The notes under the pieces are model-generated. The model saw only the letters and a program-made list of their open reading frames with translations. It did not search any database and was not told where the DNA came from. From assembly GCF_006716865.1 (NCBI RefSeq), contig NZ_VFPT01000001.1:1669001-1733000 (forward strand): DNA of 64,000 nt. Reading direction: 5' to 3'. This document shows positions 1 through 64,000 of the stretch, one piece after another. Source of the stretch: Roseinatronobacter monicus. GTDB taxonomy: Bacteria; Pseudomonadota; Alphaproteobacteria; Rhodobacterales; Rhodobacteraceae. Position numbers and translations under genes: made by a program. Each line of letters begins with the position of its first letter. Position 1 is the first letter of the stretch.

Positions 1-621
1 TTCATGCAGGTTCATCACATTGGTGCTGTCACAAAACAGCGCCTTGACCCCTGTACGGCCGATTTCCGCCAACAATGCAGGGTCATGCGGCTCGCCCACA
101 CCGGGTGTTTCATCGGCTTTGAAATCGCCCGAATGCACGATCCGCCCTTCTGGCGTGTCGATGATCAGGCCAGAGGCTTCGGGCAGCGAATGCGCCACAG
201 GGAAGAACTGCACCCGGAAGGGGCCCAACTCCAGCGCCTCGGGGGCTTTGCCCACGGTGATGACCTGCTTGGGGTCTTGGCCTGCATCCTGCATCTTCAG
301 ACGCGCAATCCGTGCCGTGAAATCACGCGCATAGACCGGCACCTGCAACTTGTCCCAAAGCAGGCCAACAGCACCGACATGATCTTCATGTGCGTGGGTG
401 ATGATGATCGCTTCCAGACGGTCGCGGCGTTCTTCCAGCCACGAGATGTCCGGCAGGATCAGATCAACGCCGGGGCTGGAATCCATATCTGCAAAGGTAA
501 CACCCAGATCCACCAAGATCAGACGCTCGCGCCCTTTGGGGCCATAGCCGAACACATAGGCGTTCATGCCCACCTCGCCTGCCCCCCCAAGGGGAAGGTA
601 GATCAGTCTGTCTTTGCTCAT
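1..621 (-). CDS. rnj: Ribonuclease J, N-terminal part (cut by window edge)
   Basis: RNase J is a metallo-beta-lactamase/beta-CASP exo- and endoribonuclease acting in mRNA decay and rRNA maturation. The 207 residues in the window start MSKDRLIYLPLGGAGEVGMN and carry the zinc-binding HxHxDH motif (HAHEDH, residues 76-81), plus the later HSGDFK stretch typical of the fold. The ATG overlaps the coaX stop codon by four bases (ATGA), so the two are probably translationally coupled at the tail of the nuo operon. The C-terminal part lies outside the window. The family call is secure from the glycine-rich start and metal motif. Confidence 0.93.
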   Translation of the reverse strand, partial: MSKDRLIYLPLGGAGEVGMNAYVFGYGPKGRERLILVDLGVTFADMDSSPGVDLILPDISWLEERRDRLEAIIITHAHEDHVGAVGLLWDKLQVPVYARDFTARIARLKMQDAGQDPKQVITVGKAPEALELGPFRVQFFPVAHSLPEASGLIIDTPEGRIVHSGDFKADETPGVGEPHDPALLAEIGRTGVKALFCDSTNVMNLHE

Positions 622-1406
622 GGTCGCTCCTCGCTACCGTTTATCTTGTTATATGCGTGAATGACGCGAAGGCCATGCAATGTCAGATCATCCTCGACCC
701 TGTCAAACAGGGTTTCGGCTTGCGCGAATAACGGCGCCAACCCGCCTGTGCCGACCACCGTCATCGGTCTGCCATACTCGGCCTTGATCCGCGCAGTTAT
801 GCCCTCGATCAGTCCGATATAGCCCCAAAACACGCCCGACTGTATACATTCAACCGTATTCGTGCCAATCACCTTGTCAGGACGCGAAATATCGACATGC
901 GGCAGGGCCGCGGCCCCCTGATGCAGCGCCTCAAGGCTCAGGTTCACGCCCGGTGCGATCACCCCGCCCACATAAGCCCCGTCATGGGCCACCACATCGA
1001 AATTCGTGGCGGTGCCAAAATCCACCACCACCACATCGCCGCCAAAGCGTTCAAACGCGCCTGCCGCATTTGCCAGCCGGTCGGGACCGGGCCTAACCCC
1101 GTCATCCACGCGCGGTGCCACAGGCAACAGGCATTCAGGCTTGCCGACCACTAAGGGGCGGCAATTGAAATAACGGTCACACAACACCCGCAGGTTGAAA
1201 ACCACCCGCGGCACAGTCGAGGCGATGATGACATCGCTGATGTCCAACTCGACCCCCTTGATCCGCATCAATGTGGACAGCCACACAAAATACTGATCCG
1301 CCGTGCGCATATGCTCGGTCGAGGTGCGCCATGTGGCCAGAACCTGCGCCCCGTCCCAGACAGAAAACACCGTATTGGTATTGCCGCAATCAATAGTCAG
1401 AAGCAT
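618..1406 (-). CDS. coaX: Type III pantothenate kinase
   Basis: CoaX phosphorylates pantothenate, the first step of coenzyme A synthesis. The 262-residue protein opens with the phosphate-binding motif of the ASKHA fold (MLLTIDCGNTNTVF) and contains the family signatures GPDRLANA and DFGTATNFD. The ATG at 1406 was chosen because the family starts directly with this beta strand; the open frame extends further upstream, but that part overlaps birA and has no family match. birA ends 16 bp upstream and the stop overlaps the RNase J start, so it is co-transcribed with both. Confidence 0.93.
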   Translation of the reverse strand: MLLTIDCGNTNTVFSVWDGAQVLATWRTSTEHMRTADQYFVWLSTLMRIKGVELDISDVIIASTVPRVVFNLRVLCDRYFNCRPLVVGKPECLLPVAPRVDDGVRPGPDRLANAAGAFERFGGDVVVVDFGTATNFDVVAHDGAYVGGVIAPGVNLSLEALHQGAAALPHVDISRPDKVIGTNTVECIQSGVFWGYIGLIEGITARIKAEYGRPMTVVGTGGLAPLFAQAETLFDRVEDDLTLHGLRVIHAYNKINGSEERP

Positions 1407-1422
1407 ACGCCTGCCCCCCCGA

Positions 1423-2169
1423 TCATGAGAAATAGACTTCTGCCGCAGGAATGGCACGCAGGCCATGTGTCATGCGCAGCACAAGGGCACCGGTTGCATC
1501 GATCCCCTCGAACGTGCCTTCATGCGTTTCAGTCACTGTTCGCGCGACAATCGGCTGGCCCAAACGCGCCGCGCGGGTCAGCCACGCCTGCCGGATGGGC
1601 GCAAAGCCATAGGTCACCAACTGATGGTCCCAGCGCGCATAGGCAGGTGCCAGAATGTCCAGAAATTCCTCTGGCGAAGCGCAGATACCTGTCTCGGACA
1701 TCACGCTGACAGGGGAAACCGCGCCCGCCTCGCCCTCGGGGGCGTGTTGCAGGTTGACGCCGATTCCGATGGCAAGATGGCCGACCTGCGCACCGTGACC
1801 AATGCTTTCCAGCAAGATACCTGCCAGCTTGCCGCCATTCAGCAGCACATCATTGGGCCATTTCAGCGCAAAACTCTCTGGCCGTCCGGTCAGTGTCAGA
1901 AGCGCCTCGTGCAGCGCAAGCGCGGCCACAAAGGACCGCAGCGCCACCTGATCGGGCGGGCCACCGGGACGGGTGATATAGGTTGCGGCAAAATTGCCTT
2001 CCGGGTCGCGCCAGTCGCGCCCACGCCGCCCGCGCCCTTTAGTCTGGCGCAGGGCCAGAATCCAAGTCGGGCCAGACAGGCTGGGTGCGATGCGCGCGGC
2101 CTCGGCATTGGTGCTGTCGATTTCGGGCAGAACAATCCGCCCGACGCCTTCGGGCCAGTTACTTGACAA
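1423..2169 (-). CDS. birA: Biotin--[acetyl-CoA-carboxylase] ligase
   Basis: This is a biotin protein ligase, which adenylates biotin and transfers it to the lysine of carrier proteins; the methylcrotonyl-CoA carboxylase alpha subunit encoded at 21190-23133 is a likely client. The catalytic domain shows EIDSTNAEA, the biotin/ATP loop [26 protein letters not shown] and a C-terminal SH3-like part. There is no N-terminal helix-turn-helix, so it should not act as a repressor as the E. coli protein does. The start is uncertain. I chose TTG at 2169 (248 aa), which overlaps the nuoN stop by 11 bp; a GTG at 2196 would add nine residues. It lies directly behind nuoN, a linkage also known in Paracoccus. 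Confidence 0.88.
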
Positions 2170-3598
2170 GAGCGTTTGCCGCCAGCGCGGCCGCACCCTC
2201 GATCCCGAACAGGTTAATCACCCCAAGCACCATAATCGCCGCCGAAGCCACCAGAAGCGTGGCCTGCACAGGTGCGCGCACGGTGTCCATCGGCTCCACT
2301 TCCTCGCCGAAATACATGTAATAGACGATGCGCAGGTAATAGAACGCGCCGATGACCGACGCCACGACACCTGCCACGGCCAACCATGTCATGCCCGCCT
2401 CGACCGCTGCCCACAGCACATAGAATTTGCCGAAGAAGCCGACCAATGGCGGCACGCCCGCAAGGCTGAACATCAGCACCAGCAGTGCCAATGCGCGCAA
2501 CGGCTCGGCCTTTGAGTACTGGCGCAGGCTGTCGATATCAGCCACAGGTTTTCCATCGCGCGACATGATCAGAATAAAGGCGAACACCCCGATATTCATG
2601 GTCACATAGATCGCCATATAGACCAGCATCCCCTGCACACCCTGCGCCGTACCCGCCGCAAGGCCCACAAGCGCAAAGCCCATATGCGTGATAGAGGAAT
2701 ACGCCATCAGCCGCTTGATATCACGCTGACCAATTGCAGCGATTGCCCCCACAAACATGGATGCGACCGCCAGAAACGCGATAATCTGCGTCCAGTCGCC
2801 GGGCACCACCCCAAAGGCATCGTGCACCACACGCGCGATCAGCGCAATCGCCGCAACCTTCGGGGCGGTTGCAAAGAACGCGGTCACGGGCGTTGGCGCG
2901 CCTTCATACACATCGGGTGTCCACATGTGGAACGGCACTGCCGACACTTTGAACGCCAGCCCCGCCAGCATAAAGGCCAGCCCCATCAGCAGGCCAATCG
3001 ACATGCCATCTTCCGAAATGGTCGTGATGATGCCCGCAAACAGCGTTGTCCCCGAATAGCCATAGGTCAGCGACGCGCCATAAAGCAGCAAGCCAGAGGC
3101 CAAAGCGCCAAGGATAAAGTATTTCAAACCCGCCTCGGTCGAGCGCAGCGAGTCGCGGTTCATCGTGGCGACGACATAGAGCGCAAGCGATTGCAGCTCT
3201 AACCCCATATAAAGTGCGATCAGATCCCCGGAGGAGACCATCAGCATCATGCCCACAACTGACAAGGCAATCAGGATGGGATACTCGAATTTCAGCAAGC
3301 CCCGCGCGGCCATATAGCTTTGGCCCATGACCATCACGACCGCAGCCGAGAACAGGATCAGCATTTTCGAGAAATGCGCGAAGGCGTCGGCAATATACAT
3401 GCCGTTGAAGGCGGTTTGCGCTTCCAGTCCCTTGGAACCGGCAAGCAGGCCCAGCAACACCATCAGCCCCGCAGTTGCCCATAGGATTGGCTCTACCAGC
3501 TTGTCCTTGCCGCCATAGACACCCACCATCAGCGCCGCCATGGCAAACAATGCCAGCACGATTTCGGGCAGCGCCGTATAGAGATCAGCTCCGATCAT
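2159..3598 (-). CDS. nuoN: NADH-quinone oxidoreductase subunit N
   Basis: NuoN is one of three antiporter-like proton-pumping subunits in the membrane arm of complex I. The 479-residue product is almost entirely hydrophobic, with about 14 helices predicted by eye, and has the proton_antipo_M core motifs ([54 protein letters not shown]). Its length is normal. It is the last nuo gene of the operon, 11 bp behind nuoM, and its 3' end overlaps the start of birA. Confidence 0.96.
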
Positions 3599-3609
3599 CG
3601 CGAGACCTT

Positions 3610-5151
3610 TCAGTTCTGTACATGCTGAGATGCGGCCTCATGGACCTGCAACGCCAGCGTATGCCCGTCGACCATCGCAGTGACCGAGGGGCCTATGATA
3701 TCTGTGACAAGGGCGGGATACACCCCAAGGAGCAGCGTCATCGCAACAAGCGGCCCGATCAGCAGCTTTTCGCGGCGGTCCATATCCTTGATGCCTTTCA
3801 GCGATTCCTTGATCAACTCGCCCATGACGACACGGCGGAACAACCACAGCGCATAGCCCGCCGACAGGATCACACCGGTCGCCGCAAACAGCGCCACCCA
3901 AGTATTGACCTGAAACACACCCATGAAGGTCAGGAATTCGCCAACAAAGCCAGATGTGCCCGGAAGGCCGACATTCGCCATGGTGAACAGCAAGAACACC
4001 GCCGCATAAACCGGCATACGGTTGATCAACCCGCCATAGGCCGCAATTTCGCGCGTGTGCATCCGGTCATAGATCACGCCCACCGCGAGAAACAGCGCCC
4101 CCGAGATGAAGCCGTGGCTGATCATCTGGAAAATCGCGCCATCCAGACCCTGCTGGTTGGCCGCAAAGATGCCCATAGTCACAAAGCCCATATGCGCGAC
4201 CGAAGAATAGGCGATCAGCTTCTTCATGTCGTCCTGCATCAGCGCCACCAACGATGTGTAGACGATGGCAATCGCCGACAGCCACAGCACCAAAGGCGCA
4301 AAGATGTCAGAGGCCACCGGAAACATTGGCAGAGAGAAGCGCAAGAACCCGTAGCCGCCCATTTTCAGCAGCACTGCCGCCAGAATGACCGAGCCTGCCG
4401 TGGGGGCCTGAACGTGGGCATCCGGCAGCCATGTATGCACCGGCCACATCGGCATCTTCACAGCGAAGGACGCAAAGAACGCCAGCCACAACAGTGTTTG
4501 CAGCCCCCCGATCACCTGCCAGCCAGCAAGGCTGAACGTCTCGGTGCTGAACTGGTGCTGAAGCAGTGTCGGAATATCTGTTGTGCCCGCATCTACATAC
4601 ATTGCGATCATCGCGATCAGCATCAGCACGGAACCAAGGAACGTATAGAGGAAGAACTTGAACGCGGCATAGATGCGCTCCTTGCCGCCCCAGATGCCAA
4701 TGATAAGGAACATCGGGATCAGGCCCGCCTCGAAGAACAGATAGAACAGCACCAGATCGAGCGCGGTGAACACGCCGATCATCAGCGTTTCCAGCAGCAG
4801 AAACGCGATCATGTATTCCTTGACCCGGTGCTTCACATTCCAGCACGCGCCAATGGTGATGGGCATAAGGAATGTAGTCAGCATCACGAACAGGATCGAG
4901 ATGCCATCCACCCCCATCTTGTAGGTGAAGCCCATGACCCAGTCATGTTCTTCGACAAACTGAAAACCGGTATCTTGCGGGTCAAACCCGACCAGCAAAA
5001 TAAGCGAGGCCGCAAACGTCGCCAATGTCGCGGCAAGTGCGACCCATTTGGCATTGTTCTGGGCTGCTTCATCTTCGCCACGCAGAAAGATCGCCAGAAT
5101 GGCCGCAGCAATCGCCGGGGTAAAGGTGATGATGGACAGCAGGTTCAGCAT
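3610..5151 (-). CDS. nuoM: NADH-quinone oxidoreductase subunit M
   Basis: This is the second antiporter-like subunit of the complex I membrane arm, 513 residues. Diagnostic segments are [17 protein letters not shown], the proton-channel stretch [19 protein letters not shown] and [14 protein letters not shown]; conserved glutamate and lysine residues of the pumping half-channels fall inside them. Its ATG shares one base with the nuoL stop (TGATG), which implies coupled translation. Size and order are canonical. Confidence 0.96.
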
Positions 5152-7115
5152 CAGTTTGCCCCCCCTGTCAGTGTGACAAAGGTGACAATCACGACAATCC
5201 CCAGAACCATTGCAAACGCATAATGAAACACAAAGCCGGATTGTGCCCGACCGGCCAGTTTGGTGATGAAAGGAACAATCCCCATCGCCAGCCCGTTAAT
5301 GCCGCCATCAATCACCGCACCATCGCCTTTTTTCCACAGGAACCGCCCCATGAATTTCGTTGGGCGCACAAACAGGAATTCGTAAACCTCATCGAAATAC
5401 CATTTGTTCAGCAAGAACTGATAGGCACCGGGGAATGTCTCGGCCAGGCGCTTGGGCAGCGACGTGTCGCGGATGTAGAACATATAAGCCAGTCCCAGAC
5501 CCAGCAGCATGGCGATGAAGGGCGACACCTTGACCCAGCCCGGCACATAATGCGCCTCCGAGATAAGGTCGTTGCCTTCGGCCATGAAAATCGCAGCGCC
5601 GAAGTAGTCGCGCACCTGATCGGTGGACCCGAAGAACGGACCATAGAACACCATGCCCGCCAGAACCGAACCTACTGCCAGTACCGCCAGCGGCACCAGC
5701 ATGACAGTCGGGCTTTCATGGGCATGTTCATGTGTGTGCTTGTCACCGCGCGGGCTGCCCCAGAATGTCAGGAACATCAGCCGCCAGCTATAGAAACTGG
5801 TCATCAGCGCTGCGGCCACCAACGCCCAGAACGCATAGCCTGCGCCCGCAGCAAAAGTCGACTCGATGATCGCATCCTTGGACACGAACCCCGCAAAGCC
5901 GATCATGGTCAGCGGAATGCCCACCCCGGTGATCGCAAGTGTGCCGATCAGCATGGCGTAGAACGTATAGGGCATCTTGTGCCGCAACCCGCCATAATTG
6001 CGCATGTCCTGTTCATGGTGCATCCCGTGGATCACGGACCCTGCCCCAAGAAACAGCATCGCCTTGAAGAAGGCATGGGTCAGCAGGTGGAACATGGCCA
6101 CCGAATAGACGCCCACACCTGCCGCGACGAACATGAAACCCAGTTGCGAACAGGTCGAATAGGCGATCACGCGCTTGATGTCGTTTTGCACAAGGCCAAC
6201 AGTTGCTGCGAACAGCGCAGTCATTGCCCCGATGAACACCACAAACGCCATAACCTCGGGCGTGTATTCCATCAGTGGCGACATGCGCGCGACAAGGAAT
6301 ACGCCCGCCGTGACCATCGTTGCCGCATGGATCAGCGCGGACACAGGTGTCGGCCCTTCCATCGCGTCGGGCAACCATGTGTGCAGGAACAGTTGTGCCG
6401 ATTTGCCCATCGCCCCTACAAACAGCAAAAACGCGATCAGGTTGGCTGCGTTCCAGTCTGTCCACAGGAAGCTGACAGTGGTTTCGGCCAGCATCGGCGC
6501 TGCGGCAAACAGATCATCATACTGGATCGAGTCGACCAGAAAATAGATCACCATCAGCGCAAGGATCAGCCCCATATCGCCCACACGGTTGACGATAAAC
6601 GCTTTCATCGCCGCCGCACCGGCGCTTTGCTTGCGGAAATAGAACCCGATCAACAGGTAAGAGGCCAGCCCAACCCCTTCCCAGCCGAAGAACAGTTGCA
6701 CCAGATTATCTGCTGTGACCAGCATCAGCATGGCAAAGGTAAACAGGGACAAATACGCGAAAAAACGGGGCCGATAGCTTTCATTCTCGCGGAAATTATC
6801 GTCATGCGCCATGTAGCCAAAGCTGTACAGATGCACGAGCGCCGAGACTGTGGTGATGACAATCAACATCACTGCCGTCAGACGGTCCAGACGGATCGCC
6901 CAGTCGCCGACAAGCGAGCCGCTGTCGATCCAGCGCATCAGAGTGATCTGCTGGACAGACCCGTCATGCGTCAGGAAGATAACCCATGACAAGAGCGCCG
7001 ACAGCATCAGAAGCGCGGTGGCGATGATCTGGGCCGGACGTTCGCCAATCACGCGCCAGAACAGACCTGCGATGATCGCGCCCAGCAACGGGGCCAGAAG
7101 GACAGTTACAGCCAT
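5151..7115 (-). CDS. nuoL: NADH-quinone oxidoreductase subunit L
   Basis: NuoL is the distal antiporter-like subunit, with the long lateral helix along the membrane arm. The 654-residue protein has [18 protein letters not shown] near residue 150, [20 protein letters not shown] around 245 and [16 protein letters not shown] near 310. The C-terminal third, after a His-rich loop (HTHEHAHE), corresponds to the amphipathic lateral helix and final anchor. It starts 4 bp after nuoK, and its stop overlaps the nuoM ATG. Confidence 0.96.
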
Positions 7116-7119
7116 CTGT

Positions 7120-7425
7120 TCAGCCTTTCATCACATTGACGTCTTCGACATCGATCGTGCCGCGATTGCGGAAGAAGCACACCAGAATTGCCAACCCGAT
7201 GGCCGCCTCAGCAGCCGCCACGGTCAGCACGAACATGGTAAAGACTTGCCCCACCAGATCATTCAGGAAAGAGGAGAAGGCGACCAGATTGATATTCACC
7301 GACAGCAGCATCAACTCGATCGACATCAGGATGATGATGATATTCTTGCGGTTCAGGAATATCCCGAAAATGCCGATGACGAATAGTGCCGCCGCCACGG
7401 TCAGGTAATGTTCAAGTCCAACCAT
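7120..7425 (-). CDS. nuoK: NADH-quinone oxidoreductase subunit K
   Basis: A small three-helix membrane subunit of complex I, 101 residues, exactly the usual length. The conserved membrane glutamates appear in IELMLLSVN and in [12 protein letters not shown]. The ATG at 7425 is preferred over the TTG immediately before it because it gives the family length and sits about seven bases after GAGGG. The 74-bp spacer to nuoJ contains a short direct repeat, AAGAACGAGGG twice, of which the second copy provides this ribosome binding site. Confidence 0.95.
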
Positions 7426-7499
7426 CAAGATCCCTCGTTCTTCCGTTTTTGCGGGGTCGCTTCCGGACCCTCGTTCTTATTCAGTGCAGGTTGCAGGGC

Positions 7500-8117
7500 T
7501 TAGCCCAGCCCCTGCCCTGACTTGACGTCCTTCAGCTCCATCGCCTTGGCCGGGTCACGGTGCATCTGCGCCACGACGTCCTGACGCTTCACATCCTTGC
7601 GGTGGCGCAGGGTCAGCACAATCGCGCCAATCATGGCCACCAGCAGGATCAAGCCAGACACCTGAAACAGCAGGAAATACTGGTCATAAATGATCATGCC
7701 CAAGGCTTTGGTGTTGTGCGTCTCGGCCAGATCGGGCGTCGGGGCCTGACGCAGGTCGCGTGCGCCCTCTGCCTCTTGCCAAGACCCGAACAGCAGCGCC
7801 ATCTGCATCAACAAGACAATGCCAACAATGCTTGCAATCGGGAAATGGCGCGCCATTTCCCCCTTGAGTGCAGCAAAATCGACGTCGAGCATCATCACGA
7901 CAAACAGGAACAGAACCGCAACAGCGCCGACATAGACGATGATCAGCAGCATGGCGATGAATTCCGCGCCCAGCAGGACGAACAAGCCCGCGGCTGACAG
8001 AAAGGTCAAAATCAGCCACAGCACAGAATGCACCGGGTTGCGCGAAATCGTGACGAGAAATCCAGCGCCAAGCAGCGTCACCGCAAACGCGTAGAATGTG
8101 ATATCGGTAATCCCCAT
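7500..8117 (-). CDS. nuoJ: NADH-quinone oxidoreductase subunit J
   Basis: A five-helix membrane subunit of complex I. The 205-residue product begins [19 protein letters not shown] and contains [20 protein letters not shown], the third helix with the pi-bulge region that links quinone chemistry to proton pumping. The ATG at 8117 was chosen because GAGGGAC lies just upstream and homologues begin here; the open frame continues upstream through a 99-bp non-coding spacer that separates it from nuoI. Confidence 0.94.
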
Positions 8118-8187
8118 GTCCCTCGGGTTCCCTTTTGTCGTGTCAGACGCGCTGGCGCGCGCCCGGTGTTCAGTCTTGCGCCATTCA

Positions 8188-8207
8188 GTGCCGGTGTCTT
8201 CCGGCAC
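8188..8207. other. Intercistronic hairpin between nuoI and nuoJ
   Basis: GTGCCGG, a six-base loop, then CCGGCAC form a perfect 7-bp stem in the 99-bp gap between nuoI and nuoJ. No T-run follows on the minus strand, so it is not a standard terminator. It could stabilise an mRNA end after processing. The structure is directly visible; the function is inference. Confidence 0.5.
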
Positions 8208-8216
8208 GCTTTAGGC

Positions 8217-8708
8217 TTATCTGTAGGGCGCGTCGATCTCTAGATTGCGCGCAATCTGCGCTTCCCAGCGGTCGCCGTTTTCCAGCAGCTTGGCCTTGTC
8301 GTAGAACAGTTCTTCGCGTGTCTCGGTCGCAAATTCAAAATTCGGCCCTTCAACGATGGCATCCACAGGGCAGGCTTCCTGACAAAACCCGCAATAGATG
8401 CATTTCGTCATGTCGATATCGTAGCGCGTGGTGCGGCGCGAGCCGTCATCGCGCGGCTCTGCATCAATGGTGATCGCCTGAGCCGGGCAGACGGCTTCGC
8501 ACAATTTGCAGGCAATGCAGCGTTCCTCGCCATTCGGATAACGGCGCAACGCGTGCTCGCCCCGAAAGCGGGGGCTGAGGGGCCCTTTTTCATGCGGATA
8601 GTTCAGCGTCGGTTTCGGCGCGACAAAATACTTCACGCCCAAGCCGAAGCCACGGATGAAATCGGTCATCAGCGTGTATTTGATCGCGCGGTTCCAGTCA
8701 AAACCCAT
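8217..8708 (-). CDS. nuoI: NADH-quinone oxidoreductase subunit I
   Basis: A ferredoxin-like subunit carrying iron-sulfur clusters N6a and N6b in the peripheral arm. Two complete 4Fe-4S motifs are visible: C64-x2-C67-x2-C70-x3-C74 and C103-x2-C106-x2-C109-x3-C113. The product is 163 residues. The ATG at 8708 has a strong ribosome binding site (GGAGGG) that is built into the last codons and stop of nuoH, two bases away, so the two genes are translationally coupled. Confidence 0.96.
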
Positions 8709-8710
8709 GA

Positions 8711-9748
8711 CTACCCTCCAATCGCCCAGCGGGCCCAGAAGCCGCCAAGCACTTCGAATTTCGCAAGGAATGCCACCAACACGACCCAAGCCAGCGAGAA
8801 TGGCAGAAACACTTTCCAGCCAATCCGCATCAGTTGGTCATAGCGGTAGCGCGGCACAATCGCTTTCACCATGGCGAACATGAAGAAGAAAAACGACATC
8901 TTCAGGAACATCCAGTGGAACCCGTCGGGCAGCCCCGGAATGGGCGACAACCACCCACCGAAAAACAGCAACGACAGCAGCGCGCACATCAGGAAGATGG
9001 CAATATACTCGCCCGCCATGAACAGCAGATACGGGGTGGAGCCGTATTCGACCATGAACCCCGCCACAAGTTCCGATTCCGCCTCTGGCAGATCGAAGGG
9101 CGGGCGGTTGGTTTCGGCCAATGCGCTGACAAAGAAAAGCACCACCATCGGCAGATGCGGCAGCCAGTACCAGCCCAGCAGGCCATAGCCTGTGTCTTGC
9201 GCGGCGACGATCGCGCCAAAGTTCATGCTGCCGGTCGAAATGATGACCCCGATAATAATCAGGCCAAGCGACACTTCATAAGAAATCATCTGCGCGGCAG
9301 ACCGCAATGACCCAAGGAAGGCATATTTCGAGTTTGACGCCCAGCCGCCCATAATGACGCCGTAAACTTCAAGGCTGGCAATCGCAAAGACGAACAGGAT
9401 CGCCACATTGATGTCAGCCAGCACCCAGCCATCATTGAACGGAATCACCGCCCACGCCAGCATCGCCAAAACAAAACTCAGCAGCGGGGCCAGAAAATAG
9501 ACGGGCCGGTCCACACCTGCCGGAATCACCACTTCCTTGACGACGAATTTGATCGCATCGGCAAAGGTTTGCAGCAGCCCCCATGGCCCGACAACATTCG
9601 GCCCGCGACGCATCTGCACAGCCGCCCAGACCTTGCGGTCAGCATAGACCAGAAAGATCAGGCTGATCATGACGAAACCAACCACCAACATCGATTGCGC
9701 CGCAATCAACACGGTGATTCCCAGTCCGGTTTGCAGAAACTCTGTCAT
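8711..9748 (-). CDS. nuoH: NADH-quinone oxidoreductase subunit H
   Basis: NuoH is the membrane subunit that forms the quinone-binding chamber at the junction with the peripheral arm. The 345-residue, eight-helix protein contains [20 protein letters not shown], and the acidic loop [20 protein letters not shown] followed by GFMVEYGS. Size and position in the operon are normal. Confidence 0.97.
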
Positions 9749-9763
9749 TCGTCCCTCAATTCC

Positions 9764-10177
9764 TCACACCGTGGGGATGCCTTGTTCCCGACAATCATCC
9801 ACGATCACTTCGGCGTCCAGATTGCGCCGACCTGCCGGAAGATCGGGTGAAATGACAAAACCGCCATCCCCTTCCCATATTTCCCCCGAACGGCGCACAT
9901 TCGTCCGCACGTGCTGCGCAAAACTATAGCCGCGGATTACCGTATATTGCGCCGCAGCACAACGCGCATAGGCCACCACATCTGATCGATCTCGCGCACC
10001 GCGCATACGTACAATGAAACTGACCGTTGACGCATCGAGCAGTTGCGTTTCAATGCCCATATACTCCGCCCGGTCCGGCGGCGACAGTGCCGCGCGTGCC
10101 GCTGTCCGTTCGCCACAGCCCATCAACCCACCAGAGGCAAGCAGGACCAGACCAAACAGAGGAAGGGCGCGCGCCAT
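9764..10177 (-). CDS. Putative lipoprotein in the nuo operon
   Basis: This 137-residue protein of unknown function sits between nuoG and nuoH. The first 20 residues are a signal sequence ending in a lipobox-like LMGC with the lipidated cysteine at 21, so the mature protein should be periplasmic and membrane-tethered. The rest is soluble and mixed, with two further cysteines. It starts 5 bp after nuoG, whose last codons (GAG TAG GA) supply its ribosome binding site, and ends 15 bp before nuoH. Rhodobacter and Paracoccus complex I operons are known to contain unassigned reading frames; a role in assembly is only a guess. Confidence 0.8.
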   Translation of the reverse strand: MARALPLFGLVLLASGGLMGCGERTAARAALSPPDRAEYMGIETQLLDASTVSFIVRMRGARDRSDVVAYARCAAAQYTVIRGYSFAQHVRTNVRRSGEIWEGDGGFVISPDLPAGRRNLDAEVIVDDCREQGIPTV

Positions 10178-10182
10178 ATGTC

Positions 10183-12201
10183 CTACTCTGCCGCCAAGGG
10201 CGCTTGCTGGCGCTGCTTCGCCATTGCAGACAATTCTGCCATCAGGCTGGACGCGCGTGCAATCGGGTTGGTCAGGTAGAAATCTGTCACCACATTGCGG
10301 AAATCAGCCTTGCCAAGAGGGGCGGCGGCAAGCGGCACCCATGTATTTTCAGGCACGATGTCGATATCGCCCAGATGCGGATATGCCGCTGTCAGGTGCT
10401 TGCGCAGCGCCGTCACATTATCGAAAGGCAGTGTCGCGCCCATTTCGCCAGAGAGTGCGCGCAAAATGGCCCAGTTTTCCTTCGCCTCGCCCGGCGCAAA
10501 CCCGGCGCGCAATGCCAGTTGCGGGCGACCCTCGGTGTTGACGAAAATTCCGGGTTCTTCCGTATAGGCTGCGCCCGGCAGGATAATGTCGGCGCGGTGC
10601 GCGCCCCTGTCGCCGTGGCTGCCCTGATAAATCACGAATGCGCCCGGTGCGATGTCGATTTCATCTGCGCCCAGATTGTAAATCACCTCTGCGCCCTCGG
10701 TCGCAGAGGTGATTCCGCCCTCGGATGTGCAGCCGATATCCATTGCCCCGACGCGGGCAGCCGCTGTGTGCAGCACCAGCAGTTTGGCATTTGATTTCTC
10801 GCAGATCGCCTGAACTGTGGCCAATACGGCTGCGCCATCCGCCTCGATCAGCGCGCCCTGCCCGACGATCACAATGCAATTCTTGTCTTGCACCTGCGAC
10901 ATGTCGAGATCGGCCATATGTGCCAGCGCCGCGCGGTCGGTTCCCATATGCTCGTACTCATAGGTCAGATCAGCGGCAGCACCCACGAGGGTGACATCCG
11001 CCCCATTCAGCCACGCCTTGCGAATGCGCGCATTGAGCACAGGCGCTTCGCTGCGTGGATTGGTGCCCACGAGAAGTATTTTATCGGCAAAATCAATATC
11101 TTCAATCGCCGCCGTGCCGACATAGCCCGCGCGGTTGCCCGCAGGCAGTTTGGCACCATCGGTGCGGCATTCGACCACGCCGCCCTGCCCCTCGATCAGC
11201 AGTTTCAGCGCATAGGCCGCCTCGGTCGAGACAAGATCGCCCACAAGTCCGGTGACCTTCTTGCCCTTCATCGCAGCGCCCACAGCCGTCAACGCCTCGC
11301 CCCAGCTTGCAGGACGCAGCTTGCCGTTTTCGCGGATATAGGGCCGGTCAAGGCGCTGACGCTTCAACCCGTCCCAAACATAGCGCGACTTGTCCGACAG
11401 CCATTCTTCATTCACACCGTCATGGTTACGCGGCAGAATGCGCATGACTTCGCGGCCCTTGGTATCGACCCGGATGTTGGAACCAAGCGCGTCCATCACG
11501 TCAATTGTTTCATGCTTGGTCAATTCCCAAGGGCGCGCGGTAAAGCTGTAGGGCTTGGACACCAGCGCGCCGACAGGGCACAGATCCACGATATTGCCCA
11601 CCATTTCAGACTCGATCAGCGCACCCAGATAAGTGGTAATCTCGGCATCCTCGCCGCGTCCGGTTTGGCCCATAACCGTCTGGCCCGCCACTTCGGTGGT
11701 GAAGCGCACGCACCGTGTGCAGGAAATGCAGCGAGTCATATGCGTCTCGACCAAGGGGCCAAGTTGCAAATCCTCGACCGCGCGTTTGGGTTCGCGGAAG
11801 CGCGAGAAATCGACACCGTAAACCATCGCCTGATCCTGCAAATCGCACTCGCCGCCCTGATCGCAGATCGGGCAATCCAGCGGGTGGTTGATGAGCAGGA
11901 ATTCCATCACCCCTTCGCGAGCCTTCTTGACCATCGGCGAATTGGTTTTGATGACGGGCGGCGCGCCTTCGGGGCCGGGGCGCAGGTCTTTGACCTGCAT
12001 CGCACAGCTTGCCGCGGGCTTGGGTGGTCCGCCGACAACTTCGACCAGACACATGCGACAGTTGCCCGCAATGGACAGCCGCTCATGATAGCAAAAGCGC
12101 GGAATCTCGATACCCGCTTCTTCGCATGCCTGAATCAGTGTCATCTCTGGCGGTACTTCAACGTCCTTGCCGTCAATGATGATCTTACGCAACTTGGACA
12201 T
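10183..12201 (-). CDS. nuoG: NADH-quinone oxidoreductase subunit G
   Basis: This is the largest peripheral-arm subunit (672 aa), carrying several iron-sulfur clusters that conduct electrons from NuoF to the quinone site. The N-terminal 2Fe-2S ligands are C37, C48, C51 and C66. They are followed by the His-Cys cluster motif [14 protein letters not shown] and a 4Fe-4S pattern CISCTRC with the later CPVGAL segment. The C-terminal half is a molybdopterin-oxidoreductase-like fold that has lost the cofactor. Its length matches other alphaproteobacterial NuoG proteins. Confidence 0.96.
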
Positions 12202-12203
12202 AT

Positions 12204-12629
12204 TTACCTCTCCCGCAACTGGCGGCCAAGCGCCGAGCGTTCGGCAATCTGGGCCTGCGCATAAGCACAGACCGCGGCTTCATTGGTCGGATCGACATCG
12301 GCACTTTGCAAATGCGCCTCGACAATACCTTTCAGGCGCGCCTGCTCTTGCTTGTCTTCGACAAAGGCTTCGATTTGTGCGCGACTGAACCCCAGATTTC
12401 TGGCCCTGTTATACAGCGACAAGAAATGACTTGTCCGCGCAAATCGGCCCGGCGGGCTGATCGCAGGGCAGGTATCGACAATGTGTTTTATCAGCGCAGC
12501 CGTAAACAGACCGTTATAGACAGCCGGCGTGGTGCGCAGGGTTTCATTAACCTGCGCCTGCGTGGTCGCAGCCACGGCAGAGCCGCTGCACAATATGGCA
12601 AGGCTGAAGGCAAGTAGATGACGTTTCAT
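12204..12629 (-). CDS. Secreted DUF5333-like protein in the nuo operon
   Basis: A 141-residue protein with a clear Sec signal peptide: MKRH, then a hydrophobic stretch ending SGSAVA, with cleavage probably after residue 21. The mature part is small and helical, with two cysteines (in DTCPAIS and AAVCAYAQ) that could form a disulfide. I recall a family annotated DUF5333 at this position in Rhodobacteraceae, but I cannot verify it here. It starts 4 bp after the DUF3291-type gene and ends 2 bp before nuoG, whose ribosome binding site lies in its last codons. Function unknown. Confidence 0.8.
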
Positions 12630-12633
12630 GGTG

Positions 12634-13131
12634 TTACTCCGCTGCGACAGTGCAAGACTGCCGCTTCCAAAGGTTGGCCTCGGCCAGCCAGTCCCAGCCA
12701 AAGGCATGTTCACTGGCCCCATGCGCGCGCATATGTTCAAGCCGCGCAAGCCCTTCGTCCAAACTCGGGCGATGGGTCTGGGGCACAAACCACATGACAA
12801 AATGCTGATCCGCCATCACCTGAAACCACTCTGCCCGGCGGGCATAGAATTGCCGGTGCACTGTATTCCAGACAAAGGCTTCCAGCGCCGCAACATCGGT
12901 CCAGACAGTCAGATTGGCCACGAATTGCGGATCACCTGCAATGCAATTTTCGGTGTTGCCGCGGCCCGGTTCGCCCGAGCCTTCCATCATCCAGACAAAT
13001 CCGGGGCTGCGCTTGCCAATGCCGTTGACCAGATCCAGCGCGCCCATGAACTCGGCCACGCGCGGGTCATCGACCGGCGCTGCCAGCCGCCCGATATTGA
13101 GTTGCGCAAGATGATGGCCTGACTGCGACAT
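12634..13131 (-). CDS. DUF3291-type protein in the nuo operon
   Basis: A 165-residue soluble protein that resembles the DUF3291 family (ferredoxin-like alpha/beta barrel, monooxygenase-like): HHLAQLNIGRL at the start, GFVWMMEGSGE, LTVWTDVAALEAFVW, YARRAEWF. The ATG at 13131 lies 2 bp from the nuoF stop and uses GGAG from the last nuoF codons. Its own last 15 bases are identical to the last 15 of nuoF (GTCGCAGCGGAGTAA), giving the same VAAE ending. The biochemical role is unknown; location suggests a complex I-related or stress role. Confidence 0.82.
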   Translation of the reverse strand: MSQSGHHLAQLNIGRLAAPVDDPRVAEFMGALDLVNGIGKRSPGFVWMMEGSGEPGRGNTENCIAGDPQFVANLTVWTDVAALEAFVWNTVHRQFYARRAEWFQVMADQHFVMWFVPQTHRPSLDEGLARLEHMRAHGASEHAFGWDWLAEANLWKRQSCTVAAE

Positions 13132-13133
13132 GC

Positions 13134-14432
13134 TTACTCCGCTGCGACCTTGGACATGCGACCCGCCTTTTGTGCGGTAATCCGATCTTCGATCACATCT
13201 CGGAAATTGCGGATCAGACCTTGGATTGGCCAAGCGGCCGCATCCCCCAACGCACAGATTGTGTGACCTTCGACCTGCTTGGTCACGTCCCACAGCATGT
13301 CGATTTCCTCGATCTCGGCCTCGCCGCGCAGCAGGCGGTCCATGACGCGCATCATCCAGCCGGTGCCTTCGCGACACGGCGTGCACTGGCCGCAGCTTTC
13401 ATGCTTGTAGAATTTCGACAGCCGCCAGATGGCCTTGATGATGTCGGTCTGCTTGTCCATCACGATCACAGCCGCTGTCCCAAGGCCAGAGCCAAGCTCA
13501 TTGCGCAGGTAATCGAAATCCATCGTGGCATCGCGCATCTTTTCGCCGCGCACGCACGGCACTGAACTGCCACCGGGGATAACCGCCAGCAGATTGTCCC
13601 AGCCACCGCGAATGCCGCCACAATGCTTTTCGATCAATTCCTCGAAACTGATCGACATGGCCTCTTCCACCACGCAGGGGCGGTTCACATGGCCCGAGAT
13701 GGCGAACAACTTGGTACCGGCATTGTTGGGACGCCCAAAGCCCGCAAACCACGCGCCACCACGGCGCAGGATAGTGGGCACCACAGCAATCGATTCCACA
13801 TTGTTCACAGTTGTAGGGCACCCATACAGCCCCGCACCCGCCGGAAAGGGCGGCTTCATGCGCGGCATGCCCTTTTTGCCCTCAAGGCTTTCCAGCAAGG
13901 CCGTTTCCTCGCCGCAGATATAGGCGCCTGCACCGTGATGCAGGTAGATGTCGAAATCCCAGCCCGACCCGCTGGCATTGGGGCCGACAAGGCCAGCGTC
14001 ATAGGCTTCGTCAATCGCGTTTTGCAACGCTTCACGCTCGCGGATATATTCGCCGCGAATATAGATATAGCAGGCATGCGCCTGCATGGCGAAGCTGGCA
14101 ATCAGGCAGCCCTCGATCAGGGTGTGCGGATCATGGCGCATGATTTCGCGGTCTTTGCAGGTGCCCGGTTCGGACTCGTCTGCATTGACCACGAGATAAG
14201 AGGGGCGACCATCGCTTTCCTTGGGCATGAACGACCATTTGAGGCCAGTGGGAAAACCTGCACCCCCGCGCCCGCGCAAGCCCGATTGTTTCATCTCGTC
14301 GATGATCCAATCGCGGCCCTTTTCCAGCAATGCCTTGGTTCCATCCCAATGTCCGCGTGCCTGCGCGCCCTTGAGCGAGCGGTCATGCATCCCGTAGATA
14401 TTGGTAAAGATCCGGTCCTTGTCTTCAAGCAT
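13134..14432 (-). CDS. nuoF: NADH-quinone oxidoreductase subunit F
   Basis: This subunit binds NADH and FMN and is the electron entry point of complex I. The 432-residue protein shows the nucleotide-binding glycine loop [13 protein letters not shown] near residue 55, the FMN site [19 protein letters not shown], and the N3 4Fe-4S ligands C347, C350, C353 and C393. Its 3' end carries the ribosome binding site for the following DUF3291-type gene. Confidence 0.97.
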
Positions 14433-14453
14433 GTGCTTACCCTTATCTGCCGA

Positions 14454-14681
14454 CTATTTGTCGGCCTTGCCCTGTCGCCAGACGCGAAACGTTACAATCA
14501 ATGCCCAAACGAACGCCGCCAGCGCGGAAAAATCTATCAAGAACGCGTAGCGCGGGTCCCAGCCAAATTCGCGCCCCATCCAGCCCAGAACCACCCAAGC
14601 CACGATGGTCACAGCCATGACCAGCCCTGCAAGCCGCGCCTGCCGGGCCAGTGCCATTTCGCGGGACGAAGGTTTCGCCAT
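14454..14681 (-). CDS. Small two-helix membrane protein (DUF5337-like)
   Basis: A 75-residue protein between nuoE and nuoF. After a short basic N-terminus there are two hydrophobic segments, roughly residues 18-36 and 47-66, joined by a short acidic/aromatic loop, with a basic tail. This is the layout of the small membrane proteins annotated DUF5337 in Rhodobacteraceae complex I operons; the family name is from memory. An overlapping frame of similar length was rejected because it is Arg/Gly-rich. It may be a lineage-specific accessory or assembly factor; no function is shown. Confidence 0.82.
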   Translation of the reverse strand: MAKPSSREMALARQARLAGLVMAVTIVAWVVLGWMGREFGWDPRYAFLIDFSALAAFVWALIVTFRVWRQGKADK

Positions 14682-14703
14682 GCGCTCTCATCCTTATGCC
14701 CCG

Positions 14704-15837
14704 TCAGGAGCTTTGTGACTTATCAGCCTCACCGGCTGCGGCAAGATTGTTGGCCTGTTCTACCCAGCCATCCCGCGCAATCCGGCCCTTGAATTTCAGC
14801 CGTGCGTCCACCCACTCAATTTCAGCAGCACTCCAGCCAGCGATCTGCCAGTAATGCCAGACGCCAAGATCATTCAGCACGCCTTCGAGTTTCGGGCCAA
14901 CACCTTTGATCTTTTTCAGATCATCCGGTGTGCCGCGCGCGGTTTTCAGCATCTCGGGCGCAGTTTCTACCAGATCAGCCCCTTTGGCCACGGCTTCAGG
15001 CTTGGCGATTGTCTTGTCAGTGTCAGCTTGCTTGCTCACTCCGGTTGTGTCGACCGGCTTCTTGGCCGCCGGCTTTGGCTCGTTCTTTTTTGCGGTCGCG
15101 CTGTCGACGGGTTTTGGCTTGGTGGGTTTTGATGCTTTCGCAACCCAAGGCGTGATGAGCGGCACTTCAGTGCCATCAATCCGCTTCAACGTATCTCCAT
15201 GCGCGTCGGCCAGCGCGACAGAGCCGTTCATCGGCTCGCCGCTATAGTCGTGCAGGCTGGTCACACCACCAAGCGGTTCAGACGCAAAGCGCCCGTTCTG
15301 CGGCCCCGGTGTCGGCACTTTTCCTGCGGCCATGTCATCCAGAATCTTGGCAAAGCTTTCGGCAGTCAGATCTTCGTAATAATCCTTGCCGATCTGTGCC
15401 ATGGGCGCATTTGCACAGGCACCCAGACACTCCACCTCTTCCCAGCTGAACTTGCCATCGGACGAGAGCATATGTGCGCGCGGCGCGATCTTTTCCTTGC
15501 AGATCTCGACCAGCTTTTCAGCGCCACAAATCATGCAGGATGTCGTACCGCATACCTGAATATGCGCAACAGAACCAACGGGTTGCAGTTGGAACATGAA
15601 GTAGAACGTCGCCACTTCCAACGCCCGGATATACGCCATATCCAGCATCGAGGCGATATGCTCAATCGCGGGACGGGTCAGCCACCCTTCCTGTTCCTGC
15701 GCACGCCACAATAGCGGGATGATGGCCGAAGCTTGTCTGCCTTCAGGGTATTTTGTGATCTGCCCTTCGGCCCAAGCCTGATTGGCGGGCGTAAAGGCGA
15801 AGCTGTCGGGTTGGTTTGGGTGCAGGCGGCGCAGCAT
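14704..15837 (-). CDS. nuoE: NADH-quinone oxidoreductase subunit E with long C-terminal extension
   Basis: NuoE carries the off-pathway 2Fe-2S cluster N1a. Residues 1-170 are a standard NuoE thioredoxin-like domain with ligands C96, C101, C137 and C141. The protein is 377 residues long, about twice the size of E. coli NuoE. Residues 234-290 are a Lys/Pro/Ala-rich linker, and residues 305-326 form a helix-hairpin-helix-like segment ([19 protein letters not shown]) followed by an aromatic-rich end. This extension is typical of the Rhodobacter/Paracoccus lineage. The ATG shares one base pair with the stop region of nuoD. Confidence 0.94.
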
Positions 15838-17060
15838 TAGCGGTCAATCTCTCCGAACACGACATCCATTGTGCCGATAATGGCGGCCACATCGGCCAGT
15901 TGGTGCCCTTTGGCAATATAATCCATGCTTTGCAGGTGCAGGTAACCCGGCGCGCGAATTTTGGCGCGGTAGGGTCGGTTGGTGCCATCGGCCACCAGAT
16001 AGACGCCGAATTCGCCCTTAGGGGCCTCAACAGCGGCATATACTTCGCCTGCGGGCACATGGAAGCCCTCGGTATAGAGTTTGAAATGATGGATCAGCGC
16101 TTCCATCGAGGTTTTCATCTCGGCGCGCGACGGCGGCGTGACTTTGCCGCGTGCCAACACATCGCCCTGCCCTTCAGGTTCGCGCAACTTGGCGATGGCC
16201 TGCAACATGATCTTGGTCGACTCGCGCATCTCGGCCATGCGGCACAGATAGCGGTCGTAGCAATCGCCATTCTTGCCGACGGGAATCTTGAACTCGAATT
16301 CATCATAGCATTCATAGGGTTGCGCACGCCGCAAATCCCAGGCGAGGCCGGAGCCGCGCACCATGACACCCGAATAGCCCCAATCAAGGATATCCTGTTC
16401 GCTAACCACACCGATATCCGCGTTGCGCTGCTTGAAGATGCGGTTCTCGGTCAGCAGCCCGTCGATATCATCCAACAGCTTGGGGAACTCATGCGCCCAT
16501 GCCTCGATATCGTCGAGCAGCGCGGGTGGTAGGTCTTGGTGCACGCCACCGGGCCGGAAATAGGCCGCATGCAGACGCGCGCCGCAGGCCCGCTCGTAGA
16601 ATATCATCAGCTTTTCACGCTCTTCAAACCCCCAGAGCGGCGGCGTCAGCGCCCCCACATCCATGGCCTGCGTCGTGACATTCAGCAAATGGCTGAGGAT
16701 GCGCCCGATTTCGGAATACAAAACCCGGATCAGTGACGCACGGCGCGGCACTTCAACGCCGGTCAGCCGTTCAATCGCCAGACACCAGGCATGTTCCTGA
16801 TTCATCGGGGCAACATAGTCCAGACGGTCAAAATACGGCAGGTTTTGCAGGTATGTCCGGCTTTCCATCAGCTTTTCGGTGCCGCGATGCAGCAGCCCGA
16901 TATGCGGATCGCAGCGCTCCACAATCTCGCCATCCAGCTCCAACACCAGCCGCAGCACACCATGCGCCGCCGGGTGTTGCGGGCCGAAATTGATGTTAAA
17001 ATTGCGAATCTTCTGCTCGCCCGTCAGCGTGTCATCAAACCCTTTGGCGCCGTCCATCAT
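15837..17060 (-). CDS. nuoD: NADH-quinone oxidoreductase subunit D
   Basis: This 49-kDa-type subunit forms the quinone-binding pocket with NuoB. The 407-residue protein contains [14 protein letters not shown] (quinone-interacting His) and [17 protein letters not shown] near the N-terminus, and ends [10 protein letters not shown] as usual for the family. It is separate from NuoC here, unlike the fused NuoCD of E. coli. The ATG overlaps the nuoC stop as ATGA. Confidence 0.97.
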
Positions 17061-17665
17061 TTTGCAGCTTCCTTCTTCTCATCACCCGGAAGGATATACT
17101 CTGCCCCTTCCCATGGTGACATGAAATCGAACTGGCGGTATTCCTGCACCAGATGAACCGGCTCATAGACCACACGTTTGAGCGCATCATCATAGCGCAC
17201 TTCGGTATAGCCCGTTGTCGGGAAATCCTTGCGCAGCGGATGGCCGCGAAAGCCGTAATCTGTCAGCAGGCGGCGCAAATCGGGATGGCCGGAAAACAGG
17301 ATGCCGAACATGTCGAAAACTTCACGCTCGAACCAATTTGCCGATGGGTGAATAGCTGTCAGTGAGGGGGCAATATCATCCTCGGCCACAGCAACTTTCA
17401 CACGGATGCGGTGGTTCAGATACATCGACAGGAAGTGATAGACCAAATCGAACCGCTTGCGCCGCCCCGGCCAGTCAATCGCCGTGATGTCCACCAGCGT
17501 CGAAAACTTCATGCTGTCATCATGCTGCAAATGCCGCACCAGCTTTATCAGGTGCGACAGCGTGGTGGTGATGGTCAATTCACCATGCGAGATTTCATGG
17601 CTGACCAGCGCCTCGCCCATACGCATTTCCAGCAAGGCGACCAATTCATTCAATGCATCAGACAT
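17057..17665 (-). CDS. nuoC: NADH-quinone oxidoreductase subunit C
   Basis: A 30-kDa-type peripheral subunit, 202 residues. Diagnostic segments are [14 protein letters not shown], the signature [20 protein letters not shown] and [20 protein letters not shown]. It starts 12 bp after nuoB, and its stop overlaps the nuoD start. Confidence 0.97.
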
Positions 17666-17677
17666 TTTCGCGCCCCT

Positions 17678-18567
<890 letters not shown>

Positions 18568-18623
18568 CTTTGGCTCCTTTATCGCGCGGCGGACAGAAGC
18601 GCTTGCCGCGTGTTGGCACCCTT

Positions 18624-18652
18624 CATCTACTCCCGAAGACCGACAGGGTCAA
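18624..18652 (-). promoter_or_regulatory. Candidate nuo operon promoter
   Basis: On the minus strand TTGACC (18652-18647) and TAGATG (18629-18624) are separated by 17 bp, about 57 bp upstream of the nuoA start. The -35 box matches five of six consensus bases; the -10 box is weak (three of six). This is pattern matching only. Confidence 0.4.
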
Positions 18653-18689
18653 CTGAACTACAGCCAAACTTGCCGGAAAAACACTGTAC

Positions 18690-18719
18690 GGAATACTATT
18701 GTATACTAATAAATATTCC
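18690..18719. promoter_or_regulatory. AT-rich imperfect palindrome upstream of nuo
   Basis: GGAATA at 18690-18695 and TATTCC at 18714-18719 bracket an AT-rich core containing GTATAC. It stands out in GC-rich DNA and lies about 40 bp upstream of the candidate nuo -35 box. It could be an operator or an upstream activator site. The rest of 18568-18832 holds no gene that I can support. Confidence 0.4.
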
Positions 18720-18783
18720 TAAGAATGAATGATATCTTGGTCTTTGCGCACAATCTGGCATCCTGCGGTGGCAAGGCCTGCTT

Positions 18784-18805
18784 CAAAATGGCGCGTCCAA
18801 GCGCC
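18784..18805 (-). terminator. Candidate terminator after the leucine-degradation operon
   Basis: On the minus strand GGCGC, a six-base loop and GCGCC are followed by ATTTTG, 28-49 bp after the enoyl-CoA hydratase stop. The stem is short and the T-run has only four bases, so efficiency is doubtful. Confidence 0.35.
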
Positions 18806-18832
18806 TGCTCGGGATGTAGCGCTTACGCAAGG

Positions 18833-19615
18833 TCAGGTTGCCCAACCCGGTTTGCGCCGCTCGAAAAAGGCAGCGAGCCCTTCCTGCGCTTCCTCCCCTT
18901 CCCAGCAAGCCACCAGCTCCGAGATGGAATGCGCAACGGCGTCCTTGTCTGCGCCAGCCTCAAACCGTTGGGCCAGCCGTTTGGCACGCGCAACTGCGCC
19001 GGGCGCGCAGGCCAGATAGGGGGTGACTTCCGCTGCGACAGCTGCATCCAGCTCGTGCTGCGGGACCGCGCGCGCCAGCAACCCCAGTGCCACGGCTTCC
19101 TGTGCATCGAAAATCCGCGCCGACATGAACACGCGCCGGGCCTTTGCCGCGCCCATGCGCGCCAGCACATAGGGGCCAATCGTGGCCGGAATCAACCCAA
19201 GCCGCGTTTCGGTCAGCCCGAACGACACCCCTTCAACCCCGATAGCAACATCGCATACGGCCATCATTCCAACCCCGCCGCCAAAGGCCTGCCCCTGCAC
19301 CCGCCCGATCAGGGGTTTGGGCAACTGGTTCAGCGCGCCCAGCATGGCCGCCAACTTGCCTGCCTCGACTGCGCGCGTGGCGCTGTCGGCGCGCATCTGC
19401 TCTTGCATCCAGCCCAGATCGCCACCAGCACAAAAACTCTTGCCGCTGGCCCGCAACACCACGACCCTTACAGCGTCATCCTGCGCCAGCCGGGTGGCTG
19501 CGTCGGTCAGTTCGTCAATCATAGGGGAATTCAGCGCGTTGTGTTTCTCCGCGCGCTCAAGCGTCAGTTCGGCAACCCCGCGCGCATCTGTCTCGACTGT
19601 GATGGTCTGATACAT
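18833..19615 (-). CDS. liuC: Enoyl-CoA hydratase family, probable methylglutaconyl-CoA hydratase
   Basis: A crotonase-fold protein of 260 residues. In this operon it most likely hydrates 3-methylglutaconyl-CoA to HMG-CoA in leucine breakdown. The oxyanion-hole segments are KSFCAGGDLGWM near residue 65 and GQAFGGGVGMMAVCDVAIG near residue 110, with the family block GLTETRLGLIPATIGPYV. The ATG shares one base with the HMG-CoA lyase stop (TGATG). Substrate assignment comes from context, not sequence alone. Confidence 0.88.
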   Translation of the reverse strand: MYQTITVETDARGVAELTLERAEKHNALNSPMIDELTDAATRLAQDDAVRVVVLRASGKSFCAGGDLGWMQEQMRADSATRAVEAGKLAAMLGALNQLPKPLIGRVQGQAFGGGVGMMAVCDVAIGVEGVSFGLTETRLGLIPATIGPYVLARMGAAKARRVFMSARIFDAQEAVALGLLARAVPQHELDAAVAAEVTPYLACAPGAVARAKRLAQRFEAGADKDAVAHSISELVACWEGEEAQEGLAAFFERRKPGWAT

Positions 19616-20472
19616 CAGCTCTCTCCCTTGCATAGATCGCGCGCCATAGCGGCCGCCTGTGCCAGCACATCGCGGTCAAGTCCGGTCTGCCATCCCATAC
19701 CGGTCAGCCATTCATGCACCACTTCAGTTGCCACATTGCCCGAAGCACCGGGCGCATAAGGACATCCGCCCAACCCGCCAACCGCCGCATCAAATACCCG
19801 CAATCCGAACTCGAGCGAGGCTTCGATATTTGCCAGCGCCATCCCGCCTGTGTCGTGAAAATGCCCGGCGAGTTGCGCGGCAGGCACCTCTTGCAACACC
19901 ACACGCAACATCGCCGCCACGCTGTCCGGCGTGGCGCGGCCAATCGTGTCGCCAAGGCTGATCTCATAGCAGCCCATATCGCGCAAATCTGCCGCCAGCC
20001 GTGCCACCGCAGCCGGGGGCGTTGGCCCATCATAGGGGCATTCCGTCACGCAGGACACATATCCACGCACCGGGATGCCCGCCGCCGATGCTGCGGCCAT
20101 GACCGGAACAAACCGCTGCAAACTCTCTGCGACCGAGCAGTTCAGATTGGCCCGGCTGAACCCTTCCGAGGCCGAGGCAAAAATCGCCACCTCATCCGCG
20201 CGGGCCGCAAGTGCTGCGTCAAACCCTTTCTGATTGGGCGTCAGTGCCGCATAGCGCACCCCCGGCGCGCGCGCGATCTGGCGCAGCACTTCAGCAGAAT
20301 CGGCCATCTGTGGCACCCATCTGGGGCTGACGAAACTCGCCACTTCCAGACGCTTGAACCCTACACGGCTCAGACAATCCACCAGCGCCACCTTGTCGCC
20401 GGTCGGAATGAAGCGCTGCTCGTTTTGCAGACCGTCGCGCGGTCCGACCTCGAAGATCTCGACCCTGCTCAC
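19615..20472 (-). CDS. liuE: Hydroxymethylglutaryl-CoA lyase
   Basis: This enzyme cleaves HMG-CoA to acetoacetate and acetyl-CoA, the last step of leucine degradation. The 285-residue TIM-barrel protein shows EVGPRDGLQNE at the start, the metal ligands HFHDTGGMALAN and the catalytic loop GGLGGCPYAPGASGNVATE. The ATG overlaps the end of the upstream GST gene by four bases. Confidence 0.94.
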   Translation of the reverse strand: MSRVEIFEVGPRDGLQNEQRFIPTGDKVALVDCLSRVGFKRLEVASFVSPRWVPQMADSAEVLRQIARAPGVRYAALTPNQKGFDAALAARADEVAIFASASEGFSRANLNCSVAESLQRFVPVMAAASAAGIPVRGYVSCVTECPYDGPTPPAAVARLAADLRDMGCYEISLGDTIGRATPDSVAAMLRVVLQEVPAAQLAGHFHDTGGMALANIEASLEFGLRVFDAAVGGLGGCPYAPGASGNVATEVVHEWLTGMGWQTGLDRDVLAQAAAMARDLCKGES

Positions 20473-21110
20473 GCGCCCTCCTCCTGTGGTGGCGGATAGA
20501 AGGGCTGCGTATAGATTTCAGCGGGGCCATCCTGCTCAAGGGCGCGCGCAAACCCGGCGCGCGCCTGGCAGCGCTCCAGATAGGCGGCCGCGACGCGTGG
20601 CAACGCCCCAAAACGCTGCGCCAACAAAACGGCATATCCCAAGGCAATATCGGCCATGCTGAATTGGCCGGTGACAAAATCCGGCCCGACCGCGCGCAAT
20701 GCAAATTCCAGCCGCTTGGCTTCCAGCCGCATGACAGTCTCAGATCGCATCCAAGCCTCGCGCAGAACTATGTGATGCTGGGTCAGATTGGCCAGATGCG
20801 CGCCCAGTGTTTCCGCGTAATGCAGCCCTTGCAGGAACACAGCGCGCCCCGCCGCGCCCTCGGCCGGGCGCAGATGCACCCCGCGCGTCTCGGCCAGATA
20901 GAGCAAGATTGCGCCGCTTTCGCAAAGATACTGCCCGTCAATCTCGATCGCGGGCACCCGCCCGGCAGGCGCGCGCGCCAGATGGTCCGGCCCGCGCAAG
21001 GATTTGTCAAAGAAGGAACATCTGATGAGTTCATACTCAACGCCCAACTCCTCCAGGGCCCAAAGTACCCGGAACGACCGCGATTGACTGACATGCCACA
21101 ACCTGATCAT
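20469..21110 (-). CDS. Glutathione S-transferase family protein
   Basis: This is a 213-residue GST. The N-terminal thioredoxin-like domain has SQSRSFRVLWALEELGVEYE, the cis-proline region GRVPAIEIDGQYLCESGAI and the glutathione-contacting ES pair. The all-helical C-terminal domain has the N-capping motif FVTGQFSMADIALGYAV. It lies inside the leucine operon between the carboxylase alpha subunit and HMG-CoA lyase, overlapping the latter by four bases. It may protect against reactive enoyl-CoA species; that is inference. Confidence 0.87.
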   Translation of the reverse strand: MIRLWHVSQSRSFRVLWALEELGVEYELIRCSFFDKSLRGPDHLARAPAGRVPAIEIDGQYLCESGAILLYLAETRGVHLRPAEGAAGRAVFLQGLHYAETLGAHLANLTQHHIVLREAWMRSETVMRLEAKRLEFALRAVGPDFVTGQFSMADIALGYAVLLAQRFGALPRVAAAYLERCQARAGFARALEQDGPAEIYTQPFYPPPQEEGA

Positions 21111-21120
21111 CCACCTGCCT

Positions 21121-21142
21121 CATTTTCTTGCTGAAAATACTC
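21121..21142 (-). repeat. Dispersed repeat, copy 1
   Basis: On the minus strand this reads GAGTATTT, TCA, GCAAGAAAATG. It lies in the 79-bp gap between the carboxylase alpha gene and the GST gene. Flanking bases (AT before, AGGC after) match copy 5 at 45645-45666, defining a sub-type. Confidence 0.75.
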
Positions 21143-21189
21143 ATGTGCCCGATCACGGCTTGCGGCCGCGTGCGAGCAGATGCGCCCGC

Positions 21190-23133
21190 TCAAACGCCAT
21201 CCTCCAGACGCACCAATGCGGCCCCTGCCTCGACCTGCGCGCCCTCGCGGGTCAGAAGCTCGGCCACCAACCCCGCCCGCGCAGCTGTCAGAGTGTATTC
21301 CATCTTCATTGCTTCCAGAACAGCCAATCGCGTGCCGATCTCGACCGCCTCTCCCTCTACCACGAAGACTGCTTTCACCAGTCCGGGCATCGGGGCCAGA
21401 ACCAGATCTGCGCCCGCCGCCAAGGCCCCTTCCCGCAACAGCGGGTCACGCAGCCACAAGACGCGCGGCACCGTGCCAAAAAGGGTGATGCGCCCATGCG
21501 CGCAACACCCCCGCACCAGACCCGGCGCGCCCTCAACACGCAGGCCCGCCCCTTCGGCGCGGACTGAAATCTCGCGCCCGTCCAATGTCACGCGCGCGCG
21601 CGATGCACCCGTCACGGCAATGCGGACATCGCCCACAGGCGCATCCCCAAGATCAAGCGCCACATCCTGCCAAATCGCAGCACCAAGCGTGAAACCCGCC
21701 AAAGGGTCTGTGCACCGTGGCAGTTCAATTGCGAAAGCGGCGGCGGCGGCGATCTGCCAGTCCTGCAGGTCAGGCTCATGGGTCAGCGCGTCAATATCGC
21801 GTGCGATCAGACCAGTATCCACCTGCCCAGCCTGAAACCCCTCATGGCGGCTCAGCGCACCGAGAAACGCCAGATTGGTGACTGTACCGGCCACTTCGGT
21901 GTTCCCCAATGCGGCCTCTAACTGCTTGAGCGCGATTCTGCGCGTGGCACCATGCGTGACGATCTTGGCGATCATCGGGTCGTACCAAGGACTGATGTCA
22001 TCCCCGGCACGCACGCCGGCATCATTTCGCGCTGCGTCGCAAAAGCGCAAATGCTCCAGCCGCCCGGTTGCGGGCAAAAATCCTGCGGGCACATCTTCGG
22101 CATAGAGGCGCGCCTCGAAGGCATGGCCCGTGATCGTGAGTGCATCCTGTGTCTTGGGCAAAGCCTCGCCCGCTGCCACGCGCAACTGCCACTCCACTAG
22201 GTCCACGCCTGTGATGGCCTCGGTTACAGGATGCTCGACTTGCAGACGCGTGTTCATTTCCATGAACCAGAACCCGTCAGGGCGCAGACCGCGCGCACCA
22301 TCCACGATGAACTCGACCGTACCTGCGCCCTTATAGCCAATCGCTTGCGCGGCGCGCACCGCCGCCTTGCCCATGGCCGCGCGCATCTCAGGTGTCATGC
22401 CGGGGGCCGGGGCTTCCTCGATGACTTTCTGGTGGCGGCGCTGAAGCGAGCAGTCGCGTTCGAAAAGATGTACGGCATCGACGCCGTCACCAAAGACCTG
22501 TATTTCGATATGGCGCGGCTTGAGGATGAATTTCTCGACCAGAACAGCGTCATTGCCAAAGGCCGTCGCGGCCTCGCTGCGCGCGCTTTGCAGTTCTTGC
22601 GCGAAATCCTCGCGCCGCTCGACCAGCCGCATGCCCTTGCCGCCGCCCCCTGCCACGGCCTTGATCAGAACCGGATAGCCAATTGCATCCGCGGCCCCGG
22701 CCAGATGCCCCGCATCCTGATTGGCCCCGTGATAGCCCGGCACAACCGGCACACCGGCTTCCTGCATCAGTGCCTTGGCTGCATCTTTCAGCCCCATGGC
22801 ACGGATTGCGCGGGCAGAGGGGCCAATGAAGACCAAACCTGCCGCCTCGACCTGCGTCACGAAATCGGGGTTTTCCGACAGAAAGCCATAGCCGGGATGG
22901 ATGGCCTGCGCGCCTGTATCCAGCGCGGCCCGAATGATCGCGTCGCCGCGCAGGTAGCTGTCGCGCGGGGCCGGCCCACCAATTGCGACCGCCTGATCGG
23001 CCAGTTCGACATGCGCGGCCCGCGCATCGGCTTCAGAATAGACCGCGACACTGCGCACCCCAAGCGCGCGCGCGGAGCGGATGATCCGGCACGCGATTTC
23101 ACCGCGATTGGCAATCAGGATTTTGTCAAACAT
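21190..23133 (-). CDS. liuD: 3-methylcrotonyl-CoA carboxylase alpha subunit (biotin carboxylase and carrier)
   Basis: This subunit carboxylates biotin and carries it to the beta subunit, turning 3-methylcrotonyl-CoA into 3-methylglutaconyl-CoA. In the 647-residue protein, residues 1-450 are a biotin carboxylase (KILIANRGEIACRIIR; ATP-grasp loop GGGGKGMRLV; EMNTRLQVEHPVTE). The C-terminal biotinyl domain has EAMKM with the acceptor Lys610. The ATG at 23133 was chosen because the domain begins at MFDKIL; sequence further upstream is a repeat-containing spacer. BirA, encoded at 1423-2169, is the likely biotinylating enzyme. Confidence 0.94.
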   Translation of the reverse strand: MFDKILIANRGEIACRIIRSARALGVRSVAVYSEADARAAHVELADQAVAIGGPAPRDSYLRGDAIIRAALDTGAQAIHPGYGFLSENPDFVTQVEAAGLVFIGPSARAIRAMGLKDAAKALMQEAGVPVVPGYHGANQDAGHLAGAADAIGYPVLIKAVAGGGGKGMRLVERREDFAQELQSARSEAATAFGNDAVLVEKFILKPRHIEIQVFGDGVDAVHLFERDCSLQRRHQKVIEEAPAPGMTPEMRAAMGKAAVRAAQAIGYKGAGTVEFIVDGARGLRPDGFWFMEMNTRLQVEHPVTEAITGVDLVEWQLRVAAGEALPKTQDALTITGHAFEARLYAEDVPAGFLPATGRLEHLRFCDAARNDAGVRAGDDISPWYDPMIAKIVTHGATRRIALKQLEAALGNTEVAGTVTNLAFLGALSRHEGFQAGQVDTGLIARDIDALTHEPDLQDWQIAAAAAFAIELPRCTDPLAGFTLGAAIWQDVALDLGDAPVGDVRIAVTGASRARVTLDGREISVRAEGAGLRVEGAPGLVRGCCAHGRITLFGTVPRVLWLRDPLLREGALAAGADLVLAPMPGLVKAVFVVEGEAVEIGTRLAVLEAMKMEYTLTAARAGLVAELLTREGAQVEAGAALVRLEDGV

Positions 23134-23158
23134 GGGTGCGAGTTCCTTTTGGTCAGCG

Positions 23159-23178
23159 CCGGGGGGCCAGCCCCCCGG
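23159..23178. other. GC-rich perfect hairpin between the carboxylase genes
   Basis: CCGGGGGG, loop CCAG, CCCCCCGG forms an 8-bp all-GC stem, directly beside the inverted repeat pair at 23186-23240. It has no T-run. In the 128-bp gap between the beta and alpha subunit genes it could slow polymerase or protect the 3' end of the upstream message. Confidence 0.6.
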
Positions 23179-23185
23179 ACCCCCC

Positions 23186-23240
23186 GGAGTATTTGGCGCA
23201 AGAAAATGATGAAGGGGCATTTTCTTGCTTTAAATACTCC
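23186..23240. repeat. Dispersed repeat, copies 2 and 3 as an inverted pair
   Basis: Copy 2 (23187-23208, plus) and copy 3 (23218-23239, minus) face each other across a nine-base loop. Their arms pair perfectly over GGAGTATTT and GCAAGAAAATG, interrupted only by the three variable bases (GGC against TTT), so transcripts could fold into a hairpin of about 20 bp. Copy 3 is followed by a CCGGAGGC flank that matches the flank of copy 4. Confidence 0.8.
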
Positions 23241-23261
23241 TGCCGGAGGCATGAAATCGGT

Positions 23262-24866
23262 CTACATCCGGAACACGCCGAAGCGCGTCTCCTCAATCGG
23301 GGCGTTCAAGGCCGCTGACAGTGACAGGGCGAGAACCTCGCGCGTGCGGCGCGGGTCGATGATCCCGTCATCCCAGAGGCGTGCGGACGCATAAAGCGGG
23401 TGGGACTGGCGCTCGAACATCTCGGTGGTGGGGCGCTTGAACTCTGCCTCCTCCTGCGCACTCCAGCTTTTGCCTGCTCGCTCGATCGCATCGCGCCTGA
23501 CGGTTGCCAGCACCCCCGCTGCCTGTGCGCCCCCCATCACCGAAATTCGGCTGTTGGGCCATGTCCACAAAAAGCGGGGGGAATAGGCACGCCCGGCCAT
23601 GCCGTAATTGCCCGCCCCGAAGCTGCCGCCAACCAGCATGGTGATCTTGGGGACAGAGGTGCTGGCGACGGCGGTCACCATCTTGGCCCCGTGCCGCGCG
23701 ATCCCCTCATTCTCGTATTTGCGCCCAACCATGAAGCCAGTGATATTTTGCAAAAAGACCAGCGGGATACGACGCTGGCTGCACAGCTGGATGAAATGCG
23801 CGCCCTTGATGGCGCTTTCGGAGAACAGCACGCCATTATTGGCGACAATCCCCACCGGGCAGCCCATCACATGGGCAAAGCCTGTGACCAGCGTTTCGCC
23901 AAAGCGGGGTTTGAATTCGTCAAACCGCGATCCGTCCACCACGCGGGCAATCACTTCGCGGATATCATATGGGGTGCGCAGATCGGCGGGGACCACACCG
24001 AACAGCTCGGAGGGGTCATAGGCGGGGTCTTCGGGGCTTTGCCATTGCACGGTCGCCGGTTTGGCGCGGTTGAGGTTGGAGATCGCGCGGCGCGCAAGTG
24101 CCAAAGCATGTGCATCATCTTCGGCCAGATAGTCGGCGACCCCTGACAGGCGCGTATGCACGTCGCCCCCCCCCAGATCCTCGGCGCTGACCACCTCGCC
24201 TGTTGCGGCCTTGACCAGCGGCGGGCCCGCAAGAAAGATCGTGCCATGCCCTTTCACGATGATGCTCACATCCGACATGGCCGGAACATAGGCGCCACCT
24301 GCGGTGCACGAGCCCATGACAACAGCGATCTGCGCAATTCCCTTGGCGGACATCTGCGCCTGATTGTAGAAGATGCGCCCGAAATGGTCGCGGTCTGGAA
24401 ACACCTCATCCTGATTGGGCAGGTTCGCGCCGCCGGAATCGACCAGATAGATACAGGGCAAATGGTTCGCTTCTGCGATTTCTTGCGCGCGCAGATGCTT
24501 CTTCACGGTCATCGGGTAATAGGTGCCCCCCTTAACAGTTGCATCATTGCAGATGATCATACAATCCTGCCCCGAGACACGGCCAATCCCTGCGATCACG
24601 CCCGCACAAGGGGCCGCCCCATCATAAAGGCCATGCGCGGCGGTTGCGCCCACTTCCAGAAAGGGGCTACCTGCATCGAGCAGATTGGCCACCCGGTCCC
24701 GCGGCAGCATCTTGCCGCGCGACACATGGCGCGCACGGGCCGCTTCACCGCCGCCCGCACGGGCGAGGGCCTGCGCGGCCTCTATTTCGGCCAGCGCGGA
24801 TTCATGCGCCAATGTGTTGGTGCGGAACTGCTCTGATCCCGTCAAGATGGCAGAATTGAGTTTCAT
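23262..24866 (-). CDS. liuB: 3-methylcrotonyl-CoA carboxylase beta subunit (carboxyltransferase)
   Basis: The 534-residue carboxyltransferase accepts the carboxyl group from biotin. It has the two crotonase-like halves: [20 protein letters not shown] and [16 protein letters not shown] in the first, and [20 protein letters not shown] and [18 protein letters not shown] in the second. The block PNQDEVFPD separates methylcrotonyl-CoA carboxylases from propionyl-CoA carboxylases. It precedes the alpha subunit in the operon. Confidence 0.94.
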
Positions 24867-24914
24867 CCAAGTCTTCTCCCGTACCCGCGCGTCACCCGGT
24901 AATTTTGCGGCATG

Positions 24915-25403
24915 TCACCCTTCGCCCGAAAAGACGGACATAAGATAAAGCGCCTGCTCACCCGTCGCGTTCATCATACAGGCCAGATAGGCCGGGCTTG
25001 CCCCTGTGCCGCCTTGCCATTGGGCGGCTTCGAAGCTGCACTTTGCATCACGAAATGCCATCCAGGCCCGCTGCATATCGCGCAACTGATCTGCCTGAAT
25101 GGCCAACGTCTCTGGCAATTCAGCATCTGATGATTGCAGTGCGGCACGCAACTGCTGGTAGCCGCTGTTGAGAATGCCGTCCCAGTAGCTCAGCTCCGCA
25201 TCAAGGCAGAATCCCATCCCGATTGTGGTCTGGCCGTCAGTGCTCGACATGCACTGATTTGCCGCCAAACCGATACACTGCGATTTGTCATCACCGTGGG
25301 CAGCATTATATCGACAACTCTCGGTTGGTTCAGGCGCGAACGACAACTCCTGCGCTGAAAGAGGCGTGGCCATAAGGACGATCGGTAGAATTAAAATGCG
25401 CAT
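24915..25403 (-). CDS. LprI-like secreted protein (DUF1311 type)
   Basis: A 162-residue protein with a signal peptide (MRILILPIVLMATPLSAQ). The mature region resembles the lysozyme-inhibitor LprI N-terminal family: C-rich, with LNSGYQQLRAAL, LRDMQRAWMAFRDAKCSFEAA and a Trp/Gly-rich segment near the end. Six cysteines suggest disulfides in the periplasm. The ATG at 25403 was chosen because the signal peptide begins there. It lies between isovaleryl-CoA dehydrogenase and the carboxylase, in the same direction. Its function there is unknown, and lysozyme inhibition is not demonstrated for this group. Confidence 0.82.
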   Translation of the reverse strand: MRILILPIVLMATPLSAQELSFAPEPTESCRYNAAHGDDKSQCIGLAANQCMSSTDGQTTIGMGFCLDAELSYWDGILNSGYQQLRAALQSSDAELPETLAIQADQLRDMQRAWMAFRDAKCSFEAAQWQGGTGASPAYLACMMNATGEQALYLMSVFSGEG

Positions 25404-25473
25404 GACGTTTCTCCGCTGACATAAATGCAATGCGTGCAGAATGCCCCTTGCCCGATACTTACCGCAAGGCAAA

Positions 25474-26637
25474 TCACCCCATCGCCGCCATCAGTTCACG
25501 CCCGACCAGCATCCGCCGGATCTCGGATGTGCCTGCGCCGATTTCCATCAGCTTTGCATCGCGGAACAATCGGCTGACAGCAGAGTCGTTCATGAACCCT
25601 GCCCCGCCCATCGCCTGCACCGCCTGATGCGCCTGCTTCATCGCTTCTTCGGACGCATAAAGCACGCAGGCCGCCGCATCAGCGCGCGTCACAGCGCCCC
25701 GATCACATGCCTTCGCCACCTCATAGACATAAGCGCGGGCGGAATTCATCGCCGTGTACATATCGGCGATCTTGCCCTGCATCAGTTGGAAGCTGCCAAT
25801 CGGCTGGCCGAACTGGTGGCGGTCGCGCAAATAGGGCATGATCTCGTCCAGACAGGCGGCCATGATGCCCGTGCCAATGCCTGACAGCACCACGCGCTCA
25901 TAATCCAGTCCCGACATCAGAACGCGCACGCCGCGCCCCTCTTCGCCAAGAATATTCTCGAACGGGACTTCGACATCCTCGAACACCAATTCCGCCGTGT
26001 TGGACCCGCGCATCCCCAGCTTGTCAAAATGCGGCGAGGTCGAGAATCCGGCCATGGATTTCTCGATCAGGAACGCCGTTATCCCTTTGGAACCTGCTGA
26101 TGCGTCGGTCTTGGCGTAGACGACCAGCACATCGGCATCGGGACCATTGGTGATCCAGTATTTTGTGCCGTTCAGGATGAAGCGGTCATTCTTCTTCTCG
26201 GCTTTCAGCTTCATGCCCACCACATCAGAGCCTGCGCCTGCTTCAGACATGGCCAGCGCGCCCACATGCTCGCCCGAAATCAGCCCCGGCAGGTAGCGCG
26301 CTCGCTGCGCGTCCGTGCCATTGATCTTGATCTGGTTGACGCACAGGTTGGAATGCGCCCCGTAACTGAGCGACACGGACGCAGAGGCGCGCGCAATCTC
26401 CTCAATCGCGATGACATGCGCCAGATAGCCCATGCCTGCGCCGCCCAATTCTTCGGGAACAGTAATGCCAAGCAGCCCCAGATCGCCCATTTCGCGCCAG
26501 AGCGCGTTCGGAAAACTGTTGCTGCGGTCAATCTCTGCGGCCATCGGTTTGACGCGATCTTGCGCCCAGCGATGCACCATATCGCGCAGAGCATTCACAT
26601 CTTCGCCCAGATCAAATGTCATGGATGCGGTGAACAT
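25474..26637 (-). CDS. ivd: Isovaleryl-CoA dehydrogenase
   Basis: This FAD enzyme oxidises isovaleryl-CoA to 3-methylcrotonyl-CoA, the first committed step of the pathway encoded downstream. The 387-residue protein shows [16 protein letters not shown] and [18 protein letters not shown] of the acyl-CoA dehydrogenase fold. Glu247 in [11 protein letters not shown] is at the position of the catalytic base characteristic of isovaleryl-CoA dehydrogenases rather than short-chain enzymes. The ATG at 26637 follows GGGAGG at about eight bases. It heads the leucine operon. Confidence 0.92.
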
Positions 26638-26657
26638 TGCGTCTTGCCTCCCAAAAC

Positions 26658-26671
26658 TGAACGCTTGTTCA
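26658..26671. promoter_or_regulatory. Candidate operator at the ivd promoter
   Basis: TGAAC-GCTT-GTTCA is a perfect 5-bp inverted repeat immediately downstream of the candidate ivd -10 box, over the expected transcription start. Its size and symmetry resemble operators of TetR-family regulators. The regulator is not in this window. Confidence 0.45.
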
Positions 26672-26672
26672 T

Positions 26673-26702
26673 TTAATACGCATGCGGGTGGGCCTGCGTC
26701 AA
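26673..26702 (-). promoter_or_regulatory. Candidate promoter of the leucine-degradation operon
   Basis: On the minus strand TTGACG (26702-26697) and TATTAA (26678-26673) are 18 bp apart, upstream of the ivd ATG. Five of six bases match in the -35 box and four of six in the -10 box. The inverted repeat at 26658-26671 overlaps the predicted start site. Confidence 0.45.
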
Positions 26703-26787
26703 ATGAATTCTGGTGTGGTGGTCGCGCAATCATTGCACTTGGCAGAACTTGCGCGCATTCTGTCGTGAACACAAAAGAGAGGATTGC

Positions 26788-27726
26788 ATGAGCGCGCGCA
26801 AGATAATTATCGACACAGACCCCGGACAGGATGACGCGGTCGCCATTCTGCTGGCCCTCGCCTCGCCCGAGTTGGAGCTGCTGGGTATCAGTTGTGTGGC
26901 GGGCAATGTGCCGCTGGCCCTGACGTCAAAAAATGCCCGGATCGTGTGCGAATTGGCAGGCAGGCCGGAGGTTCGGGTTTTCGCAGGCTGCGACCGCCCC
27001 ATGGCGCGCCCGCTTGTGACCGCAGAGCATGTGCATGGCAAGACCGGGCTGGACGGCATTGACCTGCCCGACCCAAGTATGCCCTTGCAAGATCAGCATT
27101 CCGTCGATTTCCTGATTGAGACGCTGCGCACCGAGCCTGCGGGCACGGTCACGATCTGCCCCATCGGGCCTTTGACCAATATCGCCACGGCGATGGAACG
27201 CGCGCCGGACATCATCCCGCGTATTCAGGAAATCGTGCTGATGGGCGGGGCCTATTTCGAGGTAGGCAACATCACCCCCACAGCCGAGTTCAATATCTAC
27301 GTAGACCCCGAGGCCGCGAAGATCGTCTTTGGCGCGGGCGTGCCGCTGACCGTGATGCCGCTGGATGTGACGCACAAGGCGCTGACCACCCGCGCGCGGG
27401 TCGAGGCCTTCCGCGCCCTGCCCGGCCGTGTCGGCCCTGCGGTCGCAAGCTGGACCGATTTCTTCGAGCGTTATGACAAGGAAAAATACGGATCAGAAGG
27501 TGCCCCCCTGCATGACCCCTGCACTATTGCCTATCTGCTCAAGCCAGAGTTGTTTTCAGGCCGCAACATCAATGTCGAAGTCGAGACAGGGGCGGAGCTG
27601 ACCCTTGGCATGACTGTTGCCGATTGGTGGCGCGTCACGACCCGCACGCCGAATGCGAATTTTATAGGCGGGGTAGATGCAGACGGCTTCTTTGCGCTGC
27701 TGACCGAGCGTTTGGCGCGGCTATGA
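26788..27726 (+). CDS. Inosine/uridine-preferring nucleoside hydrolase
   Basis: The product splits ribonucleosides into base and ribose for salvage. The 312-residue protein begins with the calcium-binding aspartate cluster [12 protein letters not shown] (residues 9-20), has [19 protein letters not shown] and the [19 protein letters not shown] block of the family, and ends with the conserved DADGFF segment. The ATG at 26788 follows AGAGGA. It is divergent from ivd and not in an obvious operon. Base preference cannot be told from sequence. Confidence 0.92.
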
Positions 27727-27777
27727 GCCTTGCAAAGCACCTGTCAGCACCAGCATTTTGAAAGCTGAAGCCGCGTC

Positions 27778-28713
27778 ATGAAAATCACGCTCAAGCAGTT
27801 GCTGTATTTCCGCGCCTTGGCCGAGGCGCGGAATTTCGGGCGCGCGGCAGAGTTGGCGAACGTCACACAACCCGCCTTGTCCATGCAGATCAAAGAGTTG
27901 GAAGGGGTGCTGGGCGTCAAACTGGTCGAGCGCTTGCCCCGCGACGTGCGCCTGACACGAGAAGGGCGCGCCGTGTTGGAGCGCGCAGAGCGCGTGTTGT
28001 CCGAAGCGATGGAGCTGGAAGCGACAGCGCATCATGAAAATCTGGGTGCCGCCCTGAATGTCGGCATGATCCCGACCGTGGCCCCCTACCTGCTGGCGGG
28101 CACACTGGCGCGGCTGCGGGCGGCTGACATTACCCGCGAATTGCGCCTGCGCGAGGCGCAGACAAACGACTTGCTGTCGGCGCTGCGCGATGGCCGTCTG
28201 GACGCGGTTGTTCTGGCCGATCCGCCGCGCGCGCCTGACCTCTATGCAGACCCGCTATTCGAGGATCGCTTCGTGCTTGCAGGCTCGACCGCACGGCTTA
28301 CAGCGCTTGGAACCACGTCGGATGTGCTGCGCCCGATGGCCTTGCGGCCTGAACATCTGCTGTTGCTGGATGAGGGGCATTGCCTTGCGGATCAGGCGCT
28401 GGATGTGTGCAGGCTGGACCGCCGCCAGACGCGGCTGGATCTTGGGGCCTCAAGCATGGCCACGCTTTGCGGTTTGGTGGCGCAGGGGTTCGGGCTGACA
28501 TTCCTGCCGGAAATAGCCCTGCCCGCAGAATCCTCTGCCGCGCCCGATATGCGCCTGCGCCGCTTTGAAGCGCCCGAACCCGCGCGCCAACTGGCCCTTG
28601 TGCGCCGACATGCCAGCGAGGGTGGCGCGTGGTTCGATGATCTGCACAGCCATCTCTGCGCCGCAGGACACGACCTGTTGCAACGCGCCCGTCAGGTGGC
28701 CCCCACAGGCTAG
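27778..28713 (+). CDS. oxyR: OxyR-type LysR family regulator
   Basis: This is a LysR regulator of 311 residues with an N-terminal winged helix ([20 protein letters not shown] to about residue 60) and an effector domain. C202 and C211 lie in [14 protein letters not shown], with the eight-residue spacing of the peroxide-sensing disulfide of E. coli OxyR (C199/C208). It should therefore sense hydrogen peroxide. No catalase or peroxidase gene is adjacent, unlike many alphaproteobacteria in which oxyR is divergent from katG. It starts 51 bp after the nucleoside hydrolase gene. Confidence 0.88.
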
Positions 28714-28828
28714 CAAAGGGTGCGCGCTGCCATGCGCCTATTGCAGGGCAGGTTTTCATGCAAAGCGTTGTTTTTCGCCGCGACTGGGGCTATGTCACGT
28801 GCAGCCAGCATCCATTGGAGGGGAAGCC

Positions 28829-29779
28829 TTGCGCGATTTGAAACTGCCTGACCAGCGTCACCCGGAAAAGGCCCATCGCCCTGTGCAGGCGCAGCCCAAA
28901 AAACCCGACTGGATTCGCGTCAAAGCGCCCGGCGGCAAGGGCTATGCCGAAACACACAAGATCATGCGCGAGCACAATCTGACGACCGTGTGCGAAGAGG
29001 CAGGCTGCCCAAATGTCGGTGAATGCTGGTCACAAGGCCATGCGACCATGATGATCATGGGCGAAATCTGTACGCGCGGTTGCACATTTTGCAATGTCGC
29101 CACAGGTAAGCCACAGACCCTCGACGCATTCGAGCCGGGGCGCGTCGCCCACGCGGTCGAGAAGCTAGGCCTGAAACATGTGGTCATCACAAGCGTTGAC
29201 CGTGATGATCTGGAAGATGGCGGGGCCGAACATTTCGCCCAGACCATCCGCGCGGTGCGCCATCGCAGCCCCGACACAACCATCGAGATCCTGACCCCCG
29301 ATTTCCTGAAATGTGCGCCTTCGGTGTTGGAAGAGGTGGTCGCGGCAAAACCCGATGTGTTTAACCACAATCTTGAAACGGTGCCCGGCCTCTATCCTGA
29401 AGTGCGCCCCGGCGCGCGCTATTTCCACAGCCTGCGCCTGTTGCAGCGGGTGAAGGAACTGGACCCCACAATGTTCACGAAATCCGGCATCATGGTCGGA
29501 TTGGGCGAGGACCGGCAAGGCGTGTTGCAGGTCATGGATGACATGCGCGCCGCAGATGTGGATTTCATAACTATCGGCCAGTATCTACAGCCCAGCCCGC
29601 GCCACCACCGTGTGGACCGTTTCGTGACACCGGATGAATTCAAAGCCTATGATAAATCAGCTTGGGGCAAGGGGTTTTTGATGGTGTCGGCCACACCGCT
29701 GACGCGCTCCAGCTATCACGCGGGCGATGATTTCGCACGCCTGCGCGCCGCGCGTCTGGCACAGGTTGCGCGCGCCTAA
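28829..29779 (+). CDS. lipA: Lipoyl synthase
   Basis: This radical SAM enzyme inserts two sulfurs into protein-bound octanoate to make the lipoyl cofactor. The 316-residue protein has the auxiliary cluster ligands C55, C60 and C66 ([12 protein letters not shown]) and the radical SAM motif C81-x3-C85-x2-C88. The start is a TTG at 28829, chosen because GGAGGGG lies five to six bases upstream and the family begins [17 protein letters not shown]; no ATG is suitably placed. Confidence 0.95.
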
Positions 29780-29824
29780 GGTCAGCGGTTGCGGGGGCTT
29801 GCCGATTGCAGATGCCTCCGGCGG

Positions 29825-29846
29825 GAGTATTTGTCGCAAGAAAATG
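29825..29846 (+). repeat. Dispersed repeat, copy 4
   Basis: GAGTATTT, GTC, GCAAGAAAATG, preceded by GCCTCCGGCGG. Apart from one base and the variable triplet it is identical to copy 3 with its flank. It lies in the 153-bp gap between lipA and rpe. Confidence 0.75.
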
Positions 29847-29932
29847 TTGCAAAAGAGGCCTTGTTCCAAGGGGGGTGTTTCCTGCATAGCTCTCGCTGAG
29901 AGACTGCGAAAGCCAAGTCAGGAGTGTGCTTC

Positions 29933-30631
29933 ATGAGCTTTTCCCGCGCAATCAAGATTGCCCCGTCCATCCTTGCTGCTGATTTCGCCAATTTCGGCGC
30001 GGAATGCCGCGCGGTTGAGGAACAGGGCGCCGATTGGGTCCATATTGATGTCATGGACGGCCATTTCGTGCCCAATATCACCTTTGGCCCCGCTACCTGC
30101 GCTGCAATCCGGCCGCATATCAAAGGGGTGATGGACGTCCATCTGATGATCGCGCCGGTGGATATTTATATTGAGGGCTTCGCCAAGGCAGGGGCAGATA
30201 TCATCTCGGCGCATATTGAGGCGGGGCCGCATATCCACCGCACCTTGCAGGCGATCCGCGCCAGTGGTGCAAAAGCGGGTCTTGCGATCAATCCAGGAAC
30301 CGGCCTCGACGGCGTGGAGAACCTGCTGGATATGATTGATCTGGTCTGTGTCATGACCGTCAACCCCGGCTTTGGCGGGCAGAAATTCATTGATATGACC
30401 GACAAGGTGCAGCGCTTGCGCGCGCTGATCGGGGCGCGCCCCATCCATATCGAGATTGATGGCGGCATCACCCCGGAAACCGCACCCCTTATGGCACGCG
30501 CAGGCGCAGATGTGCTTGTCGCAGGCTCGGCAGTGTTCAAGGGCGGCTCGGTCAGTGACCCCGCACCCTATGGCGCGAATATCCGCGCGATCCGGGCTGC
30601 GGCAGAGAGCGCAACCGGGGTTGCCTTGTGA
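29933..30631 (+). CDS. rpe: Ribulose-phosphate 3-epimerase
   Basis: This enzyme interconverts ribulose 5-phosphate and xylulose 5-phosphate in the pentose phosphate (and, where present, Calvin) pathway. The 232-residue TIM barrel shows KIAPSILAADFANFG, HIDVMDGHFVPNITFG with metal ligands, VMTVNPGFGGQKF and EIDGGI. The ATG at 29933 is preferred over a GTG nine bases upstream, which overlaps the AGGAG ribosome binding site. Its stop overlaps the next gene (GTGA). Confidence 0.95.
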   Translation: MSFSRAIKIAPSILAADFANFGAECRAVEEQGADWVHIDVMDGHFVPNITFGPATCAAIRPHIKGVMDVHLMIAPVDIYIEGFAKAGADIISAHIEAGPHIHRTLQAIRASGAKAGLAINPGTGLDGVENLLDMIDLVCVMTVNPGFGGQKFIDMTDKVQRLRALIGARPIHIEIDGGITPETAPLMARAGADVLVAGSAVFKGGSVSDPAPYGANIRAIRAAAESATGVAL

Positions 30632-31293
30632 GCCGCGCTGTCATTTTCGATCTGGATGGCACGCTGATTGACAGCGCCCCCGACATCTGGCGCGCGGCGA
30701 ATGCCGTGCTTGAAGGTGAGGGCCTGCCGCTGGTCACATTCGAGCAATCGCGCGGCTTTATCGGGCGCGGCGCGCGCGTGTTTGTCGAGCGGATGGAGCT
30801 GGCTGTCACCGGCGCGAACGAGGCGGCGCGCACCACCCATTTGCATGCGCGTTTTTTGCATTTCTATGAACGCGCGCATGAGAACACGCGCGTCTACCCC
30901 CATGTCGCAGAAGCGCTGAAGGGGTTGCGCAGCGCTGGGCTGCGGCTGGGCCTGTGCACCAACAAGCCCTTTCGCCCGACCGAAGCCGCATTGCGGCATC
31001 TGGGATGGTCGGACCTGTTCGAGGTTGTGATCGGCGGCGACACATTGCCAGTCGCCAAGCCGGACCCCGCCCCTTTGCTGGAAGTGATTGCGCGCATGGG
31101 GCTGAGCCTGCCCGAGATCACCTATATCGGCGACAGCGAAACCGACGCCGAGACTGCCGAGCGCGCGGGCGCGCGCTTTGGCCTGTATACCGAGGGCTAT
31201 CGCAAGGCCGCGCCAGAGACATTGTTTCATGACTTTCTGTTCGATGATTACCGGCACCTGCCGGATCACCTAGCGCAGTTGAAAACCGCATGA
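30628..31293 (+). CDS. gph: Phosphoglycolate phosphatase (HAD superfamily)
   Basis: A 221-residue HAD-IA phosphatase with the nucleophile motif IFDLDGTLIDSAPDI, motif II threonine in LGLCTNKPF, lysine in AKPDPAP and acidic motif IGDSETDAETA. Pairing with rpe is common and supports phosphoglycolate as substrate. The start is GTG at 30628, inside the rpe stop (GTGA), so translation is coupled. Confidence 0.9.
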   Translation: MSRAVIFDLDGTLIDSAPDIWRAANAVLEGEGLPLVTFEQSRGFIGRGARVFVERMELAVTGANEAARTTHLHARFLHFYERAHENTRVYPHVAEALKGLRSAGLRLGLCTNKPFRPTEAALRHLGWSDLFEVVIGGDTLPVAKPDPAPLLEVIARMGLSLPEITYIGDSETDAETAERAGARFGLYTEGYRKAAPETLFHDFLFDDYRHLPDHLAQLKTA

Positions 31294-32282
31294 TCCGCCC
31301 CCGCCGCCCCATGCCGCCCCCGCTGAAACCGCCTGCACCCGGACTGTGGCGGCGCACGCCGCCCGCAATCTTTCCACCGATTTTAGGATTGTTCGGACTG
31401 GGGCTGGGCTGGCGCGCGGCGGCACAGGCTTTTGGAGTTTCACCCGGATTTGGGGATATGATCCTTGGGGCGGTGGCCATATTATTCCTGTTTGCGCTGG
31501 TCGCATGGTTGGCCAAACCTTTGCGCAGGCCCACTGTAGTGCTGGAAGAATTGCGGGTTTTGCCGGGGCGCGCAGGCGTTGCGGCGGCCAGCTTGTGCCT
31601 GATGCTGCTGGCGGCAAGTCTTGTACCTTTCGCGCCTGTGCTGGCCTTGGGGCTGGCACTGCTGGCCGCACTTGCGCAAGCCACGTTTATTATCTTGCTG
31701 ACCTATGTCATGCGCACCGGTCCGGCAGAGGGGCGCGTGGTCACACCGATCTTTCACCTCAGTTTCGTGGGCTTCATTCTGGGGGGGCTGGTGGCCAATG
31801 CGCTGGGGCATCATGAGGTAGCAAAATGGCTGCTATGGGCCATGCTTGTGCCCGCAGGGCTGATCTGGGGCATAAGCGCGCGTCAGCTTCTGGCGCGTGT
31901 GCCGCCTGCCCCCCTGCGGCCCCTGCTGGCCATCCATCTGGCACCCGCGTCGCTGTTTGCGATTGTCGCGCAGGGCGCAGGGCTGGAGGGGGCCGCATAT
32001 GCGTTCACGGCCTTGGCGGCGGCGATTTTTGCAGCACTTCTGGTCGCGCTGCGCTGGCTGACTGCCAGCGGGTTCTCACCGCTTTGGGGGGCGTTCACCT
32101 TTCCGCTGGCCGCCTTTGCGACAGCGCTGATCACAGTGTCGCAAGGCGTGGGACCCATGGCATGGGCGGGGGGTGTCCTTCTGGCCGGAGCAACCATCGC
32201 CATTCCGCTGATCGCCTTTCGCATCCTCAAGATGTGGGCCAGTGGCCCGCTTGCCGCCAAGACCAACGCCGCAGAGGCTTAG
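31290..32282 (+). CDS. TehA/TDT family transporter-like membrane protein
   Basis: A 330-residue protein with about ten hydrophobic segments after a Pro/Arg-rich N-terminus. The topology and segments such as GLFGLGLGWRAAA, TPIFHLSFVGFILGG and GFSPLWGAFTFPLAAFATAL resemble the tellurite-resistance/dicarboxylate transporter (SLAC1-like anion channel) family. The ATG overlaps the gph stop (ATGA), so it belongs to the rpe-gph operon. Substrate unknown. Confidence 0.82.
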   Translation: MIRPRRPMPPPLKPPAPGLWRRTPPAIFPPILGLFGLGLGWRAAAQAFGVSPGFGDMILGAVAILFLFALVAWLAKPLRRPTVVLEELRVLPGRAGVAAASLCLMLLAASLVPFAPVLALGLALLAALAQATFIILLTYVMRTGPAEGRVVTPIFHLSFVGFILGGLVANALGHHEVAKWLLWAMLVPAGLIWGISARQLLARVPPAPLRPLLAIHLAPASLFAIVAQGAGLEGAAYAFTALAAAIFAALLVALRWLTASGFSPLWGAFTFPLAAFATALITVSQGVGPMAWAGGVLLAGATIAIPLIAFRILKMWASGPLAAKTNAAEA

Positions 32283-32308
32283 GGCTTTTCATTTCTGTCA
32301 AGACATGA

Positions 32309-33799
<1,491 letters not shown>

Positions 33800-33811
33800 G
33801 GCAGACACGCA

Positions 33812-33848
33812 CTCTCGCGCAGGCTTGCATCAACGGGCTGTGCGAGAG
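33812..33848 (+). terminator. Candidate guaB terminator hairpin
   Basis: CTCTCGC (33812-33818) and GCGAGAG (33842-33848) form a 7-bp stem beginning 13 bp after the guaB stop. The loop is long (23 bases) and only ATTT follows closely, so termination would be weak or need Rho. Confidence 0.35.
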
Positions 33849-33867
33849 CGCATTTGGTAAATTGCGC

Positions 33868-33916
33868 CTGACATTCATATTCAATACTTGCAATATATAT
33901 AAAATCCCATATATAC
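33868..33916 (+). promoter_or_regulatory. AT-rich candidate promoter region of the SulP gene
   Basis: A sharply AT-rich tract in GC-rich surroundings. Two readings are possible: CTGACA (33868) with CAATAT at 17-bp spacing, or TTGCAA (33888) with TATATA at 16 bp. The TATATA runs on both sides of AAATCCCA are also self-complementary. Confidence 0.35.
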
Positions 33917-33971
33917 CGGCCAACCCTGCGTTGGATTGCTGCTGCAAGCATCTGCGCCTTCACTTTTTGCG

Positions 33972-35750
33972 ATGTCAGGTTTTCCGGCCATGCTTCACCG
34001 TTTTCTGCCATTCCTGTCATGGGCGCGCGTCTATTCACGCGCAGATATGACGAATGATCTGATCGCAGCGGCGGTCGTGACCATCATGCTGGTGCCGCAA
34101 GGCATGGCCTATGCCATGCTGGCGGGCTTGCCCCCGCAAGCGGGCCTTTATGGCGCGATGCTGCCCTTGCTTCTTTATGCCGCGTTCGGCACCTCGAACG
34201 CGCTGGCAGTGGGACCGGTGGCGGTTGTCGCGTTGATGACCGCAGCTGCAGCGGGGTCCGTGGCCGAAATTGGCGGGCCGGAATACCATCTGGCCGCCCT
34301 GTGGATTGCGCTGCTGTCCGGCATCATGATGCTGACGCTGGGGCTGTTCAAGCTGGGGTTTCTAGCCAATTTCCTAAGCCATCCGGTGATCTCCGGCTTC
34401 ATCACGGCCGCAGGCATCCTGATCGCCTCCAGCCAGTTGCGGCATTTGCTGGGCGCTGATGTCAGCGGCAAAACCTTGCCAGAGGTGATCCCGTCGCTTG
34501 TCAGTAATATCGGCGGCCTGTCACCCGCCACACTGGCGCTGTCTGTGGTCATGCTGACATTTCTGTTCTGGTCACGCGCGGGGCTGGCAAAACTGCTTGT
34601 CCGGCTGGGCCTGTCTGCACCTGCAGCGAAATTGCTGGGCAAAACCGGACTGCTGATTGCGGTTGTCGGGTCCACATTGGCGGTCTGGGGTTTTGGGCTG
34701 GACCAGATGGGGGTCGCCTCGGTCGGTGATATACCGCGCGGCTTGCCGCAGATCGGTCTGCCCGCCTTCGAGTTTGACCTGATACATCTGTTATTAGCCC
34801 CTGCTGCGATGATCGCAATTGTCGGATATGTCGAGTCGATCTCGATTGCGCAAACTCTTGCGGCCAAGAAACGCCAGTTCATTGACCCTGACCGTGAGTT
34901 GGTAGCCCTTGGGCTGGCCAATCTGGGCGCGGGGCTCAGCAATGCCATGCCGGTGACAGGCGGTTTGTCCCGCTCGATCGTGAATTACGATGCAGGCGCC
35001 GCAACCCCGGCGGCGGGCGCGATCACCGCGGTTCTGATCGGGCTGGCCGTGCTGGTTCTGACACCTCTGATGTTCTACCTGCCGCGCGCCACATTGGCGG
35101 CCATCATCATTGTGGCGGTATTCTCACTGCTCGATTTCCGCGCCCTGCCCCGCACATGGAGCTATTCACGCGCCGATGGGGCCGCGATGGCGGCAACCAT
35201 GGCCGTCACACTGCTGATCGGGGTGGAACAAGGGCTTCTGGCCGGTGTCGGGCTGTCGCTGCTGCTGTATCTGTACCGCACCTCGCGCCCGCATATGGCT
35301 GTGGTCGGTCAAGTTCCGGGCACCGAGCATTTCCGCAATGTAACCCGCCACGCTGTGGTGACGGACCCCGCGATCTTCTCCATCCGCGTGGACGAGTCGC
35401 TGTATTTCCCCAATGCCCGCGCGCTGGAAGACCGGATCGTGCAGGCGCTGGCCGATACGCCTGCCCTGCGCCATGTCGTGCTGCAATGCGGGGCGGTAAA
35501 TTACATCGACGCCTCGGCGCTAGAGAGCCTTGAGGCGATCAATGAGCGTCTGGACGGTGCAGGTGTCGCCTTTCATCTGTCCGAGGTCAAAGGGCCGGTC
35601 ATGGACCAGTTGAACCGCAGCCACTTTCTGCACGATCTGACAGGACAGGTGTTTTTGACACAATATGACGCAATGCTGGCCCTCGCTCCCGACCTGACCC
35701 GTGACTGCCTCACGTCCGAGCGTTGCGAGACACAGTTGGACAAGGTGTGA
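33972..35750 (+). CDS. SulP family anion permease with STAS domain
   Basis: An inner-membrane anion transporter (sulfate, bicarbonate or similar), 592 residues. The membrane part has about twelve segments with the family block VPQGMAYAMLAGLPPQAGLY and, around residue 300, the AMPVTGGLSRSIVNYDAGA stretch. Residues 440-560 form a STAS domain with NYIDASALESLEAIN. The start is uncertain: ATG at 33972 or ATG at 33990, neither with a strong ribosome binding site. Substrate cannot be told from sequence. Confidence 0.9.
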   Translation: MSGFPAMLHRFLPFLSWARVYSRADMTNDLIAAAVVTIMLVPQGMAYAMLAGLPPQAGLYGAMLPLLLYAAFGTSNALAVGPVAVVALMTAAAAGSVAEIGGPEYHLAALWIALLSGIMMLTLGLFKLGFLANFLSHPVISGFITAAGILIASSQLRHLLGADVSGKTLPEVIPSLVSNIGGLSPATLALSVVMLTFLFWSRAGLAKLLVRLGLSAPAAKLLGKTGLLIAVVGSTLAVWGFGLDQMGVASVGDIPRGLPQIGLPAFEFDLIHLLLAPAAMIAIVGYVESISIAQTLAAKKRQFIDPDRELVALGLANLGAGLSNAMPVTGGLSRSIVNYDAGAATPAAGAITAVLIGLAVLVLTPLMFYLPRATLAAIIIVAVFSLLDFRALPRTWSYSRADGAAMAATMAVTLLIGVEQGLLAGVGLSLLLYLYRTSRPHMAVVGQVPGTEHFRNVTRHAVVTDPAIFSIRVDESLYFPNARALEDRIVQALADTPALRHVVLQCGAVNYIDASALESLEAINERLDGAGVAFHLSEVKGPVMDQLNRSHFLHDLTGQVFLTQYDAMLALAPDLTRDCLTSERCETQLDKV

Positions 35751-35786
35751 GCGCGTAAAGCCTTTCTCTGGAGGCTGCCTACCCAT

Positions 35787-35894
35787 GTGAGAGAAGCTTT
35801 TGGGATGCGGTTTGAGGATTTTGCGGAAGTTGAGGTGATGCACCAAGCCGCGCAGCGTCGGGCCGCGGTGCGGCGATCCCCCGTTGATCTATAG
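35787..35894 (+). CDS. Possible 35-residue ORF of unknown function
   Basis: GTG at 35787 opens a 35-codon frame reading VREAFGMRFEDFAEVEVMHQ and ending in an Arg/Ala-rich tail; an internal ATG is at 35805. A GGAGG sequence lies about 11 bases upstream of the GTG. The acidic-amphipathic then basic pattern looks protein-like, but I recognise no family. It is the only open frame that I consider possible in this gap. Confidence 0.25.
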   Translation: MREAFGMRFEDFAEVEVMHQAAQRRAAVRRSPVDL

Positions 35895-36080
35895 TACTTT
35901 ATGCCAGCCAAATCCGAGCAAGATCAGAGCTTCGCGCATGGGGCAGCCAAATCGCCGTGCCCGTGGACGGCCCGGCGATGCGCGGCGGGCTGACGCCCTT
36001 GATTCCGCGCGGAGGCGACGACCGTAAATCCCGCATTACGGACATACCCGACAGGACGTGTCCCAGCCATGCTCATGTTC
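35895..36080. other. Gene-free stretch between the SulP gene and tsf terminator
   Basis: No open frame here has convincing features. Together with 35751-35894 it makes a gap of about 330 bp. Its codon-like GC pattern, without start signals, would fit a decayed gene or a dispersed element, but I see no terminal repeats or transposase remnants. Confidence 0.3.
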
Positions 36081-36113
36081 AAAAAAAAAACGGCGCCCCA
36101 GAAGAGCGCCGTT
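36081..36113 (-). terminator. Rho-independent terminator of rpsB-tsf
   Basis: On the minus strand AACGGCGC, a nine-base loop and GCGCCGTT are followed by ten T residues (read as A on plus, 36081-36090). It lies 25-57 bp after the tsf stop. A textbook intrinsic terminator and the strongest in the window. Confidence 0.93.
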
Positions 36114-36137
36114 CCTACATGCAAAGGCAAGAAAACC

Positions 36138-37031
36138 TTAGCTGTTCATCTTCGCGACTTCTTCAGCGAAGTTTTCTTCTTTCTTCTCGATACCTTCGCC
36201 GACACCCATGCGGATGAAGCCCAGAATCTCGACTCCTGCATCTTTTGCGGCCTGTGCCACAGTGATGTCAGGGTTCATGACGAACTTCTGGTTTACCAGG
36301 GTGTTTTCTTCCAGATACTTCTTCATCCGGCCGGGGATGATGTTGTTTTGGATCACGGCTTCGGGCTTGGGCTTGTCAGCGGTCGCGTTTTCTTCCAGCG
36401 CTTTTTGCGTCTGGACAGTGCGTTCACGCTCGACCAGCGCAGGATCAAGCGCTTCTTCGTTCAGCGCCAGCGGGCTGGTTGCGGCAATGTGCATGGCAAG
36501 CTGTTTGCCGATGCCGTTATCGGCACCTTTCAGCGCGACCAGCACACCGATCTTGCCCATGCCCTCAGCGGCAGAGTTGTGCACATAGGCCGCAACTGCG
36601 TCACCCTCGATTGTGTCCATGCGGCGCAGCGTCAGGTTCTCACCGATTTTGGCAATCGCCTCGGTCACAAGTGTTTCGACCGGCTTGCCGTCTACAGTCG
36701 CGGTTTTCAACTCGTCCACGGATGACACGCCAAGTGCGGCGGTCGTGATCTGTGCGACCATGCCCTGAAATTCAGCATTCTTGGCCACGAAATCGGTTTC
36801 CGAGTTGATCTCGACTGCGACGCCCTTGCCGCCGTCGACACTCACGCCAACCAGACCCTCGGCGGCCACACGGTCCGCTTTCTTGGCGGCCTTGGCCAGA
36901 CCTTTGGTGCGCAGCCAATCAAGGGCCGCGTCCATGTCGCCATTGTTTTCAGTCAGCGCCTTTTTGGCGTCCATCATACCTGCGCCAGTCGACTCGCGCA
37001 GTTCCTTCACCATTGCAGCGGTGATTGTCAT
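36138..37031 (-). CDS. tsf: Elongation factor Ts
   Basis: EF-Ts is the nucleotide exchange factor for EF-Tu. The 297-residue protein begins [20 protein letters not shown], with the signature [18 protein letters not shown] and a later [15 protein letters not shown]. It follows rpsB with an 82-bp spacer containing a strong hairpin, and ends at a clear intrinsic terminator. Confidence 0.97.
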
Positions 37032-37056
37032 GGGTTTTTCTCCTGCAGAAATGCGG

Positions 37057-37090
37057 TGTGACAGGGCGTTTCTAACACGTCCCTGTCACA
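37057..37090. promoter_or_regulatory. Strong hairpin between rpsB and tsf
   Basis: TGTGACAGGG and CCCTGTCACA form a perfect 10-bp stem, extendable by three pairs with one bulge. On the minus strand it starts 23 bp after the rpsB stop and has no T-run. It probably acts as an mRNA processing or stability element, or a partial attenuator between the two genes. Confidence 0.55.
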
Positions 37091-37113
37091 TATTCATGTC
37101 AATGGGTCACAGA

Positions 37114-37893
37114 TTATGCGTCGGTTTGCTCTACGCCAGCCTCGGCAAGGGCTTCCTCGACCGGAGTTTCCTCCAATGCGCCAAGGTCGATCCCGGCAGC
37201 ACCCATCTGCGCGCTCATCCCGTCAAGGGCTGCGCGTGCAGCCAGATCGCAATACAGCGCAATCGCGCGTGCTGCGTCGTCATTGCCGGGGATGATGTAA
37301 TCAACGCCTTCTGGCGGGCAGTTGGTGTCAACCACAGCCACAACCGGAATGCCCAATTTCTTGGCTTCCAGAATGGCCAGATCTTCTTTGTTGACGTCGA
37401 TGACAAACAGCAGGCTTGGAAGGCCGCCCATGTCACGGATACCACCCAGCGACGCTTGCAGTTTGGCCTGCTCGCGCTCCATGCCAAGACGCTCTTTCTT
37501 GGTCAGGCCTTCGGCGCCGCTTTCCAGCTGCTCGTCGATTGCCTTCAGGCGCTGGATGGATTGCGACACGGTTTTCCAGTTGGTCAATGTGCCGCCCAGC
37601 CAGCGGTGGTTCATGTAGAACTGTGCCGAACGCTCGGCAGCGTCTGCGATCGACTTGGCCGCCTGACGCTTGGTGCCGACGAACAGAATGCTGCCGCCCT
37701 TGGCAACAGTTTCACGAATAACATTCAGCGCCGCGTCCAGCAGGGGCAGCGTCTGTGTCAGGTCGAGAATGTGAATGCCATTACGCTCGCCGTAGATATA
37801 CGGTGCCATGCGTGGGTTCCAGCGCTGAGTCTGGTGGCCGAAGTGAACGCCAGCTTCCAAAAGCTGACGCAACGTGAAATCAGGAAGCGCCAT
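37114..37893 (-). CDS. rpsB: 30S ribosomal protein S2
   Basis: S2 is a small-subunit ribosomal protein, 259 residues. Family blocks are [36 protein letters not shown] and [25 protein letters not shown]. The ATG at 37893 was chosen because AAGGAAAA precedes it and the family starts [12 protein letters not shown]. The C-terminal 25 residues are acidic. Confidence 0.97.
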
Positions 37894-38017
37894 ATCGTTT
37901 TCCTTTCCGGTTTGCGCCTGAGCAGAGTATTTCAAGGCGTATCGCCTCAACCGGTGGACCTGCGGGGTCTGTCTGTCCCGCGCGCCCGCCTCTGCCTGTG
38001 AAGTGCGGTTGCCTTAG

Positions 38018-38043
38018 CGCCTTGCATCCGCGGATGCAAGGCG
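38018..38043. promoter_or_regulatory. Perfect 26-bp palindrome between deoD and rpsB
   Basis: The arm CGCCTTGCATCCG is followed directly by its exact reverse complement with no spacer. It lies 26-51 bp after the deoD stop and about 125 bp upstream of the rpsB start. As RNA it could end the deoD message, though no T-run follows; as DNA it could bind a dimeric regulator of rpsB. Confidence 0.5.
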
Positions 38044-38068
38044 GTTTCCACTTAAAATGCGCTCTGTG

Positions 38069-38782
38069 TTACGGCTGGGGGGCGAATGCGGACTCCAACG
38101 CCAACTCGATCATTGCGCCAAAGCTGTGTTCGCGCTCCGAGGCAGGCAAGGCCTCTTGCGTCAGCAGATGATCCGAGATGGTCAGAACCGCCAGCGCGCG
38201 CACATTGTGGCGGGCGGCAACCGCGTAGAGTTCTGCCGCTTCCATCTCGACACACAGCACGCCGTGACGTTGCATGATCTCGTTCAGGTCGGGGCGTTCA
38301 TCATAGAACACGTCGGACGAATAGACATTGCCAACATGCGTGCGCACATCCCGCGCCTGTGCTGCCTGATAGGCCGCATGCAACAGGCCAAAATCGGCAC
38401 AGGGGGCGAAATTGAGTTCGCGGAAGATCCCGCGCGAGGGCATGGTCAGGGTGGTGCACCCCTGCGCCAGAACAATGTCCCGAATGCCCAAACTGTGTTG
38501 CATGGCACCCGCAGACCCCACGCGGATCAGCGTCTTGGCCCCATAGTCGCGGATCAGTTCATTGGCATAAATCGATGCCGATGCCATGCCCATGCCAGAG
38601 CCGTGTATCGTCACCCGATGCCCGCGCCATGTGCCGGTGAAACCCAGCATACCGCGCACCTGATTGACGCAAATGACATCTTCCAGAAACTGCTCGGCGG
38701 CCCATTTCGCGCGCAAAGGGTCGCCCGGCATCAGCACTGTTTCGGCAATCTGGCCCGGCTTGGCCCCGATATGAATGGTCAT
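38069..38782 (-). CDS. deoD: Purine-nucleoside phosphorylase, DeoD type
   Basis: DeoD performs phosphorolysis of purine nucleosides in salvage. The 237-residue protein has [48 protein letters not shown] and the nucleoside-binding ECMEAAELY-like block ([13 protein letters not shown]). The ATG at 38782 was chosen because the family begins MTIHIGA; it has only a weak ribosome binding site. It is divergent from hisB with a 98-bp gap. Confidence 0.94.
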
Positions 38783-38880
38783 TTGTGCCCCCGTTGTTCG
38801 CTTTGCGCGCAGATTGCCCCCTTCCCCCGCGCGACGCAAGCGCCTATACGTTCGCGCGCAGAACCGCCAAGGAAAGCCCG

Positions 38881-39468
38881 ATGCGCACAGCCACCATTAC
38901 CCGCAAGACCCATGAGACAGATATTTCGGTCACTATCGATCTGGATGGCACTGGCCGCTATGAGTGCCAGACCGGCGTGGGGTTTTTCGACCATATGCTG
39001 GACCAGCTTGCGCGCCACTCGTTGATCGATATCGAGCTGCGCGCGACGGGCGATCTGCATATCGACGATCACCACACGGTCGAGGATTGCGGCATCGCCC
39101 TTGGGCAAGCACTGGCGCAGGCGCTTGGCGACAAGCGTGGCATCCGGCGGTATGGCGCGTGCAACCTGCCGATGGATGATGCGCAGGTTGCCTGCGCGCT
39201 GGATTTGTCGGGCCGCCCCTATCTGGTGTGGAATGTCGAGTTTCCGACCGGCAAGATTGGGACATTCGACACCGAACTGGTGCGCGAGTTCTTTCAGGCG
39301 CTGGCCACCCATGGGGGGATTACCCTGCATATTGACCAGCTGCATGGCTTCAATGCGCATCACATTGCAGAGGCTGCGTTCAAGGCCGTGGCCCAAGCCC
39401 TGCGCGCCGCAGTCGAGACGGACCCGCGCAAATCCGATGCCATCCCTTCCACCAAAGGGGCACTGTAA
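38881..39468 (+). CDS. hisB: Imidazoleglycerol-phosphate dehydratase
   Basis: HisB catalyses the sixth step of histidine synthesis. The 195-residue monofunctional enzyme has the repeated metal-binding His motifs [33 protein letters not shown] and [13 protein letters not shown]. The ATG at 38881 gives the normal family start, [10 protein letters not shown]. It is followed after 5 bp by hisH. Confidence 0.96.
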
Positions 39469-39473
39469 GCGCT

Positions 39474-40112
39474 ATGCTGACGGTTCTGGTTGATTACGAC
39501 AGCGGCAATTTGCATTCCGCCAGCAAGGCCTTTCAGCGCATGGCGCTAGAGGTTGGCGGCGGCGATGTGCTGGTCAGTTCGCGCGCCGAAGATGTGGCGC
39601 GTGCGGACCGGATCGTGTTGCCGGGCGACGGGGCCTATCCCGCCTGCCGCCGTGCCTTGGGCGCGGTCGATGGGATGGTGCAAGCACTGGAAGAAGCGGT
39701 GCAACAGCGCGCCGTGCCGTTCATGGGCATTTGTGTCGGCATGCAGATGCTGGCCACGCTTGGGCGCGAATATGACGATGTGGCGGGTCTGGACTGGATC
39801 GGCGGCGAGGTCGTGCGCATCGCGCCGCAGGATACAGCGCTGAAAGTACCGCATATGGGCTGGAATGATCTGGTAATTGACCGCCCGCACCCTGTGCTGG
39901 AGGGCGTAGAAAGCGGAGATCACGCTTATTTCGTGCATTCCTACCACTTTCTTGTCGCAGACCCCGCGCATCTGGTGGCCCATGTCGATTACGCTGGCCC
40001 CGTGACGGCCATCGTTGCGCGTGATACGATCATCGGGATGCAGTTCCACCCCGAGAAATCGCAATCCGCAGGGTTGCGCATGATCGCCAACTTTTTGCGC
40101 TGGCGTCCCTGA
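39474..40112 (+). CDS. hisH: Imidazole glycerol phosphate synthase, glutaminase subunit
   Basis: HisH supplies ammonia from glutamine to HisF. The 212-residue class I amidotransferase shows VLVDYDSGNLHS, the oxyanion strand VLPGDGAY, nucleophile Cys87 in GICVGMQ, and the His192/Glu194 pair in FHPEKSQ. hisA and hisF, which usually follow in this family, do not; rluB comes next. Confidence 0.96.
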   Translation: MLTVLVDYDSGNLHSASKAFQRMALEVGGGDVLVSSRAEDVARADRIVLPGDGAYPACRRALGAVDGMVQALEEAVQQRAVPFMGICVGMQMLATLGREYDDVAGLDWIGGEVVRIAPQDTALKVPHMGWNDLVIDRPHPVLEGVESGDHAYFVHSYHFLVADPAHLVAHVDYAGPVTAIVARDTIIGMQFHPEKSQSAGLRMIANFLRWRP

Positions 40113-40166
40113 GCCCTGCCAACACGCCCTGCCCCGGCCCTTTTGAACCAGCAAGAAAGAAGCGCG

Positions 40167-41099
40167 ATGCCCCAGAATAGCGAAAACAAAGCCGCATCGC
40201 CTGACGGTGATCGTATCGCCAAGGTTCTGGCACGTGCGGGCGTCGCGTCGCGCAGGCAAGCGGAAATCCTGATCGTCGAAGGGCGCATCACGGTCAACGG
40301 CAAGCGCATCGACAGCCCCGCGCTGAATGTCACGCCGTCCGATCGCATCACGGTCGATGGCAAACCCTTGCGAGAGCCGGAACCCGCGCGGCTGTGGCTG
40401 TATCACAAGCCTTTGGGCCTTGTGACCACCACCCGCGATGATGAGGGGCGGCCCACCGTTTTCGACAACCTGCCCGAGGGGCTGCCGCGTGTTATGTCGG
40501 TGGGGCGGCTCGATTTGAATTCCGAGGGGTTGTTGCTGCTGACCAATGACGGCACCCTGAAACGCAAGCTGGAATTGCCCAGCACAGGCTGGTTGCGCAA
40601 ATACCGTGTGCGCGTGAATGGTGCGCCCACGGATGATATGCTGGCCCCCTTGCGCGATGGCGTGATGGTCGAGGGCGAGAATTTTCAGCCCATGATCGTC
40701 TCGATTGACCGCCAGCAAGGCGCGAATGCGTGGCTGACCATCGGCATCCGCGAGGGCCGCAACCGCGAGGTGCGCCGCGCGCTGTCGCATGTGGGCCTGA
40801 GTGTGAACCGCCTGATCCGTATCAGCTATGGCCCTTTCCAGCTTGGCACCCTTGCCAAAGGCGCTGTCGAGGAAGTGAAGGCGCGGGTCTTGCGCGAACA
40901 ACTTGGCCAATCGGCGGACAGCGCCACAGAGGCAGAGGTGGCCAAACCACCGCGCAAGAACAAACCCCGCCCGCATGTGGCGCGCACGGATGCTCGGCGC
41001 AAGGACGGGCCAAGCGATGCGGCGCACACCAAAGCCGGACCTGCTAAAACCGCAAGAGGCAAACCTGCGCTGCGCAGCCGTCCACCACGCAAGCCCTGA
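40167..41099 (+). CDS. rluB: Ribosomal large subunit pseudouridine synthase, RluB/RsuA family
   Basis: The product modifies a uridine in 23S rRNA (RluB class). The 310-residue protein has an N-terminal S4 RNA-binding domain (KVLARAGVASRRQAE), then the synthase domain with the catalytic Asp in VGRLDLNSEGLLLLTNDG and the IREGRNREVRRAL motif. Residues 250-310 form a very basic Lys/Arg/Pro tail. The ATG at 40167 follows AAGAAAGAAG; an upstream TTG is also possible. Confidence 0.9.
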   Translation: MPQNSENKAASPDGDRIAKVLARAGVASRRQAEILIVEGRITVNGKRIDSPALNVTPSDRITVDGKPLREPEPARLWLYHKPLGLVTTTRDDEGRPTVFDNLPEGLPRVMSVGRLDLNSEGLLLLTNDGTLKRKLELPSTGWLRKYRVRVNGAPTDDMLAPLRDGVMVEGENFQPMIVSIDRQQGANAWLTIGIREGRNREVRRALSHVGLSVNRLIRISYGPFQLGTLAKGAVEEVKARVLREQLGQSADSATEAEVAKPPRKNKPRPHVARTDARRKDGPSDAAHTKAGPAKTARGKPALRSRPPRKP

Positions 41100-41131
41100 T
41101 CATTTGTGTTCACAATAGCTTGAATTTGGTG

Positions 41132-41182
41132 TGCCTTGCGCCAACGCGGCGATGTAGGCATTTCAACGTATAACGCAAGGCA
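41132..41182. promoter_or_regulatory. Inverted repeat downstream of rluB
   Basis: TGCCTTGCG (41132-41140) and CGCAAGGCA (41174-41182) are perfect 9-bp arms separated by 33 bases. It lies between rluB and the 26-residue peptide gene. It could be a weak terminator for rluB or an operator for the stress-like array that follows. Confidence 0.4.
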
Positions 41183-41246
41183 TCTTCAAAACCTGTTCAT
41201 CTTGTCATATACCTAAATTGTAAAAGGTGTATCGGAGTAGTTAACA

Positions 41247-41327
41247 ATGTCCTCCACAGGGTTGCAGAAAACCTCTTTCGCCCTGTTGGTGGCGGTAATG
41301 CTCTATGTCGCGATTGTCGGGGGCTAG
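41247..41327 (+). CDS. 26-residue single-helix membrane peptide
   Basis: The ATG at 41247 opens a 26-codon frame: MSSTGLQKTSFALLVAVMLY followed by VAIVGG. About 16 residues form one hydrophobic helix after a short polar/basic N-terminus. GGAG lies about ten bases upstream, and the TAG stop is 4 bp before the xpaC ATG, which suggests coupled expression. It is below the usual annotation cut-off. I recognise no family; its placement suggests a small membrane partner of the XpaC-like protein. Confidence 0.55.
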   Translation: MSSTGLQKTSFALLVAVMLYVAIVGG

Positions 41328-41331
41328 GGAA

Positions 41332-42198
41332 ATGAGCCAGCGTTTTAGCGGGCGCTACAGCCCGAATGCCACAAAACAAGATGCGCCCGCGACCGTGGCA
41401 CGCCCGCATCCTGTCGGGGCACGTGTAAACTTGCTGTTCGTATTGCCCTTCGCTTTTGCCCTTCGCGCCTTCTTTCAGGACGCGACCGGATTGGCGTTAA
41501 ACCTTTCCGCCTTCGCCATTCTGATGTTGGCCGCATGGCTGACGCGCGAAGGGGTGCTTGCGCAGGCCGCTTACGCCGCACGCAACGTGGCGCGCAGACC
41601 CGCCATTCCGCGCAAAATTTTCGCCTCTGTGCTGACCGGCGCAGGGCTGGCTGTGGCTGCATTTGCCACAGGCGTTGTCCCCGCGATGATTTTTGCCGTG
41701 CTTGGCGCAGCCCTACATTTTGGTGCTTTCGGACCTGACCCGCTGAAAGACAAGGGAATGGAAGGGATCGACACTTTCCAGACAGACCGCGCCGCACACG
41801 CGATTGAAGAGGCAGAGCGTCACTTGACCGAGATGACAGCTGCGATCAAGCGCAGTGGTGATCGTGCCCTTGCGCGCCGTGTCGAAGGGTTTGCTGCCAA
41901 TATCCGCCCCCTGTTTCGCACAATCGAGAATGATCCGCGCAGGCTGAATTCGGCACGGCGCTATCTCGGCATCTATTTGATGGGTGCGCGCGACGCGACG
42001 GTCAAATTTGCAGAGTTTTATGCACGCAACCAAGATACAGAGGCGCGCGTTGAGTATGAAGCGCTTCTGGATGATCTGGAATCGCGCTTCTCTTTGCGAC
42101 GCGAGGCATTATTGGCAGATGACCGGACTGCCCTTGATATTGAAATCGAAGTCTTGCGCGAACGATTGGAGCGCGAAGGGCTGCGAACAAACGAATGA
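41332..42198 (+). CDS. xpaC: XpaC-like protein (5-bromo-4-chloroindolyl phosphate hydrolysis family)
   Basis: A 288-residue protein. After about 30 polar residues come hydrophobic segments around residues 32-62 and 85-120, then a soluble, charged helical domain containing EEAERHLTEMTAAIKRSGDR and ARRYLGIYLMGARDATVKFAE. This layout fits the XpaC family (named after a Bacillus subtilis gene), which is typically paired with TelA proteins, as here. Despite the name, no phosphatase motif is visible. Likely a membrane-bound coiled-coil partner of TelA. Confidence 0.8.
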   Translation: MSQRFSGRYSPNATKQDAPATVARPHPVGARVNLLFVLPFAFALRAFFQDATGLALNLSAFAILMLAAWLTREGVLAQAAYAARNVARRPAIPRKIFASVLTGAGLAVAAFATGVVPAMIFAVLGAALHFGAFGPDPLKDKGMEGIDTFQTDRAAHAIEEAERHLTEMTAAIKRSGDRALARRVEGFAANIRPLFRTIENDPRRLNSARRYLGIYLMGARDATVKFAEFYARNQDTEARVEYEALLDDLESRFSLRREALLADDRTALDIEIEVLRERLEREGLRTNE

Positions 42199-42243
42199 AA
42201 TTACCCGTACCCCGTTACAGTATATAAAAAAGAGGGATTGTCC

Positions 42244-43422
42244 ATGTCAGAAACACTCCGCGTCCAAGCCGAAGCCTTGACGCATGAAATCAGCGAACTG
42301 GTCGATACACCATTGGCCGAACCCTCGACAGAACTGGTGGTTCTTGACGACGCATCTGAGGATGACGCCAAGGCCATAAACACCCGCATGTCCGAGATTG
42401 ACATGAGCCAGACCAGCTCGATCATCGGGTTCGGGTCGCGCGCGCAGATGGATTTGCAGCAGATCAGCCAGTCAATGCTCGCTGATGTGAAAAACAAGGA
42501 TCTTGGCCCGGCAGGCGACGGCCTGCGCGAGATGGTCACAACATTGCGCGGGTTCTCCGTCAGCGAATTGGACACCCGCCGCGAGCGCAGCTGGTGGGAA
42601 CGCCTGACCGGAAAAGTTGCCCCGATGGCGAAGTTTCAGGAACGCTATTCGACTGTGCAAAGCCAGATCGACCGGATCACCGGCAATTTGTTGAACCATG
42701 AGACGACACTGCTCAAGGATATCAAGGGCCTCGACAAGCTGTATGAAAAGACGCTGGAGTTTTATCACGAGCTGGCGCTGTATATCGCGGCAGGCGAAGC
42801 GAAGATCAAGCAACTGGATACAAACGACATTCCCGCCAAGCAGACCGAGGTCGAGGCCGCCCCAGAGAATGATCAGGTGCTCAAAGCGCAGGAATTGCGC
42901 GATCTGCGCGCCGCGCGCGACGATCTGGAACGCCGGGTGCATGATCTGAAACTGACACGACAGGTCACGATGCAATCGCTGCCCTCGATCCGGCTGGTGC
43001 AGGAGAATGACAAATCACTGGTCACGAAGATCAACTCGACACTGGTCAACACTGTCCCGCTTTGGGAAACGCAGCTTGCACAGGCATTGACCATTCAACG
43101 CTCGCGCGAAGCCGCGCAAGCCGTGCGCGCGGCCAATGATCTGACCAATGATCTGCTGACCTCGAATGCCGACAACCTGCGCGACGCCAACCGCGAGGTC
43201 CGCGAGGAGATCGAGCGCGGGGTATTTGACATCGAAGCGGTGAAACAGGCCAATGATACCTTGATCGCCACAATCGAAGACAGCTTGCAGATCGCCGATG
43301 CCGGACGCGCCAAACGCGCAGAGGCTGAGGTCGAGCTGGGCAAAATGGAAGCAGAGCTGCGCCAGTCCCTGTCCTCGGCGCGCGCGCGCGACGATGACAG
43401 CGCACACCGCTCTGACGTTTGA
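42244..43422 (+). CDS. telA: Toxic anion resistance protein, TelA/KlaA family
   Basis: A 392-residue, highly charged and mostly helical cytoplasmic protein. It matches TelA-family features: SIIGFGSRAQMDLQQISQSM, VSELDTRRERSWWERLTGKV, QIDRITGNLLNHETTLLKDI with YEKTLEFYHELALYIAAGE, and the C-terminal IVDTVPLWE-like VNTVPLWETQLAQALTIQRS. Family members are linked to tellurite and antimicrobial resistance, but the mechanism is unclear. The ATG at 42244 follows GAGGGA. It is the second protein of the xpaC-telA pair. Confidence 0.9.
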   Translation: MSETLRVQAEALTHEISELVDTPLAEPSTELVVLDDASEDDAKAINTRMSEIDMSQTSSIIGFGSRAQMDLQQISQSMLADVKNKDLGPAGDGLREMVTTLRGFSVSELDTRRERSWWERLTGKVAPMAKFQERYSTVQSQIDRITGNLLNHETTLLKDIKGLDKLYEKTLEFYHELALYIAAGEAKIKQLDTNDIPAKQTEVEAAPENDQVLKAQELRDLRAARDDLERRVHDLKLTRQVTMQSLPSIRLVQENDKSLVTKINSTLVNTVPLWETQLAQALTIQRSREAAQAVRAANDLTNDLLTSNADNLRDANREVREEIERGVFDIEAVKQANDTLIATIEDSLQIADAGRAKRAEAEVELGKMEAELRQSLSSARARDDDSAHRSDV

Positions 43423-43426
43423 CATC

Positions 43427-44437
43427 ATGATGCATGCCACACCAATATCTGGACCAGCCAAAGGCCCGCGCCCGCGCAATATGACACATATTGCGGCGGG
43501 TTGCGGGTTGGTGCTTGCTTCTGGGCTGTGGCTGACGGGCTGCACATGGACACCGGGCGCGGTCGAGACGGCCGCCCCCGCCCCCGAGGCTGCATCCCCG
43601 CCCCCGCCGCAACGCGCCCAGATCGAAGTGACAGCGCCGACCGACAGCGTGTCGGCCTATTTTGAAGCACTGGAAGAACGCCGCCTCAGTGACGGGTTGA
43701 TGCGCAGCGAACGCAGCCCGCGCGACCTGCCCTTTTCGGCACGCGACCTTGAAGATATCTTTGTCCAGATTGCCCTGTACGAGGAATACAGCGTCACCGG
43801 TGACCGGATCGTTGAACGCGCAAGCCCGACCGTGTTGCGGCGTTGGCAAGATCCGGTGCGGATGCGGTTGGATTTTGGCGACGCGGTTCCTGCCTCTGTT
43901 CAGGCATCGGACCGGCGCTTTGTGTCAGGCTATGCCAGCCGCTTGAGTCGGCTGACCGGCCAGCCCATCTCGGTGGTCGAGAATGATGCGAATTTCCATG
44001 TGCTTGTGGTCAATGAGGCAGAGCGTCAGGCCATTGCGCCGCGTCTGACACGGCTGGTGCCGGGGATTGACCAAGTCACGCTTGATCTGGTGCGCGACCT
44101 GCCCCTGAGCGTGTCCTGCCTTGTTCTGGCCTTCTCGCGCAGTGGCACGGATGTCTATACCGACGCGATTGCCGTCATTCGTGCCGAATTGCCCGAATTG
44201 TCACGCCGTGCTTGCTATTATGAGGAACTGGCCCAAGGCATGGGTCTGCCCAATGACAGCCCGCGCGCGCGCCCGTCCCTGTTTAATGATACTGCCGAAT
44301 TTGCCGTTCTGACCACGCTGGATGAGCAGCTGTTGCGCATGCTCTATGATCCGCGCCTGCGGATCGGCATGCGCGAACGCGAAGCCCGCCCCGTTATCCG
44401 CCGGATCGCAGCAGAGTTGATGGGCGGGGAAAGTTAG
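43427..44437 (+). CDS. DUF2927-like lipoprotein
   Basis: A 336-residue protein. A signal sequence ends in LTGC, so it should be lipidated and exposed to the periplasm, followed by a Pro/Ala-rich linker. The body resembles DUF2927 proteins (VSAYFEALEERRLSDGLMRS; LRRWQDPVRMRLDFGD; SCLVLAFS and LPNDSPRARPSLFNDTAEFA near the end). The start is uncertain: ATG at 43427 gives a basic n-region, while ATG at 43481 gives a shorter signal; neither has a good ribosome binding site. It begins 5 bp after telA. Confidence 0.78.
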   Translation: MMHATPISGPAKGPRPRNMTHIAAGCGLVLASGLWLTGCTWTPGAVETAAPAPEAASPPPPQRAQIEVTAPTDSVSAYFEALEERRLSDGLMRSERSPRDLPFSARDLEDIFVQIALYEEYSVTGDRIVERASPTVLRRWQDPVRMRLDFGDAVPASVQASDRRFVSGYASRLSRLTGQPISVVENDANFHVLVVNEAERQAIAPRLTRLVPGIDQVTLDLVRDLPLSVSCLVLAFSRSGTDVYTDAIAVIRAELPELSRRACYYEELAQGMGLPNDSPRARPSLFNDTAEFAVLTTLDEQLLRMLYDPRLRIGMREREARPVIRRIAAELMGGES

Positions 44438-44485
44438 GCGATACTACCGACGAAGAAATTGCACATTAAAAATAAAGGTGCGGTC

Positions 44486-45598
44486 ATGGTTTTTAATTTC
44501 CTGAAGGGTCAGTTCATCGATGTCATCGAATGGACAGACGACACCCGCAACACAATGGTCTATCGCTTCGAGCGGTATGGAAACGAGATCAAATACGGCG
44601 CCAAACTGACTGTGCGCGAGGGGCAACTGGCCGTCTTCGTGCATGAGGGCCAGCTTGCCGATGTGTTCGAGCCGGGCATGTATATGCTTGAGACGAACAA
44701 CATGCCGATCATGACAACGCTGCAACATTGGAGTCACGGCTTCAACTCGCCCTTCAAGTCCGAGATATATTTCATCAATACCCGCCGCTTCGGCGGTTTG
44801 AAATGGGGCACGCAGAACCCTGTGATGCTGCGCGACCCGGAGTTCGGCCCGCTGCGTCTGCGCGCTTTCGGGTCTTATGCCGTGCGTGTGCAAGACCCCG
44901 TTGCCTTCATGCGCGAGATCGTGGGCACGGATGGCGATTTCACGCAGGAGAAAATCGCAGGCCAGATCCGCAATATCGTGGTGCAAAAGGTCAGCCGCGT
45001 GCTGGCGGCAAGCGGTATTCCGGCGCTGGACATGGCCGCCAATACCAAAGACCTGTCCGATGTGATTGGCAAAGCCATTGCGCCCACACTGACGGAATAC
45101 GGGCTGGAAATGCCCGAGCTGTATATCGAGAATATCTCGCTGCCGCCCGAAGTGGAAAAAGTGCTCGACCAGCGCACCAGCATGGGGATTGTGGGCGATC
45201 TGAACAAGTTTACCCAGTTTTCGGCTGCGCAGGCGATGCAAAAAGCCGCTGAAAGCGGCGATGGTGGCATGGGTGCGGGTTTGGGGGCCGGAATGGGTAT
45301 GGGCATGGGCATGGGTATGGCCCAAGCCATGGGCCAGTCGGTGGGCGGACAGCACGCCGCCCCTGCCGCCGCAACCCCTCCGCCCCCGCCACCCCCTGCG
45401 GCAGAGCCGATGTGGCATATTGCCGAGAACGGCCAGACGCGCGGCCCTTTCCCCCAATCGCAACTGGCAGAGCATATCACCCGCGACACACTTGTCTGGA
45501 GTGAGGGTCAGTCCGGCTGGCAAAAAGCAGGTGATATTCCTGCACTGAGCGGGCTGTTCTCGGCTACGCCACCGCCGCCACCCCCGCCGATAGGGTAA
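44486..45598 (+). CDS. SPFH-domain protein with Gly/Met linker and C-terminal GYF_2 domain
   Basis: A 370-residue protein. Residues 1-230 are an SPFH (stomatin/flotillin-like) domain of the virion-core/YdjI type: FIDVIEWTDDTRNTMVYRFE, ESQ-like LTVREGQLAVFVHEG and PELYIENISLPPEVEKVLDQ. Residues 260-283 are a Gly/Met repeat, 298-304 a proline run, 309-358 a GYF_2 (DUF4339-type) domain (MWHIAENGQTRGPFPQSQL), and 362-368 a second proline run. No membrane helix is present. The ATG at 44486 follows AAAGGTG. It probably assembles on the membrane with the zinc-ribbon protein encoded next. Confidence 0.88.
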   Translation: MVFNFLKGQFIDVIEWTDDTRNTMVYRFERYGNEIKYGAKLTVREGQLAVFVHEGQLADVFEPGMYMLETNNMPIMTTLQHWSHGFNSPFKSEIYFINTRRFGGLKWGTQNPVMLRDPEFGPLRLRAFGSYAVRVQDPVAFMREIVGTDGDFTQEKIAGQIRNIVVQKVSRVLAASGIPALDMAANTKDLSDVIGKAIAPTLTEYGLEMPELYIENISLPPEVEKVLDQRTSMGIVGDLNKFTQFSAAQAMQKAAESGDGGMGAGLGAGMGMGMGMGMAQAMGQSVGGQHAAPAAATPPPPPPPAAEPMWHIAENGQTRGPFPQSQLAEHITRDTLVWSEGQSGWQKAGDIPALSGLFSATPPPPPPPIG

Positions 45599-45644
45599 GG
45601 GCGTGCCGGATCAAGCGTTGGTCTGGTGTCTGGTATTGTAAAAT

Positions 45645-45666
45645 GAGTATTTCTGGCAAGAAAATG
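45645..45666 (+). repeat. Dispersed repeat, copy 5
   Basis: GAGTATTT, CTG, GCAAGAAAATG, in the 124-bp gap between the SPFH and zinc-ribbon genes. Flanking bases match copy 1. It has no inverted partner nearby. Confidence 0.75.
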
Positions 45667-45722
45667 AGGCTTGCCGTTGGGATGAGAGGCCGGGTCACGG
45701 CCCGCAAGATGCAGGACAGGGA

Positions 45723-46811
45723 ATGGCAACCTTACAACAAGAACACCGCTTCCCCTGTGCGCAATGCGGCGCGTCCTTGCGGTTCGAGCCGGGACAGGCG
45801 CGGCTGAGTTGCGCCTATTGTGGTCATGAACAACCCATCCCGCAGATGGATGACGCAACCCGCGGGACCGCATTGCAATCGGTCGATTATCATGACGCGG
45901 TTGCCAATGCTCTGCCACCCGAGGAGATTGAAGAGACAACGGTCGTGAATTGCGCGACCTGCGGAGCTCAGGTCGAGTTTGAAGAGCATGTGCATTCCGC
46001 AGAATGCCCGTTCTGCGCCAGTCCTGTTGTGACGGATACAGGGACACACCGGCATATCAAGCCACACGCAATTCTGGCCTTCAAGCTGAGCGAGCGCGAT
46101 GCGCATGACAAGATGTCGGCATGGTTGAAAGGGTTGTGGTTCGCCCCGTCGACACTGGCGAAATATGCCCGCAGCACAGGCAAGTTGAACGGGTTATATG
46201 TGCCCTATTGGGCCTTCGATGTCGCAACACGGTCCAGCTATTCAGGTCAGCGCGGGACGTATTACTATGTCACGACGGGCACCGGCAAAAACCGGCGGCG
46301 CGTGCGGCGCACGCGCTGGAGTGCAGCATCGGGGCAGGTCTCGCGGAAGTTTCTGGATCTGCTGGTCATGGCCGCACAATCGCTGCCGCGTGCCAATATC
46401 CGACGGCTGGAACCTTGGACCATGGCAGACCTTCAGCCCTATAATGCAGACTATCTGTCCGGTTTCAGGGCAGAGGCCTATACTGTTGAATTGCCTGACG
46501 GGTTCGAGATCGCAAAGGAACGCATGGAAGAGCAGATCCGTGCCGATATCTGCCGCGATATCGGCGGTGACGAGCAGCGCATTTCATCACTCAGTACAGA
46601 TTACAGCGACGAGCGGTTCAAGCATCTGCTTTTGCCCATCTGGATGGCCGCCTATCGTTACCGCGGCAAGAGCTACCGGTTTATCGTCAATGGCCAGACC
46701 GGGCGGGTTCAGGGTGAACGCCCCTGGTCCTGGCCGAAGATTGCGGGCGCGGTTTTGGCCGGTCTGGCCTTGCTGGCGCTGGCCTTTTTCATTGCTGAAA
46801 TGGGCGGCTAA
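45723..46811 (+). CDS. Double zinc-ribbon protein with C-terminal membrane anchor
   Basis: A 362-residue protein of the TFIIB-type zinc-ribbon group, often labelled PriA-like in databases. Two ribbons are visible: C12-x2-C15 with C30-x2-C33, and C77-x2-C80 with C95-x2-C98. A middle domain has [20 protein letters not shown] and a Tyr-rich strand pair. A single hydrophobic helix lies near residues 338-358. This matches the architecture of Bacillus YdjG, a partner of the SPFH protein YdjI. There is no helicase motif. The stop overlaps the dtd start (TAATG). Confidence 0.85.
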
Positions 46812-47254
46812 TGCGCGCATTGGTCCAGCGGGTGACGCAGGCGCGGGTCGAGGTTGCTGGCGAAACCATCGGCGCATGCGGGCCGGGGCTGATGATTATG
46901 GTGTGTGCGATGCAGGGCGACACTGAAGCGGCGGCAGAAGCGCTGGCGCTGAAAATCCACAAGCTACGGATTTTTCGTGATGCGGCAGGCAAGATGAATC
47001 TGGCGCTGAAAGATACAAGCGGCACTGCGCTGGTGGTCAGCCAGTTCACATTGGCCGCAGACACCCGCAGCGGCAATCGCCCCGGTTTCTCGACCGCCGC
47101 GCCCCCGGCAGAGGGGGAGCGGCTGTATCTGCATTTTGCAGAGGCGTTGCGCGCGCAGGGCGTGCAGGTCGAGACGGGGCGCTTTGGCGCAGAGATGGCC
47201 GTGCATCTGGTCAATGATGGCCCCGTCACAATCTGGCTGGACACGACTGCCTGA
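46811..47254 (+). CDS. dtd: D-aminoacyl-tRNA deacylase
   Basis: Dtd removes D-amino acids from mischarged tRNA. The 147-residue protein has the family start [15 protein letters not shown], the active-site strand [20 protein letters not shown] and the Gly-cisPro loop NDGPVTIW. The ATG shares one base with the stop of the zinc-ribbon gene, so it is co-transcribed with the membrane-stress-like array, probably by chance of location. Confidence 0.95.
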
Positions 47255-47273
47255 CGTCAGGCGCGCAGGCGGA

Positions 47274-47966
47274 TCACGCAAGCAATTGCGTCAAATGCCC
47301 GATATCTGGCACCACATGATCCGCATAAGGGGCCAACTCGGCCGCGCCGGCCATGCCGGTCAGAACTGCAATGGTCTGCATACCCGCCGCCCGCCCTGCG
47401 ACAAGATCATGCGTGCTGTCGCCAATCATCACCACCGCGCGCGCGTTCAATCCGGCAAATCTGGCAAAGCCCAGCAACATATCGGGCGCGGGTTTGGGCG
47501 TGAAGCCGCTGTCATAGCCCAGCACATGCGCAAATTGATCCAGAATGCCCGCTTGCCGCAAATGGTCGCGGGCGATGGATTCGGCGTCATTCGTGGCAAC
47601 CCCCAGCACCAGATTGCGCGCGCGCAAATCCTGCATCAGGGGGGCAAGCGGGATTGGAGGCACCATTTCGGCCTGTGCAGCACGGCGAAACAGATAGGTC
47701 TTTAACGCGTCTGTCGACCAATCCGGCAACAAGGGACCAAGCAGGCGCACAGGTTCGTCCATCGTGCCTGCAATGACGGGCGAGTCGGGCAGAAACTCTT
47801 GCGCCGCAAGGTCGAAGCGGATCACCTGCGCCATGGCGCGCGCGCGTGCCGCATCACCGTCTGACAGATGGTGCAGCAAGGACGCAGCCCAAGCCGACCA
47901 ACTTGCCGAGAAGTCAAACAGGGTTCCATCCTTGTCGAACAAAACCCCCTGCACCCCTGACAGCAT
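47274..47966 (-). CDS. HAD-superfamily phosphatase (phosphoglycolate phosphatase-like)
   Basis: A 230-residue HAD-IA hydrolase: nucleophile motif GVLFDKDGTLFDFS, LVLGVATNDAES with the motif II position, KPAPDMLLGF and the acidic IGDSTHDLVAGRAAG. The aspartate-lysine-aspartate variant (DKDGT) at the nucleophile is notable but keeps both catalytic aspartates. The ATG at 47966 shares one base with the aldo/keto reductase stop (TGATG). It is the second Gph-like gene in the window; substrate unknown. Confidence 0.85.
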   Translation of the reverse strand: MLSGVQGVLFDKDGTLFDFSASWSAWAASLLHHLSDGDAARARAMAQVIRFDLAAQEFLPDSPVIAGTMDEPVRLLGPLLPDWSTDALKTYLFRRAAQAEMVPPIPLAPLMQDLRARNLVLGVATNDAESIARDHLRQAGILDQFAHVLGYDSGFTPKPAPDMLLGFARFAGLNARAVVMIGDSTHDLVAGRAAGMQTIAVLTGMAGAAELAPYADHVVPDIGHLTQLLA

Positions 47967-49006
47967 CAAAACACCATCGGCATGGCACGGTTCAACTGGT
48001 CGATTGCGGCCTTGACCTCGTCTTCCAGAACAACCTCGCGCCCGGCGAGAATATGCGCCAGTTGCTTCGATGTGGTGGCCCCGATGATCGGCAGGGTCGT
48101 TGCCGGGCGCGAGCAGGTCCATTGAATGGCCATATGCACCGGGTCCAGCCCGAATTCATGGGCGACGGCCAGATAACCGGACACGGCCTCGAAGACACGC
48201 CCGGTCACGCGCCCGCCCAGATCGGGATTGCGCGCGCGGCGCGACTGCTCGGGGGTGACATTGCCTGCGTATTTTCCTGTCAGCAGCCCCGCCGCCAAAG
48301 GCGAATAGGCCAGAAGGGGCACATTTTCATTCACACATGCCTCGGCCAGATCCAGATCGAACATGCGGCAAAGCAGCGAATATTCGTTTTGCAGGCTGAG
48401 AACCCTTGGCAACCCGTCCGTTTGCGCCAGATGCAGCCATGTGGCCAGCCCCCACGCACTTTCATTTGACAGCGCCAGATGCTTGATCTTGCCTTCCGAG
48501 ATCAACTCCTGCGCGCAGATGAGGATGTCGCGCATATGCGCCAGCGTCTCGTCTCGGTTCTGGCCAGACGGGTCGAAGCCCCAGCCCTTGCGGAAATGAT
48601 ACGACCCGCGATTGGGCCAGTGCAGTTGGTAGATGTCGATACACTCTACCTGCAAACGGTGCAGCGACGCCTCGACCGCCTGACGCATGCGCGCAGGTGA
48701 AATGGGGGCGCCATCCTTCACGGCGTTCGAGCCGGCCCCCGTGATCTTGGTGGCAATCACCATATCATCTGGTTTGCGGCTGGCCATCCAGCGCCCGATG
48801 ATCGCCTCGGTCTCGCCAGCGGTTTCCAGCAGTACGGGATTGACCGGATACATCTCTGCTGCATCCAGAAAATTGATCCCGCCATCGCGCGCCATGTCCA
48901 GTTGACGATGCGCGTCTTGTTCGTCGGTCTGGGTGCCGAAGGTCATTGTCCCCAGACAATACTGCGAGACCATCAGATCCGAGTGCCCAAGCTTGAGTTC
49001 CTGCAT
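47966..49006 (-). CDS. Aldo/keto reductase (Tas-like)
   Basis: An NAD(P)H-dependent oxidoreductase of 346 residues with the AKR barrel. The catalytic tetrad region includes FLDAAEMYP (Asp, Tyr), ATKITG (Lys) and YQLHWPNR (His); the cofactor end has IGATTSKQLAHILA. The length and the PVNP segment after the tyrosine are like E. coli Tas. It is in one operon with the HAD phosphatase. Substrate unknown. Confidence 0.9.
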   Translation of the reverse strand: MQELKLGHSDLMVSQYCLGTMTFGTQTDEQDAHRQLDMARDGGINFLDAAEMYPVNPVLLETAGETEAIIGRWMASRKPDDMVIATKITGAGSNAVKDGAPISPARMRQAVEASLHRLQVECIDIYQLHWPNRGSYHFRKGWGFDPSGQNRDETLAHMRDILICAQELISEGKIKHLALSNESAWGLATWLHLAQTDGLPRVLSLQNEYSLLCRMFDLDLAEACVNENVPLLAYSPLAAGLLTGKYAGNVTPEQSRRARNPDLGGRVTGRVFEAVSGYLAVAHEFGLDPVHMAIQWTCSRPATTLPIIGATTSKQLAHILAGREVVLEDEVKAAIDQLNRAMPMVF

Positions 49007-49076
49007 ATTGTAATCTTTCCCGTCTGTGTGTTGCTGCGCAATCTAACGGGTTTTATCCGCAGGAAAAGCCGCGATT

Positions 49077-49337
49077 TCAGCCACAATAGATTCGCGTGAT
49101 AACACGTTCATCGTCATGCTCAACATTCAGGCGTTCCGGCCTGAAATCCATCGTGACAGCCGTGTCTGGCCCGATAATGCGGTCTGGCTGGAGCAATTCG
49201 TCCTTGTCCAACGCAGAGAGAGGCTGGCCCACATACTGTTGAAACTCTGCGGCCATGCAGGTTTCAGGCTCATCCGCGACATCCGTCATCTGGCACGCCC
49301 CCAGCAGCAGTGCCCCTATCGCAATGAAATGTCTCAT
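49077..49337 (-). CDS. Peptidase inhibitor I78 family lipoprotein
   Basis: A small 86-residue protein with a lipoprotein signal (MRHFIAIGALLLGAC, lipidated Cys15) and the I78 inhibitor fold: YVGQPLSAL, RIIGPDTAVTMDFRPERLNV and the final TRIYCG. It should inhibit serine proteases in the periplasm, by analogy to the family. The ATG at 49337 follows GGGAG. Single gene, divergent from the ImuA-like gene. Confidence 0.87.
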   Translation of the reverse strand: MRHFIAIGALLLGACQMTDVADEPETCMAAEFQQYVGQPLSALDKDELLQPDRIIGPDTAVTMDFRPERLNVEHDDERVITRIYCG

Positions 49338-49476
49338 CTCGAAGCTCCCTTTGTGACCGTATTGGCACCTGCCTAGCAAATCTGCGCCCGGCCTGCATCT
49401 GTGTTCATGGGGAATAGGAACAATCTTGCCCAGCATCAAGACTGTGATAGATTGAAACAAAAAAGGAACAAATATC

Positions 49477-50106
49477 ATGTCCTTTCAATCCATGGCCCTG
49501 CCAAACACGGCATCTGCGCAGCCGCTGGCGCAGATCCTGAAACTGCATCCCGGTCGCACGCATGAATTATGCGGGCCTGCGCGGCAGTTGCTGGCGGTCT
49601 GGATCATGGCACAACAGCCCCCCAGTGCACCGGTCATATGGATACGCCCAGACTGGAAGGCCGACCGCGTGAACCCGCAAGCGCTTTGTGACTGGGTCAG
49701 CCCAGAGGGGCTGATCGTTGTCGAATCACCCCGCGAGGCCGACTCACTCGCCTGCGCCGAGGAAGCGCTGCGTTCCGGTGCTGTGGCGCTGGTGGTGATG
49801 GAACTTGCCAGCCCTTTGGCGCTGACCCCGCTGCGGCGGCTGCATCTGGCTGCCGAGGCAGGGTTGGACCGCCGCCGCATTCAGGCCCGCGACAGCACTG
49901 TTCTGGGGCTGGTTCTGACACCGGAGAATGGCGGCACAGCGGGTGTGGAAAGCCGATGGCATCTGGCCCCGCATCCTTCGGCGGCATCTGCCCCCCCTGC
50001 ATGGACGCTGCAACGCTTGCGCGCACGTATGAAACCGCCAACAGCGTGGCGGATCAGCAGGCTATATGATGAAATTAAAGTCCATAGTACCGCCCCAGAG
50101 GCCTGA
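49477..50106 (+). CDS. ImuA/RecA-like protein
   Basis: A 209-residue protein resembling ImuA, the RecA-like accessory of mutasome cassettes: HPGRTHELCGPARQLLAVWI replaces the usual nucleotide-binding loop, then VIWIRPDWKADRVNPQAL, LIVVESPREADSLACAEEAL and LTPLRRLHLAAEAG. No intact Walker A (GxxxxGK[ST]) is visible. imuB and dnaE2, the usual partners, are not in the window. Similarity is by eye, so the name is tentative. AAGGA lies about ten bases before the ATG. Confidence 0.6.
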   Translation: MSFQSMALPNTASAQPLAQILKLHPGRTHELCGPARQLLAVWIMAQQPPSAPVIWIRPDWKADRVNPQALCDWVSPEGLIVVESPREADSLACAEEALRSGAVALVVMELASPLALTPLRRLHLAAEAGLDRRRIQARDSTVLGLVLTPENGGTAGVESRWHLAPHPSAASAPPAWTLQRLRARMKPPTAWRISRLYDEIKVHSTAPEA

Positions 50107-50207
50107 TGCACCGCTGCGGCGCGCCGCGGAGTTGCCTGTAACCCGCGCACCTGCTATTTTTCGTTCAGCCACGGACCGATATTTAATTCAATTTTCCGGA
50201 GTACCGA

Positions 50208-51194
50208 GTGACACCTGTTTCAGCGCCCATCACGCCCCATGCCAAAGACACGCCGTTTTGCATGCCCCTGTCTGAAGCCCTGACACGTATTGACCGGACC
50301 TTCGGGATTGACACTATTCTGGCCGATGAGGGGCGCGACATCATCAGCCCCTACTACATTCAATCTGAACTGGGATATAATCGGGTGCATTCCCAAAAAG
50401 GGTGCATGCATATCGCGCTGAATGAAAACGGCCAATTTGACCCGGACGGGTATCTGACCCAAGGCCGCGAAGTGGCCGCGCAGATACAGGCAACCCGTGC
50501 GAAAAAAGTCCTCGAATTGGGCAGTGGCATGGGGTTCAACACCCTCGCCCTCGCGCCGGATCACCCGGATGTGCACTTCACAGGTCTGGACCTGATGGCG
50601 CATCACATCAAAACCGCCACCAAGAATGCCGCTGATCTGAAGAATGTCGATTTCCAGCAAGGGTCATACGAGGCTGTGCCGGAATCCCTTTTTGGCGTTG
50701 ATGTGATTTTCGGGATCGAGACGCTCTGCTATGCATCCGATCTGGACAATGTCGCGCGCCAGATCGCAGCAGCGCTTGTGCCCGGTGGGCGGTTTGTCAT
50801 GTATGACGGCTTTCGCCGCGCCGATTTCCACAGCGCCCCGCCCGATGTGATTACAGCGGCGCGGTTGTTTGAAGTGACCACTGCCGTCACAAACGGCTTC
50901 TGGCAAATCGAGGATTGGGAAGCAGCGCTTGTCCGCGCAGGGCTGGTCATCCTGCGCTCTGACGACATTACAGATCATTCCATTGCGGGCATGCGTGTGC
51001 TGCAACGGCGTTCGGCCAAATTCTTCAAGTCATGGAAATATCGCATGCTGCGCCATGTCATGCCCAAATACCTGATCCGTAATGCCGTCGGCGGGCTGAC
51101 AGGCCCCTATATGATCGAAGGTGCAGGCCCGCGTTCCGGCGATACGCAAGCCTGCCTGACCTATAGCGTGCTGATCGCTGAAAAACCTGTGTGA
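50208..51194 (+). CDS. SAM-dependent methyltransferase
   Basis: A 328-residue class I methyltransferase: motif [16 protein letters not shown], the acidic end of strand 2 in [11 protein letters not shown], and motif III around [14 protein letters not shown]. The N-terminal 85 residues, and a C-terminal extension with [19 protein letters not shown], are not part of the core fold. The start is GTG at 50208, supported by CGGAG seven to eight bases upstream; an ATG at 50262 lacks such a site. The layout recalls sterol or fatty-acid type methyltransferases; substrate unknown. Confidence 0.85.
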
Positions 51195-51234
51195 AAGCCT
51201 TTCCAGAACTGTTGCGGCAGCGTATATGCCGCGC

Positions 51235-52623
51235 ATGAGTCAAAACCCGCCCAGTCTTCGCCCCGACCTCGCCCCGCGCGCGCTTTTGCGCGACACACCG
51301 CGTACCGGACAGCCGACCATCGGCATGGTCTCGCTCGGTTGCCCCAAGGCGCTGGTCGACAGCGAACGCATCCTGACGCGGCTGCGTGCCGAAGGGTACG
51401 GGATCAGTGCCGACTACGCAGGTGCGGATGCCGTGATCGTCAACACCTGCGGGTTTCTGGACAGCGCCAAGGCCGAAAGCCTTGATGCGATTGGCGAGGC
51501 CCTTAGCGAGAATGGCCGCGTCATCGTCACCGGCTGTCTGGGCGCGGAACCCGAATATATCACCGGCGCGCACCCTAAGGTTCTGGCCGTAACGGGCCCG
51601 CACCAATATGAGGCTGTGCTTGATGCCGTGCATGCCGCTGTGCCGCCAAGCCCAGACCCGTTCATCGACCTGATGCCCGCCACCAGCGTCAGCCTGACTC
51701 CGCGTCATTACAGTTACCTAAAGATATCTGAGGGTTGCAACCATAAGTGCAAGTTCTGCATTATCCCCGATATGCGCGGAAAACTTGTCAGCCGCCCCGC
51801 CCATGCCATTGTTCGTGAAGCAGAAAAGCTGGTTGAGGCGGGTGTTCGGGAATTGCTGGTGATCAGTCAGGACACATCCGCTTACGGGGTGGATATTCAG
51901 CATAAATCCGACCGCGGGCACCGCGCCCATATTACTGATCTCGCACGCGATTTGGGCAGTCTGGGCGCATGGGTGCGGCTGCATTACATCTACCCCTACC
52001 CACATGTGCGCGAGTTGATTCCGCTGATGGCCGAAGGGCTGGTGTTGCCTTACTTGGACATCCCATTTCAGCACGCCCATCCCGACACGCTGCGGCGCAT
52101 GGCGCGCCCGGCAGCGGCGGAACGCACCCTTGACCGCATCGCCGAGTGGCGCAGCATCTGCCCCGAGATCACGCTGCGCTCGACTTTCATCGTCGGCTAT
52201 CCCGGCGAGACAGAGGCAGAGTTTCAGACCCTTCTCGACTGGATGGACGAGGCGCAACTGGACCGTGTGGGGTGTTTTCAGTACGAAAACGTTGCAGGCG
52301 CGCGCTCAAATGCGCTGCCAGACCATGTGCCCGATGACGTGAAAGCCGACCGCTGGGACCGTTTCATGGCCAAAGCACAGGCCATTTCCGAGGCGAAACT
52401 GGCCGCCAAGGTCGGCCAGCACATGGATGTGATCGTCGATGATATCGACACTGACGGCATCGCCACATGCCGCACCAAAGCCGATGCGCCCGAAATCGAC
52501 GGCAACCTGTTCATTGACGAAGGCACCGACGCCATAAGCGTCGGTGATATCGTCCGCGTGGAAGTTGACGAGGCAGGCGAATACGACCTATGGGGCCAGT
52601 TGGTCAGCGCATCCCGCCCCTGA
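51235..52623 (+). CDS. rimO: Ribosomal protein S12 methylthiotransferase
   Basis: RimO is a radical SAM enzyme that methylthiolates an aspartate of ribosomal protein S12. The N-terminal cluster domain has [17 protein letters not shown] and [14 protein letters not shown] with a third cysteine in TGCLG. The radical SAM loop is CNHKCKFC, followed by the RimO-type [17 protein letters not shown] domain is at the end. The start is uncertain between ATG 51226 and 51235; I chose the latter because the family begins MSQNPP in this group. Its stop is 3 bp from the convergent tex stop. Confidence 0.94.
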
Positions 52624-52626
52624 AGG

Positions 52627-54966
52627 TCAGGTCTTGCCGCGCATGGCCTGCAACAACGCCGCCCCCAAAGCGCCCTGACTCTCTGGCGTTTGCGGCTTTG
52701 CCTGTTTTGCGGGCTGCGGTGCAGGTTTGGCGGCTTTGCCAGTCTGCTGCCCGCGCGGTTTTGCGTCCTTTTGCGAATGCGCGCCACTTGTATCAGCGCC
52801 GCCATCCTTGCGCATACTCAGCCCGATGCGCTTGCGCGCCACATCCACCTCGGTCACGCGCACTTTGACGACATCGCCTGCCTTGACCACCTCATGCGGG
52901 TCTTTCACGAAACGGTCGGCCAATTGGCTGACATGCACCAACCCGTCCTGATGTACCCCGATATCGACAAAGGCACCAAAGGCCGCAACATTGCTGACTG
53001 TCCCTTCCATCAGCATTCCGGGGCGCAAATCCTTGATATCTTCCACCCCATCCGTCAGGCGCGCCGTGACAAAGCTGGGGCGCGGGTCGCGACCCGGTTT
53101 TTCCAGTTCAGTCAGAATATCGCGCACAGTCGGCAGGCCGAATGTCTCGTCCACGAAGTCTTGCGCGCGCAGGCCCTTCAACGCTTCGGGCTGTCCCATG
53201 ATCGCGCGAATATCGCGCCCGCAAGCCTGCACGATCCGGCGTGCCACACCGTAGGCTTCGGGGTGGACAGATGTGGCATCCAGCGGCTCGGCACTGTCGC
53301 GGATGCGCAAGAAACCCGCGCATTGCTCGAACGCCTTTGGCCCCAGCCCCGGCACTTTCAACAATCCCTTGCGGCTGGCAAACGCCCCTTGCGCATCGCG
53401 GTGCGCGACAACGGCCTGCGCCAGCGACGCGCCCAAGCCCGCCACCCGCGCCAGCAGCGGGGCCGAAGCGATGTTAAGATCAACCCCCACCGCATTCACC
53501 GCATCCTCAACCACCGCATCAAGGCTTTGGGCAAGGCGGCGCTGGTCAACATCATGCTGATACTGCCCCACACCAATGGATTGAGGTGTGATCTTCACCA
53601 GTTCGGCCAGAGGGTCTTGCAAGCGCCGCGCAATGGACACTGCCCCGCGCAGGCTGACATCCAGATCAGGAAATTCCTTGGCCGCCAGTTCCGAGGCAGA
53701 GTAAATCGACGCGCCCGCTTCTGACACGATCACACTTGTGGGGCGCGCGGCCCCCTGTGGCATGGCCTTCAAGGCATCCGCGACCATGCGTTCCGTCTCG
53801 CGGCTGGCAGTGCCGTTGCCGATCGCGATCAACTCGATCTTGTGTTGTGCAATCAGTTGCAAGACACGCGCCTGTGCGCCGCGCAGGTCGTTCTTTGGCT
53901 GGAACGGATAGAGCGTGTCGGTTGCCACCAACTTGCCTGTCGCATCAACCACCGCTGCCTTGACGCCTGTGCGGATACCGGGGTCCAGCCCAAGGGTCGC
54001 GCGCGGCCCGGCGGGGGCTGCAAGCAGCAAATCCTTCAGATTGCGCGCAAAAACCATGATCGCATCTTCATGCGCGCGCTGGCGCAATTCGCCCATCAGA
54101 TCGGCATACATCGACAGGCTGAGCTTCACGCGCCATGTCCATGCAGCGGTCTTGCGCAACCACGCATCCCCCGGCCCATTGCCCGGAATGCCGATAGCGG
54201 CGGCGATCATGGCCTGCACGCGCTCCACCCCCGTGTCCGGGTCGGGTGCGATGTCGATGGTCACGACCTCTTCCTTGGCCGCGCGCAATATTGCCAGCGC
54301 GCGGTGCGAGGGGATGGTGGCCCAGCTTTCTTGATGGTCGAAATAGTCGGAAAACTTGGCTCCCTCTGCCTCTTTGCCCGGCATGACGCGGGCGGCGATG
54401 AAGGCTTCCTTGCGCATGAAATCGCGCAGCTTGCCCAACAGGGCGGCATTCTCGCTCAACTCTTCGGTCAGGATATCGCGCGCGCCGTCCAGTGCGGCTT
54501 TCACTGTGGGCACCGCTTCGCTCACAAAGGCTTGCGCCAGCGCCTCTGGCTCGGCCATGCGGTCCGCCAGAATCGCCTGCATCAACGGCTCTAGCCCGTT
54601 TTCACGTGCGATCATCGCCTTGGTGCGGCGTTTGGGCTTGAAGGGCAGGTAAATATCTTCCAGCGCGGCCTTGGTCTGGGCGGTCGTAATCGCATGGGTC
54701 AGGGCATCGGTCAGTTTGCCCTGTTCGCGGATCGAGCCCAGAATCACGCTGCGCCGCGCATCAAGTTCGCGCAGATAACTCAGCCGGTCCGACAGGTTGC
54801 GCAATTGCGTGTCGTCCAGTCCATCTGTCACCTCTTTGCGGTAACGCGCGATGAAAGGCACAGTCGCACCCCCGTCCAGCAAGCCAATCGCCGCCGCGAC
54901 TTGCGCGGGCCGCGCGTTGATCTCATTGGCAATCTCTTGTGTGATGCGCTGTGCGGGGTCTTGCAT
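52627..54966 (-). CDS. tex: Tex family transcription accessory protein
   Basis: Tex is a nucleic-acid-binding protein linked to transcription and RNA decay. The 779-residue protein has an N-terminal helical domain (VPFIARYRKEVTDGLDDTQL), a YqgF-like RNase H fold (LGLDPGIRTGVKAAVVDATG), helix-hairpin-helix motifs (LLKVPGLGPKAFEQCAGFLR) and a C-terminal S1 domain (VEGTVSNV-like, GAFVDIGVHQDGLVH). It ends in an Ala/Lys/Gln-rich tail. It is divergent from proS. Confidence 0.95.
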   Translation of the reverse strand: MQDPAQRITQEIANEINARPAQVAAAIGLLDGGATVPFIARYRKEVTDGLDDTQLRNLSDRLSYLRELDARRSVILGSIREQGKLTDALTHAITTAQTKAALEDIYLPFKPKRRTKAMIARENGLEPLMQAILADRMAEPEALAQAFVSEAVPTVKAALDGARDILTEELSENAALLGKLRDFMRKEAFIAARVMPGKEAEGAKFSDYFDHQESWATIPSHRALAILRAAKEEVVTIDIAPDPDTGVERVQAMIAAAIGIPGNGPGDAWLRKTAAWTWRVKLSLSMYADLMGELRQRAHEDAIMVFARNLKDLLLAAPAGPRATLGLDPGIRTGVKAAVVDATGKLVATDTLYPFQPKNDLRGAQARVLQLIAQHKIELIAIGNGTASRETERMVADALKAMPQGAARPTSVIVSEAGASIYSASELAAKEFPDLDVSLRGAVSIARRLQDPLAELVKITPQSIGVGQYQHDVDQRRLAQSLDAVVEDAVNAVGVDLNIASAPLLARVAGLGASLAQAVVAHRDAQGAFASRKGLLKVPGLGPKAFEQCAGFLRIRDSAEPLDATSVHPEAYGVARRIVQACGRDIRAIMGQPEALKGLRAQDFVDETFGLPTVRDILTELEKPGRDPRPSFVTARLTDGVEDIKDLRPGMLMEGTVSNVAAFGAFVDIGVHQDGLVHVSQLADRFVKDPHEVVKAGDVVKVRVTEVDVARKRIGLSMRKDGGADTSGAHSQKDAKPRGQQTGKAAKPAPQPAKQAKPQTPESQGALGAALLQAMRGKT

Positions 54967-55102
54967 ATGGGGCGTCCTTTAATGGCGGACCCTTGTCTTA
55001 GTCGCTTGCGCGCGTGCCGCCAAGAGGGGGCGACACACCTTGCCCCTGCCCCCAGTCTCGCCTAAACCCTGACCGGTATCGTCATTCAAGAGAGGCAAAC
55101 CC

Positions 55103-56443
55103 ATGCGCCTGACCCGCTATTTTCTGCCTGTGCTGAAGGAAACCCCGTCTGAGGCGCAGATCGTCTCTCACCGGTTGATGCTGCGCGCGGGCATGATCAA
55201 GCAATCCTCAGCAGGCATTTATTCGTGGTTGCCACTGGGCTACAAGGTTCTGCGCCGCATTGAGCAGATCGTGCATGAGGAACAAACCCGCGCGGGCCAT
55301 ATTCCTATGCTGATGCCAACCATTCAATCTGCTGATCTGTGGCGCGAATCCGGCCGCTATGACGATTACGGCGAAGAAATGCTGCGCATCAAGGACCGGC
55401 ACGGGCGCGACATGCTGTTCGGGCCGACCAATGAAGAACTGATCACCGATATTTTCCGCGCCCATGTGAACAGCTACAAGGATTTGCCGCTGACGCTGTA
55501 TCACATCCAGTGGAAATTCCGCGATGAGGTGCGCCCGCGTTTCGGCGTGATGCGTGGCCGTGAATTCCTGATGAAAGACGGCTATAATTTCGACCTCGAC
55601 AAGGAAGCAGCGCTGCACGCATATAACCGCCATCTGGTCAGCTATCTGCGCAGCTATGAACGCATGGGCTTGCAAGCGATCCCGATGCGCGCCGATGGTG
55701 GCCCGATTGGCGGCGATTACACGCATGAATTCCTTGTGCTGGCCGAAACGGGCGAGTCAGAAGTGTTTTATGACAGCGAAATCACCGATCTGAAATTCGG
55801 GGATCGCGCCGTGGATTACGATAACGTCCCCGAATGTCAGGCCGTGCTGGAGGAATTCACCTCGCGCTATGCGCGCACGGATGAGACCCATGACGACACT
55901 GTGTTTCAGGACCAAGTTCCAGAGGAACGCCGCCGCAGCGCGCGCGGCATCGAAGTGGGTCAGATCTTCTATTTCGGCACCAAATATTCCGAGGCAATGG
56001 GGGCCACAGTTGTTGGCCCGGACGGACAGCGCACGCCTGTTCACATGGGCAGCCACGGCATTGGCGTTTCGCGCCTGCTGGGCGCGATCATTGAGGCCAG
56101 CCATGATGCCAAGGGCATTATCTGGCCCGAAGGTGTGACGCCGTTCCATTGCGGAATCGTGAACCTCAAGCAAGGCGATGCGGAGGCAGATGCGGCTTGC
56201 GACGGCCTGTACAAGGCGCTGGTCGCCAAGGAGCTGGAGCCGCTTTATGACGACCGCTCGGAACGTGCGGGCGCAAAATTCGCCACCATGGACCTGATCG
56301 GGCTGCCGTGGCGCATAACTGTCGGCCCGCGCGGGCTGGCAAAGGGCGTGGTCGAGTTGACCTCGCGCCGCAGCGGCGAGAGCGAGGAACTCAGCTTTGA
56401 GGCGGCGGTGGACCGGATTGCGCAGATTTACGCCACCGTCTGA
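55103..56443 (+). CDS. proS: Prolyl-tRNA synthetase (short type)
   Basis: This class II synthetase has 446 residues and lacks the large editing insertion, as usual in alphaproteobacteria. Motif 2 and 3 regions include [22 protein letters not shown] and [18 protein letters not shown]; the anticodon domain follows ([13 protein letters not shown]). The ATG at 55103 follows AAGAGAGG. Confidence 0.96.
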
Positions 56444-56507
56444 CCCGCAGGCTTGACCAAAGCGCCACAAAGCACGACATTCTGACGCAGTCTTGTCGGA
56501 GATTGCG

Positions 56508-57650
56508 ATGTCGCGGACTGTGCTTGTGGGAACGACAAAGGGCGCCTTCATGCTGCATCAGCAGCCTGACGGCGCCTTCACAGTGTCCGGCCCCCATTGC
56601 GATGGTTGGCCCATCAACCATGTGATCGGCGACAGCGCCTCAGGCCATATCTGGGCTGCTGGGGGTGGTGAATGGTTCGGGGCGGGCATCTGGCATTCAG
56701 TCGATGGCGGCGCAACATGGACGCTCACACGCCTGACGGGCGGCCAGATGGATGACTGGGCCGAAAACGACGCCGATTTCGCGGCTATGATCGGCTGGCA
56801 GAAACAGGATTTCCCCTTTGAGGCCGAATTTTCGCAAATCTGGTCGTTGCATCATTCAAACAACAGGCTGTATGCCGGAACGAAACCCGCTGATCTGCTG
56901 GTCAGCCACGACAATGGCACGACATTTGCGCGGGTTTCGGGACTGGGCGCGAATCCCTCGCGTGACGAATGGCAACCGGGTGCGGCAGGTCTGATCTTAC
57001 ACAGCATCGCCTCGGACCAGAGCACCCCCGAAAAGCTATGGGTCGGCATTTCCGCAGCCGGAATATTCGCCACGGAAGATGGCGGCGCGACATGGGACCG
57101 GCGCAACCGCCTGTCCAACACGGAAAGCTGCGTGCATTACCATCATCCCGCCGCCCCCTCTGGCGGTGAGACGGGCCATTGCGTGCACAACCTTGTGCGC
57201 GCACCGCAAGGGGATGGCGATTTGCTGTATCAGCAAAACCACCACGGCGTCTGGCGCAGCCCCGATGGGGGGCGCAGCTGGGAAGACAAGACCGAAGGGC
57301 TGCCCTCTAGCTTTGGCTTTCCCATTGCCGTACACCCGCAAGACCCGCAGAAAATCTGGGTCATTCCGCTGAATGGTGACATGGAAGGCCGCTTTCCGCC
57401 GGATGCAAAAGCGGCAGTCTGGCATTCCACAGATGGCGGTGAAAGCTGGCAAGACCAACGCGAAGGGTTGCCGCAAAGTTCTTGTTTTTTCACTGTTTTG
57501 CGTCAGGCTATGGCCACAGACAAGGCCGATCCGGCAGGCATATATTTCGGCACGAACAGCGGCTCGGTCTTTGCGTCCTTTGATGAAGGGGCGCTGTGGC
57601 ATGAAATCGCGCGCCATTTGCCCACCATCCAGAGTGTCGAGATACTCTGA
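56508..57650 (+). CDS. BNR/sialidase-like beta-propeller protein
   Basis: A 380-residue cytoplasmic protein with repeated Asp-box (SxDxGxTW) motifs: HSVDGGATWTL, ATEDGGATWDR, RSPDGGRSWED, HSTDGGESWQD and a degenerate SFDEGALWHE. This indicates a beta-propeller of the exo-sialidase or WD40/YVTN-like type. It has no signal peptide, and the catalytic arginine triad of true sialidases is not evident. Function unknown. CGGAG precedes the ATG. Confidence 0.82.
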   Translation: MSRTVLVGTTKGAFMLHQQPDGAFTVSGPHCDGWPINHVIGDSASGHIWAAGGGEWFGAGIWHSVDGGATWTLTRLTGGQMDDWAENDADFAAMIGWQKQDFPFEAEFSQIWSLHHSNNRLYAGTKPADLLVSHDNGTTFARVSGLGANPSRDEWQPGAAGLILHSIASDQSTPEKLWVGISAAGIFATEDGGATWDRRNRLSNTESCVHYHHPAAPSGGETGHCVHNLVRAPQGDGDLLYQQNHHGVWRSPDGGRSWEDKTEGLPSSFGFPIAVHPQDPQKIWVIPLNGDMEGRFPPDAKAAVWHSTDGGESWQDQREGLPQSSCFFTVLRQAMATDKADPAGIYFGTNSGSVFASFDEGALWHEIARHLPTIQSVEIL

Positions 57651-57790
57651 CCCTGCACCACCTTCCGTGCGTTTTGCCCGTCATAGCGCGCCTGCGCATT
57701 GACCACGCATGCCAAGGGTTTATCTGTCGCAAAACGTCGCGCCCGCGAATACCCGCACGCGCAAACAAAAGATGACAGATAAGGACCAGC

Positions 57791-58357
57791 ATGTTTGAAA
57801 CCGACCTTGGACGGCGCGACCGCCTGCCCGATGCGCTGCGCGTGTTGCTGGAAAAGTATCCGCGCAACATGTGGGAAAGCCACAGGAATTTTGACGGCCT
57901 GACTCGCTTCTGGCTGGAACGGCACCTGATGTTCCGCAAGGCGTTGAAGCAATGGCAAGGAGACACGCGCGGTTTTCTGGACAAGGGGCGCGACCCGCGC
58001 GCACATGGGCAGTTGACCGGACGGATTGGGGGATTTCTGATCAATGAGCTGCACGGGCACCACCAGATCGAGGATGCCCATTATTTTCCAGTGCTCTCTG
58101 CGTCCGAAAAGCGGCTGTCACACGGGTTCGAGTTGCTTGATAACGACCATCATGCGCTGGACGCCCAACTCGCAGGACTGACCAAAGCGGCTAATACCCA
58201 TCTGCGCGCCTTGCAAAACCGCAACGCCGACGCAAAAGCCAGCGCGGGCAAGATGCTGACGCAGTTGGACGGGTTCGAGCGGTTTCTGAACCGCCATCTG
58301 ATCGATGAAGAAGAACTCGTCGTCCCTGTCATCCTGCATCACGCGCTGAAATTCTAG
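57791..58357 (+). CDS. Hemerythrin HHE domain protein
   Basis: A 188-residue, four-helix protein with iron-ligand type histidines and acids: ESHRNFDGLTRFWLERH, INELHGHHQIEDAHYFP, LDNDHHALDAQL and NRHLIDEEELVVPVI. It may bind di-iron and sense or store oxygen or nitric oxide. Its stop shares the palindrome CTAG with the convergent chaC stop. Confidence 0.85.
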   Translation: MFETDLGRRDRLPDALRVLLEKYPRNMWESHRNFDGLTRFWLERHLMFRKALKQWQGDTRGFLDKGRDPRAHGQLTGRIGGFLINELHGHHQIEDAHYFPVLSASEKRLSHGFELLDNDHHALDAQLAGLTKAANTHLRALQNRNADAKASAGKMLTQLDGFERFLNRHLIDEEELVVPVILHHALKF

Positions 58358-58893
58358 CTGCGCAACGCCCGAACCCGCGCGGCCAGCCAATCAAGCTGGG
58401 CATCACGCAGGCCTAATTCGGTCAGATGTGCGGTGGTGTTGAACAGATACTCATAGTTGGGACCGCGCCCACCCACAGCGCCCGCGATAATCTGCGCCTG
58501 ATCTTCCAGTGACAGCCCCGCGCAGTATTGCTCGTGTGCGCGGTCAATCACATAGGTCACCGCCTCGACCTGCCGCCCGTCGCGCAACTGCACCGGCGCG
58601 CAGGCCTCCAGATAGGCGGCCGAGATCAACTCGCGCGCGCGCAGGTATTCAAGACTTTCTTCTGCAATGCCCGCCGGAATTTCAAAGGCCACGCCTTCAC
58701 AGTCGCCCGCACCTTCGTCCAGCGCCAGCACAAGCCCCGGATGCGCCACAGTCCCCCGGTGATGGATAGACCGCATACAGAAACTGCGCTGATACCCCTC
58801 CAACCGCGCAATCTGGCGCGAGGAGAAGGCAAAGCCCGGCTCCCAGATCAACGACCCGTATCCGAACACCCAAACTGATTGACGCGCGTGCAT
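58354..58893 (-). CDS. chaC: Gamma-glutamylcyclotransferase, ChaC family
   Basis: ChaC degrades glutathione to 5-oxoproline and Cys-Gly. The 179-residue protein shows the substrate loop WVFGYGSLIWEPGF, GYQRSFCMRS and GVAFEIP, typical of the family, with a Tyr-rich C-terminal part (GRGPNYEYLFNTTAHLTELG). The ATG at 58893 was chosen because the family begins just before the VFGYGSL motif. It overlaps the hemerythrin gene tail by four bases on the opposite strand. Confidence 0.9.
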   Translation of the reverse strand: MHARQSVWVFGYGSLIWEPGFAFSSRQIARLEGYQRSFCMRSIHHRGTVAHPGLVLALDEGAGDCEGVAFEIPAGIAEESLEYLRARELISAAYLEACAPVQLRDGRQVEAVTYVIDRAHEQYCAGLSLEDQAQIIAGAVGGRGPNYEYLFNTTAHLTELGLRDAQLDWLAARVRALRS

Positions 58894-58961
58894 GTGACTG
58901 GCCCTTCCTTCGGGTTCCGATGTAAACGGATTTGTAACAAGACAAAAGAGAGGCCGGGCAA

Positions 58962-59912
58962 ATGCGTGTGATCCTGACAATCTGTATCATCGGCAGTGCA
59001 GTCTTTGCGGGCTATTGGGTGATTTCCGCTCAGACGATCGCCCGAATTGGCCCTGATGCCCTTGCGCAAACACACAGAATTGATGCGCAATCCGGCAAGG
59101 TCTCGGGTTTTCCTTTGGCATTTCGCACCGAGTGGGCAGATCTGCGCTGGCAAAATGATGACCGCTCGGTTGTCTGGCACGTGCCCCATGTGGAATTTGA
59201 ATCGGCCAGCTATCGGCCAAACCAGATTAGCGCCAGATTTTCACCCATCCACAGCGTGGATTACGCAGGCCAGCCGGTTGAGTTGCAACACGATGCAATG
59301 GTGGCCAATCTCTCGGTGGATCAGAGCCTGAGCATTGTGACCGCGGCGCTGAATATTGATTCCGCAACCGCCACGCCCCCGCTCTTGCTGCAAGACATGG
59401 ACAGTCTGCGCGTGACGATGGAGCGGACCGCGCCTGACCGATATGATCTAAGCCTTGCAGCACAAGGCCTCCATCTGTCGCCCGAATTGCGGCAGGCAAT
59501 TGACCCAAGGGGCAGTCACCCCGATCAGATCGCTTATCTGGCGCTGACCGCAGACACGCAGTTCGACGCGCCGCTTACTTTGAACAGCCCGATGCCCCTG
59601 CCGCACAGCATGGATATCCAATCCATGCGCCTTGACTGGGGCGAGATGCGTGTAACAGGGACCGGGCAACTGGCGCGCGCCGAGACGGGCGGGCTTGACG
59701 GCACGGTCTCTCTCACACTTGAAGATTGGCGTGTCCTGCATGCGCTGTTGGTTGAAACAGGCACAATCGATGGTGATGCGGCCATGATGGCGGGCCTTTT
59801 TCTGGGCTCGCAGGCACAATCAGGCAGCACTCAGATCACCCTGACGCTGAATGTCCGCGATTCAGTCGTCGCGCTTGGCCCCTTCACGCTTGCGCACCTG
59901 CCGCGGTTTTAA
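58962..59912 (+). CDS. DUF2125 protein
   Basis: A 316-residue protein with one N-terminal membrane helix or uncleaved signal (ILTICIIGSAVFAGYWVIS). A beta-rich soluble domain follows, with GFPLAFRTEWADLRW near residue 50 and YDLSLAAQGLHLSPEL, as in DUF2125 proteins of alphaproteobacteria. Probably periplasmic, anchored in the inner membrane. Function unknown. Its last 51 bases overlap the convergent VanZ gene. Confidence 0.85.
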   Translation: MRVILTICIIGSAVFAGYWVISAQTIARIGPDALAQTHRIDAQSGKVSGFPLAFRTEWADLRWQNDDRSVVWHVPHVEFESASYRPNQISARFSPIHSVDYAGQPVELQHDAMVANLSVDQSLSIVTAALNIDSATATPPLLLQDMDSLRVTMERTAPDRYDLSLAAQGLHLSPELRQAIDPRGSHPDQIAYLALTADTQFDAPLTLNSPMPLPHSMDIQSMRLDWGEMRVTGTGQLARAETGGLDGTVSLTLEDWRVLHALLVETGTIDGDAAMMAGLFLGSQAQSGSTQITLTLNVRDSVVALGPFTLAHLPRF

Positions 59913-60266
59913 CCAGCGTTTATGCGCCCAACGCGAGACCGGCACAGCCGAAATCACACCCAGTGAGTTGGCCACAAAATCACCAAGCTCCATACCGCGC
60001 CCGAAATAGGGCTGAATGACCTCGATCATCCCGCCATAGGCGATGGCCACGGGCACAACCCAGACCCATGCGCGCGGATAAAACGACAGGACCGGCACGA
60101 CCAGCGCGAAGAAAAACAGAAAATGAACTGCCTTATCAATGCCAATGGCGGAACTGGACGTGTCTGGGCCAGAGATCGGGATCAACAGCAGCACCGTGAT
60201 GACAACGCCGACTATCCCCGAGAGAATGATCCCCCGCCTGCGCAATTTCTGTTTGCTGTGTGGCAC
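59862..60266 (-). CDS. VanZ family membrane protein
   Basis: A 134-residue protein with about four hydrophobic segments. The VanZ signature is present: DKAVHFLFFFALV, then GGMIEVIQPYFGRGMELGDFVANSLG. A basic N- and C-terminus flank the membrane core. The start is a GTG at 60266 with AAGGGG about eight bases upstream. Members are found in cell-envelope contexts, but the function of the housekeeping type is not established. Confidence 0.85.
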   Translation of the reverse strand: MPHSKQKLRRRGIILSGIVGVVITVLLLIPISGPDTSSSAIGIDKAVHFLFFFALVVPVLSFYPRAWVWVVPVAIAYGGMIEVIQPYFGRGMELGDFVANSLGVISAVPVSRWAHKRWLKPRQVRKREGAKRDD

Positions 60267-60319
60267 CCAATGACCCCTTACGTCGTGTAAGAGGCTGGTT
60301 ACATGTCACACAGCGCGGT

Positions 60320-61174
60320 TCAAGCGGGAATTCCTTCCTGCGCGGCATGTCGCACAGCCGTCGTGATGCGCGACATCGCACGCTCCTCTAACTGGCGCAC
60401 GCGCTCCTTCGAGATGCCCAGTTCCACACCGATATCAGACAGGGTGCGCGGGCTGTCATTCAAATGGCGCTCTGCAATGATGCGGCGCTCGCGCTCCGGT
60501 AAGTCCTCAACGGCGGAATATAGCATTTTGCGCCGGCGCTGCGCCTCCAGATCGCCCAGCACGCGGGCCTCGGTCTGGATGCTGGGATCTTCGATCGTGT
60601 CCAGCCAATCGCGCCCTTCCTCGCCATCAGATTGCGGCGAGTTCAGCGACAAGTCCTGCCCTGCCATGCGTCCCAGCATGATTTCTACCTGTTCTTCAGG
60701 CACATCCAACTCGCGCGCGACCGATTTGCTCAGGTTCTCGCGCCGGACTTCGCCATCATCCAGCTTCACCAATGTCTTGCGCAGATGGAAGAACAGCTTT
60801 TTCTGCGACGCGTTGGTTGCCGTGCGCACCACAGACCAGTTGCGCATGACATATTCCTGCATCGAGGCGCGAATCCACCATGCCGCATAGGTCGAGAACC
60901 GCGCACCATTCTCGGGGTCGTATTTTTCGGCAGCCCGCATCAGGCCAAGATTGCCCTGCTGGATCAGATCATCCAGCGGCATGCCATACCGGCGAAACCG
61001 CGTTGCCACCGAAATCGCAAGCCGTGCATAGGCCGTAATCAAGCGGTGCAATGCGGCCTCATTGCGCTCATCACGCCACGCGATGGCAAGGGCGTGTTCT
61101 GTCTCGGCATCCAGCATCTCGCTGGCCATAGCCTCGCGGATGAAACGGCTGGTGCTTGGGTCACGGGGTTCCAT
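60320..61174 (-). CDS. rpoH2: RNA polymerase sigma factor RpoH, type II
   Basis: An alternative sigma factor of the sigma-32 class, 284 residues. Region 2 is DLIQQGNLGLMRAAEKYDPE, followed by ARFSTYAAWWIRASMQEYVM; region 4 is LPERERRIIAERHLNDSPRT with ISKERVRQLEERAMSRI. The RpoH box lies between them, and Rhodobacteraceae usually have two RpoH paralogues. The short N-terminus and the SLNSPQSDGEEGRDW segment suggest the RpoH-II type, which in Rhodobacter sphaeroides acts in photooxidative and heat stress. Assignment to type II is tentative. Confidence 0.88.
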   Translation of the reverse strand: MEPRDPSTSRFIREAMASEMLDAETEHALAIAWRDERNEAALHRLITAYARLAISVATRFRRYGMPLDDLIQQGNLGLMRAAEKYDPENGARFSTYAAWWIRASMQEYVMRNWSVVRTATNASQKKLFFHLRKTLVKLDDGEVRRENLSKSVARELDVPEEQVEIMLGRMAGQDLSLNSPQSDGEEGRDWLDTIEDPSIQTEARVLGDLEAQRRRKMLYSAVEDLPERERRIIAERHLNDSPRTLSDIGVELGISKERVRQLEERAMSRITTAVRHAAQEGIPA

Positions 61175-61189
61175 AAGATACGCCTTTTT

Positions 61190-61215
61190 GTATCGACTCG
61201 ATATAGTTTCGATAC
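61190..61215. promoter_or_regulatory. Inverted repeat between rpoH2 and the MarR gene
   Basis: GTATCGA (61190-61196) and TCGATAC (61209-61215) are perfect 7-bp arms with a 12-bp spacer, in the 97-bp divergent region. The repeat overlaps the expected rpoH2 start site and the front of the MarR leader. This is the size and placement of a MarR-family operator, so auto-regulation and control of rpoH2 are plausible. Confidence 0.5.
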
Positions 61216-61243
61216 GCTACCATTTCGCGCTTCAGCTTGTCAA
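61214..61243 (-). promoter_or_regulatory. Candidate rpoH2 promoter
   Basis: On the minus strand TTGACA (61243-61238) is a perfect -35 box; 18 bp further TAGCGT (61219-61214) matches three of six -10 bases. No RpoE-type TGATCC box is visible upstream of this rpoH2, unlike the arrangement described for Rhodobacter sphaeroides. Confidence 0.45.
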
Positions 61244-61271
61244 CGCGCCCTCGCAGGATTATCTATCGTCC

Positions 61272-61880
61272 ATGACAAAACCCAACTCTGACCCCGGCAG
61301 TGATCTTGCGGATCTGATTGTGTATCTGGCCCGCTTGGGACAGGCGTCCGGGGCATGCACTGCGCCCGCCGAAGGACACCCGAGCCTGACTGGCGCGCAA
61401 TGGACAGCCCTGCGCTACTTCGCGCATGCAAACCGCTTCTCGCGCACGCCTTCGGGGTTTTCGCAATACCATGCCACCACGCGGGGCACGGCGTCGCAAA
61501 CAGTGAAATCACTTGTGACGCTGGGCCTGCTGAGCCGCCGCACCCACCAGTCTGACGGGCGCAGCACCGTGCTGGATGTGACCGAAGCGGGCCATGATCT
61601 GCTGCGCCATGACCCTATGCGTGATCTGCGTCAGGTGTTGTCACGCCTCAAACCCGAGACACAGGGCGCCTTGGCCGATGCGCTGGGTCAGGCGATATCC
61701 GATCTGGCGCAGGCCCGGAATGCACCTGTCTTTGGAACGTGCGCGGATTGCAATCATTGCGAAACCGAAGGCAGCACCAGCTACTGCCATTGCACCCAAA
61801 GCATGTTGTCCCTGCCCGATATGCGCGCCATATGCGTCGATTTCCAACCGGCCCGCCTGACCACATATCCCGACACCTGA
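61272..61880 (+). CDS. MarR-type regulator with cysteine-rich C-terminus
   Basis: A 202-residue protein. Residues 15-150 are a MarR-like winged helix (LTGAQWTALRYFAHANRFS; YHATTRGTASQTVKSLVTLG; SDGRSTVLDVTEAGHDLL). After residue 150 comes a cluster of six cysteines: C157-x2-C160-x2-C163-x8-C172-x1-C174-x13-C188. The spacing could hold an iron-sulfur cluster or zinc, suggesting redox or metal sensing. It is divergent from rpoH2 with an inverted repeat between them. The start ATG at 61272 directly follows the leader; the open frame upstream overlaps rpoH2 and is not coding. Confidence 0.85.
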   Translation: MTKPNSDPGSDLADLIVYLARLGQASGACTAPAEGHPSLTGAQWTALRYFAHANRFSRTPSGFSQYHATTRGTASQTVKSLVTLGLLSRRTHQSDGRSTVLDVTEAGHDLLRHDPMRDLRQVLSRLKPETQGALADALGQAISDLAQARNAPVFGTCADCNHCETEGSTSYCHCTQSMLSLPDMRAICVDFQPARLTTYPDT

Positions 61881-61920
61881 ATTTATGCGGGAGGGCCATT
61901 TTGGTCCGACGCGGGCGCGT

Positions 61921-61951
61921 CCCCCCTCGATGGGGGGCAAGCACGCCCCCC
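61921..61951. terminator. G/C-run hairpin between the MarR gene and valS
   Basis: GGGGGGC (61932-61938), a six-base loop and GCCCCCC (61945-61951) form a 7-bp stem; the CCCCCC at 61921-61926 could pair with the same G-run instead. On the plus strand TTGATTT follows, so it may terminate the MarR transcript. It could also serve the convergent valS. Confidence 0.45.
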
Positions 61952-61957
61952 TTGATT

Positions 61958-64000
61958 TCACATCACGCCATCAAGCTGGGCAATGGCCGCGCGCAGTCGG
62001 TTCAGATCTTCACCCAGAACATGCGCCCGTTCGCGCGCTTCACTGACAACCTCATCCGGCGCACTTGCAACAAATTTCGGATTGCGCAAGCGCCCCTCTA
62101 TGCCCCCGAGTTCCTTCTCGGCCTTGGCGCAGGTCTTCTCCAGCCGGTCACGCTCGGCGGCAATGTCGATCACGCCTTCCAGTGGCAGGCCGAATGTGCC
62201 CCCTTCCACCGTCACCGTGATAGAGCCTTTGGGCAGGCGGTCGATTTCCTCCAGCGATGCAATCCGCGCCAGCTTCATTACCAGCGCCATGTTGCGCGCC
62301 AGCGCCGCGCGGCCCTGCGCATCAAGTTCAAGCTGCACCATGTTCAGCTTCAACCCAACCGGCACACGCAGTTGCGCCCGCGCCGAGCGCACCCCCTCAA
62401 TCAGCCCGATCACCCAGCGCATTTCGCGCATGGCCTCTGCATCAACCAGACCAGCGCCGTATTCGGGCCAGTCGGCATGCGCACACAACTTGTCGCGCTG
62501 CCCTGTCAGCCCCCACAGCTCCTCAGTGATGAAGGGCATCATCGGGTGCAGCAGGATCATGCATTGGTCCAGCACCCACCCCATTGTCGCGCGTGTCTCA
62601 TCCGCATCTGCGCCATCAAAGAGCGGCTTGGCAAATTCCACATACCAGTCACACACTCGGCCCCAGACAAAGGCATAGAGCGCATTGGCCGCATCGTTGA
62701 ATCGGTATTCCGCCAGCGCCGCATCAACAGTTTCGCGCACGCGCGCGGTTTCCGAAATGATCCAGCGGTTCACTGTGGCGTGCGCTTCGGGCGGCGCCGC
62801 TTGCGTGCGGTGCCCCTCCCAAACCCCGTTCATTTCGGCAAAGCGGCAGGCATTCCACAGCTTGGTGGTGAAATTGCGATAGCCCGCAATGCGCTGCGTA
62901 TCCAGCTTCAGCACACCGCCAAGGCTGGCCATCGACGCATTGGTAAAGCGCAACGCATCCGCACCGTATTCGTCAATGATTTCCAACGGATCAACGACAT
63001 TACCCAAGGACTTGGACATTTTCTTGCCCTTGGCATCGCGCACCAGCCCATGCAGATAGACATGGTGAAACGGTATCTCGCCGACGACCGCCAGTTGCAT
63101 CATCATCATCCGCGCGACCCAGAAGAACAGGATGTCCTGCCCCGTGACCAGCACCGATGTCGGGAAGAAACGTTTCAACTCATCCGTCTGCTCCGGCCAG
63201 CCCAGCGTCCCGATGGGCCAGAGGCCCGAGGAAAACCATGTGTCTAGGACGTCGGGGTCGCGTGACAATTCAATCGTTTTTTCGTCTGCGCCACCAATCG
63301 GAACATAGTCAACGTCTCGGGATACCGAAAAATTGCTGGTTTTGATGCAGAAGCTATCCCCATAATAGTCTATTGCTTTTGCAAAGACCTCGTCCTCTGT
63401 CGCTGCACAGAAATCTACTATGTCTTTGACAACAAAAGGCTGGCTACGATCTCTGTCCCTAAACTCTGCGACTTGCTCTTTGCTCGGTCCATACCAAACC
63501 GGGATCTGATGCCCCCACCACAACTGCCTCGAAATGCACCAAGGTTCGATATTCTCCAGCCAGTGATAATAAGTCTTCTCGCCGCTCTCCGGCATGATCT
63601 TCACACGACCATCGCGCACTGCGTCCAGTGCTGGCCCCACAACCTTCTCCGCATCCACAAACCACTGATCGGTCAGCATCGGCTCGATCACAACTTTGGA
63701 GCGGTCCCCAAAGGGTTGCATGATCTTCTTCGCCTCGACCAAGGCGACGGGCGCGGCGGGGTCGTCATCTTCGCCCAGCTTGCGCCCCAGAAGTGGGTCA
63801 TCGGCCCGCGTCATCACGGCCAGCCCCTCGGCCGTGATTTCTTCCACAACCGCCTTACGCGCCGCATAGCGGTCCAAGCCTCGCAGATGGTCGGGCACGA
63901 GGTTCAGTGCATCGGCCTCTGCCTCTGACAACACCTGCTCGCCCCGCGCCACAGCCCCCGCAATCGCGGCGGCCTCGGCATAGGGCGCGCCATCGTCGCG
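61958..64000 (-). CDS. valS: Valyl-tRNA synthetase, C-terminal part (cut by window edge)
   Basis: A class I synthetase that charges tRNA-Val. The 680 residues present include part of the editing region, [20 protein letters not shown], the KMSKS loop ([19 protein letters not shown]), the anticodon domain with NRWIISE, and the C-terminal coiled coil ([20 protein letters not shown]). The stop is at 61958-61960. The HIGH-type motif and N-terminus lie outside the window. Confidence 0.95.

Follow-up and report, generated by a model that had tools for sequence, protein, structure and literature searches.

TelA and XpaC are widespread protein families for which, to our knowledge, no agreed biochemical role exists. 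In Bacillus subtilis the two form a pair, xpaC-yaaN. A second locus of this species, pspA-ydjGHI (ydjFGHI), combines PspA with an SPFH protein that lacks an N-terminal membrane helix and with a zinc-ribbon membrane protein. The excerpted text on the Bacillus band-7 protein (PMC11237479) contains none of the terms TelA, XpaC, 'tellur' and GYF. Catalytically inactive peptidase folds are described as envelope regulators in the case of LytM-like factors (abstract of PMC8416486). A literature search, with most subscription journals outside its scope, returned no paper joining XpaC with TelA and SPFH, or SPFH with 'toxic anion resistance', and none on DUF2927.

A six-gene array in Roseinatronobacter monicus

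The array examined here comprises six genes on one strand at positions 41247-46811 of the window, by which we mean the entire 64-kb stretch of R. monicus DNA that was analysed. Reading frames and Pfam domains agree with the products named in an earlier, sequence-only reading of this DNA: a membrane peptide of 26 residues, XpaC, TelA, a DUF2927 lipoprotein, an SPFH protein with a GYF_2 domain (SPFH-GYF_2), and a protein that combines a double zinc ribbon (ZR) with a helix at its C-terminus. Housekeeping genes flank the array, one for an RluB-like pseudouridine synthase and the other dtd, whose ATG shares one base with the ZR gene stop. An Rfam scan of the window at gathering scores produced no matches. 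Among PADLOC defence families, the ZR protein gave two marginal matches only (E 0.017 and 0.043) and the other four larger array proteins gave none. The numbers of sigma-70-like sites (6 vs 2.7, sd 1.8, in shuffles) and terminator-like sites (10 vs 8.1, sd 2.6) were uninformative.

The peptide gene (41247..41327, + strand) opens the array, encodes a single helix, and ends 4 nt upstream of the XpaC gene. It is kept in 132 of 133 loci at lengths of 22-36 codons, with a pN/pS of 0.28, and the starts of other genes served as the control for its conservation. Judged by these comparisons, the small membrane peptide is conserved and under selection, and it is short enough that gene finders may miss such ORFs. 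Alignment of 14 upstream regions revealed a promoter-like element at 41184..41211 (+ strand), which reads cttcaaa ... catata in the window. An element of this kind precedes the peptide gene in part of the Rhodobacteraceae, which suggests that expression of the array is regulated. The window element lines up with CTTTCAA ... CYTATA of the nearest relatives, although it is weak, and a family motif scan picked a different window position. Two regulators were considered and rejected. The element is without the TTG of the -35 box, described as important for RpoH promoters in the excerpted text of PMC3441632, and it differs from the CenR site, given as TGA-N8-TGA in a passage of PMC9275681.

The XpaC-like membrane protein (41332..42198, + strand; 288 aa) has hydrophobic segments at its N-terminus, and its match to PF10112 (E 5.7e-22) spans residues 101-275. 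Adjacent to it is TelA (42244..43422, + strand; 392 aa; PF05816, E 1.6e-107), a predicted long helical protein with no membrane segments in a hydropathy scan; this family is also matched in B. subtilis within the control set. The SPFH-GYF_2 protein (44486..45598, + strand; 370 aa) is identified by PF13421 (Band_7_1, E 2.9e-100), which likewise matches B. subtilis in the control set, and by PF14237 (GYF_2, E 4.7e-17). Its GYF_2 domain is C-terminal with proline runs on both sides, and it has no N-terminal membrane helix. Although no Pfam model matches the ZR protein (45723..46811, + strand; 362 aa) at its cut-off, all 30 aligned homologues keep eight Cys residues, arranged as two CxxC...CxxC sets, and hydropathy places a single C-terminal membrane segment at residues 340-358. 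This arrangement of double zinc ribbon and membrane helix is YdjG-like, a likeness at the level of architecture.

Conservation and modularity

The array genes co-occur in most of the Rhodobacteraceae examined, contrary to the lack of co-occurrence that would have spoken against the earlier reading: of 60 family loci anchored on SPFH, 52 carry the five larger genes collinearly and on the same strand. This gene arrangement is far more frequent than chance would allow. SPFH is encoded in 136 of 149 family genomes and TelA in 133 of 149, and 13 of the 13 genomes without SPFH also are without TelA.

Split and inverted loci (L035/L254, L041/L255, L084/L256, L061/L257 and L120) suggest two units, perhaps corresponding to two transcripts, and the units observed in the split loci are peptide-XpaC-TelA(-DUF2927) and SPFH-ZR. 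The array is a two-module gene set, and both modules probably serve membrane protection. Module A consists of the peptide, XpaC and TelA, with the DUF2927 lipoprotein added in Rhodobacteraceae, and module B consists of SPFH-GYF_2 and the double zinc-ribbon protein. SPFH-ZR occurs without a TelA match in one genome (G378), and TelA occurs without neighbouring SPFH-ZR in 12 of 17 non-family genomes. The original proposal of one array is supported for the joining of XpaC-TelA to SPFH-ZR. It is modified for DUF2927, which lies outside the wider core: five genomes from four families outside Rhodobacteraceae carry XpaC-TelA-SPFH-ZR without it. In 10 of 60 loci the XpaC end has close by a member of a gene cluster represented by TerC (PF03741), the one member scanned, and a Pfam scan found no TerC in the window's own array.

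Relationship to PspA

The array was initially described as lacking PspA, and this holds for the genome as well, since a search of R. monicus with PF04012 (PspA/IM30) gave no matches, in the array or elsewhere. Of the 149 family genomes, 25 have PspA above the cut-off. None of the array genes is present at the 20 PspA loci examined (stretches of 3.5-5.7 kb). Most of the 25 PspA-bearing genomes also carry the array, and thus the array is not a strict PspA replacement. Nor is there an anticorrelation of the kind expected from replacement, as two of the 13 genomes without SPFH and TelA (G089 and G108) have PspA, compared with 25 of 149 overall.

TelA was also considered, and rejected, as a PspA/ESCRT-III homologue, with hhalign against 20 family PspA sequences yielding 15% probability. 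Foldseek comparison of the TelA model with solved folds gave no match below E 0.001 (best 0.011); the best matches, all with E values of at least 0.011, are axonemal coiled coils, BAR and ClyA-like helical proteins. Among the 50 matches listed in a second structural comparison there are helical bundles and no PspA, which is indecisive either way. With such a low profile probability and no solved fold below E 0.001, the suggestion that TelA stands in for PspA is an analogy.

A predicted matrixin fold in the DUF2927 lipoprotein

The fourth gene encodes a lipoprotein (43427..44437, + strand; PF11150, E 1.8e-56; lipobox LTGC39) whose domain, DUF2927, is listed in Pfam as a protein of unknown function. 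Structural modelling predicts a matrixin (MMP) fold with a substituted zinc motif, whose place is taken by E266-E-x-x-Q270-x-x-G-x-x-N276-D277. Among array members whose sequence extends to the motif, 129 of 133 carry EExxQxxGxxND and none carries HExxH. Residues E266, E267, Q270, G273 and D277 are invariant across 50 aligned DUF2927 members, as is Phe286, which by eye is near the Met-turn position. A few distant DUF2927 members retain HExxHxxGxxxH.

Profile comparisons were made with a bacterial M10 profile of eight domains, which are the motif-bearing ones from 23 loci examined. The array-only DUF2927 profile did not match it (P 0.46), nor did this profile match solved MMPs, and a joint set of 66 sequences gave P 0.062. 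A diverse set, A7, reached 55% probability (P 1.2e-4, score 36.7), against a best score of 14.8 in 38 column-shuffled versions (two more were without result), 12.7 for the reversed control, and at most 19.1 for comparisons with five unrelated alignments. However, removal of the five HExxH rows from A7 reduced the score to 17.2 (P 0.13) with the register unchanged. Sequence profiles consequently do not prove that DUF2927 is a matrixin; their support hinges on these five relatives, and the assignment rests mainly on the predicted fold.

The strict invariance of the five motif residues could instead indicate a working site, and the DUF2927 protein would then be a catalytically active metalloenzyme with atypical ligands, a reading also favoured by the HExxHxxGxxxH of distant members. 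We consider this unlikely, since the matrixin zinc-ligand positions are substituted and none of the 133 array members has HExxH.

Proposed function of the array

In the most likely reading, to which we give about even chances, the array encodes a membrane-maintenance complex that works without PspA and has a pseudo-protease arm in the periplasm. By analogy with YdjI and YdjG/H of B. subtilis, SPFH and ZR would build a scaffold at the inner membrane, on its cytoplasmic side. SPFH subunits could be cross-linked there by the GYF_2 domain via the proline runs of SPFH itself. XpaC and the small peptide might recruit TelA, predicted to be soluble and helical, to this scaffold in the role that PspA has elsewhere. 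The lipoprotein, with its predicted matrixin fold and altered ligands, would serve as a periplasmic binding or sensing arm rather than a classical protease, and under membrane or oxyanion stress the whole set may act to stabilise the envelope or to repair it. A more specific version, which we put forward tentatively and regard as somewhat improbable, is an envelope-spanning repair machine in which TelA remodels or stabilises the membrane after being loaded by XpaC and the 26-residue peptide on the SPFH-GYF_2/ZR scaffold, gated by a matrixin-derived lipoprotein that no longer cuts and instead binds a partner or a different metal. The array is a possible case of membrane surveillance without need for PspA, and it allows the role of TelA to be tested genetically in laboratory strains of Rhodobacter or roseobacters.

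A narrower function in resistance to tellurite or other toxic oxyanions, with TelA and XpaC detoxifying or excluding tellurite and the remaining proteins as helpers, would suit the Pfam name of TelA ('toxic anion resistance protein'), the TerC-like cluster at some loci, and R. sphaeroides telA, a candidate counterpart named among chromosomal determinants of tellurite resistance in excerpts of PMC6955997 and PMC9604106. We regard it as distinctly unlikely. The presence of TelA in 133 of 149 family genera suggests a core role more than niche metal resistance, no array gene resembles a reductase or transporter in the Pfam scan, and Listeria TelA, cited in the reference list of PMC12791056 as contributing to resistance to nisin and cell-wall antibiotics, points to the envelope. 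Equally doubtful is a constitutive housekeeping role in place of a stress response, such as quality control of membrane proteins or the organisation of domains by SPFH. The near-universal distribution of SPFH and TelA and the housekeeping flanks agree with it, whereas the absence of both proteins from 13 genomes indicates that they are not essential in all, and the promoter-like element suggests regulated expression. That the two modules are mere neighbours by general synteny, as might be implied by their separation in several genomes and by the 39 of 117 loci whose SPFH-ZR gap exceeds 300 nt, is very unlikely in view of the four other families that keep the same four genes together, the loss of TelA in all 13 genomes without SPFH, and short median gaps (6 nt for TelA-DUF2927, 28 nt for XpaC-TelA in 133 loci, and 35 nt for DUF2927-SPFH).

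Comparison with known systems

DUF2927 shares with matrixins (matrix metalloproteinases, karilysin) the predicted fold, the active-site helix and a near-C-terminal LT..D...LY helix, and differs in having EExxQxxGxxN(D) for HExxHxxGxxH, Phe286 near the Met-turn, and a lipoprotein anchor. Inactive LytM-like peptidase factors provide a general parallel only; their fold is unrelated to that of DUF2927.

As in Listeria lmo1966-1967, XpaC adjoins TelA in the array, which adds to such pairs the conserved membrane peptide upstream, and DUF2927, SPFH-GYF_2 and ZR downstream. The helix-free SPFH protein and zinc-ribbon membrane protein of ydjFGHI both have counterparts in the array, the zinc-ribbon one at the level of architecture, whereas PspA does not, and none of the six genes encodes a TPM protein by Pfam. 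The array SPFH bears GYF_2 where the Bacillus band-7 protein, according to the excerpted text of PMC11237479, bears a C-terminal zinc ribbon. SPFH-ZR is also joined here to TelA, XpaC, DUF2927 and the small peptide. The array sets TelA and XpaC beside a protein pair with a studied Bacillus counterpart, and DUF2927 gains a predicted fold.

Conservation of the array in Rhodobacteraceae

The array at 41247-46811 comprises six consecutive genes on one strand, whose reading frames and Pfam domains bear out the description given by the sequence-only reading: a 26-residue single-helix membrane peptide, XpaC, TelA, a DUF2927 lipoprotein, an SPFH protein with a GYF_2 domain, and a double zinc-ribbon protein with a C-terminal membrane helix (ZR). 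An RluB-like pseudouridine synthase gene lies 147 nt upstream of the array, whose last gene overlaps dtd by one base. TelA is 81-88% identical to its nearest relatives, which come from records under the names Natronohydrobacter, Roseinatronobacter and Roseibaca, from Rhodobacteraceae MAGs and from one entry labelled Alphaproteobacteria.

Among 149 family genomes, surveyed at one per genus, SPFH was matched in 136 and TelA in 133, and all 13 SPFH-negative genomes are also TelA-negative. SPFH was matched without TelA in three genomes (G022, G095 and G119), where the match is a fragment in two and where two of the three assemblies are 78-85% complete. The proposal that the protein genes belong to a single locus was upheld by gene-neighbourhood comparison: XpaC, TelA, DUF2927, SPFH and ZR occur in this order on one strand in 52 of 60 SPFH-anchored loci, a count that takes in some loci with intervening genes as well as L073, in which ZR is split in two. 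These 60 stretches of 11-15 kb were drawn from the 136 matches, mostly higher-scoring ones on long contigs. In the exceptions, ZR is inverted (L058), DUF2927 was not found (L054, L057), XpaC was not found (L067), neither XpaC nor TelA lies within the fetched stretch (L061), or the stretch holds SPFH-ZR alone (L035, L041, L084). When anchored on TelA (80 loci with record titles, 20 of them too short for judgement), all five genes are in order in 57 of 60 loci of at least 14 kb, the exceptions being L120, L124 and L157; this set shares genomes with the SPFH-anchored one, and the two are not independent.

A gene cluster represented by a PfkB sugar kinase lies, by median position, between ZR and dtd in 32 of 60 family loci (e.g. 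L086:11400-12296), whereas in the window ZR meets dtd directly. Ten of 60 loci (e.g. L080:10426-11244) carry a TerC-represented cluster near the array start, before XpaC, and a few (L086, L088, L157 and others) have a second, weaker XpaC-like match upstream of XpaC.

Two modules

Split and inverted loci suggest that the array consists of two modules, an XpaC-TelA part and an SPFH-ZR part. XpaC-TelA-DUF2927 (L254, L255, L256) lies on a separate contig from SPFH-ZR (L035, L041, L084) in genomes G062, G085 and G110; about 37 kb separates XpaC-TelA from DUF2927-SPFH-ZR in G018; and SPFH-ZR is inverted as a pair in L120. Median gaps in the first part are short (XpaC-TelA 28 nt, TelA-DUF2927 6 nt), and in 39 of 117 loci SPFH and ZR are more than 300 nt apart.

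The small membrane peptide

An ORF of 22-36 codons encoding a hydrophobic helix lies upstream of XpaC in 132 of 133 family loci, which combine the SPFH- and TelA-anchored sets (with genomes in common) and L189. In the remaining locus, L077, the peptide frame continues into a longer frame encoding two helices, a possible fusion. The peptide stop lies within 13 nt of the XpaC start or overlaps it, a one-base overlap being commonest (58 of the 133 rows, which include the window), and the start codons, picked by a simple score, are ATG (116), GTG (15) and TTG (2). As a control, such ORFs ending within 10 nt of a gene start were counted; they precede XpaC in 54 of 55 cases, TelA in 0/56, DUF2927 in 0/17, SPFH in 0/60, ZR in 1/51, dtd in 1/42 and RluB in 0/41.

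The uncorrected pN/pS of 0.28 (127 close pairs of equal length) indicates that the peptide is under selection as a protein. Eighteen chosen sequences give the consensus MSxTGLQKLAYxLLLxLxxYVAxxGG. The peptide is kept in the split loci L254, L255 and L256 (only the latter two in a scan with stricter limits), and a fourth, L257, holds a matching frame without a start codon accepted by the scan. Outside the family, the stricter scan gave candidates in L173, L179 and L238 and none in L174, L176, L178, L180, L182 or L186.

An upstream element

In front of the peptide, 55-81 nt from its start, 28 of the 133 loci (including L038 and L083, with some loci representing one genome counted twice) carry the promoter-like sequence TTCCCCCTAG, and these are its only occurrences across all loci of the set. 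A CYTAnnTT box follows at a fixed 18 nt in 23 of the 28. In eight genomes, picked for having this motif or one like it in their upstream region, TTCCCCCTAGNAA is present a single time in seven, by coordinates at the array in six of these; a control pattern occurred once, in one of the eight. The window's own lineage carries a related CTTTCAA/CYTATA pair in place of TTCCCCCTAG. Motif scores of at least 11 were obtained in 39 of all 133 loci, compared with 2.6 in shuffles, and the window scores only 10, at another place.

Distribution outside the family

TelA exceeds the cut-off in 20 of 240 class genomes, three of them Rhodobacteraceae. XpaC-TelA-SPFH-ZR occur together, with no DUF2927 between, in five of the 17 non-family genomes (G205, G212, G265, G279 and G369, from four families); in the other 12, neither SPFH nor ZR was matched within the fetched stretch. 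Full-length ZR is present in seven non-family genomes, namely these five and G296 and G378, where an SPFH-ZR pair does not adjoin TelA. DUF2927 occurs in 35 of 240 class genomes, 29 of which lack TelA over the cut-off. At phylum level, TelA passes in 45 of 299 genomes; ZR was seen in none of 13 such loci fetched, one of which (L238) has a weak SPFH match beside XpaC-TelA. Given this distribution, the array looks like a four-gene core that gained DUF2927 in Rhodobacteraceae.

Other DUF2927 proteins were encountered. The R. monicus genome encodes a second one outside the window (450 aa, EExxQ-type motif; L198, G000:C1:1634985-1635584), and one genome has a cluster of matches, seven by search count, that extends from L215 (G307:C1:45000-64900) as far as position 66787 on the same contig. 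Another, at L217:2459-3160, carries HExxHxxGxxxH, and thus the family may include working metallopeptidases.

Proposed function and comparison with known systems

PspA gave no match in a search of the R. monicus genome. It exceeds the cut-off in 25 of 149 family genomes, and the five array families are missing from all 20 PspA loci fetched of these 25 (stretches of 3.5-5.7 kb). Profile comparison with PspA did not support TelA as a PspA homologue. The predicted TelA model has three long helices and shorter N-terminal ones (pLDDT 75.8, pTM 0.57), and its structural comparison gave no conclusive match.

The eight cysteines of ZR are kept in 30 of 30 homologues. The SPFH protein has one proline run before GYF_2 and another at its C-terminus; among 140 homologues, 129 have the first and 128 the second. 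Given that GYF domains bind proline-rich peptides, self-linking of the SPFH protein through GYF_2 and its own proline runs is a testable idea.

Listeria TelA is cited as a contributor to nisin resistance (PMC12791056) and R. sphaeroides telA as a contributor to tellurite resistance (PMC6955997, PMC9604106). We think that an envelope role suits both phenotypes better than metal chemistry does. Every functional step of the mechanism proposed here is one that we infer by analogy. XpaC and the small peptide would serve as a membrane receptor, and the DUF2927 lipoprotein, a predicted pseudo-matrixin, would form a periplasmic arm. In Bacillus, PspA is brought to the membrane by YdjI with YdjG/H (PMC8581546), and the SPFH-ZR pair would analogously provide a scaffold for TelA-XpaC at the inner membrane. 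A hydropathy scan found no membrane helix in the SPFH protein, in line with YdjI, which is likewise reported to lack one (PMC8581546).
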